Assembly: GCA_029262515.1 (NCBI GenBank)
Contig: JAJCZH010000031.1
Location: forward strand, 1 to 50,184
Direction: 5' to 3'
Source: Deltaproteobacteria bacterium
Lineage (GTDB): Bacteria; Desulfobacterota; GWC2-55-46; JADFVP01
DNA length: 50,184 nt
This document shows positions 1-50,184 of this stretch, piece by piece (the stretch's first letter is position 1; the number at the start of each line of letters is the position of its first letter). The notes below the pieces were generated by a model. The model made no database searches. It saw only the letters and a program-made list of their open reading frames with translations, and was not told the origin of the DNA. A program made the translations under genes and the position numbers.

Positions 1-1175
1 GGCGCGCCACCGGCCAGGCTCTTGTCCATAACTATAGCCGGCCTCAGTACCTCCTTGCCGTGGTAGGTCTTGCGCAGTTCCTCTAAAGAGTCTATTACCT
101 TCTGCACCGAGCGCCTTAGCCCTTTGGGTCTTATCCAGACATGGGTATACGGCTTGAAAGTAGCTATAAAACGTATATCCTTCAGTTCGCCTATCAGCCC
201 CTCGAGAGTATGGCCGAGATCGTCGGCGTACTTCTCTCTTACAAGTCTGTTCTGCTTTGTCTCCTTCATGCCTAGCTCTTCGGCAGAGAGAACGTAATCG
301 ACAACATCGTAGACGTCAACGTCGTTCATCCAGGACTTTACGCTAAAGAAGTTTAGCGCGGTATTAATCATCTCGTCGAGTATTTCGATAAAAGGAGGTA
401 CCTTGGGAACGGTTCCTATCAGCTCGATGAGTGCGAGTTCGCTTGCAAGCGGATCCATAATATTCTTGGCCGCCTCATACGTCCGCCTGATGGTCATATT
501 GTGGAGCTCTTCCAAACCTCCGCGCTCGGCTATCATATTACCGATAAAACCGAGAGCATACATCCTGTAGTACGGCTCAACGAGTTCTTCCGCCGCTTCC
601 ATTCCGAGCTTTATCGCCTCGATGAAGAGTTCGGCAAAAGGCCCTTCATCGCCTAGAGGCAGCTGATGAGCAATGCCTAGGAGCGTGAACCGGCGATAGA
701 AGACGTAATCTACCGTCTTTGGAAGTTCCTTTGCTATTGCCGCAAGGTCAGGCTCCTTAAAGTGCGGCCTCTCGGGCAGGCCGAGGGCGAGCCTCCAGAG
801 GTGTATTCTCAGGTCGAGTGTCGGTGCGGCCTCCGGTACCATAGCATCGAGGGTCATAAATGCTGTTACGCGCTCATTCTTCTCGTCGATCTCGTCAACA
901 ACGGTGATGACAGGTTCGAGGACTTCAAGATAAAACTGTAAAAAAGGGGTTGTAGACGGAAGGTGTTTTATAAACTGCAGCAGCGCACGCCTGCGGCTCT
1001 GGCAATCGGATATGGCATCGAGTATCTCGAAGGCGCTCATATAGAACTTTAGGTTCTCTAACCGTGGAGGCAGAGCAGCGACTATCTCGATAACGGACTC
1101 TTTAGCCCCGTGCTCATCCGGGTTGTTCCTAAACTCATCAAGAGCTTTTGCTATCTCTTTAACGGTATCGGTCAT
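1..1175 (-). CDS. Helical-repeat protein of unknown function (partial, C-terminus outside window)
   Basis: The frame is open from the ATG at 1175 to the window edge, giving 391 visible residues and no stop. I do not recognise a named family. The protein is almost wholly alpha-helical in composition and shows a loose repeat of about 35-45 residues: an Arg, then Ala-Leu, a hydrophobic run, Leu-Pro and often Pro-Phe (for example SRRRALLQFIKHLP and ERVTAFMTLDAMVP). This suggests HEAT/TPR-like scaffolding. Its ATG overlaps the TGA of the radical SAM gene by four bases (ATGA at 1172-1175), so the two are very probably translationally coupled and may work together. No signal peptide or membrane segment is visible. 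A role as an adaptor or substrate-recognition protein for the upstream AAA+/radical SAM genes is inference only. Confidence 0.75.
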   Translation of the reverse strand, partial: MTDTVKEIAKALDEFRNNPDEHGAKESVIEIVAALPPRLENLKFYMSAFEILDAISDCQSRRRALLQFIKHLPSTTPFLQFYLEVLEPVITVVDEIDEKNERVTAFMTLDAMVPEAAPTLDLRIHLWRLALGLPERPHFKEPDLAAIAKELPKTVDYVFYRRFTLLGIAHQLPLGDEGPFAELFIEAIKLGMEAAEELVEPYYRMYALGFIGNMIAERGGLEELHNMTIRRTYEAAKNIMDPLASELALIELIGTVPKVPPFIEILDEMINTALNFFSVKSWMNDVDVYDVVDYVLSAEELGMKETKQNRLVREKYADDLGHTLEGLIGELKDIRFIATFKPYTHVWIRPKGLRRSVQKVIDSLEELRKTYHGKEVLRPAIVMDKSLAGGA

Positions 1176-1759
1176 AAGGGGGTACTTGAGGAAGTGTTAG
1201 AGATGGCAACTCTGCTAAAACCGGTGCTTCTTACAGTACCGTCGGCGGCGACAATCAGTTCGGTACGGGCCTTAAGGTAGAAGTCTTCGACAGTGTACCT
1301 GTCGGTAACAAAATAGAACATCTGATTGGTGGAGCCGCGCGCCAGGAGCGTGGTCTCAGGGTTAGCCTCCTCGAAACCGCCGTCGATTAACACGTCGATA
1401 AATTCTGCGCACCTGCGCTCCTCTTCACGCTGCTTTATACGGTCGGCCCTGAAACCGGTATAGACCACGGTAGAGAGTCCGCACTCCTGTTTAGCAAACT
1501 GAAGCAGATCGTAAAGCGCCTCTGGCTGCAGGAACGGCTCGCCGCCGCTGACTGTAATACCCTCTATGCCGTCCCTGTAATACTTGGTAAAAAGTTCCTT
1601 CGGAGTGAGGACTTCGGCAGGCTCAAAAGAGTGGGTCTCTGTATTGAAGCAGCCCGGACATAATTTGGCGCAACCCTGAAAGAAAATGACCATCCGGGTA
1701 CCGGGGCCGTTGACCGTGGACTCCGGAATTACTGCATGTAGTTTTATCTTTTCTGACAT
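1172..1759 (-). CDS. Radical SAM activating enzyme, NrdG/PflA-like
   Basis: A 195-residue protein starting MSEKIKLHAV. It has the radical SAM cluster motif CAKLCPGC (CxxxCxxC), preceded by the GPGTRMVIFFQG segment typical of activases of glycyl-radical enzymes, and the SAM-binding GGEP motif (SGGEPFLQP). The length fits the small anaerobic ribonucleotide reductase activase type. No NrdD, PflB or other glycyl-radical enzyme lies nearby, so the substrate is unknown. The frame stays open upstream to 1891, but those extra codons translate a dispersed palindromic repeat (RAKRNPTL-type peptide) and have no ribosome-binding site, so 1759 is chosen. It lies in the AAA+/DUF1257/DUF2997 operon and overlaps the next gene by four bases. 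Confidence 0.85.
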   Translation of the reverse strand: MSEKIKLHAVIPESTVNGPGTRMVIFFQGCAKLCPGCFNTETHSFEPAEVLTPKELFTKYYRDGIEGITVSGGEPFLQPEALYDLLQFAKQECGLSTVVYTGFRADRIKQREEERRCAEFIDVLIDGGFEEANPETTLLARGSTNQMFYFVTDRYTVEDFYLKARTELIVAADGTVRSTGFSRVAISNTSSSTPL

Positions 1760-1780
1760 AGTAAGTCTTTCCGATAATAA

Positions 1781-1812
1781 CGTTGGGTTTCGCTTAGCTC
1801 TACCCAACCTAC
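1781..1812. repeat. Dispersed palindromic repeat (GTTGGGT...ACCCAAC)
   Basis: A 7-bp perfect inverted repeat, GTTGGGT (1782-1788) and ACCCAAC (1802-1808), encloses a 13-nt loop. From memory, very similar units (GTAGGTTGGGTAGAGC...GCGAAACCCAAC) are scattered in many proteobacterial genomes and are often mistranslated as peptides like AKRNPTL. Here it sits in the spacer just upstream of the radical SAM gene and could form a hairpin in the operon transcript. Only one copy was seen in the window. Confidence 0.55.
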
Positions 1813-1913
1813 AAAGCTTGAAAATTAAAATTCCAGGAAGTGGCCTGGCCTCTTGCGTAAAAAAACAACCAAGTTGGCAGTCAGCACTCAATATTTGCTG
1901 TCACGCATAGTGA

Positions 1914-2108
1914 CTAGTCGTTTTTGGTTTTGAGGGACTGGTCATCTATCAGCACCTCGTGGCCGAAGTCGTCTTTCTCTACGAACTTCTCCACAATACC
2001 GACGTGCTTCGAGAGCTGGGCCGCGACCTCTTTACAGTCGTCGTAGACGGATGAGTCTATCTCAACGCGACCGTCTTTTGTTATCTTTATCCGTATCTCT
2101 CTATCCAT
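1914..2108 (-). CDS. DUF2997 domain protein
   Basis: A 64-residue protein beginning MDREIRIKITKDGRVEID, which matches the DUF2997 pattern of a short beta-hairpin N-terminus followed by a Cys-containing helix (DDCKEVAAQLSKHVG). GGAG lies 9 nt before the ATG at 2108. Members of this family have no established biochemical function. In cyanobacteria, from memory, they neighbour DUF1257 (Ycf35) genes, as here. The acidic, Lys-rich composition and the absence of a signal peptide suggest a small cytosolic partner protein. It lies between the DUF1257 gene, across a 174-nt structured spacer, and the radical SAM gene. Confidence 0.8.
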   Translation of the reverse strand: MDREIRIKITKDGRVEIDSSVYDDCKEVAAQLSKHVGIVEKFVEKDDFGHEVLIDDQSLKTKND

Positions 2109-2184
2109 CGTTTATACTCCAGTACTCTAAAAACCTGTTTAAGTTACAGTAAAAAACAAGTTGGCCTTATGTACCTGATATACG

Positions 2185-2209
2185 CCACCACGCGCAGCAC
2201 CTGCGGTGG
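2185..2209. repeat. Spacer hairpin upstream of the DUF2997 gene
   Basis: CCACC (2185-2189) pairs with GGTGG (2205-2209), and inside it GCAG (2194-2197) pairs with CTGC (2201-2204) around a CAC loop, leaving ACGC as a bulge. The hairpin is transcribed in the minus-strand operon between the DUF1257 and DUF2997 genes. It has no U-tract, so it looks more like an mRNA processing or stability element than a terminator. Confidence 0.4.
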
Positions 2210-2282
2210 GCAATATATTCAAATCGGCACAGTGCGTATTAGGACCCCATGAGCTACCCAATATACCCCGCCTGGGGAGGGC

Positions 2283-2624
2283 CTAGTCTTTGAGCAGGAT
2301 GTGAATCTCGCCTTCTACGGACTCGACCTCCTCGACCACTTCGAGGTCGAGCGGAAGATTGTCCTTTATAGATTCTACGGCATAGACCTGCTTTAACCTG
2401 TCGGTAAACTTTTTTACGACAGTAGCATCCCCGCCGACCTCGAAACCCTTCTCTTCGTCGCCGGTAATAACGAGTTCGTCGCCGTCGCGGTCTATTTTGA
2501 TCTTGCCCTTGCGCTCGTTATCCTCTATCTTCTGTATCTCGCCCCGTTTATGCAGCTCCGCCAGCGCGCTTTTGAGATAGATCCTGTTCTTTATCTCGGT
2601 CTTTAGGCACATGTAGAATGACAT
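2283..2624 (-). CDS. DUF1257 (Ycf35-type) protein
   Basis: A 113-residue protein starting MSFYMCLKTEIKNR. The opening (a short beta strand followed by an element with conserved aliphatic and charged residues, then a GDELVITGDEEKGFEV strand segment) fits DUF1257, the family of plastid/cyanobacterial Ycf35. AAGGAG precedes the ATG at 2624 with good spacing. The function of the family is not established. It is a small cytosolic protein without cysteine clusters or membrane segments. It follows the AAA+ protease gene on the same strand across a 190-nt spacer with three small hairpins and precedes the DUF2997 gene. The ycf35/ycf46 pairing also occurs in algal plastids, which suggests a functional link with the AAA+ protein. 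Confidence 0.8.
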   Translation of the reverse strand: MSFYMCLKTEIKNRIYLKSALAELHKRGEIQKIEDNERKGKIKIDRDGDELVITGDEEKGFEVGGDATVVKKFTDRLKQVYAVESIKDNLPLDLEVVEEVESVEGEIHILLKD

Positions 2625-2639
2625 CGTTACAACTCCTTA

Positions 2640-2814
2640 CCACTCCGCGTGGCGCGTATACTGGATACCTTATGTGATTTCTAAAAATCTCAGAGCGAAC
2701 AATAAACAGATTTAATAACCCTGACCCACTGTCGCTCCGCGTGACAGCTATCTCATACCTTCGAGTTTCTAATAGCCTTCTGCGGCAGCTCGAGAATACT
2801 GCCACACGCAGTGG
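2640..2814. repeat. Three related small hairpins in the AAA+/DUF1257 spacer
   Basis: Hairpin A at 2640-2652 has CCAC/GTGG around TCCGC. Hairpin B at 2729-2747 has CTGTC/GACAG around GCTCCGCGT. Hairpin C at 2802-2814 has CCAC/GTGG around ACGCA. A and B share the nonamer CTCCGCGTG. A and C are imperfect inverted copies of each other and bound the spacer almost exactly, with C directly abutting the stop codon of the AAA+ gene. None has a U-tract. Confidence 0.45.
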
Positions 2815-4968
2815 TTAGGCCCCGGCCCCGGCGAAGGTATGCTCATCAAAGAAACGGTTTATCGAGTCTCCGTTCATAAGCACGTTCTCGCAGAGCACAT
2901 CGACCAGTCTCAGAAGCAGCGCCTTGTTATCGGAAATTACCTTGCTGCTCTTATAGGTGGCGTCATCGAGGATTGATTGAATATCCTCTAATATCTCTGA
3001 GCCCGAAGTCAGGGCAAAGTCTCCAAGCCCGATCAAACTCTTGTTGCTCATCCTGTCGCCGAAGCCGTACTCAACGACCATACGGCGCGCTATTCCCGTG
3101 GCCTGTACTAAATCATGCGAAGCCCCGAGCGTCTTGGAGTCGGAACCGGCAACCTCGGTCTCCGCGACCATGCCTCCAAGGATAACGCCGACCTCCTTGG
3201 CAATGTCGAGCTTCGTGAATGTCGTGCGCACCGCGTCATCAAGGGGGATAAAGGCCGAGAAGTCGCGGTAGCTGTCGAGGCTTACAAATGCCGGCGTGCG
3301 GTTGAAGTAGTGCTTCATTAACAGCAGGTGACCTGCCTCGTGTATCGCAATATTGCGCTTTTCTTCTTCGGTTAAAGACTCGGCCCTCTGCATAAAGAGC
3401 GTCTTAGAGGCAGGCCGCGCCCTCTGCTGGCTCCAGACCCGGAGGTTCTCTATCTCTTCCTTCTTGAGGATACTGAGCGGCGTAATAGCCCTTACGGTAT
3501 CGAGCAGAGTCTTCTGCTTTACGTCGAGCGACATAAGCCCCTCGACCACCTCTTCTGTCTTCTTGACGTCTCCGCTCTCATGGAGTTTGTTGAAGGTTGT
3601 GACTACGGCGTCCTTTACTGCCTGCTCTATTTCGGCTCCCGTGTAACCCTGCGAGTTCTGCGCCAGTTCGCGCATGTCTATCTGTGCGAGTTCCGCGACT
3701 CTGCGCTCAAGGTGGATTCTGAATATATCCTCCCTCTCCTCGACACTCGGCAGATCTACGAAAAAGACCTCGTCGTACCGCCCTTTTCTCCAGAGTTCGG
3801 GAGGAAGGTTCTGAGGATCGTTGGCAGTAGAGATAACAAAGACCGGTTTAGACTTCTCCTGAAGCCACGTTATAAAGGTACCGAAGACGCGGAGCTGTGT
3901 GCCGGAGTCTCCCTGATAACCGCTCACACCGCCAAACGCCTTGTCTATCTCGTCTATCCAGAGGATACACGGAGCAACGGCCTCGGAGAGCTGTATGCAG
4001 CGCCGTATATTCTTCTCGCTCTCTCCGACCGTAGAGCCGAAGATACGCCCGACATCGAGCTTTAAGAGCGGCAAGTTCCAGATACCTGCCAGCGCCTTGC
4101 AGCAGAGTGATTTACCCGAACCCGGCACGCCGATTAAGAGCAGACCCTTGGGTATATCGAGCCCAAGCGTCTCAATGCGGTCGCGGCTGAGGCGAAAGAC
4201 GTGTTCGCGCTCAACGAACCAGTGTTTTATCTCGTCGAGACCGCCGATATGCTCTATGGTCTCTTTATGAGGATAGTAATCGAGTATCTTCTGCTTCTGT
4301 ATTATCTGCTGCTTCTCGTCCTGAATGAACGAGATACAGTCTTCGTTCAAAATGCCGTTATTGAGACTTATGGACTTGCGTATTACCCGCTTTATGTTGT
4401 CCATAGACAGACCCTGGAGCGACTTGTAGAGGATAGATCGCGTTGAGGCGTGCCACGAGCCGGGTATGAGATGGTCGTAGGTCTCGGTGACCATCTCGGC
4501 GATTTCGTCGTAGTCCGGCAGCGACAACTCAAGTACGATTATATCCTCTTCGAGTTCCGGTGGAATCTCGCCAAGCGTAGGAGAGACGATGCAGACCGTA
4601 TTTACGGACTTTACATCCTCTATAATGGCCGGAAGGTCGCGGAAACGGCGCAGAAACTCATGAGAGATAAAGTACCCAGCGATATCTTTGAGCAGAAAGA
4701 GGTTGTTTTCGTCCTCGCTCCTCGTTATACGCTCTTCAATGGTAGAGAGTACCTTCTCTTTGCCCATCTGCTCGCGTTTGGCCTTGTCCTTATCACCTCC
4801 GACCATGCCGCGCGAGACCGACCACTTCCAGTAGGTGCTCTTTATATCCTCACACAGAGCCTCAAGTATCTTCTCTACCCTGCGCTCCTCAAAAGAGACG
4901 AGCCAGAGGATCGGATACCGCGCCTCTATATGGATTTTTACCTCTTTTTCAAAATCGGTTGCATTCAT
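2815..4968 (-). CDS. Soluble AAA+ zinc protease: Ycf46-like N-terminus with FtsH-like M41 domain
   Basis: 717 residues. Residues 1-170 resemble Ycf46 (ARYPILWLVSFEE...WSVSRG, then FLLKDIAGYF and IVSPTLGEIPPELEED). The AAA+ core follows: Walker A GVPGSGKS 280-287, Walker B LWIDEID 336-342, and an arginine-rich RKGRYDE 394-400 at the arginine-finger position. The C-terminus is FtsH-like: HEAGH at 543-547 supplies two zinc ligands and the catalytic Glu, and ASHDL at 616-620 matches the third-ligand segment, followed by ATGIARRMVVEYGFGD. Canonical FtsH is anchored by two N-terminal membrane helices, whereas here none is visible, so it should be cytosolic. The predicted role is ATP-driven unfolding and proteolysis of unknown substrates. 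It is the first gene of the minus-strand operon. Confidence 0.88.
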   Translation of the reverse strand: MNATDFEKEVKIHIEARYPILWLVSFEERRVEKILEALCEDIKSTYWKWSVSRGMVGGDKDKAKREQMGKEKVLSTIEERITRSEDENNLFLLKDIAGYFISHEFLRRFRDLPAIIEDVKSVNTVCIVSPTLGEIPPELEEDIIVLELSLPDYDEIAEMVTETYDHLIPGSWHASTRSILYKSLQGLSMDNIKRVIRKSISLNNGILNEDCISFIQDEKQQIIQKQKILDYYPHKETIEHIGGLDEIKHWFVEREHVFRLSRDRIETLGLDIPKGLLLIGVPGSGKSLCCKALAGIWNLPLLKLDVGRIFGSTVGESEKNIRRCIQLSEAVAPCILWIDEIDKAFGGVSGYQGDSGTQLRVFGTFITWLQEKSKPVFVISTANDPQNLPPELWRKGRYDEVFFVDLPSVEEREDIFRIHLERRVAELAQIDMRELAQNSQGYTGAEIEQAVKDAVVTTFNKLHESGDVKKTEEVVEGLMSLDVKQKTLLDTVRAITPLSILKKEEIENLRVWSQQRARPASKTLFMQRAESLTEEEKRNIAIHEAGHLLLMKHYFNRTPAFVSLDSYRDFSAFIPLDDAVRTTFTKLDIAKEVGVILGGMVAETEVAGSDSKTLGASHDLVQATGIARRMVVEYGFGDRMSNKSLIGLGDFALTSGSEILEDIQSILDDATYKSSKVISDNKALLLRLVDVLCENVLMNGDSINRFFDEHTFAGAGA

Positions 4969-5274
4969 GGTATCTCTTTCGCATCTCTTTCAGATGATTG
5001 AAAACAGATTAGTGAAAACACATCCTATATATCTATTATAGCAAAGATTGAGCATAACATAATCCATTTTACCTGTAAAACCGAAAACTTTGCACTCTTT
5101 TTAATCCTGAGCCACGCTATAGCAACCACGAAGCCGTGCTTGAGGCGGCTTGCCACAGACTCCTTTTTCTGATAAATTCAACAATTCGCTCTATCAAAGA
5201 GTGACTACCTACCGTAAAGTAGTACCGCCATAAAAAACCGTCGGCCTTGTGCCGATAGAGAGTAAAGAGCAGGT
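4969..5274. other. Divergent intergenic region
   Basis: This 306-nt AT-rich gap separates the minus-strand AAA+ operon from the plus-strand ABC exporter genes. Apart from the extended -10 element at 5035-5043 I see only a short inverted repeat (TCGGC/GCCGA, around 5240-5256) near the ABC ATPase start. No coding region is supported. Confidence 0.5.
5035..5043 (-). promoter_or_regulatory. Extended -10 promoter for the AAA+ operon
   Basis: On the minus strand TGCTATAAT (5043 to 5035) is a perfect sigma-70 -10 hexamer with the TGn extension. It lies about 65 nt upstream of the AAA+ start codon. No good -35 hexamer is present at 16-18 nt spacing, which is normal for extended -10 promoters. Confidence 0.5.
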
Positions 5275-6048
5275 ATGAAAAAGAGAGTACTCGAAGTAGA
5301 AAACCTTACGAAAAAATTCGGCAAGTTCACTGCTGTCGACTCGGTATCGTTTGAGATGTACGAGGGCGAGATACTCGGCCTCATGGGCCCAAACGGCGCG
5401 GGCAAGACAACAACGCTGCACATGCTCTTGGACCTCACCACAGCTACTTCGGGTACGGTTAAACTCTTCGAACTCGGTTATAAAGACGCACGCGTTGAGA
5501 TACTCTCGCGCGTAAACTTCTCAAGCTCCTATATTTCATTACCTTCAACGCTAACCGTTATAGAGAACCTCACTGTAATGGCAAGAGTCTACGGAATAGG
5601 TGGCGCAAAGAGAAGAAAAGAAATAATAGATGAACTGATGCGCCTTTTTGAGATAACCGAGCTTGCCAAACACTCCACGCGCGGTCTCTCAAGCGGGCAA
5701 CTTACAAGGGTCTGTCTCGTAAAAGCGCTCTTGAACAGGCCGGAGATACTCTTTCTGGATGAGCCTACCGCGAGCCTCGACCCCGACATAGCCGACAAGA
5801 CGAGAAGGCTGCTCAAGAGTATTCGTGACGAGCGCAAAATCTCCATCCTCTACTCCTCTCATAACATGGCCGAGATGGAAGAGATATGCGACCGCTTAAT
5901 CTTCATAAACAGAGGCAAGATCGTGGCCACGGGCACGGCAGAAGAACTTTTGAAAGAGTATAACGAAAAGAGCCTCGAAGAGGTCTTCTTGAAGATAACC
6001 CGCTCATCCGGTTCGGATAACAAGAAGGCCGAGACAGGCAGAGCATGA
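5275..6048 (+). CDS. ABC transporter ATP-binding protein (ABC-2 exporter)
   Basis: 257 residues with all ABC ATPase motifs: Walker A GPNGAGKT (38-45), signature LSSGQ (138-142), Walker B LFLDEP (159-164) with the catalytic Glu, and the switch His (YSSHN, His196). It belongs to the CcmA/NatA type that pairs with ABC-2 permeases. Its TGA overlaps the ATG of the permease gene by four bases (ATGA at 6045-6048), so the two are translationally coupled and should form one exporter. The substrate cannot be told from sequence: drugs, lipids or polysaccharide are all possible. The C-terminal 20 residues are Ser/Lys-rich and probably unstructured. Confidence 0.92.
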   Translation: MKKRVLEVENLTKKFGKFTAVDSVSFEMYEGEILGLMGPNGAGKTTTLHMLLDLTTATSGTVKLFELGYKDARVEILSRVNFSSSYISLPSTLTVIENLTVMARVYGIGGAKRRKEIIDELMRLFEITELAKHSTRGLSSGQLTRVCLVKALLNRPEILFLDEPTASLDPDIADKTRRLLKSIRDERKISILYSSHNMAEMEEICDRLIFINRGKIVATGTAEELLKEYNEKSLEEVFLKITRSSGSDNKKAETGRA

Positions 6049-6836
6049 ATATACAAAGAATATTAGGGTTTTCGACCCGCTACCTCTACCTCTACAAGAG
6101 AAGCCTTCCTCGCCTGATGGAGATATTCTACTGGCCGGTAATCGACCTGCTGCTCTGGGGCTTTGTCGGCATCTACCTTAAAAAGCATCAGGGCACGGGC
6201 CCCGACATAATCGCTTTCTTTCTCGGCGCGCTCATACTCTGGGACATACTCTTCAGGAGCCAGCAGGGCATAAGCATCTCGTTCCTTGAAGATATATGGT
6301 CGCGGAACCTCTTGAACATCTTCACGTCACCGATTTCACAGACCGAGTACATCGTCACGCTTCTGTTAATGAGCGTGATAAAACTGATACTCGCCTCTAC
6401 GGTTATGGTTCTGCTGGCCTGGCTCTTCTACACCTTCAACATCTTCACCTTCGGCCTTGCTCTCATTCCGCTTGCGGCGAACCTGATAATAATGGGCTGG
6501 TCGATCGGCATAATCACCACGGCTATAATACTGCGTTACGGCCAGCAGGCCGAGGTGCTTGCATGGGGCATCGCCTTTCTCTTTCAGCCGGTCTCGGCAG
6601 TCTTCTACCCCGTTGATGTTCTTCCCGGATTCTTAAAAACAGTAGCGTGGTTCGTACCCGCCTCCCACGTCTTCGAAGGGATGCGGACGGTGCTCGACGG
6701 CAACCCCTTGCCTCTCGATCAGGTCTTTATAGCGGCTCTGCTCAACTGCGCTTACATAATGGTAGCGATACTCTTTTTCAACTGGAACTTCAAGGCGGTA
6801 AAGAGAAAAGGGCTGCTCGTCAAGAACGGCGAGTAG
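6045..6836 (+). CDS. ABC-2 type permease
   Basis: 263 residues with about six hydrophobic segments (for example VIDLLLWGFVGIYL, IAFFLGALILWDILF, LILASTVMVLLAWLFYTF and LIPLAANLIIMGWSIGII). Near the C-terminus is the FYPVDVLPGFLKTVAWFVPASHVFEGMR segment typical of ABC-2 permeases of the DrrB/NodJ type. It is the membrane partner of the overlapping ATPase gene just upstream. The pair stands alone, with no adjacent regulator or substrate gene, so the exported compound is unknown. Confidence 0.9.
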   Translation: MNIQRILGFSTRYLYLYKRSLPRLMEIFYWPVIDLLLWGFVGIYLKKHQGTGPDIIAFFLGALILWDILFRSQQGISISFLEDIWSRNLLNIFTSPISQTEYIVTLLLMSVIKLILASTVMVLLAWLFYTFNIFTFGLALIPLAANLIIMGWSIGIITTAIILRYGQQAEVLAWGIAFLFQPVSAVFYPVDVLPGFLKTVAWFVPASHVFEGMRTVLDGNPLPLDQVFIAALLNCAYIMVAILFFNWNFKAVKRKGLLVKNGE

Positions 6837-6854
6837 ACGGGCGACAGAAGTGAA

Positions 6855-7397
6855 CTAATCACCGAGCCCTTCGAGCACGCTTGAGTAGGCCCGAAGGTCG
6901 GAGTCGCTAAAGAGTACGAAGCGGACAAGTTCAATAGAAGACGGAACCTTTAAAAAGTCGATTACGGTCGAAAGCGCGATTTCCGCCGCCTCTTCTGTCG
7001 GATAAGAGTAAACGCCTGTGCTGATGGAAGGGAACGCGAGGCTATGCAGGCCGTGCTCTTTGGCGAGCTTCAGGCTCGACATGTAGGCGCTTTTTAGAAG
7101 TTCGGCCTCACCTCTATTTCCGCCTCTATAGACCGGGCCTACCGTATGGATTACATAAGAAGAAGGCAGCTCTCCGGCGCCTGTTATCACCGCAGTGCCT
7201 GTGGGGCAGCCGCCGATCTTGCGGCACTCGGCCATTATAGCAGGCCCGCCAACCGAGTGTATGGCTCCGTCCACCCCGCCGCCGCCAGAGAGCGCAGAAT
7301 TTGCGGCGTTGACGATTGCGTCCACCGCCTCTGTTGTGATATCGCCCCTCGTAAGCTCTAAAGTAGAGCCGTTGAATTCTTTCTTAAAACACCCCAC
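6855..7397 (-). CDS. Macrodomain protein (O-acetyl-ADP-ribose deacetylase type)
   Basis: 180 residues with the hallmark macrodomain motifs: GDIT near residue 18, NAAN (30-33) followed by the Gly-rich GGGGVDGAIH (38-47), and PSISTGVYSYP (123-133), which holds the distal ribose. These match the YmdB/MacroD class that hydrolyses O-acetyl-ADP-ribose or ADP-ribosyl groups. The start is GTG at 7397, with GGGAG six nt upstream. It is convergent with the ABC exporter across 18 nt. No ADP-ribosyltransferase or NAD-consuming toxin is adjacent, so a housekeeping role is likely. Confidence 0.92.
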   Translation of the reverse strand: MGCFKKEFNGSTLELTRGDITTEAVDAIVNAANSALSGGGGVDGAIHSVGGPAIMAECRKIGGCPTGTAVITGAGELPSSYVIHTVGPVYRGGNRGEAELLKSAYMSSLKLAKEHGLHSLAFPSISTGVYSYPTEEAAEIALSTVIDFLKVPSSIELVRFVLFSDSDLRAYSSVLEGLGD

Positions 7398-7444
7398 AAT
7401 CAGCTCCCTCTCCAGGTATCAGGCAATAAAGACAGCGAACGCTG

Positions 7445-8008
7445 TTACTTTTCAGCCGTTACCATGTAATGCGAAGGATTGAGCCTTGTGATCTCCGGGT
7501 CTGTAAAACCTGCCTCAAAGAGGTACTCGGCAACAGTAACCGGCTCTAGCCGCTCAGAGAGAGGAGGGCCCCTATCCTCTTCAATAACGTCCCAGTCTAT
7601 TACGGCCACCTTGCCCCACGGTCTCACAACGCGCCTCACTTCAACAAGGAACTCAAACGGCTCTTCCACCTCATGGAACATATAGGCCAGAAGAGCATGA
7701 GTGGCTGTTTCGTCCTCTATAGGCAGCAAACGCTCCGTGGACTCCATTAGAATTACGTTGCCCGGAGGGTTCTGGCTCTTTATCGCTTCGAGCATCTTCG
7801 GTTCGGTATCGAGTCCATAGACCATTCCCTCGGCGCCGACTATCACCGAGGCCGGAAGGGTGAAAAAACCGGGGCCGCAGCCGATATCGACGAGTCTGTC
7901 GCCCGCATTGAGGCCTATGGAGCCTAACAACCCAAGCGGCTCCACCTCTTTAACCCGCTCAGGGTTGAGCAACTTGGAAATATGATCTGGGTTGAACTTG
8001 TGCGCCAT
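7445..8008 (-). CDS. Class I SAM-dependent methyltransferase
   Basis: 187 residues. Motif I VDIGCGPGFFTLPA (from about residue 39) binds SAM, and the acidic strand-2 end YGLDTEP holds the ribose. The opening HKFNPDHISKLLNPERV is typical of the UbiE/Methyltransf_11 type of small stand-alone methyltransferases. ATG at 8008. The substrate is unknown: nothing in the neighbouring genes (macrodomain downstream, CopD-like membrane protein upstream) points to one. Confidence 0.88.
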   Translation of the reverse strand: MAHKFNPDHISKLLNPERVKEVEPLGLLGSIGLNAGDRLVDIGCGPGFFTLPASVIVGAEGMVYGLDTEPKMLEAIKSQNPPGNVILMESTERLLPIEDETATHALLAYMFHEVEEPFEFLVEVRRVVRPWGKVAVIDWDVIEEDRGPPLSERLEPVTVAEYLFEAGFTDPEITRLNPSHYMVTAEK

Positions 8009-8055
8009 TCTCTTGCCCTTGCCTTAAAATTAAGAGGAACAGAGCGGAGCTGGGA

Positions 8056-8529
8056 CTAGAGCCCGCCCGCCCTCAGCATAACCGCAAAGATTACAATAAA
8101 GAGGGCGACCAACAGGTTGCCCCTGCCGAAGATCTTTGCGATGAGGTTATACTTTGAAGAATTCCGCGCCTTTGGGCCGAAGAAAAAATCGTGCGTAAAA
8201 CTGGATATGACTATTAAGGCCACCAACGCCAGTTTTATTATAAGGGCATGGCCGAAACCGGTAGACAGAGTACTTGAGGAGAAGTACATGCCGGGCGATA
8301 TGCCATAGATGCCGTAGAGAATAATCGGGCCGGTTACAAGAAGGATTATTATAGCGGCCCAGCCAAAGCGCCTGTACTTCTTACCCACGAACTGATAGAC
8401 CTTGGAGCGGTCCTTCGGGTCGGGCATGGTCTTTAAAAAGGGCGCGACAACAAGCGTTAAGAATAACATTCCGCCTATCCAGAATATAGCGGAGATAATG
8501 TGCAGAAAGAGTGCAAGCTTTATTACCAT
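8056..8529 (-). CDS. CopD-like four-helix membrane protein
   Basis: 157 residues from the ATG at 8529 (GGGAG about 10 nt upstream). An earlier in-frame ATG at 8562 lacks a ribosome-binding site. Four hydrophobic segments are clear: LALFLHIISAIFWIGGMLF, RFGWAAIIILLVTGPIILYGI, ALIIKLALVALIVISSF and GNLLVALFIVIFAVML. His in the first (FLHII), plus SSFTHDFFF after the third, resemble the His pattern of CopD/hemerythrin-like heme or copper membrane proteins. The function in copper handling or heme binding is inferred from family resemblance only. Confidence 0.72.
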   Translation of the reverse strand: MVIKLALFLHIISAIFWIGGMLFLTLVVAPFLKTMPDPKDRSKVYQFVGKKYRRFGWAAIIILLVTGPIILYGIYGISPGMYFSSSTLSTGFGHALIIKLALVALIVISSFTHDFFFGPKARNSSKYNLIAKIFGRGNLLVALFIVIFAVMLRAGGL

Positions 8530-8845
8530 TTTTTCCGTTCTCCCATACGTATTACCCGGCATTTAAAACTGCCGACCTTACAATAATAGTAAACCGAAGA
8601 GCGGATAGTCTCTTCGGACAAATAACTATAGCAGATTTCGGCTCTATTTCACAGACCTTTACCCCCCGAACAGGCTTAATGCCTGATGGTGTACCCGCTG
8701 CGACCCCTGAAAGTCCGGCCTGAACACCTGTATGGGCTTGCAATGTTTCTGCTCATATGCTACTAAATTACTTGAATACACGACAACTCCATTTTCAATT
8801 TTTTTCAACTCACTTTATCGCTAACCACCTGGGGTGACCCTTTTA
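8530..8845. other. Divergent intergenic region with hairpins
   Basis: This 316-nt gap separates divergent genes. It has a perfect 8-bp hairpin, CCGAAGAG (8594-8601) with CTCTTCGG (8610-8617), loop CGGATAGT, and a second, CAGGC/GCCTG (8671-8685). Neither has a U-tract. They may form a 5' leader of the DUF3426 gene or a regulator site. No known riboswitch class was recognised. Confidence 0.4.
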
Positions 8846-10489
8846 ATGATAATCGAATGCAATAGCTGCTCAACCAAGTTCCGGCTAGATGAGTCAAAGA
8901 TAACCGGCCACGGTGTAAAGGTACGCTGTACAAAGTGCCAGAGCATCTTTATAGTACACGCCCCCGAAGTAATGCCGGAGAGTACGCCGGAGAGTACGAA
9001 TGAAGCGCCAATAGAAACTCCGGCAAAAACTACAACAGAAACTGACTCAACTACCGATACCACGGAGCCGAACCCGGACACCGAAGAACCCGCTACAGAC
9101 GATAAGAGTTACGAATCGGACGAGAGCGTTGCGGGTTTTAACGAGCCAACAGGTATTGACGGCGAGTTTGAAGAGAACCCTGGCACGGACTCATCCGCAG
9201 ATACGAACTTGCCAGGGCATAAAGATATTGAAAATGAACAGGAAAAAGGGCCGAGTATCGGAGACCTCGGCTTCAGCCTCGACGAAAAAGATTTTGGTGA
9301 TACCGAAGACGATGAAGATCTGCTAAACGAAGAGAACGACTTCCTACTCCACGGCTTCAACAAGGCCTTGCAGGGCACAGGCCCGGAGATTCACTTCAAC
9401 GACGACGACATCGATATCAACAGCGCGGAATTCAATCTGCTCAATGACTCTGAAGACAACTCTGAACCAATAGAGCCAAATAATGATCAGGGCGACTTCA
9501 CTTTCGATTCAGAGAGCGCCGAGGCTACCGCAACAGCTACGCCGCTTCCGGACGTAGAGGGTAAAGCTGTAGATCTTAAAGCTCCTGAACGAGACGCTGA
9601 GTTGAGTGCAGCCTTCGAAGCGGTGCTTAAAGAGGCGGAAGAGGCTGTCTCACCCTCTAAACCCGAAGAGGGTGAGACAGCAGAACACGGCGAGAGCAAT
9701 GCAGTCCCGGAGTCACAAGATGAAGTACGCTCGGCCTTTGAGGCCGCAGTTAGCGAAGGTGACGAACCCGCGGAAGGAGAAACAGAGACCGAAGAGGCGC
9801 ACTCCGCCGACACTGAAATGCGCCAGCTCCTTAACTCCGCCCTTGAGTCCGTAAACGAAGAGGAGAACGGGCGCCCGGAAGCTTATTCAACTTCTGAGGC
9901 CGGGAAACCGGAAGAGCCGCAAGCCCCCGACTGCCCTTATACCAACGATGAGGCCGATACGGAAGAGCCCTACATCGAAGAAGACTTCCCTGTTCCGCCC
10001 TACGAGGTAGACAAACGAGGCAGCAGAGCGCCTGTAATACTCGCTATCCTTTTGATAATAGGTCTCGGAGTTCTGCTCCACATAACCGGCATAGCCGACA
10101 GAGTGCTGAACCCGTCCGGCACTGCCGGCAACGAGCTCACTATGGCCATAACCAAGATGAAGAGCTACGTTGCGACAAATAAAGAAATCGGGCCTGTCTT
10201 TGTAGTTGAGGCTAAACTTCTTAACATGACCGACAGCCCGCAAAAGGTAGAGGCCGTCAGAGGCACGCTCTACAATAAATCGGGTAAGAGGCTCAGCGCA
10301 AGGACGGTATCTCCCGGCAGAGTGGTCTCGAAAGAGCAGATCCGGGATATGAGCCGTATAGAGCTGGTAAAGAACTTCAAGGATACCGCAGGCGGCACAA
10401 TACCTCCAAAGGGCAGTGTGCCGGTAATGCTGCTCTTTATGAACGCGCCCGAAGCTACTGTAGAGTTCTCTCTGGACGTTCTGCAATGA
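8846..10489 (+). CDS. MJ0042 zinc-ribbon and DUF3426 membrane protein
   Basis: 547 residues from the ATG at 8846, chosen because GGGGTGA lies eight nt upstream; a GTG at 8834 is also in frame. The N-terminus is a zinc ribbon (CNSC...CTKC) of the MJ0042 type. A very acidic, Glu/Thr/Ser-rich, probably disordered stretch of more than 300 residues follows. Near residue 390 there is one membrane helix (APVILAILLIIGLGVLLHI), then a DUF3426 domain of about 140 residues containing AVRGTLYNKSGK and PPKGSVPVMLLF. The topology implies a cytoplasmic zinc ribbon and an extracytoplasmic beta-rich domain. Such proteins are common in Desulfobacterota but have no assigned function. Confidence 0.85.
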   Translation: MIIECNSCSTKFRLDESKITGHGVKVRCTKCQSIFIVHAPEVMPESTPESTNEAPIETPAKTTTETDSTTDTTEPNPDTEEPATDDKSYESDESVAGFNEPTGIDGEFEENPGTDSSADTNLPGHKDIENEQEKGPSIGDLGFSLDEKDFGDTEDDEDLLNEENDFLLHGFNKALQGTGPEIHFNDDDIDINSAEFNLLNDSEDNSEPIEPNNDQGDFTFDSESAEATATATPLPDVEGKAVDLKAPERDAELSAAFEAVLKEAEEAVSPSKPEEGETAEHGESNAVPESQDEVRSAFEAAVSEGDEPAEGETETEEAHSADTEMRQLLNSALESVNEEENGRPEAYSTSEAGKPEEPQAPDCPYTNDEADTEEPYIEEDFPVPPYEVDKRGSRAPVILAILLIIGLGVLLHITGIADRVLNPSGTAGNELTMAITKMKSYVATNKEIGPVFVVEAKLLNMTDSPQKVEAVRGTLYNKSGKRLSARTVSPGRVVSKEQIRDMSRIELVKNFKDTAGGTIPPKGSVPVMLLFMNAPEATVEFSLDVLQ

Positions 10490-10552
10490 TCTTCCTGAGT
10501 GAGAGTCCGCGCTGCGACTTCTATGTTGCCGATACTGCCTTCCGATACCGTA

Positions 10553-11326
10553 ATGACAAAACCACCTGAAGAGATAGAGAGACTGCTGGGGCGCACCCTC
10601 GACGACATGTTCGCCCTGCCGGAAACCGGCATGCGTACCTCTTTACTCTGTGACCGCATCCACGGCATGACGCCTGTAGAGATCGCGCACTTCTTCGATC
10701 TACTGCTCAAAGAGACCAAAAAGAAAGAGGCCTTCAACAAAGAGAAGGCCCTGATGGCGCTCGCCCTTATTATAGACCCGGAAGAGATCAAAAAGAGGTT
10801 AGGACACTTACTCTACCGGGAGGTACGTATCTCGGCCACGGAGCTCGGTCTCAATAAGGTGAGCCGCCTCTTTACCGATCTGAAACCGCAAAAGTCCGGC
10901 CCAATCGGGTACGACAAAGAAGAAGAGGCGAAGATGGAACAGACTAGCCTCGGAGAGCGCAGAACGCTCTCAAAGAATAACAGAATCGAGAGTATCGACC
11001 GGTTACTATCGGACCCGGATCCTATGGTCATACGGAACATACTCTCAAACCCGCGAACGACCGAACGCGAAGTTATAAAGATCGTTTCCAAGCGGCCAAA
11101 CTCCGAGGAGATACTGAAGACCGTAGCCTCGCATCCCAAATGGTCGAAGAGGTATGCGGTAAAAAAGGTGCTCGCTCTCAACCCGTACTCGCCTCCGCGC
11201 CTTGCCATTGCGCTGCTCGAATTTCTTATGTCTCAGGACTTAAAAGTAGCAGCAACCGAAGAGTCGCTGCATGCCGAGGTGAGAGCCTCGGCAACAGATA
11301 TTCTCAAAGAGCGTGAAGTGAGGTAA
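10553..11326 (+). CDS. Hypothetical helical-repeat protein (LRV/HEAT-like)
   Basis: 257 residues if started at MTKPPEEIERLLGRT (ATG 10553). GTG 10499 and ATG 10523 are alternatives and none has a clear ribosome-binding site, so the start is uncertain. The C-terminal half has short helical repeats of the form LLSDPDPMVIRNILSNPR, IVSKRPNSEEILKTVASHP and VLALNPYSPPRLAIALLEFL, which resemble leucine-rich-variant/HEAT repeats. The product looks cytosolic. It follows the DUF3426 gene on the same strand, so the two are probably co-transcribed, and is followed by a bidirectional terminator. The function is unknown. Confidence 0.75.
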   Translation: MTKPPEEIERLLGRTLDDMFALPETGMRTSLLCDRIHGMTPVEIAHFFDLLLKETKKKEAFNKEKALMALALIIDPEEIKKRLGHLLYREVRISATELGLNKVSRLFTDLKPQKSGPIGYDKEEEAKMEQTSLGERRTLSKNNRIESIDRLLSDPDPMVIRNILSNPRTTEREVIKIVSKRPNSEEILKTVASHPKWSKRYAVKKVLALNPYSPPRLAIALLEFLMSQDLKVAATEESLHAEVRASATDILKEREVR

Positions 11327-11369
11327 CCGAAATATTGAAGGTAGGGGCCCGGTACGGAAGCCTCACAAA

Positions 11370-11398
11370 AAAACCCCCGAAGAGAGTTCGGGGGTTTT
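11370..11398. terminator. Bidirectional intrinsic terminator
   Basis: CCCCCGAA (11374-11381) and TTCGGGGG (11387-11394) form a perfect 8-bp stem with loop GAGAG. A-tracts on the left and T-tracts on the right serve both strands: it ends the plus-strand DUF3426/helical-repeat pair and could also stop minus-strand transcripts from tatA. Confidence 0.85.
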
Positions 11399-11522
11399 AA
11401 AATAAGAGCATATTTAGCTGACGATCTATTAAACTCGGCGCACTTAGTACATGCTAACATACAAGTTAGCACATCGGCCGGAAACAGCCAAGAGCGCGGA
11501 ATAGCCGCTAAAAGAGACCTCT

Positions 11523-11696
11523 TTAAGAGCTCTTCTTCTCGTTAGTTACGTCGAGATCGACATCGCTTGTGGCCTTCTTGAAGTTCTTTAAGGCCTTGCC
11601 CATGCCGGAGCCTATGTCTGGAAGCTTGCCAACACCGAAAAGTATTAGTATTATTACTAGTACAAAACCGAGCTCCCATGCGCTGAATCCGAACAT
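11523..11696 (-). CDS. tatA: TatA/E family twin-arginine translocase subunit
   Basis: A 57-residue protein, MFGFSAWELGFVLVIILILF then GVGKLPDIGSGMGKALKNFKK. It has one N-terminal membrane helix, the hinge FGVGKLPDIG and an amphipathic helix, which is the full TatA architecture. The ATG at 11696 has AGGAG seven nt upstream. TatA oligomers form the pore for export of folded, often cofactor-bearing, proteins. TatB and TatC are not in the window. The tail is short (DVDLDVTNEKKSS), as in TatA/E rather than TatB. Confidence 0.93.
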   Translation of the reverse strand: MFGFSAWELGFVLVIILILFGVGKLPDIGSGMGKALKNFKKATSDVDLDVTNEKKSS

Positions 11697-11964
11697 CGTT
11701 CTTCTCCTAATGTTTGGCTCTGTTCAAGTCCCGTATGGGCGACCCGGATAGCCTATAAAAATTGACAGTAGAGCCGTCCGGTAAAAATACGGCCCACATA
11801 AAAGATACCGCAACCTTCATTGATAAGTCCCTGCCACAATAAAAACCCTGCAAGGAATAATCGGCCCCAAAGTGGGATACGCCGCTCTGAAGGGACAAAC
11901 GGCCCGGAGTTGCGACTGGAAATGCAAAAGTACTATTTTTACACCATAATTTTGACAGAAGAGC

Positions 11965-12999
11965 ATGTTTATGTCAACCAAAAACTTATTCCATAGCGGC
12001 CCGGAGGGTCCGGTTCAAAGCCCGCCGCTCCTGCTCTTTCTCCTGCTCTCGCTCGCGGTCCACATTGCTGCTTATGTGCTGGTATTTAATACCGGTGCGC
12101 TCGGAACCCTTTTTGACGAGAGGACAAAAACCGAAAAAGGGCCTATTGAGGTCGAGATGGTGGCGGCTCCCGAGCCTGCAAAGGAGCAACAAGGCAGGTG
12201 GATACCCGTAATCGATCTGCCCTCCAGTGTCAAGAGCGATACGACACCGAAGAAGGAGGTTATCCGCTACGCCGACAGAGACGTAAGCGTTAGAAAAGAG
12301 AGCGTTCCAAAACCGGGTGAAGAGCACCAGAGCGCCGCGACACAACAGGAGGCAAAGACAGAAAAGAGTACGGCTTCGGCACAGAAAAAGAGCGAAACCG
12401 ACGCGACCGGCAAGCAGAAGAGCACAACACACAAGACCGAAGACGCTGTAGGCATTACGAGCATACCGAAAGGGGCCGTAGTCGTGCCGCCTTATATGCG
12501 GACCAACCAGGACAAGGGCACTCACTCAAGCCCGTCACCTGCGGAGACTAAAGAAGAAACAGGGGGCGAAGCAAAAAAACCGTCCCTCTTTCCGAGCGGA
12601 GAGAGGTTGTCGGAACTGGCGCAAAATAGTCCGAGCAACACCCGGCGCGGTAAAACCGGCCATATACTGCAACTCAACACCACGGAGTTAATCTATCAGA
12701 AGTACCTTCTGAATGTTCGAGACAGGGTCAGTTTCTACTGGGAGTACCCTGTTGCAGCGGCAAGAAACGGCTGGCAAGGCACGCTGACAGTGGACTTTGT
12801 TGTGTCGAGGGACGGCAAGATAACAGAAATCGAAATCGACAGGTCTTCGGGTTACCCGGTACTTGACGACGCGGCTATAACGGCGATAAAACTGGCCGGG
12901 CCGTTCTTCACCTTCCCTGAACACTTCATACTCGACAAGTTCAATATAAAATACCAGTTCGAGTACCGCCTTACAAGCTTGCCGCCGCCGGTGATGTAA
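11965..12999 (+). CDS. TonB-family energy transducer / periplasmic linker protein
   Basis: 344 residues from ATG 11965; a second ATG at 11971 is possible. A cytoplasmic N-terminus leads into one membrane helix (LLFLLLSLAVHIAAYVLVF), then a Pro/Lys/Glu-rich periplasmic region of about 190 residues (repeated KTE, KST and PKKE segments). The C-terminal TonB/TolA-like domain (YQKYLLNVRDRVSFYWEYP..., TLTVDFVVSRDGKITEIEIDRSSGYPVLDDAAITAI) follows the TonB_C pattern. It probably transmits the proton motive force to the outer membrane, but no ExbBD or receptor is adjacent. With a solitary gene, TolA-like function is the main alternative. Confidence 0.8.
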   Translation: MFMSTKNLFHSGPEGPVQSPPLLLFLLLSLAVHIAAYVLVFNTGALGTLFDERTKTEKGPIEVEMVAAPEPAKEQQGRWIPVIDLPSSVKSDTTPKKEVIRYADRDVSVRKESVPKPGEEHQSAATQQEAKTEKSTASAQKKSETDATGKQKSTTHKTEDAVGITSIPKGAVVVPPYMRTNQDKGTHSSPSPAETKEETGGEAKKPSLFPSGERLSELAQNSPSNTRRGKTGHILQLNTTELIYQKYLLNVRDRVSFYWEYPVAAARNGWQGTLTVDFVVSRDGKITEIEIDRSSGYPVLDDAAITAIKLAGPFFTFPEHFILDKFNIKYQFEYRLTSLPPPVM

Positions 13000-13021
13000 C
13001 CCTGCCCGTACACTCTAAACA

Positions 13022-13053
13022 AGGCTGTTCCGAATAAGAAGACCGAACAGCCT
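13022..13053. terminator. Hairpin between convergent genes
   Basis: AGGCTGTTC (13022-13030) and GAACAGCCT (13045-13053) form a perfect 9-bp stem between the convergent TonB-like and methyltransferase genes, overlapping the latter's stop codon by one base. There is no U-tract on either side, so its termination ability is uncertain. Confidence 0.4.
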
Positions 13054-13778
13054 CACCTGCGGCCCGCAAAGAGGGCATGCTCAAAGACCTTCAGGTAACA
13101 GTCCACATCAACGAAGCCGAGCTTTCTTAACCACTCGCACTGTACTTCGACCTGGGCTATCAGGTCTACCTCTTCAGAGTGCGCGGTATCTATAATCTGC
13201 TCCACCCTCTTGAATACCTGCTCGGTGCCGCGAGCTTCGTGATGCGTACGGAGCGAGTCGATCAGGTACTTATGCGCCGCAGTACCTGCCCAGTCAGATG
13301 GCGACGCGATGCGGTCGATATTTATAAATATACCGCCCGGAGCGAGCATCTCGAAGACTTCATCAAAGAGAGCCCTCTTGCGCTCGTTGGTCAGATGGTG
13401 TATGGCGTAACTCGAAACTATGACATCAAAAGGCGCATACCCCCCGACCTCAACAAGCCAGTCGCGCTCCGAGACATCGGCCTTTACTATCTGTACTTTG
13501 CTGGAACTGCTCTCAAACCGTTTGCGCGCGGCTTCGAGCATCGGAGCCGAGAAGTCGGCCAGCACGACCTCTGCCTCCGGGTACGTTCCAAGGATAACCG
13601 AACTCAGGCAGCCGTCACCGGCGCCTATATCGAGCACCTTCTTTACGTCACGCCCGGTGCTGCCCATAAGGTGAAGCATTACCTCAAACTGCGTTGAGCG
13701 CAGCGGGAAACCGTCTCTGATACCTTCCAGGTAGGTACTTACAAGCTCTTCTTCCTTCCAGCCCTTCTTCTTTTCCAT
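13053..13778 (-). CDS. Class I SAM-dependent methyltransferase
   Basis: 241 residues from MEKKKGWKEEE. The ATG at 13778 has GGAG nine nt upstream, whereas the in-frame ATG at 13793 has none. Motif I VLDIGAGDGCLSSVIL, the acidic strand-2 end VVLADFSAPML, and the motif IV region FDVIVSSYAIHHLTNERK define a methyltransferase fold of the Methyltransf_12/25 type. The C-terminal WLRKLGFVDVDCYLKVFEHALFAGRR is typical of small-molecule methyltransferases. The substrate is unknown. It is convergent with the TonB-like gene, and a 160-nt gap separates it from the GloB-like gene. Confidence 0.87.
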   Translation of the reverse strand: MEKKKGWKEEELVSTYLEGIRDGFPLRSTQFEVMLHLMGSTGRDVKKVLDIGAGDGCLSSVILGTYPEAEVVLADFSAPMLEAARKRFESSSSKVQIVKADVSERDWLVEVGGYAPFDVIVSSYAIHHLTNERKRALFDEVFEMLAPGGIFINIDRIASPSDWAGTAAHKYLIDSLRTHHEARGTEQVFKRVEQIIDTAHSEEVDLIAQVEVQCEWLRKLGFVDVDCYLKVFEHALFAGRR

Positions 13779-13971
13779 GACAGCAGACTCCATATTAAAA
13801 AATTGTGTTTTACTCTTCTAGCATCTTTTCAGAAGGAATGGAACAGGCGAAAAGACTTTTCCCCTATTAAAAGAAGAATTAAAAGAAACTCATTACGTTG
13901 AGTTTAATATTGTAGGCCGGGTGTGAATAACGGTGCTGTTGGTGAGCTGAAAGACGGTAGCGGCACTCGGT

Positions 13972-14748
13972 CTAGAACTTGTCCTTTTCGCGCCTTAAAA
14001 GGCCCATCCGTTCGGTCCTCGAGTAGCGGACTTCCGGATCTACGAACTCTATTACGGCCTCCCTGTCGAGGCGAAGAAACGGATTGACCAGCCGTTCGCG
14101 CCCTACGGTCGAAGGGGTTGTGAAACCGCCAGCAGCTCTCAGGGAATCTACCTCTTCTAAATATTTGGCAATATCAGGATTATTCGGCTCCACGCTTCTG
14201 GCAAACTCGAGGTTGCTCCGGGTATACTCATGGCCGAAGTAGAGACGCGTCTCAGGCGGGTAAGCAGCGATCCGGTCCAGAGCAGACTCAAGCTCTGCGG
14301 GGGTGCCTTCGAAGAGGCGGCCGCAACCGGCGCTAAAGAGGGTGTCGGAGGTAAAGAGGTTGCCCCCGGTATAGTAGTTTACGCAATGTCTGGTATGAGC
14401 CGGAAGACTGAGCACGGTAACGGTTATAGAGCCGGCGCCTGAGCCGATGTCTATCTCCATGCCGTCGGTAACACGGTTGACAGGCTTCCCCCCTGTGGAA
14501 ATCTCCGTGGATGGAGAGTATACTCGGGCCTCCGGAAAGGCCAGCATTATTTTTGTCAGGCCAGCAACGTGATCATAATGGGTATGGCAGATCAAGACCG
14601 CATCGAGAGTACGGTTGAGGCTCTTTAGCCGATCCAATACAGGAGCGGCCTCTCCGCAGTCAACAAGAGCTACGGCGTCATCGGATAGTATCAGATAAGA
14701 GTAGTTATCCGATGCGTACGGCACCACTTCTACACTTACGGCACCCAC
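13972..14748 (-). CDS. gloB: Metallo-beta-lactamase fold hydrolase, GloB (glyoxalase II)-like
   Basis: 258 residues. The metal motif HTHYDH (55-60) replaces the usual THxHxDH only at the first position, and further ligands are PAH (His118), SDTLF (Asp135) and GHEYT. The C-terminal region (EYTRSNLEFARSVEPNN..., NPFLRL) matches hydroxyacylglutathione hydrolases, which cleave S-lactoylglutathione. The start is GTG at 14748 with AGGAGG nine nt upstream. The frame extends to 14811, but that stretch contains the terminator of the upstream ferredoxin gene, so the longer form is rejected. In an anaerobe the substrate could be another thioester. Confidence 0.85.
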   Translation of the reverse strand: MGAVSVEVVPYASDNYSYLILSDDAVALVDCGEAAPVLDRLKSLNRTLDAVLICHTHYDHVAGLTKIMLAFPEARVYSPSTEISTGGKPVNRVTDGMEIDIGSGAGSITVTVLSLPAHTRHCVNYYTGGNLFTSDTLFSAGCGRLFEGTPAELESALDRIAAYPPETRLYFGHEYTRSNLEFARSVEPNNPDIAKYLEEVDSLRAAGGFTTPSTVGRERLVNPFLRLDREAVIEFVDPEVRYSRTERMGLLRREKDKF

Positions 14749-14784
14749 CTGTTTTGACCTCCTGTTCTTCAGAAAACCGGTATG

Positions 14785-14836
14785 AAAAAGGGCGCGAAAG
14801 CGTCGGTTCACAACCGGCCCCTTCGCGCCCTTAAAA
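14785..14836 (-). terminator. Intrinsic terminator after the thioredoxin-like ferredoxin gene
   Basis: GGGCGCGAA (14790-14798) pairs with TTCGCGCCC (14822-14830), and an inner CGGTT/AACCG hairpin (14804-14816) caps it. On the minus strand the stem is followed by a T5 run (14789-14785). It separates the ferredoxin gene from the GloB-like gene. Confidence 0.8.
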
Positions 14837-14862
14837 AATAGAAACTGGTCAGACCATCAGGT

Positions 14863-15186
14863 TTACCAATCCCTGTCGTCAAGTAAAAGCCGGTCGACCG
14901 GTCTGCCTCCGTCAAGATGCTCTGTTACTATCTCATCGACATCCCCGGCAGCGACTCCGCGGTACCAGACGTTATCCGGGAAGACCGCTACAACCGGCCC
15001 CTCGGAACAGGGCCCCATGCAACCAGACTGAATTAAAGAGACGCGGCCAAAAAGGCCCTTTGCCTCCAGGGTCTCCGATAACTTCATAAGAACATCACGC
15101 GCGCCATGCATGGAGCATGAACCCCTCGGGTGCCCCTCCGGGCGCTGGTTAACACATACGTATACGAATTTTTCAGGTTTCGGCAT
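14863..15186 (-). CDS. Thioredoxin-like [2Fe-2S] ferredoxin
   Basis: 107 residues. The cysteines fit the thioredoxin-fold [2Fe-2S] ferredoxin family: Cys11 (VCVNQRPEGHPRGSC), Cys24, and the C-terminal pair in QSGCMGPCSEGP. The family is related to NuoE and to Azotobacter-type 2Fe-2S ferredoxins. AGGAGG precedes the ATG at 15186 by nine nt. It should be a soluble one-electron carrier. A terminator lies on each side, so it forms a single-gene transcription unit. Confidence 0.9.
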   Translation of the reverse strand: MPKPEKFVYVCVNQRPEGHPRGSCSMHGARDVLMKLSETLEAKGLFGRVSLIQSGCMGPCSEGPVVAVFPDNVWYRGVAAGDVDEIVTEHLDGGRPVDRLLLDDRDW

Positions 15187-15281
15187 TTGAAACTTCCTCC
15201 TTGAAATGTCATTACAATATATAAGACGATCTTAGCCGGTAATTCGAAGATTGCAAGCCGCAAGACTCTTTTTAACTAAAA

Positions 15282-15315
15282 AAAAGAGCCCCGCGCAACT
15301 GCGCGGGGCTCTTTT
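15282..15315. terminator. Strong bidirectional intrinsic terminator
   Basis: AAAAGAGCCCCGCGC (15282-15296) and GCGCGGGGCTCTTTT (15301-15315) are perfectly complementary over 15 bp with loop AACT. Flanking A and T tracts allow termination on both strands. It ends the LemA/small-protein unit upstream of the ferredoxin gene. Confidence 0.92.
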
Positions 15316-15344
15316 AAATTATAACGACACTTTTAACCCTTTTC

Positions 15345-15563
15345 TCAAACCAGCTTATAGATAAATATGTCGTCGTCTAAAACATTCTGCTCTATCTTGC
15401 CCTCTTCCACAAGCTTCTCAACCGCCATGGTGACACTATCTATAGACGAATCGAGGCCCTGAAGCCCATGCCACCACTCTGAGATCCTGTCGGCATCCAG
15501 CTCTACCGTTGGGTTGGTCTTTATATACTCCAATACCTTCTCTTCTACTTCTCTTGAACTCAT
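15345..15563 (-). CDS. Small winged-helix-like hypothetical protein
   Basis: 72 residues starting MSSREVEEKVLEYIKTN. The ATG at 15563 has AGGA a few nt upstream; the longer open frame to 15653 lacks a ribosome-binding site. The order of helices and the terminal ...AVEKLVEEGKIEQNVLDDDIFIYKLV, with a turn and two short strands, look like a small winged helix-turn-helix domain, but I do not recognise a named family. It follows lemA in the same direction across 95 nt and is closed by the strong terminator at 15282. Confidence 0.65.
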   Translation of the reverse strand: MSSREVEEKVLEYIKTNPTVELDADRISEWWHGLQGLDSSIDSVTMAVEKLVEEGKIEQNVLDDDIFIYKLV

Positions 15564-15658
15564 AATGTCCTGAAATCCTTTCGTATGACTTCTTTTATTC
15601 CCTCCTGCCTGCAGAGGATTACCAATTATAACTTCGGCCACTCGGGTTTGCAAGTCTG

Positions 15659-16234
15659 TTAGAACTTGACCTGCGGAAGCTCCTGCTCGGCTTCCGGGGT
15701 TTCGTAGTACTGCCCGGCCTCTACGCCGGCGAGCCCGGCAAATATCTTGCCGAAGACGGTCCTGCGATAGGTATTAACCTCGCGTACCGCATCGTTGAAG
15801 CGTTTCCTCTCGACCGCAATCCTGTTCTCGCTGCCCTCAAGGCTGTCCTGAAGTTTCAAAAACCCTTCGTTCGCTTTTAACTGCGGATACGACTCCTTCA
15901 AAAGCAGCAACTTAGAGAGCACGCCTTCGAGACCCTGCGAGGCCCTGATCTTAGACCCGACCGTATTGGCCTTGAAGTACTCGGTTCTCATCTTGGCTAT
16001 ATTTTCGAAGAGCTCCTTTTCGTGGCTCGCATACCCCTTTACCGTATTAACGAGGTTCGGAATAAGATCGTACCTCCGCTTCAACTGGTTCTCTACCTGC
16101 GCCCACTGCGCCGTAACGCGCTCGTCCATTGCGACTGCCCTGTTGTACTGCCCGACTCCCCAGCTTATAACTACTATGGTGAATACAACAAGTACACCGA
16201 CTATTATTAGTGCGGTCTTTACGGTTTTGCTCAT
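15659..16234 (-). CDS. lemA: LemA family membrane protein
   Basis: 191 residues with an N-terminal membrane helix (TALIIVGVLVVFTIVVISWGV), then the LemA signature: YNRAVAMDERVTAQWAQVENQLKRRYDLIPNLV and KGYASHEKELFENIAKMR. The rest is a long helical bundle facing outside. The length matches the family. Its role is not established; LemA and TPM-domain genes are commonly adjacent, as here, which suggests a shared envelope function. AGGAGG lies upstream of the ATG at 16234. Confidence 0.93.
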   Translation of the reverse strand: MSKTVKTALIIVGVLVVFTIVVISWGVGQYNRAVAMDERVTAQWAQVENQLKRRYDLIPNLVNTVKGYASHEKELFENIAKMRTEYFKANTVGSKIRASQGLEGVLSKLLLLKESYPQLKANEGFLKLQDSLEGSENRIAVERKRFNDAVREVNTYRRTVFGKIFAGLAGVEAGQYYETPEAEQELPQVKF

Positions 16235-16305
16235 TTTGGTAACCCTCCTGTCTGCTCAACTTAAAAAAACTGCAATACAACATAAACTCTATCTCTAAAA
16301 AAACT

Positions 16306-17109
16306 CTACCAACCGCCCGAAGCTCCTCCGCCACCGAAACCACCGCCACCTCCGCCACCGAAACCGCCGCCGCCACTCCAGCCGCCGCCCCTGCCCCTGC
16401 CGCCGCTCATCATCATCATAAGAACGATCCACATAAAGAGGCGCGGGTTCTTTATGAACAGGATTATAGCGCCTATGATAAAGATGACCGTAAAAATAGT
16501 GCTGATGAGGCTCGGTTTTTTACGTACTCCGGCGCCTGCGGGCATGGCGCTTCGCGCCCTGTCCATACCTGTTATCTCTACCTCTGCGTTCTCTGCGATT
16601 CGGCCAATTACCGCCAGCGTTGCGCTGGCTATGCCCGTAGAGTAGTCGCCCTTTCGAAAGTGGGCCACAAGGTGCTCTCTGCCGATGCTGCCGACAAAGC
16701 TGTCAGGCAGTATACCCTCCAGACCGTAACCGACCTCGAAACGGTACTTACGGTCGTCTATAGCTATGGTAAAGAGCAGACCGTCGTCTTTATCTTTGCG
16801 CCCGAGCTTCCACTGCTCTGCGATACGCAAGCTAAAACCGTCTATATCCTCGCCGTCGAGGCTCTTGACCGTTAAGACGATAGCCTGAGCGCCGGTCTTC
16901 GCTTCGAGGTCGCGCAGAAACGAGTTCAACCCGTTCTCTACATTAGGGTTGATAACCCCTGCAAGGTCCACGACATAATTGGCGGGCCTCGGCGGCGGTT
17001 CTGGCACGGAGGCGAAAGCCGGGCTCTGGAAAAAGAGAACAAAACCGAAGAGAGTACCGAGAACCAACCCCGTTATCAGTGAGACCGATCTAAAGAGTGA
17101 GTTCGTCAA
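16306..17109 (-). CDS. TPM-domain protein (YgcG type) with signal peptide and Gly-rich tail
   Basis: 267 residues. A signal peptide (ITGLVLGTLFGFVLFFQSPAFA) precedes the TPM domain (NYVVDLAGVINP..., IVLTVKSLDGEDIDGFSLRIAEQWKLG, DDGLLFTIAIDDRKYRFEVGYGLEGILPD). One membrane helix (SLISTIFTVIFIIGAIILFI) follows, then a short tail made almost only of Gly with Phe/Trp. The start is a TTG at 17109 that overlaps the upstream gene by 20 nt, suggesting coupling; the exact start is uncertain. It forms a LemA/TPM pair, typical of envelope-associated modules of unknown function. Confidence 0.88.
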   Translation of the reverse strand: MTNSLFRSVSLITGLVLGTLFGFVLFFQSPAFASVPEPPPRPANYVVDLAGVINPNVENGLNSFLRDLEAKTGAQAIVLTVKSLDGEDIDGFSLRIAEQWKLGRKDKDDGLLFTIAIDDRKYRFEVGYGLEGILPDSFVGSIGREHLVAHFRKGDYSTGIASATLAVIGRIAENAEVEITGMDRARSAMPAGAGVRKKPSLISTIFTVIFIIGAIILFIKNPRLFMWIVLMMMMSGGRGRGGGWSGGGGFGGGGGGGFGGGGASGGW

Positions 17110-17839
17110 TTAGCTTCGCTGTCCTCTCAGTCGCTCTGTAGTACTGTTCAAAAGACTCGGTCAACTCCTTCTTGCTCAACTTAAGCTCGCCCCTTCTAAG
17201 GAGCAGCATCTTCTCGAATATTTTTGTCTCAATGCCGGTCAACCTCTGGAGCGCTGAGATTACGTCGCGGCGCAGCACGGGAGGCGCTTCGCCGAGCAGG
17301 GTTATCACGGCCCGAAAGAGCGGCATGTAACCGACTATCGAGTCTGAGAGGCGTTCACTGATGAGAGACTTGTCACCTAACGACGATATGTAACCTTGGC
17401 GCAGCCAGATAAGTTTTGCTTTTACCTCGCGCTCGCACTGGAGCCTGAGATGGTTCGGCTCAGAGACGAGAGTTTCCATAATATCGGTGCCGAATACAGT
17501 TTCGTGCAGAAGCTTGAAGTCCAGGAACTCTATGGGGAAGACGTCGAGCGAGTTATCGATATACGACGGTGTCATCGTAAGGGGCGCGGCTATTCCCTTC
17601 TTCTTATACGTATTGCCGAGAGGGGCGAGAAACTCGACAAAACCGAGATCCATCTCTTTCAAGACGATTACCGAATTTATCAGCGAGACCTTGGGGTTGA
17701 AATCCGTCGTTAAGGCGCTGCCGACGACATGTATGGAGTGAATATTCTCGGCGTGCGCCCCTTGCAGAACGGCCTCGAAAAAAGGAGCAACCTTTGCTGC
17801 GACGTCCGGCTTCAGGCCGTTTAAGTTTATCGTTTCCAT
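17090..17839 (-). CDS. Nucleotidyltransferase-fold-like hypothetical protein
   Basis: 249 residues from ATG 17839, with GGGAG upstream. The segment HSIHVVGSALTTDFNPKVSLINSVIVLKE resembles the strand-helix-strand of polymerase-beta-type nucleotidyltransferases, including the Gly-Ser, but the catalytic DxD is absent (SLIN stands there). This points to an inactive or divergent enzyme. A helical C-terminal half follows. No membrane segment is present. It overlaps the TPM gene by 20 nt and so belongs with the LemA/TPM module. I do not recognise a characterised relative. Confidence 0.65.
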   Translation of the reverse strand: METINLNGLKPDVAAKVAPFFEAVLQGAHAENIHSIHVVGSALTTDFNPKVSLINSVIVLKEMDLGFVEFLAPLGNTYKKKGIAAPLTMTPSYIDNSLDVFPIEFLDFKLLHETVFGTDIMETLVSEPNHLRLQCEREVKAKLIWLRQGYISSLGDKSLISERLSDSIVGYMPLFRAVITLLGEAPPVLRRDVISALQRLTGIETKIFEKMLLLRRGELKLSKKELTESFEQYYRATERTAKLIDELTL

Positions 17840-17893
17840 TTTATAAAAACTCCCGTTATAGGTGGAGTATCTGTTTTAAAGTTTCAAGAAGAA

Positions 17894-17916
17894 CGGCGCA
17901 CCCGTTGGGTGCGCCG
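17894..17916 (-). terminator. Hairpin terminator downstream of the antiporter
   Basis: CGGCGCACCC (17894-17903) and GGGTGCGCCG (17907-17916) form a perfect 10-bp stem with a 3-nt loop. On the minus strand a pyrimidine run (TTCTTCTT) follows. It lies between the antiporter and the nucleotidyltransferase-like gene. Confidence 0.5.
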
Positions 17917-18099
17917 AAACAATAGAACAACTGTACAGTTTCTAGTTACTCAATTGCAAGAAAAAAGCTATTGAGCCCACCTACTACTCCCCATTATTGA
18001 GAGATAATAAAATCGAGGGTTATTAGTAGACAGGCCGCAACGGTTTATTTGAGAGGTTGGCTGTTAAGCGCCGCGAAAAAAGTCGATCCTTTTTTTTGA

Positions 18100-19389
18100 T
18101 TATACACTCACCTTCCGCTCAACGCTGTTAAGTAGATTTTTTACTACATAAATAAAGACTCCTGTCAGCAGGAGGTTTAATGCCAAAGACAACATTGCAA
18201 TGGTGATCATACTTCCACCAATCCCGTAAGATATGGAGATGATCAGGACCCCGGCGCCCACCTCACCACGAGGAAACATTCCTACAGCCAAAGCTAACCG
18301 TTCCTTCCAGTGCGCTTCCTTACGATAGCAGAAAAGAGGAAAGATCTTACCGAGATTCGAGATCAAAGTTACTATGATGACATGTATCGCGACCCATCCC
18401 CAGCTCATTGGCAAACTTTCGAGATTGGGAGTCTCACCTCGATGGGGTATAAAATCTACCTGAGAATCACCTGATCCATCACTGATATAGGCATCAATTA
18501 CTTCCTGGTCTATCACATTCACCTCTGCAGGAGAACCCGCGATACCAACTACTGCTGGCATAGAGAGACCAACCAGTACGATAAATACTGCTGAGACAAG
18601 AAAGGTTACTCGCTTTTCAATGGGAGTCTCAAGAACATCCTCATGTAATATATCCTTTGGCGTATTATTGCGAACCACCATACAGCCGAGGACAAATGCA
18701 GGCAATAACACCTCTATATGAATCGGCACTACTTCATCAATGAGCCTGCTCCAGTAATATATTACTTCTGTAGTCAAGGTGATAATCACCGTGTAAATCA
18801 TTACCCATGGCCAAGTTATTGGGATACGTATTTTATGCAAATAGCGCCATGCCCCCCATAAGAGAATAAACATGGGTGCCATTGCAACTCCCAGTTGCCA
18901 CTTCCAGCCGACCAATAACATTTTCAACGGAACCATGAGCAAGACAGTATCGAGATCATCAAAGATAGCTAAGATTCTTATCTTTTTATACATCCATGTT
19001 GCTGCCAGTCCCGCTGCCGCTAACATAGAAAATAGTATTCCAGCTGATGTAGGAGCAGCGAACCGGGATGCAAGCAATGACTCCTTCCATGTCGTAATGT
19101 TGTTAGTATCCGAAAGGATAAAAACAAAATAAAATGCGACAAATAACCAGGGAAGCGTTGCGGCGGAAGCAGCCACAACATAGTCCCATCCATATGCTTT
19201 TAATCTGTTCTTATCAATATCAAATTCATAGCCAACTCGAATCATAATGAATCCAAGACCTACGGTTGTCAGACGCTTTAGGGCATGCGCATAATCTTCA
19301 TAGTAGTTCACCGGAATAAGTGACGGGAATATTTGAGAAGCAACCAAACCGATCACTAATAATCCTGATAATAGTACAATATTTTTCAT
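18100..19389 (-). CDS. CPA-type Na+(K+)/H+ antiporter
   Basis: 429 residues starting MKNIVLLSGLLVIG (ATG 19389, AGAGG upstream). About 12 hydrophobic segments are visible. The FDDLDTVLLMVPLKM segment carries paired Asp as in the ion-binding helix of cation/proton antiporters, and the C-terminal FPRGEVGAGVLIISISYGI matches the conserved RGE-V-G of the CPA family. It has a periplasmic loop with acidic, Asp-rich sequence (around DGSGDSQVDFIPHRGETPN). Exchange of Na+ or K+ for H+ is the probable role. The gene is visibly more AT-rich than its neighbours, so recent acquisition is possible. It stands alone between divergent and unrelated genes. Confidence 0.78.
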   Translation of the reverse strand: MKNIVLLSGLLVIGLVASQIFPSLIPVNYYEDYAHALKRLTTVGLGFIMIRVGYEFDIDKNRLKAYGWDYVVAASAATLPWLFVAFYFVFILSDTNNITTWKESLLASRFAAPTSAGILFSMLAAAGLAATWMYKKIRILAIFDDLDTVLLMVPLKMLLVGWKWQLGVAMAPMFILLWGAWRYLHKIRIPITWPWVMIYTVIITLTTEVIYYWSRLIDEVVPIHIEVLLPAFVLGCMVVRNNTPKDILHEDVLETPIEKRVTFLVSAVFIVLVGLSMPAVVGIAGSPAEVNVIDQEVIDAYISDGSGDSQVDFIPHRGETPNLESLPMSWGWVAIHVIIVTLISNLGKIFPLFCYRKEAHWKERLALAVGMFPRGEVGAGVLIISISYGIGGSMITIAMLSLALNLLLTGVFIYVVKNLLNSVERKVSV

Positions 19390-19699
19390 GTTCCTCTTTT
19401 CACACACGACCGGTTATTGCAAGAAAAGACTTATATCAAAGTTATAAGTTTGATAACGCAAGCAGTTCGGAGCGAATGTTGAATACCGGTATAGTAACCC
19501 AAAGATACTTTTCTTCTTCGAGTAGGTTCGATTATACTCCCGTCTCAAGTTCTTCGTCAATACTCTCACTGATTATCAATTACCGATTAATATCCAGCAA
19601 AGAGTTTGCAGTGATTATAGTGCAGACTTCAGGAAGTGGTCTTGAGTTTGAGGCGAGATCGCAGTAGAACGAACGCAAACAATGAAGCGCCAAACGCGC
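19390..19699. other. Antiporter promoter region
   Basis: This 310-nt AT-rich gap carries an inverted repeat, TATCAAA (19434-19440) and TTTGATA (19449-19455), about 50 nt upstream of the antiporter start, where an operator would lie. A TATAAG-like -10 for the minus strand overlaps it. Nothing else is supported. Confidence 0.4.
19434..19455 (-). promoter_or_regulatory. Operator-like inverted repeat upstream of the antiporter
   Basis: The perfect 7-bp arms TATCAAA and TTTGATA are separated by 8 nt (GTTATAAG) and overlap a possible -10 element on the minus strand. A dimeric regulator could bind here. No cognate regulator is in the window. Confidence 0.35.
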
Positions 19700-20149
19700 C
19701 TACTGTAACATACGGGTAAGCAGGCGGTTAATCGAGTTCGCAAAACGCTCTTTGTCCTTCGGGCCAAAGGGCGGCGGACCACCGGTATCCACGCCGTTAT
19801 CGCGCAAGCCCTGCATAAAGTCGCGCATCGAGAGGCGCTCCCTGACGTTCTCTTCCGTATAAAGCTCGCCCCTGGGGTTGATCGCGGTCGCGCCACCCTC
19901 TACGATAAGGGCAGCAAGCGGAATGTCGGCTGTAATTACGAGGTCTTCTTCAGACACGTTTTCAACTATATAGAAGTCGGCAATGTCGGCGCCCTTCTCT
20001 ACTCTGATAAACGAGACAAGAGGCTCCTTCGGCACCACCATATAACTGTTGGCCACCAGGCAGACAGGCAGAGAGAGTCTCTCTGAGACCTTAAATACGA
20101 TCTCTTTAACCGCCCTCGGGCAGGCGTCGGCATCTATCCATATCTTCAT
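19700..20149 (-). CDS. DUF188 (YaiI/YqxD) family protein
   Basis: 149 residues starting [20 protein letters not shown], with the family signature IDADACP at the N-terminus. Further motifs are [11 protein letters not shown] and [39 protein letters not shown] precedes the ATG at 20149. Members have a PIN-like or NYN-like fold with conserved acidic residues, implying a nuclease-like role, but no activity has been firmly assigned. The length is normal for the family. Confidence 0.92.
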
Positions 20150-20179
20150 CAGCTCACCTCCGGTCTATTGAGGCCGGCA

Positions 20180-20620
20180 TCAGAAAGTGACATCATCGCG
20201 GTGGTTGAAGCCTTTGGTAAAGTCGATAAACGCACCCTGCGCAGGTTCGACCTTAAAAAAACGTACGTCGGGGTTGGGGCCGATGGTAGCGAACTCTGGA
20301 AACTTTTCCATGATCAGCCCGCCGACGCGCCGCATCTCGGCCTCGTCGGTTATCATACTTGCCGTACCTTTAAGAGTTACGCCCTGTATCTTCGAAATCT
20401 CTTCATACTCTTCATAAAGCGCACAGGCTACATTGGGATTGGCCTCTATCTCGCGCACCTTCTGCGAGCCGACAATGGTGGCAAAGTAGATGGTGGCGCC
20501 TTCCGACGTACAACTTACCGTGCGCACGCTCGGAGTACAGTCCGCGCCGACCGTGGCCAGCGCCATGTGCTTGTGCCTTGCGAGGTAAGCGGCAATCTTA
20601 TCATTAATCTCTTCGGACAT
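20180..20620 (-). CDS. Pyridoxamine 5'-phosphate oxidase-fold flavoprotein
   Basis: 146 residues with the split-barrel pattern: HKHMALATVGADCTPSVRTV, IYFATIVGSQKVREIEANPNVAC, and a C-terminal ...PDVRFFKVEPAQGAFIDFTKGF. Such small proteins bind FMN, F420 or heme in a dimer interface. The substrate is not predictable. A GGGGGGG run lies just upstream of the ATG at 20620. The C-terminal gene, 30 nt downstream, is the DUF188 gene on the same strand, so they are likely co-transcribed. Confidence 0.88.
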   Translation of the reverse strand: MSEEINDKIAAYLARHKHMALATVGADCTPSVRTVSCTSEGATIYFATIVGSQKVREIEANPNVACALYEEYEEISKIQGVTLKGTASMITDEAEMRRVGGLIMEKFPEFATIGPNPDVRFFKVEPAQGAFIDFTKGFNHRDDVTF

Positions 20621-20866
20621 AGTCCCCCCCTATCTTTTCATTTATCTTCATTTATCGAAATATACAATACCCTGAAGGTAAGCACAAACCTTTTACTCGG
20701 CTCTTCGGTCTCGGCGAGTCAGCTTCGTAATCGTAAAGAATAGATAAAAACCTTCGCTGATGGTAAACTAAAAGAAGTATGGTTACTTCAGGCATGGCGA
20801 GCCAAAAAGTCCGAAAAGATCGAAGACCGAGCTTCTTTTGTACGAGAATAAGGAGAGTACTATTTC

Positions 20867-21292
20867 ATGCAGATAAAAGTAAGTGATCTTATGGTTCCGG
20901 ATGTCATCATTGCCACCCCATACGACACGGTCGGCGAACTGCGTGGTCTAATGACCGACGAAGGGGTACACGCCATACCTATAGTCGATGCAGAGGATGT
21001 GCCGCTCGGGATACTTACGTCAAGCGACCTTATGAAGGATGTCCCCCCTGATACCATGGCCTGTGAGGTTATGACCACCGTACCCATCTTTACCGTCTCC
21101 AAATATTCGGATATCCACGTAGCCGCCCGCATCATGCGAAACCATAAACTTCACCACGTGGTCGTTACGCACGAAAAGCAGATCGTCGGCATACTAAGTT
21201 CTTTCGACTTCCTGCAGCTCATAGAAGAGCATCACTTTGTTATGAAGAACATACCAACGGAATCGAAGAGACACGGAAAGGCTATAAAATAG
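20867..21292 (+). CDS. CBS-pair protein
   Basis: 141 residues made of two CBS domains: VSDLMVPDVIIATPYDTVGELRGLMTDEGVHAIPIVD and ACEVMTTVPIFTVSKYSDIHVAARIMRNHKLHHVVVT, each ending in the G-I-L/(T/S)-S-x-D turn (LGILTSSDL, VGILSSFDF). Bateman modules of this type bind adenine nucleotides and act as energy sensors. AAGGAG lies about 10 nt before the ATG. No fused effector domain is present, so its partner is unknown. Confidence 0.92.
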   Translation: MQIKVSDLMVPDVIIATPYDTVGELRGLMTDEGVHAIPIVDAEDVPLGILTSSDLMKDVPPDTMACEVMTTVPIFTVSKYSDIHVAARIMRNHKLHHVVVTHEKQIVGILSSFDFLQLIEEHHFVMKNIPTESKRHGKAIK

Positions 21293-21580
21293 ACTGCATA
21301 ATCTTCCCGGCTTGTCGTACAGGACTCTCCATAAATGCGGACAACACGGGCACTTCACAGCAGGGGCACTTCCGAAGATGAACGACTTTAAGTACGGTGA
21401 GTTTTTTGTTTCAAGTATGACGAGTGATAGTCGAAGTAAAAAGTAGCAGTGAGTGGACGCTCCGGCACATTGGAAAAACAGCAGAACTGCGCCACAGACA
21501 GGCCCATTAACAACTCTTGTATCAATGCACCCGGCACCTAAAACCTCGAACATAAAAAGGCACGGACTGAAGTTTTAAAT

Positions 21581-23800
21581 ATGAAGAGAAAGATAACGTA
21601 CCATACCTTCCTGATACCATTACTAACCGCCCTGCTCTTTCTGCAAAGCACACAACTGCCTGCTGTAGAGCCCGGAAGCAGTCTGCCCGAAAAGAGTATG
21701 CCGGACATGCCTGGTATGCAGGATATGCCTGGTATGCAGGCCGACCCTTCATCCGGAAAACATGACCACTCCAAGCACAAAGTGAAAAAACCGGTCTTCA
21801 TGCCGACCAAGGAATCGATGGTAATGGTAGGCAATAGAAAGGGCAACAGCGAGAAAGGTCGGAAGATATTTCAAACAAACTGCACATACTGCCACGGCAA
21901 CAAGGGGCTCGGAGACGGCCCGATAACTCTCGGCCTCGATGCCTCCCCGCCAAGCTATTTCAGGGAAAACGGCGTACTCTTCATGACGGACCAGGAGATC
22001 TTCGATGTCATAAGCTACGGCACGCAGGTATCCGACCAGATTGAAATGCCCGCATGGACATCGATCCTGAGCGTAGAGGAGAAGCTTGACGTAATCGCGT
22101 ATATAAAGGACCTTGCCGTAAGCAGCAGAGACGAGATGAAAGAAAAGGGACTTTATGAAAAGTATGCCAAGATGCCGGGGGGAGGTGGAGGCCGACTGCA
22201 ACTCCACGGGCATGGTGGCCACGAGATGTTTCACCTTCACGGCACCGAAGGCATGGCCGGCGACATGATGCTGATGAAGGGGGTTTCACCTCTGTCTCCT
22301 ATATATATGGCGCTAATATTTATACTGGCAGCCATAGGCACCACTGGCGCCCTATCCACTTTAGAGAGGAAAGGGGTACCCAAAGAGGGTACCGGTTACC
22401 TGCGCCTCAACCTCTTCAGGTCGAGGATCATTAAGGCTATTGTTACAGCCCGGCCATTTCAGTTCTGCCTTCAGCTTCCCGTGGTTTTAGGCTTTTTGCT
22501 GATAATAGTAACCGGACTCTTTGGCGATCAGAACCCGGGACGGAACCTCGCAACTCTCGCAACCTGGACCGTCTGGTGGGGCGGAGTAATCTTCCTGATA
22601 CTCTTTCTAGGATCGGGCTGGTGTCTTATCTGTCCGTGGTCGGCGCTCTCAGACTGGATAGAGAGAGTCTCCTTCTGGCAAAGGAAAAAAGGCATCGGCC
22701 TTAAAAAGAAGTGGCCTTCCGCACTTAAGAGCAGACACCTGATGACGCTCTTCTTTATTGTCGTTACCTGGCTTGAGCTCGGTATTTTTATCACCTATAA
22801 CCCGCGCTTCACCTCTATATTCGCTATCCTTCTCTTTCTGTTCATTCTCGCTACCGCGCTGATCTACAACAAGAAGGCATTTTGCAGGTACGTCTGCTTT
22901 GTGGGAGGCATAGTAGGCATATACTCCAACATCGCGCCGCTGGAAGTAAGGTCCAAAGAGAGCGCGGTCTGTGACAACTGCCATACAAAGGACTGCATCA
23001 AGGGCAACAGCAAGGGATATCCGTGCCCTATCGACGAATACCCCGGAGGCATGGATCAGAACACCAACTGCATACTCTGCACCGAGTGCATCAAGACCTG
23101 TCCGCACGACAACATGACACTCAACCTGAGGCCTTTCTTCAAGGACCTCTCAAAGGGTTACAAGGGCAGGTATGACGAGGGCATCCTCATACTCTCGCTG
23201 CTAGGGCTCACTCTCTACCACGGCTTTACCATGCTGCCGGTCTGGTTCTCCTGGGCTCTTGAGACGATGAAGTCCAACTACTCCCTCTACCTCGGCGTCT
23301 TTTCACTCTTGTTGACCGCTTTCGTAGTAGTGCCGATCGGTCTTCACTACTTAACAACCTATCTGGCGAGGCGCCTGTCCGGCGACCGGAAAGTGCCCCA
23401 GAAGCAGGCCTTTATCCAGTACGCCTACGGTTTCATACCTGTGGCCTTCTTCTATCACCTGGCCCATAATATCTCGCACCTCAACATGGAGGGAATGAAG
23501 ATCTTCCACGTTCTCTCCGACCCCTTCGGCTGGGGATGGAACCTCTTCGGCACGGGTTATAAAGCAATACCTATGCCGCTCGGCACGCCAATGGTTAAAG
23601 ACATTCAGTTTGCCTTTATACTCTTTGGGCTGATCATCAGTATCTTCCTCTCATACAGAATATCCCGGAAGCTCTTTACAGAAAAGAGGCAGGCAGTAAT
23701 GGCCCTGCTGCCGATTGTCGCGCTGATACTCATCTATTCATATATAAATATGATGACCCTGATACTGCCGATGGTCATGAGGACGGTATCTTACTTTTAA
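21581..23800 (+). CDS. Cytochrome c / NapH-like polyferredoxin fusion membrane protein
   Basis: 739 residues. A signal or anchor segment (1-29) leads into a Met/His-rich stretch (about 40-68, repeated PDMPGMQ units). A cytochrome c domain has one heme motif CTYCH (101-105) with Met156 in EMPAW as a candidate axial ligand. Membrane helices then alternate with NapH/NosR-like Cys motifs: GWCLICP (348-352), CRYVC (435-439), CDNCHTKDC (464-472) and CILCTECIKTCP (498-508). Three or more further helices end the protein. It should pass electrons between the quinone pool or cytoplasmic clusters and a periplasmic acceptor. The Met/His-rich part may bind copper. No partner oxidoreductase is adjacent. 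Confidence 0.85.
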   Translation: MKRKITYHTFLIPLLTALLFLQSTQLPAVEPGSSLPEKSMPDMPGMQDMPGMQADPSSGKHDHSKHKVKKPVFMPTKESMVMVGNRKGNSEKGRKIFQTNCTYCHGNKGLGDGPITLGLDASPPSYFRENGVLFMTDQEIFDVISYGTQVSDQIEMPAWTSILSVEEKLDVIAYIKDLAVSSRDEMKEKGLYEKYAKMPGGGGGRLQLHGHGGHEMFHLHGTEGMAGDMMLMKGVSPLSPIYMALIFILAAIGTTGALSTLERKGVPKEGTGYLRLNLFRSRIIKAIVTARPFQFCLQLPVVLGFLLIIVTGLFGDQNPGRNLATLATWTVWWGGVIFLILFLGSGWCLICPWSALSDWIERVSFWQRKKGIGLKKKWPSALKSRHLMTLFFIVVTWLELGIFITYNPRFTSIFAILLFLFILATALIYNKKAFCRYVCFVGGIVGIYSNIAPLEVRSKESAVCDNCHTKDCIKGNSKGYPCPIDEYPGGMDQNTNCILCTECIKTCPHDNMTLNLRPFFKDLSKGYKGRYDEGILILSLLGLTLYHGFTMLPVWFSWALETMKSNYSLYLGVFSLLLTAFVVVPIGLHYLTTYLARRLSGDRKVPQKQAFIQYAYGFIPVAFFYHLAHNISHLNMEGMKIFHVLSDPFGWGWNLFGTGYKAIPMPLGTPMVKDIQFAFILFGLIISIFLSYRISRKLFTEKRQAVMALLPIVALILIYSYINMMTLILPMVMRTVSYF

Positions 23801-23824
23801 GATTGTACGGTTCTAGTTACCAAC

Positions 23825-23868
23825 AAAAAAAGGGCTACGTGATAATCACGTGGCCCTTCGGTTTTTTT
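23825..23868. terminator. Intrinsic terminator after the cytochrome/NapH fusion gene
   Basis: AAGGGCTACGTGAT (23830-23843) and ATCACGTGGCCCTT (23845-23858) form a long stem with one G:T pair. A T8 run (23862-23869) follows on the plus strand and an A-run precedes for the minus strand. A close but degraded copy lies at 25613-25656, on the far side of kamA. Confidence 0.85.
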
Positions 23869-23893
23869 TGGTGCGCCTGGAGGGACTTGCCCC
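23825..23893. repeat. Direct repeat (terminator plus tRNA 3' end), left copy
   Basis: The A-tract, GGGCTACGT stem, CCCTT, T-tract and TGGTGCG-CTGGAGG tRNA 3' end recur in the same order and orientation at 25613-25690, about 1.79 kb away. The repeated unit brackets kamA. Confidence 0.7.
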
Positions 23894-23935
23894 CGGCCCA
23901 CTTTTAAATTAGCAGTTGCTCTACAACATAACTGC
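23869..23935 (-). pseudogene. Decayed tRNA-Arg(UCU) copy
   Basis: Read on the minus strand, this region matches the 3' two-thirds of the intact tRNA-Arg at 25838-25914. It shares an identical 17-nt 3' end including CCA (23869-23885 against 25838-25854), the T-arm CCCCCGGCCC, and the AGCAGTTGCTCTA segment. Indels destroy the T-loop and anticodon arm, and the 5' acceptor strand is lost. It is a non-functional remnant. Confidence 0.75.
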
Positions 23936-24051
23936 ATAATAGAGCTGTTGAATACACCTACGAGTCCGCATTTCTGAAGCGGCCTGGGAATTAACGATTA
24001 CGGGTAGTAATCAACAAACCTCCAAGTAGAAAAATCAAATAATAAAGGCTT

Positions 24052-25164
24052 TTACGTAATGTTGGGGAGTGTAGTAGTCTCACCCTTGTAGTTCCTCAGG
24101 GTGTACTCCTTCTCATTCTTGTCTACTATGTAATAGTCGGGCATCAGGGGGATCTTCCCTATATTCGTGGCAATCACGTACATGGGCTGGGCAAGTCCCG
24201 TGGTGTGTCCCCTGAGGGCGTCCCTTATGAGCTCAGCCCCCTTCTCAACTGTGGTCCTGAAGTGGTCTATGCCTGGGGCCGCTTCGCAGTAGAAGACGTA
24301 GTAAGGGCGTATCCTCACCCGTAACAGCTTCTGGTGCAGCTCGCGAAAGGTCTCAACGTCGTCGTTTATGCCCTTCAGGAGCACCGCCTGGTTGCCCACG
24401 TTAACCCCGCAGGAGAGCAGGTCGTAAACCGCCCTTGAGGTGTACTCGGTAATCTCCCTCGGGTGGTTGCACTGGGTATTTATCCATATTGGAACATCGT
24501 GGTACCCGCCGAGCACCTTCTTGAGCCCTTCGTCTATCCTCTGGGGCATGACGATGGGGGTACGGGTCCCGATGCGTATCATCTCCACGTGGGGTATCTC
24601 GCGGAGCTTCGTGATAACGTGCTCTATCTTGTCGTCGGTGAGCATGAAGGGATCGCCTCCGGTCACCAGCACGTCCCTTATCTCGGTATGCTCGCGTATC
24701 CACTCGAAGCCCTCGTCGATATCGAATCTGAGCTCGAGCTTCTGGTCAAGCACCACCTCTTTCCTGAAGCAGTGGCGACAGTAGTTAGCGCAGACGTCGG
24801 TGATGGTGAAGGCTATCCGGTCCGTGTACTGGCGCGCTATGGAGTCTGGACGTTTCTCCCCGGTGGCGCGGTTCTCCTTGTAGATCAGGTAGTCCTCCAT
24901 GCCATAACTGTTCTCCTTCTCCTTGACACATGGAACCACCTGCCTCCTTATGGGGCATTCCGGGTTGTCCGGGTCCATAAGTGCGGCATAATAGGGCGTG
25001 GTGCCCCACTTGGTATGGAGTGTCTCTATCGCCTCCTCCTCTTCGGGGGTGACGTTTATGAACTCCTTGAGCCTCTCAAGCGTGTTCACGTACTGGCTGA
25101 GCTGCTCCTTCCAGCCCTGCTCGGCGTACCTTTTGAGTCTTTCCTCCTTGCTTGCGATCGACAT
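24052..25164 (-). CDS. kamA: KamA-family radical SAM aminomutase
   Basis: 370 residues. The radical SAM triad CANYCRHC (Cys125, 129, 132) is followed by GGDPFML and the barrel motifs of lysine 2,3-aminomutase. IGKIPLMP supplies the PLP lysine (Lys337). The family moves an amino group from C2 to C3 of an amino acid using PLP and SAM. Compared from memory with lysine 2,3-aminomutase, the two lysine-binding Asp positions appear changed (Glu in YCEAAPGIDHF; ATNIGK in place of DAPGGGGK), so the substrate may not be lysine. AAGGAGGT precedes the ATG at 25164. The gene is visibly GC-richer than its surroundings and lies between direct repeats containing tRNA-Arg fragments. Confidence 0.88.
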   Translation of the reverse strand: MSIASKEERLKRYAEQGWKEQLSQYVNTLERLKEFINVTPEEEEAIETLHTKWGTTPYYAALMDPDNPECPIRRQVVPCVKEKENSYGMEDYLIYKENRATGEKRPDSIARQYTDRIAFTITDVCANYCRHCFRKEVVLDQKLELRFDIDEGFEWIREHTEIRDVLVTGGDPFMLTDDKIEHVITKLREIPHVEMIRIGTRTPIVMPQRIDEGLKKVLGGYHDVPIWINTQCNHPREITEYTSRAVYDLLSCGVNVGNQAVLLKGINDDVETFRELHQKLLRVRIRPYYVFYCEAAPGIDHFRTTVEKGAELIRDALRGHTTGLAQPMYVIATNIGKIPLMPDYYIVDKNEKEYTLRNYKGETTTLPNIT

Positions 25165-25657
25165 GCCTGAATTACCTCCTTCGCTTGGGTTCTGGCCGAA
25201 CGGCGTGTAGCGCCTACCATGTTTCTACTCAGCCTCACCGCGGCCCCGGACAGGGACAGGGACAGACCTTACGCGAGTTGCCGGGAATTTTATCAGACTT
25301 TCACCACCTAAAACTTCGATAAATTAGCAGTATATCATTTCTGGAAGTCTCTATAAACTTTCTTCTGCCTCAAAGACTTTACAGATTACCGTTAGAAATT
25401 AGTATAAATGTTACTGCTATCTCTTCTTGCATACTACAAGAAGTACTATTGAGTCTGTAGTTAGCTTACCATAATGCCCACGGCAGTGGGTTATCAAGTT
25501 CAATATCGACGCACCCATCTATTCAAAACATACAAATGCCGAAGCCCTTTTACAGGCGCGTGTATTAGCCGTTATAGGCCGAAACGTAGGAAACGCGTAG
25601 GACACGGAGCGCAAAAAAAAAGGGCTACGTTAAAGTAACGCAACCCCTTGATTTTAT
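25165..25657. other. Non-coding spacer upstream of kamA
   Basis: This 493-nt AT-rich stretch has no supported gene. It contains a GGGACAGGGACAGACC-type run near 25248-25266, a perfect CTTCTTG/CAAGAAG hairpin (25423-25443), a CCCAC/GTGGG hairpin (25477-25490) similar to those in the AAA+ operon spacers, and the right-hand copy of the terminator repeat from 25613. Confidence 0.5.
25613..25656. terminator. Degraded copy of the terminator at 23825
   Basis: An A9 run, GGGCTACGTTA, AAG, TAACG and ACCCCTT form a weaker hairpin than the left copy, followed by ATTTTATT. The sequence is plainly homologous to 23825-23868 but its stem has mismatches, so it may no longer work. Confidence 0.5.
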
Positions 25658-25690
25658 TGGTGCGTCTGGAGGTACTGATCTCGCCCATCC
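25658..25690 (-). pseudogene. Short decayed tRNA-Arg 3' fragment
   Basis: TGGTGCGTCTGGAGG followed by a diverged T-arm matches the 3' end of the intact tRNA-Arg 180 nt to the right. Only the acceptor 3' strand and part of the T-arm can be recognised. Confidence 0.5.
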
Positions 25691-25792
25691 ATGGACTCGA
25701 CCCTGCGGGCTTTATTCGCTTGCAGCTCAAAAAGTCCCGAACCCGGTGTAGCCTGCGGCAACAGGGCTTCGAACCCCGTACAAACAGTTCGT

Positions 25793-25833
25793 AAAGATTT
25801 CAGCACCCCACTTTGTGGGGCTCTGAAATCTTT
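25793..25833. terminator. 41-nt hairpin directly 3' of tRNA-Arg
   Basis: AAAGATTTCAG (25793-25803) pairs perfectly with CTGAAATCTTT (25823-25833). Inside, CCCCAC (25806-25811) pairs with GTGGGG (25815-25820) around TTT, leaving a 2x2 internal loop. It lies 4 nt beyond the CCA end of the tRNA and probably ends or helps process its transcript. The outer arms are A/T-rich but there is no classic U-tract. Confidence 0.6.
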
Positions 25834-25837
25834 AAAA

Positions 25838-25914
<77 letters not shown>

Positions 25915-26089
25915 TAAAAAAAGAGAAAACGACAGGCGCCCCGTACAGACTCCGGGCGGCTATCGATTGAGTAAATATAACACGCAGGCTTTGGTAGTCA
26001 AGCTGTTTCTGGAGAGAGAATCACCGCTTTGCACTCTAATTCGGTAGATATCATGAGGTAACAGAAGGGTTGGAGGGGACGAGCAGGCA

Positions 26090-26491
26090 TCAGGCCTTCT
26101 GGCCGGAACCGCGGGCCAGCAGCAGCCTTACGTTTACGAGCAGGTCCTCTTTTGTAAAGGGCTTGCGCATGATAACTATGTCTGACTGCAACAGTACGCC
26201 CAGCGCATCGACCTCGCCGCCGAGGTCTCCGGTAATAAAGAGGAACTTGTCCCTCATCTCGGGTTTTGTCTTGATAACGGTCTTGTAGAGGTCTATGCCG
26301 TCGAGCTTCGGCATATTGACGTCGAGAACAACAAGGCTGTACGACTCCTTTTGAATCATCTCAAGCGCTTCGAGCCCGTTTATAGCGGTAATTACATTGA
26401 AACCGGCTTTATTGAGAATCGCTGTGCAGACCTCGCGCACCATGTCCTCGTCGTCTACCAGAAGCAACTTGACCGATTCTTCACCCGACAT
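26090..26491 (-). CDS. Single-domain response regulator (CheY-like receiver)
   Basis: 133 residues consisting of one receiver domain. The acidic pair (LLVDDED, Asp13-Asp14), phosphoacceptor Asp57 in VVLDVNMP, conserved Thr in FLFITGD and Lys in MRKPF are all present, so it should be phosphorylatable. GGAG precedes the ATG at 26491. No output domain or neighbouring histidine kinase is visible, so it probably works by protein contact in a phosphorelay or chemotaxis-like pathway. It stands alone between two tRNA genes. Confidence 0.93.
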   Translation of the reverse strand: MSGEESVKLLLVDDEDMVREVCTAILNKAGFNVITAINGLEALEMIQKESYSLVVLDVNMPKLDGIDLYKTVIKTKPEMRDKFLFITGDLGGEVDALGVLLQSDIVIMRKPFTKEDLLVNVRLLLARGSGQKA

Positions 26492-26765
26492 AAATTCTCC
26501 AATAACTTTTCAGTAATTTAAGTTATAAGGATTCAATTCCGGTTCACTTCTATTGATCCGGCAGCTCAACGTACTTGCGGACCAAAAACCGTACAAACAT
26601 CATGTACCTATAATCGTTTACGGACAACTGAAACTGTAAAAAAGATACCGGGAGAAAAGAGTAAAAGAACGCTTCTTATAAGAAAGTGGCAGTACAGCCG
26701 GTACCGTGAGCGTAATCTACCGGTTTCTCGCTACTTGCTTTACTTTTTACTTGAAAGGAAAAAAA

Positions 26766-26842
26766 TGGTCGGGGCGAGAGGATTCGAACCTCCGGCCCCC
26801 TGGTCCCAAACCAGGTGCGCTACCAGACTGCGCCACGCCCCG
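26766..26842 (-). tRNA. tRNA-Pro (anticodon UGG)
   Basis: The minus strand gives acceptor CGGGGCG/CGCCCCG, D-arm GCGC...GCGC, anticodon stem CCTGG/CCAGG with loop TTTGGGA (anticodon TGG), T-arm GGAGG-TTCGAAT-CCTCT, and encoded CCA (26766-26768). It is 77 nt long. Confidence 0.97.
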
Positions 26843-27392
26843 ACAATAAGTTTATGTAGCATACAAATACTTGATTTGCAAGACTTTTAACTCAGCCCAG
26901 ACAATCTCCGGCTGGCATGATAAAATCCAGTAACACCTTAATATATCATAACTTTATTCCTTTTTATGCACGGACAGGCTCTCGGTTATCACTTAATAAT
27001 TCCCGCGCTTTAATTTATTTATAGATCAAATCGGGTTCCGAGCTGCAGCATTTGCAAAAGAACGACAATTAGCTTGACACATGCCGTACAATTGTATACT
27101 GTATACAATACAAAGAGCAAAGAACTACCCCGCTACTACGCTCTCTTCGGTAATTCTGCACCTGTAATAGAGCTTGCCGGCACGGGTAAACGGCACAGGG
27201 TTAACACTACTCAGTCTTTAATATCGTAACCCGGCAACTTCCCCCATGCAGCAAATAAAGCATTTTACAGTAGCGAGAGGCACTCGAAATCCGCTATAAT
27301 AATCGAACCACCTAAAATTCAAGAGCACCGCCGTATAAGAAGTCCTCATATTATTTTATTCGATTTTTACTCTGTAAATAAGGAGGAGCTAG
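26843..27392. other. Intergenic region upstream of mdh
   Basis: This 550-nt gap between tRNA-Pro and mdh holds a candidate promoter with a perfect operator-like palindrome (27074-27109) and a second isolated TATAAT at 27295-27300 without a matching -35. No gene longer than a few codons with a ribosome-binding site was found. The last 60 nt are very AT-rich and end in the mdh Shine-Dalgarno AAGGAGGAG. Confidence 0.5.
27074..27109 (+). promoter_or_regulatory. Promoter with perfect 19-nt palindrome upstream of the mdh cluster
   Basis: A perfect -35 hexamer TTGACA (27074-27079) is followed 15 nt later by TATACT (27095-27100). The -10 lies inside ATTGTATAC-T-GTATACAAT (27091-27109), a perfect 9+1+9 palindrome. 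The arrangement suits repression, or activation of a suboptimally spaced promoter, by a dimeric regulator. GTATAC half-sites are compatible with FadR-type GntR regulators, but this is only suggestive. Confidence 0.6.
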
Positions 27393-28322
27393 ATGGGCCG
27401 GAAAAAGATCACAGTCGTAGGGGCCGGACACGTAGGCGCAACAGCCGCTCTCTGGCTGGCACTAAAGGAACTCGGCGACGTTGTGCTTCTCGATATTATC
27501 GAAGGCGTACCGCAGGGTAAGTCGCTAGACCTTATGGAAGCCTCTCCTATAGACGCTTTCGACTCCAACGTACAGGGCACCAACGACTACGCCGATACCG
27601 CAGGCTCGGACATCGTAATAATAACCGCAGGCCTCGCCAGAAAACCGGGCATGAGCCGCAGCGACCTCATAGAGAAGAATACCGGCATCATCAAGGGCGT
27701 CGTTGAAAATATCGTAGAGCACTCCCCCAATACCATTTTAATAATAGTAACCAACCCGCTCGACGTCATGGTCTACGTTGCATGGCAGGCGAGCGGACTT
27801 GCGCCGAACAGGGTGCTCGGCCTCTCCGGCGCGCTCGATGGATCCCGCATGCGTTCGTTTATAGCGATGGAACTCAACGTATCGGTCAAGGACGTTCACG
27901 CAATGGTCTTGGGTGGCCACGCCGACTCGATGGTGCCTGTTAAAAGATACTCAACCGTCTCTGGCATTCCGGTAGAGCAGCTCATGAGTACCGAAAAACT
28001 CGACGCCATTATAAGCCGCACGCGCACCGCAGGAGGAGAAATAGTAGGACTCCTCAAGACCGGTTCGGCATACTACGCCCCCTCTGCCGCAGCGGTAGAG
28101 ATGGCCGAGGCGATCTTAAAAGACAAGAAAAGAATTATTCCATGCGCCTCATACTGCACGGGACAGTACGGCATAGACGGCCTCTTTATAGGCGTACCGT
28201 CCAAGCTCGGCGCAAACGGAGTTGAAGAGATTTTAGAGGTAGACCTTAACGAAGAAGAGACCGCAGCGTTAAACGACTCGGTAACAGCGGTTAAAGAACT
28301 GTTGGCAGAGCTGAAGGTCTAG
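27393..28322 (+). CDS. mdh: Malate dehydrogenase (LDH-like type)
   Basis: 309 residues. The N-terminal Rossmann motif [10 protein letters not shown] binds NAD, followed by Asp in LLDIIEG. Substrate and catalytic motifs are [11 protein letters not shown] (the mobile-loop Arg pair), VTNPLDVM and GGHADSMVP with the catalytic His. The Arg in the first active-site loop favours oxaloacetate/malate over lactate/pyruvate. AAGGAGGAG precedes the ATG. It heads a long plus-strand TCA-cycle cluster downstream of the palindromic promoter and would interconvert oxaloacetate and malate with NADH. Confidence 0.95.
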
Positions 28323-28449
28323 GGCGTGCCTTGGGGCCGACTCTACAGACTGAGTAGTCAGACCTGGCAGTTAAGGCCAGCCGCCCTTCTTATGAGTTAA
28401 CTAGAGCCGCAGAAAACTGTACTGCATATAATAGACAACGGATACTCAA

Positions 28450-29286
28450 GTGAGAAAAGTTTTAACCTCAGACATAACCGCCAAAGTTAGCGAACTCTGC
28501 ATAGAGGCCGCCTGCCACCTCGGCGCCGACGTCATCGACGCTATAAAAGCGGCCGCAGAGCAGGAGGTCTCCCCTCTCGGCAAGGACGTGCTCGGCCAGC
28601 TTGTGACCAACTTCGAGCTCGCCAACGAAGAGCACCGGCCGATGTGCCAGGACACCGGCATAACCATAGTCTACGCGGAGCTCGGCCGCGAAGTGGAACT
28701 CGACGGCTCACTCGACGAAGCTATACACGAAGGCGTACGGCAGGGTTACGAAGAGGGTTTTCTTAGAAAATCGGTCTGCGACCCGCTAACGCGCGTAAAT
28801 ACCACTGACAATACGCCTGCGATAATCCATACCACCATCGTAGATGGCGACTCACTCTCCCTCACCGTCGCCACAAAGGGCGCGGGCAGCGAGAACATGA
28901 GCGGGCTTGCCATGCTAAAACCGTCCCAGGGCGTAGAGGGCGTAAAAGACTTTATCATTCAAGTTGTAAAAGACGCGGGGGGCAACCCGTGCCCTCCGAT
29001 AGTCGTCGGGGTCGGCATAGGCGGAAGTTTTGAAAAGTCCGCCATGCTCTCCAAGAAGGCGATAATGAGAGAGGTCGGAGTGTCGAACCCGGAGCCTGAG
29101 ATAGCGGCTCTTGAGGCCGAACTCCTGCAATCGATTAACGATCTCGGCATAGGCCCCATGGGTTTTGGCGGAATGATCACTGCCCTAGCGGTCCATATAG
29201 AAAAGCATCCGTGCCACATAGCCTCTTTACCGGTAGCGGTAAACATGCAGTGCCACGCTGACAGGCACAAGCACGCTGTCTTATAG
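28450..29286 (+). CDS. Class I fumarate hydratase, alpha subunit
   Basis: 278 residues matching the N-terminal domain of iron-sulfur fumarases. It has the cluster-ligand cysteines in MCQDTGI, GGNPCPP and VNMQCHADRHK and the substrate motifs NTTDNTPAIIHTT and GAGSENMSGLAML. The start is GTG at 28450; no better ATG is nearby. Together with the beta subunit 15 nt downstream it forms a two-subunit [4Fe-4S] fumarase that interconverts malate and fumarate. Such oxygen-labile enzymes are typical of anaerobes. Confidence 0.94.
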   Translation: MRKVLTSDITAKVSELCIEAACHLGADVIDAIKAAAEQEVSPLGKDVLGQLVTNFELANEEHRPMCQDTGITIVYAELGREVELDGSLDEAIHEGVRQGYEEGFLRKSVCDPLTRVNTTDNTPAIIHTTIVDGDSLSLTVATKGAGSENMSGLAMLKPSQGVEGVKDFIIQVVKDAGGNPCPPIVVGVGIGGSFEKSAMLSKKAIMREVGVSNPEPEIAALEAELLQSINDLGIGPMGFGGMITALAVHIEKHPCHIASLPVAVNMQCHADRHKHAVL

Positions 29287-29301
29287 AAAGAGTCTAACTT
29301 T

Positions 29302-29865
29302 ATGACCGAACAGAAACAGATTAAGATCACCCCGCCGCTTTCCGACGCTGATGTCGAAGCGCTGAACGCGGGTGACAAAGTACTGATTACCGGTGTTCTC
29401 TACACTGCGCGCGACTCCGCTCATAAAAAGTTCATAGAACTTTTAGACGCCGGAAAAGAGCTGCCGTTTGACCCCAAAGGGCAGCTCATCTACTATGTCG
29501 GCCCGACGCCCACCAAACCGGGTGAGATAATAGGCTCTGCGGGGCCGACCACGAGCGGCAGAATGGACGCCTTCACGCCCCGCATACTGGAGACCGGTTT
29601 AAAGGGAACTATCGGCAAAGGCCAGAGAAGCCCCGAGGTCTTGGAGTCGATGAAAGAGCACAAAGCTATCTACCTCGCTGCCGTAGGAGGCGCTGCCGCG
29701 CTCATCGCCCAGTCGATCAAGAAGGTCGAGATAATCGCTTATGAAGAGCTCGGCACCGAGGCCGTAAGAAGGCTGGAGGTGGTGGACTTTCCTGCAATAG
29801 TCGTAAACGACTCCAAAGGTAACGATCTCTTTGCGGATGGCGTGGCAAAGTACAAAAAAGGATAA
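29302..29865 (+). CDS. Class I fumarate hydratase, beta subunit
   Basis: 187 residues matching the C-terminal swivel domain of class I fumarases: GDKVLITGVLYTARDSAHKKF, the YYVGPTPTKPGEIIGSAGPTTSGRMD loop, and GLKGTIGKGQRS, with the late segment AVYLAAVGGAAALIA-type core (here KAIYLAAVGGAAAL). It follows the alpha subunit by 15 nt and completes fumarase. A close relative is the L-tartrate dehydratase beta subunit, but the malate dehydrogenase and fumarate-reductase neighbours support fumarase. Confidence 0.93.
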   Translation: MTEQKQIKITPPLSDADVEALNAGDKVLITGVLYTARDSAHKKFIELLDAGKELPFDPKGQLIYYVGPTPTKPGEIIGSAGPTTSGRMDAFTPRILETGLKGTIGKGQRSPEVLESMKEHKAIYLAAVGGAAALIAQSIKKVEIIAYEELGTEAVRRLEVVDFPAIVVNDSKGNDLFADGVAKYKKG

Positions 29866-29882
29866 GAAGAGGAGAAGATCCT

Positions 29883-30290
29883 TTGAAGATAAAACTCGGT
29901 AAAGAAGATATAGACAGCTCACTGATCCAGCAGATAGAAAGAGTGAGCGGAGAGACCATAAAGCGGTGCTACCAGTGCGGTAATTGCTCCGGCGGCTGCC
30001 CGGTCTCTTACGCCATGGAGATTCCACCTACCCAGGTGATGCGCTACCTGCAACTCGGAATGGTTGAAGAGTTGATGGCGAGCAACTCAATGTGGGTCTG
30101 CGTCGGCTGCCTCCAGTGCTTCTCGCGCTGTCCGCAGTCGGTAAGCGTGGCAAATACGCTCGAAGGGCTGCGCCAGCTTGTACTGCGCAAAGGCGAAGAC
30201 CACGACCGCATAGAGGACATTCCGCTGCCTATGTTAAAGAACGCACCGCAGATGGCGATAGTCTGCGGCTTCAGGAAGTTCGTCAGTTAG
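29883..30290 (+). CDS. hdrC: HdrC-like heterodisulfide reductase subunit
   Basis: 135 residues from a TTG at 29883 (GGAG about 10 nt upstream). Two [4Fe-4S] motifs are clear: CYQCGNCSGGCP and CVGCLQCFSRCP. The segment LGMVEELMASNSMWVC and the length match HdrC. It should pass electrons from HdrA to HdrB. It lies 17 nt after fumarase beta and opens the hdrCBA block. In non-methanogens the HdrBC substrate is an unknown disulfide or other acceptor. Confidence 0.92.
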   Translation: MKIKLGKEDIDSSLIQQIERVSGETIKRCYQCGNCSGGCPVSYAMEIPPTQVMRYLQLGMVEELMASNSMWVCVGCLQCFSRCPQSVSVANTLEGLRQLVLRKGEDHDRIEDIPLPMLKNAPQMAIVCGFRKFVS

Positions 30291-30392
30291 AGTTCGAACC
30301 CTTACAGCGCAGCTGCTTTGCGTTATAAAGTTTTCGTGCTCTCGGGCAATATACGGGCACGAACAGGTAATTAATACGGATCTGATACTATT

Positions 30393-31253
30393 ATGAAGAT
30401 ACCATACTATCCCGGATGCACCTTGAATACGGTTGCCAAAGACTTCGATACATCGGCGAAAGAGTCGGCTCGCGCCGTCGGTTTCGAGATGGAAGACCTC
30501 GAGCAGTGGAATTGCTGCGGCGCTTCATTCCCTCTAACGCCCGACAATATCATGGGCCTTACGGCGCCCGCCAAGGTGCTCTCCGAGGCCAAGAAGGCCG
30601 GCGACAGGCTGACCACCCTCTGCTCGGTCTGCTACAACGTCTTGAAGCGGACCAACAAGGTTCTGCATGATGACAAAGCGCGCCGTAAGTCGGTAAACGA
30701 ATTTATGGAGGACGACTACGACGGCAGCCTCGATGTCGTCCACTACCTTGAGGTTTTAAGAGACGACATCGGCTTCGAAAAGCTCAAAGAGACGGTGACC
30801 AAACCTCTTGAGGGAGTAAAAGCCGGGGCTTACTACGGCTGCATGCTGCTTCGCCCGTTCGACGACATAGGCATAGACAATGCAGAGGCCCCGACCGTAA
30901 TGGAAGACATGTTAAAGGCGCTCGGCGCTACTCCTGTCGACTTTCCGGACAAGATAGAGTGCTGCGGAGCGCACCTTGCGATGAATAACAAAGAGGTCGT
31001 GCAGCGTCTTTCCGGAAATGTAATCGCCTCTGCGGCCAATGAGGGCGCTGAAATAATCGTAACCACCTGCCCGCTCTGCCAGTACAACCTGGAGGGCACA
31101 CAGGAGAGCGCTAACGCAGACACGCCGAACGTGCCGATAGTCTACTTTACGCAGCTCCTGGGGCTTGCGCTCGGACAGGATGCGGCGAACCTCGGATTCG
31201 ACAATAACGGAGGGGCTACCGAGAAGTTCCTCAAGAAAAAGGGGCTAATATAA
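30393..31253 (+). CDS. hdrB: HdrB-like heterodisulfide reductase subunit (CCG domains)
   Basis: 286 residues with two CCG domains: YYPGCTL, NCCGASF, LCSVCYN, then YYGCMLLRP, ECCGAHLAM, CPLCQYN. These Cys sets bind the two noncubane [4Fe-4S] clusters that cleave disulfides in methanogenic HdrB. A C-terminal FTQLLGLALG segment is also typical. The spacer after hdrC is 102 nt. The physiological substrate is unknown in bacteria. The third subunit of the second SDH (48684-49556) is a paralogue. Confidence 0.94.
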   Translation: MKIPYYPGCTLNTVAKDFDTSAKESARAVGFEMEDLEQWNCCGASFPLTPDNIMGLTAPAKVLSEAKKAGDRLTTLCSVCYNVLKRTNKVLHDDKARRKSVNEFMEDDYDGSLDVVHYLEVLRDDIGFEKLKETVTKPLEGVKAGAYYGCMLLRPFDDIGIDNAEAPTVMEDMLKALGATPVDFPDKIECCGAHLAMNNKEVVQRLSGNVIASAANEGAEIIVTTCPLCQYNLEGTQESANADTPNVPIVYFTQLLGLALGQDAANLGFDNNGGATEKFLKKKGLI

Positions 31254-31436
31254 AATCAAATCCCGGCAGTTTTTTTAAGGCTGTCGTAAGGTCGAAGCAA
31301 TACGGACAGTATTATTCACCCGGTACCGTCTAAAAGGTCGATTGGCTTGGATTAATTGGATTAAACTGCTGTTATCGCATGTGGCAAGGGTAAAGCGGTA
31401 ACGGACTTTCAGTTACAATAATAGATGAGGTGTGCC

Positions 31437-33410
31437 ATGCCGAGAATAGGCGTATTTGTCTGCCAGTGCGGCAACAACATAGAAGCGACTGTCGATACTC
31501 AGAAGGTCGCTGACGAGACCAAGAAGCTGCCGGGCGTAGTCCATACCGAGAGCTACAAGTTCATGTGCTCTTCTCCGGGGCAGGACTCGTTTAAGAAAGC
31601 GATCAAGGATAACAAGCTCGACGGCGTAGTCGTCTCGGCCTGCAGTCCGCATATGCACGAGAAGACCTTTCGCAGGGCCGCCGAGGCCGCCGGGCTGAAC
31701 CAGTTCCAGTGCGAGATCACTAATGTCCGCGAGCAGTGCTCATGGGTACATCACGACGAGACCAGGAAGATCGGCACGGATAAGACGATGGACTTGACGC
31801 GCATGACCATCCAGCGCCTCAAGAAGAACCGCGACCTTACCAAGATCACGATTCCGGTTACGAAACGGGCACTCGTAATCGGCGGCGGAATCGCAGGCAT
31901 TCAGGCTGCGCTCGACATTGCCGACGGTGGGCAGGAGGTTGTAATAGTCGAGAAAGAGCCGTCAATCGGCGGAAACATGGCCCGCCTCTCCGAGACCTTC
32001 CCGACCATGGACTGCTCGCAATGTATTCTTACGCCGAAGATGGTCGAGGCCGAACTGCACGATAAGATAAGTCTCTACACCTACTCGGAAGTTGAAAAGG
32101 TAGACGGCTACATAGGCAACTTTTCGGTAACAATAAAGAAAAAAGCGAAGTTCGTTGACGAGTCAACCTGCACAGGCTGCGGCGAGTGCTGGGAGAAGTG
32201 CCCATTCAAGGCCGACAGCGAGTTCGAACTCGGACTGAGCAAGAGGAAGGTCATCTATACCCCCTTCCCGCAGGCCGTACCGAACATACCGGTTATTGAC
32301 AAGACACGCTGCCCGAAGATACTAAAAGACAAATGTGGCCTCTGCGCCAAGGTCTGCGGGCCTCAGTCCATCGACTTTACGCAGGAAGACCAGCTGGTAA
32401 CCGAGGAGTTCGGGGCGATCGTCGTCGCCACCGGTTATGAGCTGATGCCGAACAAGGATTTCGGCGAGTACGGTTACGGCAAGATTACGGACGTTATCAG
32501 CGGCATGCAGTTCGAACGCCTCGCCTCGGCTTCGGGCCCGACCGGAGGGGCCATACGCCGCCCGTCGGACAATACGGAGCCGAAGAACGTCGTCTTTATT
32601 CAGTGCGCCGGGTCGAGGGACGAAAAACGGGGAGTATCCTACTGCTCTAAAATATGCTGTATGTACACGGCAAAGCATACCATGCTCTACCGCCACAAGG
32701 TGCATGACGGCCAGGCCTACGTCTTCTATATGGATATCCGTTCCGGAGGCAAGAGGTACGAAGAGTTCGTGCGCGGAGCAATAGAGCACGACGGAGCTAT
32801 GTACTTAAGGGGCCGGGTATCGCGCGTATACGAAAAGGACGGCAAGGTTATAATACAGGGCGCCGACACGCTTAGCGGCTCCCAGGTTGAGATAGAGGCG
32901 GATATGGTCGTGCTCGCTACCGCGCTCGTATCGCGCCCCGGAGCCGACACCGTGGCTCAGACCCTCGGCATCGGATACGACAAGTACAAGTTCTACAACG
33001 AGTACCACCCGAAACTGAAACCGGTCGAGACCGTTACCGCCGGCATCTTCCTTGCAGGAACATGCGTAGGACCGATGGATATACCGGAATCGGTCTCCCA
33101 GGGTTCGGCGACAGCCTCAAAGGTGCTTGCGCTCTTCAGCTCCGACAAGATGGCGCGCGAGCCGATAACCGCTGAAGTAAACAAGCAGACCTGCAACGCG
33201 TGCTGGGACTGCGTCACCTCATGCCCGTATGTGGCAATAGAGAAAGAGGAGATCAAAGACCGCAAGGGCAACGTCGTGAATATGCTCGCCCATGTGAATG
33301 ACGGGCTCTGCCAGGGTTGCGGCGTCTGCGTCTGCGCATGCAGAAGCAAGGCGATAGACCTTAACGGCTACACGGACGAGCAGGTATACGCGGCAATAGC
33401 GACCTTTTAG
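31437..33410 (+). CDS. hdrA: HdrA-like FAD/iron-sulfur subunit
   Basis: 657 residues from MPRIGVFVCQCG (ATG 31437, GAGG six nt upstream; the earlier ATG at 31425 lacks one). It has the N-terminal Cys set, FAD-binding VIGGGIAGIQAALDIA, the CCxxMDCSQCILTPKM-like region (FPTMDCSQCIL), a [4Fe-4S] motif CTGCGECWEKCP, and two C-terminal motifs CNACWDCVTSCP and CQGCGVCVCAC. HdrA carries the FAD that bifurcates electrons in HdrABC-Mvh complexes. All Cys codons are standard; there is no in-frame TGA. It is followed by an MvhD homologue, as in bifurcating systems. Confidence 0.95.
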   Translation: MPRIGVFVCQCGNNIEATVDTQKVADETKKLPGVVHTESYKFMCSSPGQDSFKKAIKDNKLDGVVVSACSPHMHEKTFRRAAEAAGLNQFQCEITNVREQCSWVHHDETRKIGTDKTMDLTRMTIQRLKKNRDLTKITIPVTKRALVIGGGIAGIQAALDIADGGQEVVIVEKEPSIGGNMARLSETFPTMDCSQCILTPKMVEAELHDKISLYTYSEVEKVDGYIGNFSVTIKKKAKFVDESTCTGCGECWEKCPFKADSEFELGLSKRKVIYTPFPQAVPNIPVIDKTRCPKILKDKCGLCAKVCGPQSIDFTQEDQLVTEEFGAIVVATGYELMPNKDFGEYGYGKITDVISGMQFERLASASGPTGGAIRRPSDNTEPKNVVFIQCAGSRDEKRGVSYCSKICCMYTAKHTMLYRHKVHDGQAYVFYMDIRSGGKRYEEFVRGAIEHDGAMYLRGRVSRVYEKDGKVIIQGADTLSGSQVEIEADMVVLATALVSRPGADTVAQTLGIGYDKYKFYNEYHPKLKPVETVTAGIFLAGTCVGPMDIPESVSQGSATASKVLALFSSDKMAREPITAEVNKQTCNACWDCVTSCPYVAIEKEEIKDRKGNVVNMLAHVNDGLCQGCGVCVCACRSKAIDLNGYTDEQVYAAIATF

Positions 33411-33494
33411 GGGTTCGCGCCAACAAACAACCCGTCAGCCCTGTAAAGGCCGAGGGTTTGAGCCCTAACATATTAAACTTTGGAAGAACTAACA

Positions 33495-33962
33495 ATGCCA
33501 GAAGAAGCGAAGATAGAGACCGAAGGCGTTTTTGAACCGAAGATCATGGCGTTTGTCTGCAACTGGTGCACCTATGCCGGCGCCGACCTCGCAGGAACGT
33601 CGCGCATGGAGTACCGCCCCAACGTACGCATCATAAAGCTGCCGTGCACCGGACGCATCGACCCGCTCTTTATAATGAAAGCCTTTGAAAACGGCGCCGA
33701 CGGCGTGCTCGTCTCCGGCTGCCACCCCGGCGACTGCCACTACACTACCGGCAACTACCACGCGCGCAGACGCTGGACGGCCTTTAAAGACCTGCTCGCA
33801 TTTACCGGCATAGATCTGAAAAGAGTCCAGTTCTCATGGGTATCGGCCTCCGAGGCGATAAAGTGGGTCGAGCTAATCAACAACGTCACGGACGATATGG
33901 AGGCCCTCGGTCCGTTTATGAAGTTTAAAGAGATGAACAAAAAGGGGCCGAACCAGGGCTGA
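33495..33962 (+). CDS. mvhD: MvhD/FlxD-like [2Fe-2S] subunit
   Basis: 155 residues from MPEEAKIETEG (ATG 33495; a TTG at 33480 is an alternative). It matches the MvhD family: FVCNWCTYAGADLAGTSRM, LPCTGRIDP, GVLVSGCHPGDCHYTTGN. MvhD carries electrons from a hydrogenase or from the Flx flavoprotein into HdrA. No hydrogenase large subunit is in the window, and Flx-like genes follow, so a FlxD role is more likely than a hydrogenase link. Confidence 0.92.
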   Translation: MPEEAKIETEGVFEPKIMAFVCNWCTYAGADLAGTSRMEYRPNVRIIKLPCTGRIDPLFIMKAFENGADGVLVSGCHPGDCHYTTGNYHARRRWTAFKDLLAFTGIDLKRVQFSWVSASEAIKWVELINNVTDDMEALGPFMKFKEMNKKGPNQG

Positions 33963-34135
33963 GTACTTATGCCTTATCCGTACCTTTGCCGTATCTTTAA
34001 ACGGCAAGCGCATAATAACCGTATCCGGGCAGACCGGTTATAACTGACAAGACCGAGCCGCACGCGTTACATACGACTTCAAAATAAGTAACAGACACTT
34101 ATTCTGTTTTAAGGACCGTTTTAAGGACGACGAAT

Positions 34136-35029
34136 ATGGAAAATGAACTTAGAGAAAAAGCGAAAGAGCTGCTTGAGTCGGGTGAAGTAGCTGTTGTAAT
34201 CGGCTACGGCTTCAACCGCAAAAAGACGCGTATTACGCCGGTATTTATTACAAAACCGGAAGAGACAGACAAGCTCGTCTTCAACGAGCTCTGCGTCAAC
34301 AACCTCTCCATCTACCTGACGCGCAAGTACCGCGACATACAGAAGATCGGCCGCCCGGCAATTGTCGCCAAGGGCTGCGACATAAAAAATATCGTCGTGC
34401 TGATAACCGAAGGGCAGACCAAACGCGAAGACATTCATATACTCGGCGTAACCTGCTCCGGGGTAGTCTACAAGCAGGAGCTCTTTAAAGGAGAGTTAAA
34501 ACCCGAGATAATGCCTTCGAAGTGCCATAACTGCGATGTACGCAACCCGCATGTGGCAGATACCGTAATCGGCGAAAAGAGCGACTTTACGCCTCCCGAA
34601 GAGCCTACGGGAATGGTCTTCGACAAGATAAAAGAGATAGACGCCATGAGCGACTCTGCGCGGTGGGACTTCTGGAACGAGCACTTCAACAGGTGCATCA
34701 AGTGCTACGCCTGCCGCCAGCTCTGCTCGCTCTGCTACTGCGAGCGCTGCATAACGGAAAAGAACATGCCGCAGTGGATCGAGACAAGCGCGCATCCGAG
34801 AGGCAACCTTGCGTGGAACCTTATACGCGCAATGCATCTGGCCGGGCGCTGCACCTTCTGCGGCGAATGCGAACGGGGCTGCCCGGTGAATATACCGCTC
34901 AACCTCGTAAACCAGAAACTGGTGCTCACGGTGAAGAACGCCTTCGGTTTCGAATCCGGTATCGACGAAAACGTCCATCCTCCCATGATCGTCTTTAGCG
35001 AGGATGACAACGAAAACTTTATCAAGTAA
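34136..35029 (+). CDS. FlxB-like protein with Cys-rich 4Fe-4S region
   Basis: 297 residues. The N-terminal half has no cluster but shows a FrhB-like pattern (FVFN..CVNNLSIYL, PAIVAKGCDIKNIVVLI, ILGVTCSGVVY). A KCHNCDVRNPHVADTVIG segment follows. The C-terminal half has a dense Cys cluster, CIKCYACRQLCSLCYCERC (187-205), holding a standard CxxCxxCxxxC plus three extra Cys, and a second [4Fe-4S] motif CTFCGECERGCP (239-250). It sits between the MvhD homologue and two further redox subunits, matching FlxB of the FlxABCD-HdrABC modules. The duplicated sequence GTTTTAAGGAC precedes the start. Confidence 0.8.
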   Translation: MENELREKAKELLESGEVAVVIGYGFNRKKTRITPVFITKPEETDKLVFNELCVNNLSIYLTRKYRDIQKIGRPAIVAKGCDIKNIVVLITEGQTKREDIHILGVTCSGVVYKQELFKGELKPEIMPSKCHNCDVRNPHVADTVIGEKSDFTPPEEPTGMVFDKIKEIDAMSDSARWDFWNEHFNRCIKCYACRQLCSLCYCERCITEKNMPQWIETSAHPRGNLAWNLIRAMHLAGRCTFCGECERGCPVNIPLNLVNQKLVLTVKNAFGFESGIDENVHPPMIVFSEDDNENFIK

Positions 35030-35073
35030 TGGCTTTACTAAATGAAAACTTCATCAAGTAACGGACAGAGATT

Positions 35074-36087
35074 ATGACTGATAAATATATATCGAAAGAC
35101 GGGTTAAACGGACTGATCGCCTCGGTAAAGGCATCTGGCGGCCGCTTCGTGGCCCCGGTGCTAGACACTCGCCAGGTCGTATACAAAGAGGTATCGAGTG
35201 CAGAAGAGATAGTGGACGACTACATACTGCCGCGCAACTCGTACAAAGAGATAGCCTTTCCGCAGACAGAGATCCTGGCCAAGTACGAGCTGACCAGAGA
35301 CGGCGTAACAATAGACCCGGTTGAGATCGTGGCGCGCGACACGGTCGTCTTCGGCGCGCGTCCCTGCGAGGCCGCTTCCCTCGCTTCTCTCAATTCGGTC
35401 TTCACGTGGGACTTTATCGACGAGACCTTTACGAAAAGGCAAGAGAAGGTAGTCGTACTGAGTCTCGGTTGCGTAGATGCCGACGACGAATGCTTCTGCA
35501 CCACAGTCAATCTCTCGCCGGCATCCACCGAAGGCTCCGACGTCGCGCTCTACGAGACGGAAAACGGCTATATCGTCACACCTCTTACGGACAAAGGCAC
35601 TGCCTTTGTCTCCGCGCACTCCGACTCCTTTACGGATGTCGCCAAGGGCGAAGAGAAAAAGGAGCTTGTAAACCCGGAGAAGGTAGAAGGAGTTGACCTT
35701 ACTAAGCTCGGCGAACGACTCGCCAAGAGCCCAAACTACGACAACCCTGAGTGGGCCGAACTTACGCGCAAATGCTGCGGCTGCGGGGCCTGTACATACA
35801 GTTGCCCGACCTGCCACTGCTTCGACATAATCGACGAGGGAACAGCCTTTGAGGGCGAGAGGCGCAAGAACTGGGACGCATGCCAGTTCAACCACTTCAC
35901 CCTGCACGCTTCGGGCCACAATCCGCGCGATACACAGTACAAGAGATACCGCAACCGCTTTATGTGCAAGTTCCACATCTACCCGACAAAGTTCAACTCC
36001 ACGGGTTGTGTCGGTTGCGGCAGGTGCATAAGGGTATGCCCGGTCAGGCTCGATATAACCGACCTGATGACAGCGATGAGCAGTTAA
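35074..36087 (+). CDS. FlxC-like / AsrA-like iron-sulfur protein
   Basis: 337 residues resembling anaerobic sulfite reductase subunit A. The N-terminal region has VFGARPCEAASL and LSLGCVDADDECFCTTV, with several Cys. Two C-terminal motifs are CCGCGACTYSCPTCHC (234-249) and CVGCGRCIRVCPVRLD (312-326), suggesting two [4Fe-4S] clusters. It is followed by an AsrB-like flavoprotein 37 nt downstream. No siroheme subunit (AsrC) is present, so sulfite reduction is unlikely; the Flx role in passing NADH electrons to HdrABC is favoured. Confidence 0.85.
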   Translation: MTDKYISKDGLNGLIASVKASGGRFVAPVLDTRQVVYKEVSSAEEIVDDYILPRNSYKEIAFPQTEILAKYELTRDGVTIDPVEIVARDTVVFGARPCEAASLASLNSVFTWDFIDETFTKRQEKVVVLSLGCVDADDECFCTTVNLSPASTEGSDVALYETENGYIVTPLTDKGTAFVSAHSDSFTDVAKGEEKKELVNPEKVEGVDLTKLGERLAKSPNYDNPEWAELTRKCCGCGACTYSCPTCHCFDIIDEGTAFEGERRKNWDACQFNHFTLHASGHNPRDTQYKRYRNRFMCKFHIYPTKFNSTGCVGCGRCIRVCPVRLDITDLMTAMSS

Positions 36088-36124
36088 TTTTTTCGTAACC
36101 GACTTTTTTCAGGAAAGAAGAGCT

Positions 36125-36958
36125 ATGAGCAACATATACATACCAGACCTTGTGACAATAGAGGATATTTACGAAGAGACACCGGATATAAGAAGCTTCC
36201 GGCTGGTCTTTAAAGATGAAAAACTGCGCGAATCGTTCGAGTTCAAGACAGGGCAGTTCGGTCTCTACTCGGCCTTCGGTCTAGGTGAATCGACCTTCTG
36301 CATAGCGTCGTCCCCGACCCGTAAAGGTTATATCCAGTGTACCTACAGGAAGACGGGGCGCGTAACAAACGCGCTCGGCGAACTCTCCATAGGGGATACC
36401 ATGGGTTTCAGGGGTCCTTATGGCAACCACTTCCCTATAGAGGAGTGGAAGGGCAAGAACATTGTCTTTATAGCAGGCGGAATTGCGCTGCCGCCGGTAC
36501 GCTCGGTCATCTGGAACATACTCGACAGGCGCGAGGACTTCGGAGACGTAACGATAGTCTACGGTGCGAAAACAGTAGAAGACCTAGTCTACAAAGAAGA
36601 ACTGAAGCACTGGGACGAACGGCCGGATGTAAAACTGATTCAGACCGTAGACCCGGGCGGCGAGACCCCGGAGTGGCAGGGTGAGGTAGGTTTTGTGCCG
36701 ACAGTGCTGGAAGAGGCCAAGGTTCCTGCAGAGAACACGATAGCTGTTGTCTGCGGCCCGCCGATCATGATAAAATTCTGCCTGAACGCTCTTGGTACTC
36801 TCGGTTTTAGCGACGATGCCGTTTACACGACGCTTGAGAACAAGATGAAGTGCGGAGTAGGCAAATGCGGCCGTTGCAACGTAGGTGATATCTACATATG
36901 CAAAGAAGGCCCGGTCTACACGGCAACGGAAATAAAGGCCATGTTCGACGACTTTTAA
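36125..36958 (+). CDS. FlxA-like FAD/NAD(P)H oxidoreductase (AsrB/PyrK type)
   Basis: 277 residues. A ferredoxin-reductase-type FAD barrel (FRLVFKD..FKTGQFGLYSAFGLGESTFCIASSP, GFRGPYGNHFP) leads to an NAD-binding fold (NIVFIAGGIALPPVRSV, VCGPPIMIKF). The C-terminal Cys set CGVGKCGRC...YICKEGPVY (Cys243, 248, 251, 259) binds a [2Fe-2S] cluster as in PyrK. It would oxidise NADH or NADPH and feed FlxBCD/HdrABC. It is the last of the seven hdr/flx genes and is followed by a hairpin with a U-tract. Confidence 0.9.
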   Translation: MSNIYIPDLVTIEDIYEETPDIRSFRLVFKDEKLRESFEFKTGQFGLYSAFGLGESTFCIASSPTRKGYIQCTYRKTGRVTNALGELSIGDTMGFRGPYGNHFPIEEWKGKNIVFIAGGIALPPVRSVIWNILDRREDFGDVTIVYGAKTVEDLVYKEELKHWDERPDVKLIQTVDPGGETPEWQGEVGFVPTVLEEAKVPAENTIAVVCGPPIMIKFCLNALGTLGFSDDAVYTTLENKMKCGVGKCGRCNVGDIYICKEGPVYTATEIKAMFDDF

Positions 36959-36983
36959 CCCCGCTCTCCGGGGCCTGTTTTTA
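36959..36983 (+). terminator. Possible attenuator after the Flx genes
   Basis: CCCCG (36959-36963) and CGGGG (36969-36973) form a short GC stem with loop CTCTC, then CCTGTTTTTA. It overlaps the stop codon region of the FlxA-like gene by no bases. It is short, so partial termination is more likely than a full stop. Confidence 0.45.
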
Positions 36984-37031
36984 CCCCCGGACTCCTGGGC
37001 CTGTTTAGAAACAGGGACAACGGGCCTGTTT
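36971..37031. repeat. Three GGGCCTGTTT repeats at 25-26-nt spacing
   Basis: GGGCCTGTTT occurs at 36971-36980, 36997-37006 and 37022-37031. The second copy is also half of CCTGTTT-AG-AAACAGG (37000-37015), a near-perfect palindrome. They fill the spacer between the FlxA-like gene and the FrdB-like gene. Confidence 0.65.
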
Positions 37032-37223
37032 CGAGACCGGGGCCGAGTATGGTTTTGGCGCTGCAGTCTATATACGGCTTGTAACAGGCAGTAGTTACTC
37101 AAGATGCAGTTTTTAATGACATAGTAGATAGTCCGGTCAAATGCTCGCTCTATCTTTAAACGCAATAACTTGAATTTTGAAAAACTTAATTACTTACAGG
37201 GAACATTCTCAAGGAGAACTCCG

Positions 37224-38021
37224 ATGGCAGATACGACCGTAAACAAGAAAAAGCGCAAGCTACCCACCACAGGTGACAGGACCATACCGCCCAAGGGCGC
37301 AAAGATGATCCCGATCTATATAATGGGTAGAGAATACATAGTACCCGAAACCCTTACGATAATGAAGGCTGTTGAATTCGCCGGATACAAATACATAAGG
37401 GGTTGCGGATGCCGGGGCGGCATCTGCGGGGCGTGCGCCACCTTCTACCGCTACACCGGGGACTACAGGCTCAGAGCCGGCCTCGCCTGCCAGACGGTTG
37501 CCGAAGAGGGCATGATGATAATGCAGGTCCCATTCTTTCCGTCCAACAGGCCGGACTACGACCTCGACAACCTTGAGGCAGATACTCACGAAGGCCTTCG
37601 CAAGCTCTACCCGGAAGTCTTCAAGTGCGTCGGCTGCGGAACGTGTACGCGCACCTGCCCGATGGACATTGACGTTATGGACTATATAGCCCTTATGAAG
37701 AGAGGCGACTTAAAAGGCGCCGCCCATAAGAGCTTCGACTGCGTGCTCTGCGGCCTCTGCGCATCGCGCTGTCCGGCGCAGATATCCCAGTTTACGGCTG
37801 CAATGTTCGTACGCCGTGTCTATGGCAAGCACATACTTCCGAAAGCGGAACACCTTCAGGCTCGCGTGAACGACATAAACAGCGGCAAGTACGAAACCAT
37901 GCTGAAAGGTCTTACGAAGATGACTCCGGATGACGTAAAGAAACTCTACGTAGAGCGCGAGCGGGAACCGGATATGGCCGAAGCCGGCAAATGGCTGCCC
38001 GAAGATACCTCGCACCTGTAA
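37224..38021 (+). CDS. Fumarate reductase-like iron-sulfur subunit
   Basis: 265 residues from MADTTVNKKKRK (ATG 37224, AAGGAG upstream; the open frame to 37170 has none). A plant-type [2Fe-2S] motif CGCRGGICGACATF...LACQT (Cys61/63, 68, 71, 89) is followed by two [4Fe-4S] motifs, CVGCGTCTRTCP (135-146) and CVLCGLCASRCP (173-184). It lacks the membrane-interaction region of canonical SdhB and has no CCG domain. It pairs with the flavoprotein gene 241 nt downstream. Its place after the hdr/flx genes suggests that it draws electrons from them. The start residues are Lys-rich. Confidence 0.85.
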   Translation: MADTTVNKKKRKLPTTGDRTIPPKGAKMIPIYIMGREYIVPETLTIMKAVEFAGYKYIRGCGCRGGICGACATFYRYTGDYRLRAGLACQTVAEEGMMIMQVPFFPSNRPDYDLDNLEADTHEGLRKLYPEVFKCVGCGTCTRTCPMDIDVMDYIALMKRGDLKGAAHKSFDCVLCGLCASRCPAQISQFTAAMFVRRVYGKHILPKAEHLQARVNDINSGKYETMLKGLTKMTPDDVKKLYVEREREPDMAEAGKWLPEDTSHL

Positions 38022-38176
38022 ACCCACAAGGGGACCGGTTTTATAACCGCAAGAGGGCTAACACTTCAACCTTCTGCGAATACTATTTTTCAGCCTTCGC
38101 CAGCGGCAATAAAAAAGAGAATAGACCGGGCGTATCACCTGCGTGCAAAGAGGCGGTTCGCCAATAAAGTATAAAT

Positions 38177-38250
38177 TGCAGTACCCGTGCAGTATATCTG
38201 CAAAATACCTACTGCAATATCTATGCAACATATCTATGCAGTATATCTAA
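38177..38250. repeat. Helically phased TGCA(R)TATATCTA repeats
   Basis: TGCA starts at 38177, 38188, 38199, 38213, 38224 and 38237, i.e. at steps of 11, 11, 14, 11 and 13 nt, mostly one helical turn. Several units continue as ATATCTA or GTATATCTA. The last one abuts the Shine-Dalgarno (TGGAGAG) of the flavoprotein gene. Confidence 0.65.
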
Positions 38251-38262
38251 TGGAGAGATAAG

Positions 38263-39912
38263 ATGAGCGGATACGGAGCGGAACTCGAAAAACTTATAAA
38301 GAATGTCGAGTCTACAAGGGCCGAAAGGGTCGAAATTTCCCGCAAGGGAGAGCACTTCCCTGCACTCACCATGGAGCAGCGAGAAGAGTGGCTCGGTAAG
38401 TACCACCCAGACTATAAAGATGCCGGCAGGCGCGCTGTTCTTGTAGGCCCTAATAAAGATATGGTGATGCCGGAAGAGGTTGCCACTGTGCTGGAATCAT
38501 CCTCCAGGCTCACACCGAAGCAGATCGACCTCTCCGACGTTGACTACGAAACCGATCTGCTCGTAATAGGAGCGGGAGGCGCCGGCACGGCAGCTGCGCT
38601 CACAGCGGCCCAGAACGGGCTTGACGTTATAATGTCGACAAAACTTCGCCACGGAGATTCCAATACCGTTATGGCCGAGGGCGGCATTCAGGCCGCCGAC
38701 CAGGAAGGCGACTCCCCGTACTACCACTACCTCGACGTCATAGGCGGCGGCCACTTCTCCAACAAGACCGACCTCGTGGCAGCGATGACCAACGACGCCC
38801 CTGTGGTTATCCACTGGCTCGAGGAGCTAGGCATGATGTTCGACAAGCAGCCGGACGGCCGCATGAAGGTACGCCACGGCGGCGGAACCTCTAGAAAACG
38901 GATGCACTCCGCCGGAGATATGACCGGGGCCGAGATCATGAGGGTCTTAAGGGATGAAGCCCGCAACCAGACTGACAAGATCAAGATCATGGAGTTCTCC
39001 CCTGCCGTAGAGCTTTTACTCGACGAGAAGGGACGCGCCTCGGGCGCAATCCTGTACAACCTTGAGACAAAAGAGTACTACAAGGTTCGTGCCAAGAGCG
39101 TAGTGATCGCGACCGGCGGTAACGGACGCCTCCACATACAGAACTTCCCTACAACCAACCATTACGGCGCCACAGCCGACGGTATCGTCATGGCCTACAG
39201 GGCCGGTGCGGAGATAAAAGACCTCGACTCGACGCAGTACCACCCGACAGGCGCGATATTCCCAGAGCAGAACGTCGGCCTCCTTATAACCGAGAAGGTT
39301 CGCGGGCTCGGTGCGCAGCTCATCAATAACGACGGCAACCAGTTCTGCTTTCCGCTCGAGCCGCGCGACGTTGAGTCGGCCTGTATAATCCGTGAATGCA
39401 GCGATATCGGCAAGGGAGTGGCAACTCAGACCGGACGCATGGGCGTCTGGCTCGACTCCCCTATGATTGACATACTGCACGGTGACGGCACGGTTAGAAA
39501 AGAGCTGCCTGCAAAATATATACAGTTCAAACGCTACAACATAGATATAAGCAAGGTCCCGATGCTCGTCTACCCGACGCTCCATTACCAGAACGGCGGA
39601 ATAGAGATAAACGACAAGAGCGAGACTAATGTAGCCGGACTCTACTCTGCCGGCGAAGTGACCGGCGGAGTTCACGGAAGGAACAGGCTGATGGGCAACT
39701 CGCTGCTCGACATACTCGTCTTCGGACGCCGGGCCGGGCTCAATGCGACAGAGTTCTCCAAGGGGCGCGAGCATGCCAAGAAACTCTCGCTCAGCCATAT
39801 AGACGATTTCAACAGCGCGCTCGATAAGGCAGGGGTAACAGACCCTGTCGAGGGTCCGATACTACTGCCGGAGTACACGCCGGAGCACGTTACGGGCCGC
39901 CAGTGGAGCTGA
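38263..39912 (+). CDS. Soluble fumarate reductase-like flavoprotein
   Basis: 549 residues. About 95 N-terminal residues of unknown function precede the FAD motif VIGAGGAGTAAALTAA (101-116). The segment GDSNTVMAEGGIQAA stands where covalent-FAD members have a His, so FAD is probably not covalently bound. Substrate residues are present: TQYHPTG and the active-site Arg in GGVHGRNRLMGNS. It resembles the flavin subunits of thiol- or NADH-linked fumarate reductases rather than the membrane-bound kind. The iron-sulfur partner lies upstream. The ATG has GGAGAG upstream, after the phased TGCA repeats. Confidence 0.85.
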   Translation: MSGYGAELEKLIKNVESTRAERVEISRKGEHFPALTMEQREEWLGKYHPDYKDAGRRAVLVGPNKDMVMPEEVATVLESSSRLTPKQIDLSDVDYETDLLVIGAGGAGTAAALTAAQNGLDVIMSTKLRHGDSNTVMAEGGIQAADQEGDSPYYHYLDVIGGGHFSNKTDLVAAMTNDAPVVIHWLEELGMMFDKQPDGRMKVRHGGGTSRKRMHSAGDMTGAEIMRVLRDEARNQTDKIKIMEFSPAVELLLDEKGRASGAILYNLETKEYYKVRAKSVVIATGGNGRLHIQNFPTTNHYGATADGIVMAYRAGAEIKDLDSTQYHPTGAIFPEQNVGLLITEKVRGLGAQLINNDGNQFCFPLEPRDVESACIIRECSDIGKGVATQTGRMGVWLDSPMIDILHGDGTVRKELPAKYIQFKRYNIDISKVPMLVYPTLHYQNGGIEINDKSETNVAGLYSAGEVTGGVHGRNRLMGNSLLDILVFGRRAGLNATEFSKGREHAKKLSLSHIDDFNSALDKAGVTDPVEGPILLPEYTPEHVTGRQWS

Positions 39913-40523
39913 ACTGCAACTTAGGGTAAAGTCATAAAGAACAGGATACCTTTCGGTTAGGTTCTCTTTCGGGCTGAAACCGAACCTGTTTATCCTCTTC
40001 GAGCACCTGAACCTGGGTGTCCTCCACCCCCCTGCTGGCAGTGACTCTGCGTTACGCTTTCAGGTAAAGATATAGTCGTTACCGGTTCTTCTTAAAGGTT
40101 TAACCCTATATAACCGGAAAAATGCTCTGCTGTAGCATAAAACTGGCCATTTGGGGTTGTGTTACTCGTAATACTGCATTATATTAGAGTATACGTGCGG
40201 AAGGCCTGGCTGTAAAAGCAGGTCAAGTCCACCGTATTAGTAGAAAAACAGGAGCGCCATCTTTCTCGGGTACTCTACTTCTTAGCAACTACAACCACAC
40301 ACACACTATCCGCATAGCAGGCCGCAAGATATACTGAACGGCCCGCTTTTGGTCGTACTTGCAGGTTTTTCTGAGTCAAATCGCTATGTTATGCAGATGT
40401 TTTATATTCAACTCTTTTTTCAGACAGGTTACTTTGTCGCTAATCGCTTTGCGGCTACGACAAAGAGAGGCAGCGGGTTCGCAAAGATTTCGCAATAACT
40501 ACATTATTACGGAGGCTCTTTAG
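39913..40523. other. 611-nt structured spacer upstream of sucC
   Basis: No gene is supported. It holds an AACAGG...CCTGTT hairpin just after the flavoprotein stop (about 39949-39991), a nested CCGGTT/GGTTTAACC/AACCGG structure (40082-40117), an ATGCT/AGCAT hairpin (40123-40138), a candidate promoter (40157-40185) and an 8-bp hairpin CTTTGTCG/CGACAAAG (40432-40465) about 60 nt before sucC. The leader after the promoter would be about 330 nt. Confidence 0.5.
40157..40185 (+). promoter_or_regulatory. Candidate sigma-70 promoter for sucCD
   Basis: TTGTGT (40157-40162), a 17-nt spacer and TATATT (40180-40185) give a plausible promoter. The -35 matches at three of six positions and the -10 at five of six. 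Confidence 0.35.
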
Positions 40524-41699
40524 ATGAATATCCATGAGTATCAGGGCAAACACCTACTCTCAAACTTCAACGTACCTGTGCCAAGATCGCAGATAGCCTT
40601 TACGGTTGACGAGGCGGTTGAGGCGAGCAAGGAATTTATAAGCGACGACGGCGGTATCTGCGTAGTAAAGGCGCAGATACATGCCGGAGGGCGCGGCAAG
40701 GCCGGTGGAGTGAAGCTGGCAAGAAGCCGTGAAGAGGTCTCGGAGATAGCACGCGAGCTTCTAGGTAAAGTCCTGGTAACCCATCAGACCGGCGCAGAAG
40801 GCAAAGAGATACAGAAGATCCTCATAGAAGAGGGTTGCGATATCGATCGCGAGTTCTACATCGGTCTCGTTGTGGACCGTGCGTCAAACACCGTGGCAGT
40901 AATGGCCTCCACTGAAGGCGGTATGGAGATAGAAGAGGTTGCGGCCGCAACGCCCGAGAAGATTCTCAAAGAGTACATCGACCCGGCAACGGGCCTCGTT
41001 CCCTTTCAGGCCCGCAACATAGCCTTTGCGCTCGGCCTTGAAAAGCCGCAAATAGGAAAGGCCGTCAAGTTCATCAGCTCGCTCTACAACGCCTTCGTAG
41101 CCTCGGACTGCGCCATGCTGGAGATTAACCCGCTTGTGTTGACAAAGGGTGGAGACTTGATAGCGCTCGATGCGAAACTCGCCTTCGACGACAACGCAAT
41201 GTTCAGGCACAAGGATATAGAAGAGTTACGCGACCTCGACGAAGAGGACCCGAAAGAGGTCGAGGCTTCGAGGTTCGACCTCAACTACGTCTCTCTCGAC
41301 GGCTCGATCGGCTGCATGGTCAACGGGGCCGGGCTCGCAATGGCCACTATGGACATTATCAAACTCTACGGGGCAAGCCCGGCCAACTTCTTGGACGTCG
41401 GGGGCGGGGCAACCAAAGATCAGGTGGTTGCCGCTTTCAAGATACTCGTTTCGGATACGCGCGTCAAAGCGATCCTCGTCAATATCTTCGGCGGTATCAT
41501 GAGGTGCGATATCATTGCAGAAGGAATAATCGCGGCAGCCAGCGAGGTAGGGCTCGAAATACCTCTCGTAGTACGGCTCCAGGGCACAAACGCTGACGAA
41601 GGCAGGAAGCTTCTCTCTGAGTCCGAGCTCGACATAATCACCGCGGAGCAGATGGACGAAGCCGCAGAGAAGGTGGTCGCCATTACGGGCAAGGCATAA
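40524..41699 (+). CDS. sucC: Succinyl-CoA synthetase, beta subunit
   Basis: 391 residues starting [20 protein letters not shown], the classic opening of the ADP-forming beta subunit. The ATP-grasp domain has [20 protein letters not shown]. The C-terminal CoA-ligase domain has [20 protein letters not shown] and [18 protein letters not shown]. Together with SucD it interconverts succinate and succinyl-CoA. Adjacent korDABC and fumarate-reductase genes are consistent with running in the reductive direction. A GGAGG-like site (ACGGAGG) precedes the ATG. Confidence 0.96.
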
Positions 41700-41703
41700 A
41701 AGA

Positions 41704-41731
41704 CCGGAACTCAAGCCGGGCATTTTTTTTT
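41704..41731 (+). terminator. Weak hairpin with T9 run after sucC
   Basis: CCGG (41704-41707) and CCGG (41716-41719) can pair across eight nt, and a T9 run (41723-41731) follows. The stem is only 4 bp, so it is more likely a pause or partial attenuator between sucC and sucD. Confidence 0.3.
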
Positions 41732-41777
41732 GTCCGCTAATATTATTATAATTTCAATAAATTAGAGGAGCAGCGGG

Positions 41778-42656
41778 ATGAGCATACTTATAAATAAAGA
41801 TACGAAGGTGATCTGCCAGGGTATCACGGGCGAGCAGGGCACTTTTCATACCCGTCAGATGGTGGCCTACGGAACAAACATGGTAGGCGGGGTCACTCCG
41901 GGCAAAGGCGGTACGGAATTGGACGGCATACCGGTCTTTAACACTGCTAAAGAGGCGGTAGACGCAACAGGGGCCGACGCAACCGTAATCTACGTACCGG
42001 CGGCATTCGCCGCCGACGCCATAATGGAGGCCGTTGCCGCAGGTATAGAACTCGTTATCTGCATAACCGAAGGCATACCGGTGCTCGACATGGTAAAGGT
42101 CAAGAAGTTCATGCTAGGCAAGAGCTCCAGACTTGTTGGACCGAACTGCCCGGGCGTAATAACACCGGACGCCTGCAAGATCGGCATAATGCCGGGCCAT
42201 ATACACAAAGCAGGCCCGGTCGGCGTTGTCTCCAGGTCCGGCACACTCACCTACGAAGCCGTAGACCAGCTAACGCGTCTCGGTATCGGCCAGTCCACAT
42301 GCGTCGGCATAGGAGGAGACCCGATCAACGGCACCAATTTTATCGACGTGCTCACCCTCTTTGAAGCAGACCCCGATACAAAGGCCGTTATAATGATCGG
42401 CGAGATCGGGGGAACGGCTGAAGAGGAGGCTGCGGAGTATATCAAGCAGAACTTCACCAAACCGGTGGTCGGTTATATAGCCGGAGTAGCGGCGCCCAAG
42501 GGCAAGCGCATGGGCCATGCCGGAGCAATAATAGCCGGCGGCAAGGGAACGGCTGCCGAGAAGATGAAAGCAATGGAGGATGCGGGCATAAAGGTAACAA
42601 ATACCCCGGCAGACATAGGACGCACCATGGCCGAACTGCTTGAGAGCGTACATTAG
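41778..42656 (+). CDS. sucD: Succinyl-CoA synthetase, alpha subunit
   Basis: 292 residues starting [24 protein letters not shown]. The CoA-binding Rossmann region, the [11 protein letters not shown] loop, VGPNCPG and the ligase segment [14 protein letters not shown] are all present. The phosphohistidine is His247 in RMGHAGAII. It forms the SucCD complex with sucC, 78 nt upstream. AGGAG lies just before the ATG. Confidence 0.96.
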
Positions 42657-42762
42657 GCGACTAAATCAGGGTCAAGACTGGCTCTTTAGCCCTTATTTGA
42701 GCAAATACCAATTGCTAAGTCGCTTATAGAAGGATATATGCGCCTGAAAGAGCTAGAAATGA

Positions 42763-42792
42763 TTGACTCATACCATGCCGTTATGATATTAA
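42763..42792 (+). promoter_or_regulatory. Candidate promoter upstream of korDABC
   Basis: TTGACT (42763-42768), an 18-nt spacer and TATTAA (42787-42792) lie about 100 nt before korD in a 235-nt spacer. The -35 matches five of six positions; the -10 is weaker. Confidence 0.3.
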
Positions 42793-42891
42793 TAAAAGTT
42801 GTTAATACCAGTAAATAGTTACGGATATCAGGCATAAATCTCATACAAACTGGCTCGAACCGTAAGGTAAGAGAGAGTCTTCGGAGGAATT

Positions 42892-43095
42892 ATGGCAGAA
42901 CCAGCAAAAAAACTTCCAAGAATCGAAATAAGCGAAAGACGTTGCAAGGCATGCTCCATATGTGTGGACTTTTGCCCGACCAACGTACTTGAGATCAGAG
43001 GCACCACATGCGTGGTAAAGGACCTCGAAGCATGCACCAGGTGCCAGCTCTGCGATCTACGTTGCCCCGACTTCGCAATACGGGTCTTCGACTGA
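42892..43095 (+). CDS. korD: 2-Oxoglutarate:ferredoxin oxidoreductase, delta (ferredoxin-like) subunit
   Basis: A 67-residue ferredoxin with two [4Fe-4S] motifs: CKACSICVDFCP and CTRCQLCDLRCPD. It is followed by the alpha, beta and gamma subunits in order, the KorDABC arrangement. A strong GGAGG site precedes the ATG. In these four-subunit enzymes the delta subunit passes electrons between TPP-bound intermediates and soluble ferredoxin. Confidence 0.93.
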   Translation: MAEPAKKLPRIEISERRCKACSICVDFCPTNVLEIRGTTCVVKDLEACTRCQLCDLRCPDFAIRVFD

Positions 43096-43165
43096 TTTAA
43101 GCAGTTGAGCCGCTTGAGTCTTTAAGAACTTTTCAATTAATTTGTGCGATAAGGGGGATATATAG

Positions 43166-44296
43166 ATGGCAGCGAAAAAGAAGCTCATGCAGGGTAATGA
43201 GGCTTGTGCCGAAGGAGCCCTGTACGCCGGATGCAAATTCTACGCCGGTTACCCGATAACCCCATCTACTGAAGTAGCCGAGATTATGAGCGTTGAGCTA
43301 CCGAAGAGAGGTGGAAAGTTCATACAGATGGAAGATGAGATAGCCTCTATGGCAGCGACCATCGGCGGATCTCTTGCAGGATTAAAAAGCCTTACGGCCA
43401 CTTCCGGCCCGGGCTTCTCACTCAAGCAGGAGGCCCTCGGTTATGCCTGCCTTACTGAAGTTCCATGCGTAGTCATTAACGTTATGCGCGGCGGGCCCTC
43501 AACAGGTTATCCGACAGGTCCGTCACAGTCCGATATCATGCAGGCAAAGTGGGGCACGCACGGAGACCATCCGGCAATCGCCCTAACCCCGGCGTACGTC
43601 CAGGAGATACTCGACGAGACGGTCAGGGCCTTCAACCTGTCCGAGAAGTACCGCACACCGGTTGTAGTGCTGTACGACGAGATCGTCGGCCACATGAGAG
43701 AACCGATAACAATTCCGGAACCCGGAGATCTTGAAGTAATAGACAGGGCGAAGCCTGATTGCGACCCCGAAGATTACAAACCGTACGATGACAAGCACCT
43801 TATAGCCCCTCTCGCCCCGTTCGGCGAAGGCTACCGCTTCCACGTAACCGGCCTCAACCACAAAGAGGACGGCTTTCCGACAAACGATTCTGAGATGATC
43901 GATATCAACAACAGACGGATCATGCAGAAGATCGACGACAACATTGACGATATATGCAAAAATGATGAAAGCAACCTTGAAGATGCCGAGATCGGTATCT
44001 TCGCAGTAGGCTCTACCTCCCGTTCGGCAAAGTTCTCGGTAAACGCCGCCAGAAAAAAGAGCATCAAGGCCGGACTCTTAAGGCCGCTGACCATATGGCC
44101 CTTCCCTGACAAAGCAGTAGGCGAGCTTGCCGAGAAGTGCAAGGTAATCATAGTACCGGAGCTGAACCTCGGACAGATGGTAAACGAGGTCAAGCGCGTG
44201 GCAGCAGGCAGGTGCGAGGTAGTCGGCATACACCGTGTAGACGGCGAACCGATTAAACCGGCACAGATAACCGAACTGATAGAAAAATACAGCTAA
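43166..44296 (+). CDS. korA: 2-Oxoglutarate:ferredoxin oxidoreductase, alpha subunit
   Basis: 376 residues. The N-terminal pyrimidine-binding domain has GNEACAEGALYAGCKFYAGYPITPSTEVAEIM, typical of KorA/VorB. TATSGPGFSLKQEALGYACLTEVPCVVINVMRGGPSTGYPT and the C-terminal domain with IFAVGSTSRSAKF and VPELNLGQMVNEVKRV complete the family pattern. The location beside sucCD favours 2-oxoglutarate over branched-chain oxoacids. It would reductively carboxylate succinyl-CoA or oxidise 2-oxoglutarate. Confidence 0.94.
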   Translation: MAAKKKLMQGNEACAEGALYAGCKFYAGYPITPSTEVAEIMSVELPKRGGKFIQMEDEIASMAATIGGSLAGLKSLTATSGPGFSLKQEALGYACLTEVPCVVINVMRGGPSTGYPTGPSQSDIMQAKWGTHGDHPAIALTPAYVQEILDETVRAFNLSEKYRTPVVVLYDEIVGHMREPITIPEPGDLEVIDRAKPDCDPEDYKPYDDKHLIAPLAPFGEGYRFHVTGLNHKEDGFPTNDSEMIDINNRRIMQKIDDNIDDICKNDESNLEDAEIGIFAVGSTSRSAKFSVNAARKKSIKAGLLRPLTIWPFPDKAVGELAEKCKVIIVPELNLGQMVNEVKRVAAGRCEVVGIHRVDGEPIKPAQITELIEKYS

Positions 44297-44332
44297 GCCG
44301 ATTCGGCCAACGCTTTACCAGAGGAGAATAAC

Positions 44333-45178
44333 ATGGCAGTCGCAAAGCAGAAACTGAGCGTGCCTTTTGATTACGATAAGTACCTGCGCAAAGATAAGCT
44401 TCCGCATATCTGGTGTCCGGGATGCGGGCACGGCATAGTATTAAAATCGCTTCTTAGGGCAATAGACAACAAAGAGCTTTCTAAAAACGACCTCTGCATG
44501 GTCTCGGGTATCGGATGCTCTTCCCGTACGCCGGGCTATGTTGACTTCAACACCCTGCACACTATTCATGGCCGCGCGTTCTCGTTCGCAACAGGCCTTA
44601 AGCTCGCCAAACCGTCTCTCAAGATGATAATCGCCACCGGTGACGGAGACGCAATGGCGATCGGCGGAAACCACTTTATTCATACCTGCCGCCGCAACAT
44701 AGATATGCTTATAATCGTATACTCCAACGCCATCTACGGCATGACCGGCGGACAGTTCTCTCCGACCACCCCAATCGGCTCGATAGCAACAACAAGCCGC
44801 TACGGTAACGTAGAGCCGCCATTCGATATCTGCGAAATGGCTAAGGCTGCAGGCGCAACCTTTGTGGCCAGAGGCACTGCGTACCATACCCAGGAGCTTG
44901 AAAGAACCTTCACCGAGGCGCTCGGACACAAGGGCACGGCGGTTGTAGAGGTAATCGACTCATGCCCGATCTACTTCGGCAGGATGAACAAGCAGAGAGG
45001 CGCTTCGGAGATGATGGAGAACATCGAGAAGAACGGTACTGTATCTGTAAAGCAGGTCGATAAACTGCCGGCTGAGAAGACCGAGGGCAAGCTCGTAAGA
45101 GGCATACTCCACAGGGTAGAGAAGCCGGAATACTGCGAGCAGTACGACAAGCTCATAGTAGCTAAGGCCACAAAATAA
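44333..45178 (+). CDS. korB: 2-Oxoglutarate:ferredoxin oxidoreductase, beta subunit
   Basis: 281 residues. The cluster Cys CPGCGHG lies near the N-terminus. The TPP-binding motif is GDGDAMAIGGNHFIHTCRRNIDMLIIVYSNAIYGMTGGQ, and the segment HTIHGRAFSFATGLKLA is also conserved. The N-terminal start LPHIWCPGCGHGIVLKSLL matches KorB. AGAGGAG precedes the ATG. It is the TPP-binding catalytic partner of KorA, 36 nt upstream. Confidence 0.95.
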   Translation: MAVAKQKLSVPFDYDKYLRKDKLPHIWCPGCGHGIVLKSLLRAIDNKELSKNDLCMVSGIGCSSRTPGYVDFNTLHTIHGRAFSFATGLKLAKPSLKMIIATGDGDAMAIGGNHFIHTCRRNIDMLIIVYSNAIYGMTGGQFSPTTPIGSIATTSRYGNVEPPFDICEMAKAAGATFVARGTAYHTQELERTFTEALGHKGTAVVEVIDSCPIYFGRMNKQRGASEMMENIEKNGTVSVKQVDKLPAEKTEGKLVRGILHRVEKPEYCEQYDKLIVAKATK

Positions 45179-45254
45179 GGGCTTACCTTCAGAGAAAACA
45201 GCGGACGAGATTGTCTGCTAGCTCATACAGAATATAACGGGAGGTTTTGATATA

Positions 45255-45815
45255 ATGGCAGACAGATACGAAATCCGTTTTAGCGGTTCAGGCGGACAGG
45301 GCATGATACTAGCCGGTATTATCATGGCGGAAGCGGCCAGTATCTTTGGTGATAAGAACGCGGCACAGAGCCAGTCCTACGGCCCTGAGTCGAGGGGCGG
45401 AGCGTCGAGGGCAGAGGTCATCATAGCAGACGCCGGTGTAGACATCGACTACCCCAAAGCTACCGCCATCGACTGCATGCTCGCTCTTACTCAGACGGCC
45501 TGCACTTCATACTACAGCGACGTCAAGAAAGACGGCATACTGCTCATAGACGAAGACGAAGTAACCGACATTCCCGAAGGTGACTTCAAGGTCGTAAAGT
45601 ACCCGATACTGCGCGCTGCTCGTGAAGACATCGGCAAGAGCATCGTTGGAAATATCATCTCGCTCGGCATGATCACCGAACTTACCGGAATAGTGAGCAG
45701 AGAAGAGATGGAGAACGCGGTGCTCTCAAGGGTACCTAAACCGTTTCTCGAACTGAACAAGTCCGCTCTGACACTCGGTTTTGAAAAGGCGAGTGCTCTG
45801 AAAAAAGAGCTTTAA
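45255..45815 (+). CDS. korC: 2-Oxoglutarate:ferredoxin oxidoreductase, gamma subunit
   Basis: 186 residues matching the 2-oxoacid oxidoreductase gamma domain: FSGSGGQGMILAGIIMAEAASIFG, QSYGPESRGGASRAEVIIAD, PKATAIDCMLALTQ. It completes the delta-alpha-beta-gamma set. A perfect 13-bp terminator follows 13 nt after the stop, so the central-carbon transcription unit ends here and the second SDH starts its own. Confidence 0.94.
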   Translation: MADRYEIRFSGSGGQGMILAGIIMAEAASIFGDKNAAQSQSYGPESRGGASRAEVIIADAGVDIDYPKATAIDCMLALTQTACTSYYSDVKKDGILLIDEDEVTDIPEGDFKVVKYPILRAAREDIGKSIVGNIISLGMITELTGIVSREEMENAVLSRVPKPFLELNKSALTLGFEKASALKKEL

Positions 45816-45827
45816 ACTCTTATAAGT

Positions 45828-45866
45828 CCGTACCGGTCTCTCTTGGAGACCGGTACGGCAGTTTTT
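45828..45866 (+). terminator. Strong intrinsic terminator after korC
   Basis: CCGTACCGGTCTC (45828-45840) and GAGACCGGTACGG (45846-45858) are perfectly complementary over 13 bp with loop TCTTG. A T5 run (45862-45866) follows. Confidence 0.93.
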
Positions 45867-45933
45867 AAGTACCTGCTACGATCCACTCAAACAACCCAAA
45901 GTCGGACAAAAACGATCTGTAACAGACGCATTC

Positions 45934-45948
45934 GGAGGTTTTCCGCTG
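45934..45948 (+). promoter_or_regulatory. Shine-Dalgarno and CTG start codon of the SDH flavoprotein
   Basis: GGAGG (45934-45938), then seven nt, then CTG (45946-45948) in frame with the FAD motif. No in-frame ATG, GTG or TTG lies between the preceding terminator and this site. Confidence 0.65.
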
Positions 45949-47616
45949 GTTAAACACGACGTCATAGTAATCGGCGCTGGCCTTGCCGGAATGAGGGCGG
46001 CTATAGAAGCTGCTAGGGCCGGGCTCAATGTCGCTCTCGTCACCAAAATCTATCCTGTACGGAGTCACTCCGTAGCCGCCCAGGGCGGAATAAACGCGGC
46101 AATCAAAGAGACCGACGACTGGGAGAACCACGCTTTCGATACCATCAAAGGAAGCGACTATCTCGGCGACCAGGTTGCGATAGAGACGATGTGCCGCGAG
46201 GCGCCGGAAGATATCCACGAGCTTGAACGGATGGGCGCCATCTTTTCGCGCGATTCGGACGGAAATATCGCCCAGAGACCTTTCGGCGGCGCTGGTTATC
46301 CCAGAACCTGCTACCTGGCCGACAGAACCGGTCACACCCTCGTACACCTTCTCTACGAACAGACTATCAAACACGGTATTGTCATCTACGACGAGTGGCA
46401 TGTAGTCAGCCTTGTCAACAAAGAAGGAAGCGCGCGAGGGGTAATCGCCCTTGAGCTCAAAACAGGCAAACTGCACCGGCTCCACTCCAAAGCCACCATT
46501 GTAGCCACAGGCGGGTATGGCCGCGTCTTCAGCTCAACCACCAACGCGCTCAGCTCCACCGGCGACGGTATGGGGCTCGCCCTAGAAGCGGGCGTAGAAC
46601 TGATGGATATGGAGTTCGTCCAGTTTCATCCAACGACCCTGAAGCGGACCGGTATACTGATGACCGAAGGATGCCGGGGTGAAGGCGGCTACCTCGTGAA
46701 CTCCGAGGGCGAGCGCTTCATGAAAAAGTATGCTCCGAACGCCATGGAACTTGCGAGCCGAGACGTTGTCAGCAGGGCCGAGCAGACAGAGATAAACGAA
46801 GGAAGAGGCGTTGACGGCTGCGTATTTTTAGATATTACACACTTGGGAAAAGAGAGAATCAAGGAGAGGCTCTCCCAGATCCGTGACCTCTCCATACAAT
46901 TCGCGGGCGTTGACCCTTTTGATAAACCTATCCCGATACGTCCCGGTGCTCACTACTCCATGGGCGGCATAATGACCGACCCGAGCGGAGTAACCTCCAT
47001 GACCGGCCTGTTCGCTGCCGGAGAGGCCGCCTGCGTCAGTGTCCACGGAGCAAACCGTCTCGGCGGCAACTCGCTTTTAGAGGCGATAGTCTTTGGCAGG
47101 AGAACAGGCGCCGAGGTGGCACGCTTCTGCGTTGACAGAGACTTTTCAGAATTCCCGAAAGAGGCGCTTAGAGACGCTGGCCATATGGTCGGAGTTCTCA
47201 TAAACAGGACTGAGGGCGAGAACCCTCAGACGATAAGGGAAGAGATGGGAGAAACCATGGTCGAGTGCTGCGGTATCTTCAGAGAGAAAGGTTTACTGGA
47301 AAAGGGCATAACCAAGCTTGAAGAGCTGCGCGAAAGGTTTGCCAGTATTGCGCTTACCGACCGTTCAGACTACTACAATACCGAACTGCTCGCTGTTCTC
47401 GAACTCGGTAATATGCTCGACATCTCCACCTCCATTCTTACCGGAGCTCTTGCAAGGGAAGAGTCGCGCGGGGCGCATACGCGTCTGGAATTTCCTAAGC
47501 GGGATGATGAGAAGTGGATGAAACATACGCTCATAACCAAAACAGGTAAGGACTTCAAGATAGGTCATAAAGAGGTCTCGTTTACAAAGTACGAACCGAC
47601 GGAGCGAAAGTACTGA
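45946..47616 (+). CDS. sdhA: Succinate dehydrogenase/fumarate reductase flavoprotein subunit
   Basis: 556 residues read from a CTG at 45946. The first internal ATG (45991) would start within the FAD motif (VIGAGLAGM), removing it, so it cannot be the true start. The covalent-FAD His is present ([14 protein letters not shown]), as are substrate residues in QFHPTT and [13 protein letters not shown]. The C-terminal [13 protein letters not shown]-type segment is also typical. This is the membrane-type SdhA/FrdA and differs clearly from the soluble flavoprotein at 38263. It would interconvert succinate and fumarate with the SdhB and HdrB-like subunits downstream. Confidence 0.9.
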
Positions 47617-47701
47617 TCCGGTCTTATAGTATAAAGATAGTTTTCGGTGTCTAAGGTTAATACCGGTCGGTTATTGCCGGCAGAATGAAAGCCATTCTAA
47701 T

Positions 47702-48679
47702 ATGAAGATAGATCTGAAGATAAGACGATTCAACCCGTCCACAAAGACTGGGCGCGAGCCGTACTACCAGGCCTACAGTGTTGAGGCATCAGAGGGCATG
47801 ACGGTACTTGAAGCGCTACTTGAGATCGCTGGCAAGCAAGACCCTACGCTCTCTTTCAGGCGCTCATGCCGCTCATCTATATGCGGCTCCTGTGCGGTTA
47901 AGATCAACGGCTTTACAAAACTCGCCTGCAATACCCAGATAATTCCGGCACATCAGAAAGATAAAGAGTTGGTGCTGGAGCCTGTAGCCAACCACACTGT
48001 TTTAAAAGATCTTATCGTCGATTTTGACCCGTTCTGGAAGAAGATGGACAAGGTAAAACCGTACCTCATGCCTGCCGAAAAGAGGGCAAAAGAGGTGGCT
48101 GTCACCCAGGAAGATGCCGCTGCAATAGACGATGCGCAGAAGTGCATAATGTGCGGATCATGCAACTCGGAGTGCAATGCGCTCGAAATTGAGAAGAGGT
48201 ACCTCGGCCCGGCAGCCCTTGCCAAGGCGTGGCGTCTTGTAGGCGACGTACGGGAAGCCGGCGGACGCAACAGGCTTGGACGCCTGAGCGACGACCACGG
48301 CATCTGGGACTGCGTGCGCTGCGTTCACTGCGTAGAGTACTGCCCCAAGGGTGTAGCGCCGCTTACTGCAATAGAACGGCTCCGTGCGCGCGCACTCGAA
48401 GAGGATATAAGGGACAACCATGGCGCCAAGCATGTAGATGCGATGGTCGATTCCGTAAAGAAGGTCGGACGGCTCGATGAAGCGGCTATGACATTCAAAA
48501 CTCTCGGGTTCCTGCGAAGTCTCGGAATGATCCCGTTCGGTCTGAAGATGGAAATGCACGGCAAGATGCCCCACCCTCACCTCTTCTCACAAATAAAAGA
48601 GATAAAAGAGGTGAGGACAATCTACAAAGAAATTGAGCGCCAGAAGAATAAAAAAGCAAAAGATAGAACGAAGGACTGA
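47702..48679 (+). CDS. sdhB: Succinate dehydrogenase/fumarate reductase iron-sulfur subunit
   Basis: 325 residues. It has the [2Fe-2S] motif CRSSICGSC...LAC (Cys56, 61, 64, 76), then CIMCGSCNSEC (148-158) and CVRCVHCVEYCP (204-215). The C-terminus is longer than in E. coli SdhB, with a basic Lys-rich tail. It lies between the flavoprotein and an HdrB-like subunit, as in the type E (non-classical) succinate:quinone reductases. The gap to the next gene is only four nt. Confidence 0.93.
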   Translation: MKIDLKIRRFNPSTKTGREPYYQAYSVEASEGMTVLEALLEIAGKQDPTLSFRRSCRSSICGSCAVKINGFTKLACNTQIIPAHQKDKELVLEPVANHTVLKDLIVDFDPFWKKMDKVKPYLMPAEKRAKEVAVTQEDAAAIDDAQKCIMCGSCNSECNALEIEKRYLGPAALAKAWRLVGDVREAGGRNRLGRLSDDHGIWDCVRCVHCVEYCPKGVAPLTAIERLRARALEEDIRDNHGAKHVDAMVDSVKKVGRLDEAAMTFKTLGFLRSLGMIPFGLKMEMHGKMPHPHLFSQIKEIKEVRTIYKEIERQKNKKAKDRTKD

Positions 48680-48683
48680 CAAG

Positions 48684-49556
48684 ATGAAGGCACTTAAGTA
48701 CGCATACTATCCGGGCTGCGCCTCTCAGGAAATAACCAAAGAGTCGAACAGCACGACACGCCTTGTGACCGCAAAGCTCGGCATCGAACTTCACGACATG
48801 CCGAAAGCTAACTGCTGCGGGGCCGGTCTGCTTACCGACTACGACTACGACCTCTATATAGCCCTCAATGCCCGCATCTTTGCAGAAGCGGAGCAGATGG
48901 GCATGGATATTCTCACCATCTGCTCAACCTGCCTCATGGTGATGTCGAGGGCCGCGTTCGACCTTAGGAACAGTCCCGTACTTCTTGAAAAGACAAACAA
49001 GGTTCTGGCTAAAGCCGGGTTACACTACTCCGGCAGCACAAAGGTAAAACACCTGCTCTGGGTTCTGGCAAAAGACCTCGGAGTGGTAAAGCTCTCCGGC
49101 ATGGTAGAAGCCCCGCTCGGAGGCCTTAAGGTAGCGCCCTTCTACGGCTGCCACAGCCTGCGCCCTTCCGACGCACTCGGTTTCGACGATCCCGAACGGC
49201 CATGGTCGCTAGAGGCGGTGCTAAAGGCTATTGGGGCCGAGGTGGTGGATTATACGGGAAAGACCAAGTGCTGCGGTTTTCAGGTAGACCTCGTCACGGA
49301 AGAAACAGCCATTGAAATGACCGGTACGCGCCTGCTCGACGCAAAGGGCCAGGGCGCCGAGTGCATTGTAACTCCGTGCCCGTTCTGCCACATAAATCTC
49401 GACAACTACCAGGCCTCAGCCGAAAAGCAGCTCGAAGCCGATATAAAACTGCCTGTCTTCCATCTGGCGCAGATGGTAGGCCTTGCGCTGGGACTGAGAG
49501 CTACGCATATGGGGATGTCGCGTCATATGGTCTCCGCAGAGAAGATACTGCGGTAA
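48684..49556 (+). CDS. HdrB-like (CCG-domain) third subunit of succinate dehydrogenase
   Basis: 290 residues from ATG 48684 (AAGGA upstream; the frame extends to 48633 inside sdhB and is rejected). Two CCG domains are clear: YYPGCAS, NCCGAGL, ICSTC, then FYGCHSLRP, KCCGFQV, PCPFCH. There are no long hydrophobic helices, so it is not the classical SdhC/D anchor. In type E SQRs the CCG subunit takes the anchor's place, binding by amphipathic regions and carrying its own cluster. It is a paralogue of HdrB at 30393 in the same window. Confidence 0.9.
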   Translation: MKALKYAYYPGCASQEITKESNSTTRLVTAKLGIELHDMPKANCCGAGLLTDYDYDLYIALNARIFAEAEQMGMDILTICSTCLMVMSRAAFDLRNSPVLLEKTNKVLAKAGLHYSGSTKVKHLLWVLAKDLGVVKLSGMVEAPLGGLKVAPFYGCHSLRPSDALGFDDPERPWSLEAVLKAIGAEVVDYTGKTKCCGFQVDLVTEETAIEMTGTRLLDAKGQGAECIVTPCPFCHINLDNYQASAEKQLEADIKLPVFHLAQMVGLALGLRATHMGMSRHMVSAEKILR

Positions 49557-49586
49557 ATAGCAAGAGTATATAGTACAAAAGATATA

Positions 49587-49624
49587 AAAAGCCCTCCGCT
49601 CTTCTGTAAGAACGGAGGGCTTTT
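49587..49624. terminator. Strong intrinsic terminator after the SDH operon
   Basis: AAAAGCCCTCCG (49587-49598) pairs with CGGAGGGCTTTT (49613-49624), and TTCT/AGAA extends the stem inside. T-tracts follow on the plus strand. It separates the SDH operon from the minus-strand cytochrome c gene and may work both ways. Confidence 0.92.
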
Positions 49625-49677
49625 GTTTTGAGCTCTTTTGAGCTCTAAAGACCCTACTATACTGGTACCAACAGGCC

Positions 49678-50010
49678 TTACTTGGAAGCTAAAACCTTCA
49701 GGTGTTCTACAAGGGCCTCGACTTCCGGACCGCCGAGCTTCTGGGCCGGCATACCGAGAACCAGCTTCTTATACTTCTTGGCTGCTCCTGTCCGTCCTTT
49801 TAAGATTACACCTGTTATATCCTCAACACTGCTCGAGTTTATGTAATCGCTGCCCTTGAAGGCCGGCCCCATGGAGGTACCGCTGCCGCCCGCCCCGTGG
49901 CACGCCATACATTTCGATTTATAGATGGCCGCGCCGTCGTAGGCCATACTGGTACCTGCAAAACCGATAACAGTTGCGCAAAGCATGACGCCCATAAGTA
50001 ATCTTTTCAT
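49678..50010 (-). CDS. Secreted monoheme cytochrome c
   Basis: 110 residues. A cleavable signal peptide (KRLLMGVMLCATVIGFAGTSMA) precedes a small class I cytochrome c: heme motif CMACH near residue 35, and axial Met in VLGMPAQKLGG. AAGGAG precedes the ATG at 50010. It should be a periplasmic one-electron carrier. It is convergent with the SDH operon across the terminator. Its partner is unknown; the cytochrome/NapH fusion at 21581 is a possible one. Confidence 0.93.
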   Translation of the reverse strand: MKRLLMGVMLCATVIGFAGTSMAYDGAAIYKSKCMACHGAGGSGTSMGPAFKGSDYINSSSVEDITGVILKGRTGAAKKYKKLVLGMPAQKLGGPEVEALVEHLKVLASK

Positions 50011-50184
50011 AATCTTCTCCTTCTGAGGATTGCCCTCATAAAAAACTGATTAGCGACACCAAGGTGCCAAACTGGTCGCAACCACAAAAAAGCAGCCGTC
50101 GCTACCTTCCGAAGCAACCCATCGAAGACATAACTCCAGGTCTCTATAGTATTATGATAGTATAAGAAAAATTAACGGAAGATT
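50011..50184. other. Upstream region of the cytochrome c gene (window end)
   Basis: These 174 nt hold the cytochrome c ribosome-binding site and no recognised gene. AT-rich sequence at 50145-50165 with TATAGT and TATTAT/TATGAT motifs could include its promoter, but no confident -35/-10 pair was seen. Confidence 0.3.

Follow-up and report, generated by a model that had tools for sequence, protein, structure and literature searches.

Base 1 of the window (the whole stretch of 50,184 nucleotides analyzed here) is also base 1 of contig C31, which belongs to a 2.5-Mb draft genome that is 98% complete; the class that carries the operon consists of uncultured groundwater bacteria. Five consecutive open reading frames on the minus strand fill positions 4968 to 3, in agreement with the run of five genes described in the original prediction. 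Gene 1 (4968 to 2815; 717 aa) encodes a Ycf46-type AAA+ protein fused to a peptidase M41 domain, gene 2 (2624 to 2283; 113 aa) a divergent DUF1257 (Ycf35) protein, gene 3 (2108 to 1914; 64 aa) a divergent DUF2997 protein, and gene 4 (1759 to 1172; 195 aa) an NrdG-like radical SAM protein. Gene 5 (1175 to 3) runs off the contig end; the 391 aa that remain in the window are its N-terminal half and correspond to the alpha-helical repeats of a repeat-Hsp70 fusion. The ATGA overlap reported earlier is present between the last two reading frames, genes 4 and 5, and a 4-nt overlap of this pair also occurs in several other loci of the class.

The other spacers of the window genome measure 190, 174, and 154 nt, while those of relatives are mostly shorter, often 6 to 130 nt. 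Their length is explained in part by a REP-like palindrome, GTTGGGTAGAGCTAAGCGAAACCCAAC, which by sequence match occupies positions 1782 to 1808 (minus strand) of the spacer between genes 3 and 4. It is matched once in the window, compared with no match expected by chance, and it recurs with 2 mismatches at two other loci of the same genome. Upstream of gene 1, an extended -10-like element, TGCTATAAT, can be read at positions 5043 to 5035 of the minus strand. The element behind the extended -10 promoter proposed for the operon is therefore there, but promoter-like matches in the region are at chance level (5 found versus 5.2 expected). Elsewhere in the window, a minus-strand reading frame at 6855 to 7397 appears from its sequence to encode a macrodomain (ADP-ribose binding or hydrolyzing) protein and adjoins an ABC transporter pair; it is unrelated to the operon.

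Domain content of the five proteins

Gene 1 matched the Pfam AAA (E = 1e-28) and peptidase M41 (E = 4e-17) models and consists of an N-terminal region (residues ~1 to 225), an active AAA+ domain (~236 to 470), and an M41 domain (~530 to 704) with the HEAGH motif. Residues 1 to 522 are 38 to 40% identical to Ycf46-type proteins from many cyanobacterial loci and about 39% identical to planctomycete ones, all of which lack M41. The M41 assignment is based on the Pfam match together with invariant alignment columns: in ten diverse relatives of gene 1, H543, E544, and H547 of the zinc motif HEAGH do not vary, nor do D619 and the motif GASxD. No transmembrane segment was detected in gene 1, in which the highest 19-residue hydropathy value was 1.27, at the Walker A region; we therefore consider the protein to be soluble, unlike FtsH. 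The N-terminal region is possibly a degenerate AAA-like domain, judging from a weak profile similarity to the AAA core (probability of 20%, P = 0.001). The pore loop of the active domain appears to read STVGES, without the aromatic residue found in FtsH, and because of this, threading into the M41 domain is not assured.

A single-sequence Pfam search with gene 2 returned no match, including to DUF1257. However, comparison of its class-level profile with canonical DUF1257 gave a probability of 96.5% (E = 1e-9) over the full length (columns 1 to 111), while column-shuffled controls reached at most 1.2%. Gene 3 scored 17 bits against Pfam DUF2997, under the cut-off of 24.1, and its class profile matched canonical DUF2997 with a probability of 95.8% (E = 7e-9). 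The original DUF1257 and DUF2997 assignments are thus borne out at the level of class profiles even though single sequences fall short, and we regard both proteins as divergent members of their families. Cys25 of gene 3 is invariant in 70 of 70 aligned sequences. The AlphaFold2 model of gene 2 had a mean pLDDT of 89; a fold search with it found no clear structural relative and no match with an E value below 0.001. The best match, to BamC, had a Z score of 8.2, which falls within the level of common arrangements, and we therefore read no function from it. Searching PDB sequences with the DUF1257 profile produced chance matches only.

Gene 4 encodes a radical SAM protein with the CX3CX2C motif (Pfam radical SAM/Fer4_12, E = 6e-32) whose cluster cysteines are invariant in 21 sequences. 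Its closest relative is NrdG, with a TIGR02491 score of 115.9 bits, under the cut-off of 126.1. The original prediction had described it as a radical SAM activase. Neither NrdD, the class III ribonucleotide reductase (PF13597), nor a Gly_radical domain (PF01228) was found in the window genome, and both were absent from 32 of the 35 near-complete genomes with a copy of gene 1; the substrate of gene 4 is therefore probably something else. Within the operon, the glycyl-radical motif RVxGY gave a single chance match that is not conserved, so none of the operon proteins looks like a glycyl-radical target. Barring a hidden divergent glycyl-radical enzyme, gene 4 probably does not act as a classical activase.

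The description of gene 5 as a helical-repeat adaptor had to be replaced, as the window holds only half of a repeat-Hsp70 fusion. Full-length relatives are about 885 aa long. Their N-terminal 380 residues are modeled as alpha-helical repeats and their final 490 residues are Hsp70, with a Pfam HSP70 match of E = 2e-19 in the relative at locus L031 and with little or no variation in the motifs DLGxTN, DFGGxT, and TGGxSxIP. An AlphaFold2 model (mean pLDDT of 78) matched DnaK lacking SBD-alpha with a Z score of 31.2, and it aligned with nucleotide-binding domains at 3 Å root mean square deviation over ~317 residues. The full-length protein thus has an Hsp70 nucleotide-binding domain and SBD-beta; the SBD-alpha lid is absent from full-length gene 5 proteins, in which the chain ends after the SBD-beta strands. 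In the window genome, the missing Hsp70 half lies on contig C19, of which it is the last gene (locus L192, 7560 to 9020), and it begins at the contig edge with AIDLGATNT. A small TPR protein of ~145 aa is encoded after gene 5 both in this genome (L192, 6840 to 7274, minus strand) and in the largest family of the order (L033, 3081 to 3530, minus strand). It is possibly a sixth operon gene, one that is not seen class-wide.

Co-inheritance within the class and distribution beyond it

When each gene was searched separately in 63 genomes of the class, all five were found in 42, none in 14, and some in 7; relatives of gene 1 were present in 46. All-or-none genomes therefore numbered 56 of 63, compared with a mean of ~13 under random placement, a contrast that carries no formal probability and to which shared ancestry contributes. 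Class loci keep the order 1-2-3-4-5 for as far as the contig allows it to be followed, and spacing is mostly operon-like. Most partial sets are due to contig ends, with the locus ending at an edge in genomes G059 and G044 and beginning at one in G038; of the others, genome G046 is 61% complete and the set of G001 is split over two contigs. The real exception is G057, in which genes 2 to 5 are present and other genes occupy the place of gene 1 upstream. Gene 1 is single copy with broadly vertical inheritance in the class, and no relatives of it were found in viral contigs. These data indicate that within the class the five genes behave as the unit originally proposed and do not co-occur only rarely. 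At one locus (L107, 7622 to 10176), inserted genes of restriction-modification-like character, which read as a cytosine methyltransferase-like protein and a Vsr-type endonuclease-like protein, lie between the DUF2997 and radical SAM genes, both of which are unbroken.

Outside the class, the proposed co-occurrence held only for parts of the set, and the M41 fusion was not seen among the matches listed. We scanned ~85,000 species genomes with gene 1 as the query. Among the matches listed, the M41 fusion was found at no fewer than 27 loci, some of them incomplete, and only in metagenome-assembled genomes named Deltaproteobacteria, Desulfuromonadales, Nitrospirae/Nitrospirota, or simply "bacterium." The next best of the listed matches, from Planctomycetota, Cyanobacteria, Armatimonadota, Sumerlaeota, and Verrucomicrobia, covered the Ycf46 part only. 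Planctomycete loci with sufficient flank contain Ycf46, DUF1257, and DUF2997 genes in the same order as the operon, and the Ycf46 and DUF1257 genes are adjacent in some cyanobacteria (L149 and L157). Two Phycisphaerae loci (L130 and L163) also have radical SAM genes upstream of Ycf46; these genes belong to another subfamily and were excluded from the counts. In three Sumerlaeota/BRC1 loci, a gene that reads as peptide-deformylase-like lies directly upstream of Ycf46 (L145, 8782 to 9360; L150, 9246 to 9836; L155, 1073 to 1645).

In other families of the same phylum, canonical DUF1257 genes adjoin a gene for a Ycf46-type AAA protein without M41. Where enough flank is available, these loci also contain an Hsp70-like gene, and the large neighbors tested include HEAT proteins. 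Given such neighbors, gene 5 looks like a fusion of the two. DUF2997 is present in some of these loci, and a radical SAM gene is present in L081, L082, and L083. In L081, a protein with a formylglycine-generating-enzyme domain (4321 to 6201; Pfam E = 1.5e-49) is encoded between the DUF1257 and radical SAM genes and is possibly another peptide-modifying partner. From this distribution we infer that an old three-gene core (Ycf46, DUF1257, and DUF2997) gained Hsp70 and HEAT repeats and then radical SAM and M41. Because other lineages have Ycf46 without M41, Hsp70, or radical SAM, which would be add-ons, the function of the core may not be proteolysis.

Function of the gene set and comparison with known systems

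We propose that the genes encode a single cytosolic chaperone-unfoldase-protease unit. It would be an extension of the old Ycf46-Ycf35 (DUF1257)-DUF2997 core and would include a radical SAM modifier; we put the probability of this reading at roughly one half. The observations behind it are the gene identities, the kept order, the all-or-none inheritance, the intact ATPase, zinc-protease, Hsp70, and radical SAM motifs, and the lack of a membrane anchor. The partial gene sets of other families of the phylum and of Planctomycetes, the habitat-linked losses of both ycf35 and ycf46 in red algal plastids (PMC5940233), and the cyanobacterial DUF2997-ycf35-fed7 cluster (PMC4284462) also speak for it. 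Genome G057, the Ycf46 genes of other lineages that stand without M41, Hsp70, or radical SAM, the pore loop without an aromatic residue, and the DUF1257 model without a clear structural relative speak against it. In such a unit, the repeat-Hsp70 protein would bind a client and hand it over to the Ycf46-type AAA ring, which, aided by the DUF1257 and DUF2997 proteins, would unfold this specific client and feed it into the fused M41 chamber, where the committed client would be degraded. The radical SAM protein may act on the client or on one of the two small proteins, modifying or repairing it, and may thereby set the choice between maturation and destruction. A candidate site of contact or modification is Cys25, which is invariant in the DUF2997 protein.

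A reasonable alternative, which we hold more tentatively, is that the set forms a machine that assembles and matures a single metalloenzyme. In that case, the radical SAM protein would make or install a modification or cofactor, the Hsp70 protein and the AAA ring would remodel the apo-enzyme, and M41 would only trim or remove failed products. Each of these three protein types (radical SAM, Hsp70, and ring AAA) has a part in known maturation pathways. Evidence from photosynthetic relatives points the same way: DUF2997, ycf35, and the ferredoxin gene fed7 form a gene cluster in cyanobacteria (PMC4284462); the activity of the carbonic anhydrase EcaB drops upon loss of Ycf46, according to Jiang 2015 as cited in PMC7496141; and losses of ycf35 and ycf46 in red algal plastids both track habitat, with the authors tying retention of the two genes to iron (PMC5940233). 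However, the flanks of the operon contain no enzyme gene that is conserved throughout the class, and a fused protease would be unusual for a pure maturation factor.

A bolder version of the chaperone-unfoldase-protease reading, which we consider doubtful, is that radical SAM chemistry on a protein, perhaps on the DUF2997 cysteine or on the client, serves as a signal or repair step that steers proteins between Hsp70 and the soluble AAA-M41 protease, with the plastid Ycf35/Ycf46 pair as a reduced form. Somewhat more improbable is a conflict or stress system resembling the FtsH ternary systems, in which one protein pairs an inactive N-terminal AAA domain with an active one, MoxR and vWA components are also present, and related systems include Hsp70 (Kaur et al. 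2020; PMC7159879); the radical SAM protein of the operon would be the effector. The similar two-AAA layout, the weak resemblance of gene 1's N-terminal region to the AAA core, and the Hsp70 partner speak for such a system, but the conserved set contains no MoxR or vWA gene, gene 1 is inherited in single copy in a broadly vertical manner with no viral-contig relative found, and PADLOC matches, which we rejected as evidence of a defense system, reflect generic AAA or radical SAM similarity only. That gene 4 is an ordinary NrdG-type activase, placed in the operon for regulation only and surrounded by an unrelated housekeeping quality-control set, is very improbable and largely refuted, for although its TIGR02491 score is near the cut-off, NrdD and the Gly_radical domain are missing from the window genome and most gene 1 genomes, and gene 4 is kept and lost together with the other four genes.

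Ycf35 and Ycf46 occur as conserved proteins in cyanobacteria and in many plastids, and the partial literature searched holds no defined molecular function for Ycf46, DUF1257, or DUF2997. The operon offers a handle on their role. It ties them to Hsp70 and HEAT repeats, and here also to M41 and radical SAM, far beyond photosynthetic organisms, which yields the testable hypothesis that they take part in client handling by a chaperone-AAA machine. If the proposed unit exists, a radical SAM protein tied to a chaperone-protease set in genomes without glycyl-radical enzymes would represent a new use of radical chemistry, and a radical SAM step between Hsp70 and AAA-M41 would be a new kind of control over protein fate.

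Several known systems resemble parts of the operon. Like gene 1, FtsH has an AAA+ domain followed by a catalytic M41 domain with HEAGH; however, FtsH carries an N-terminal transmembrane anchor, whereas gene 1 has no transmembrane segment and has a Ycf46-type N-terminal region, and gene 1 scores only 169 of the 600 bits set as the cut-off of the FtsH model TIGR01241. The anaerobic ribonucleotide reductase activase NrdG is, like gene 4, a small radical SAM protein with CX3CX2C, but gene 4 differs in its sub-cut-off score, in its genome without NrdD, and in its fixed partner genes. The FtsH ternary systems, whose logic is the nearest to have been described, have a two-AAA layout like the one that is possible for gene 1 and a link to chaperone logic, whereas their MoxR and vWA components are absent from the conserved five-gene order here, and DUF1257 and DUF2997 go unmentioned in PMC7159879. 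Other families of the phylum have Ycf46-DUF1257-Hsp70-like-HEAT clusters with the same core, in which the AAA protein lacks M41, HEAT and Hsp70 are usually separate genes, and radical SAM is rare. The Ycf46, Ycf35, and DUF2997 genes of cyanobacteria and red algal plastids encode the homologous AAA protein, DUF1257, and DUF2997 that are common to the operon, but without the M41 domain and without a linked repeat-Hsp70 protein, and their published cluster has fed7 rather than a radical SAM gene. The partial literature that we searched contains neither a description of the five-gene combination nor an article that deals with DUF1257 or with DUF2997 in connection with Hsp70, M41, or radical SAM. 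Each of the families is already known; their combination is new as far as the searched literature shows.
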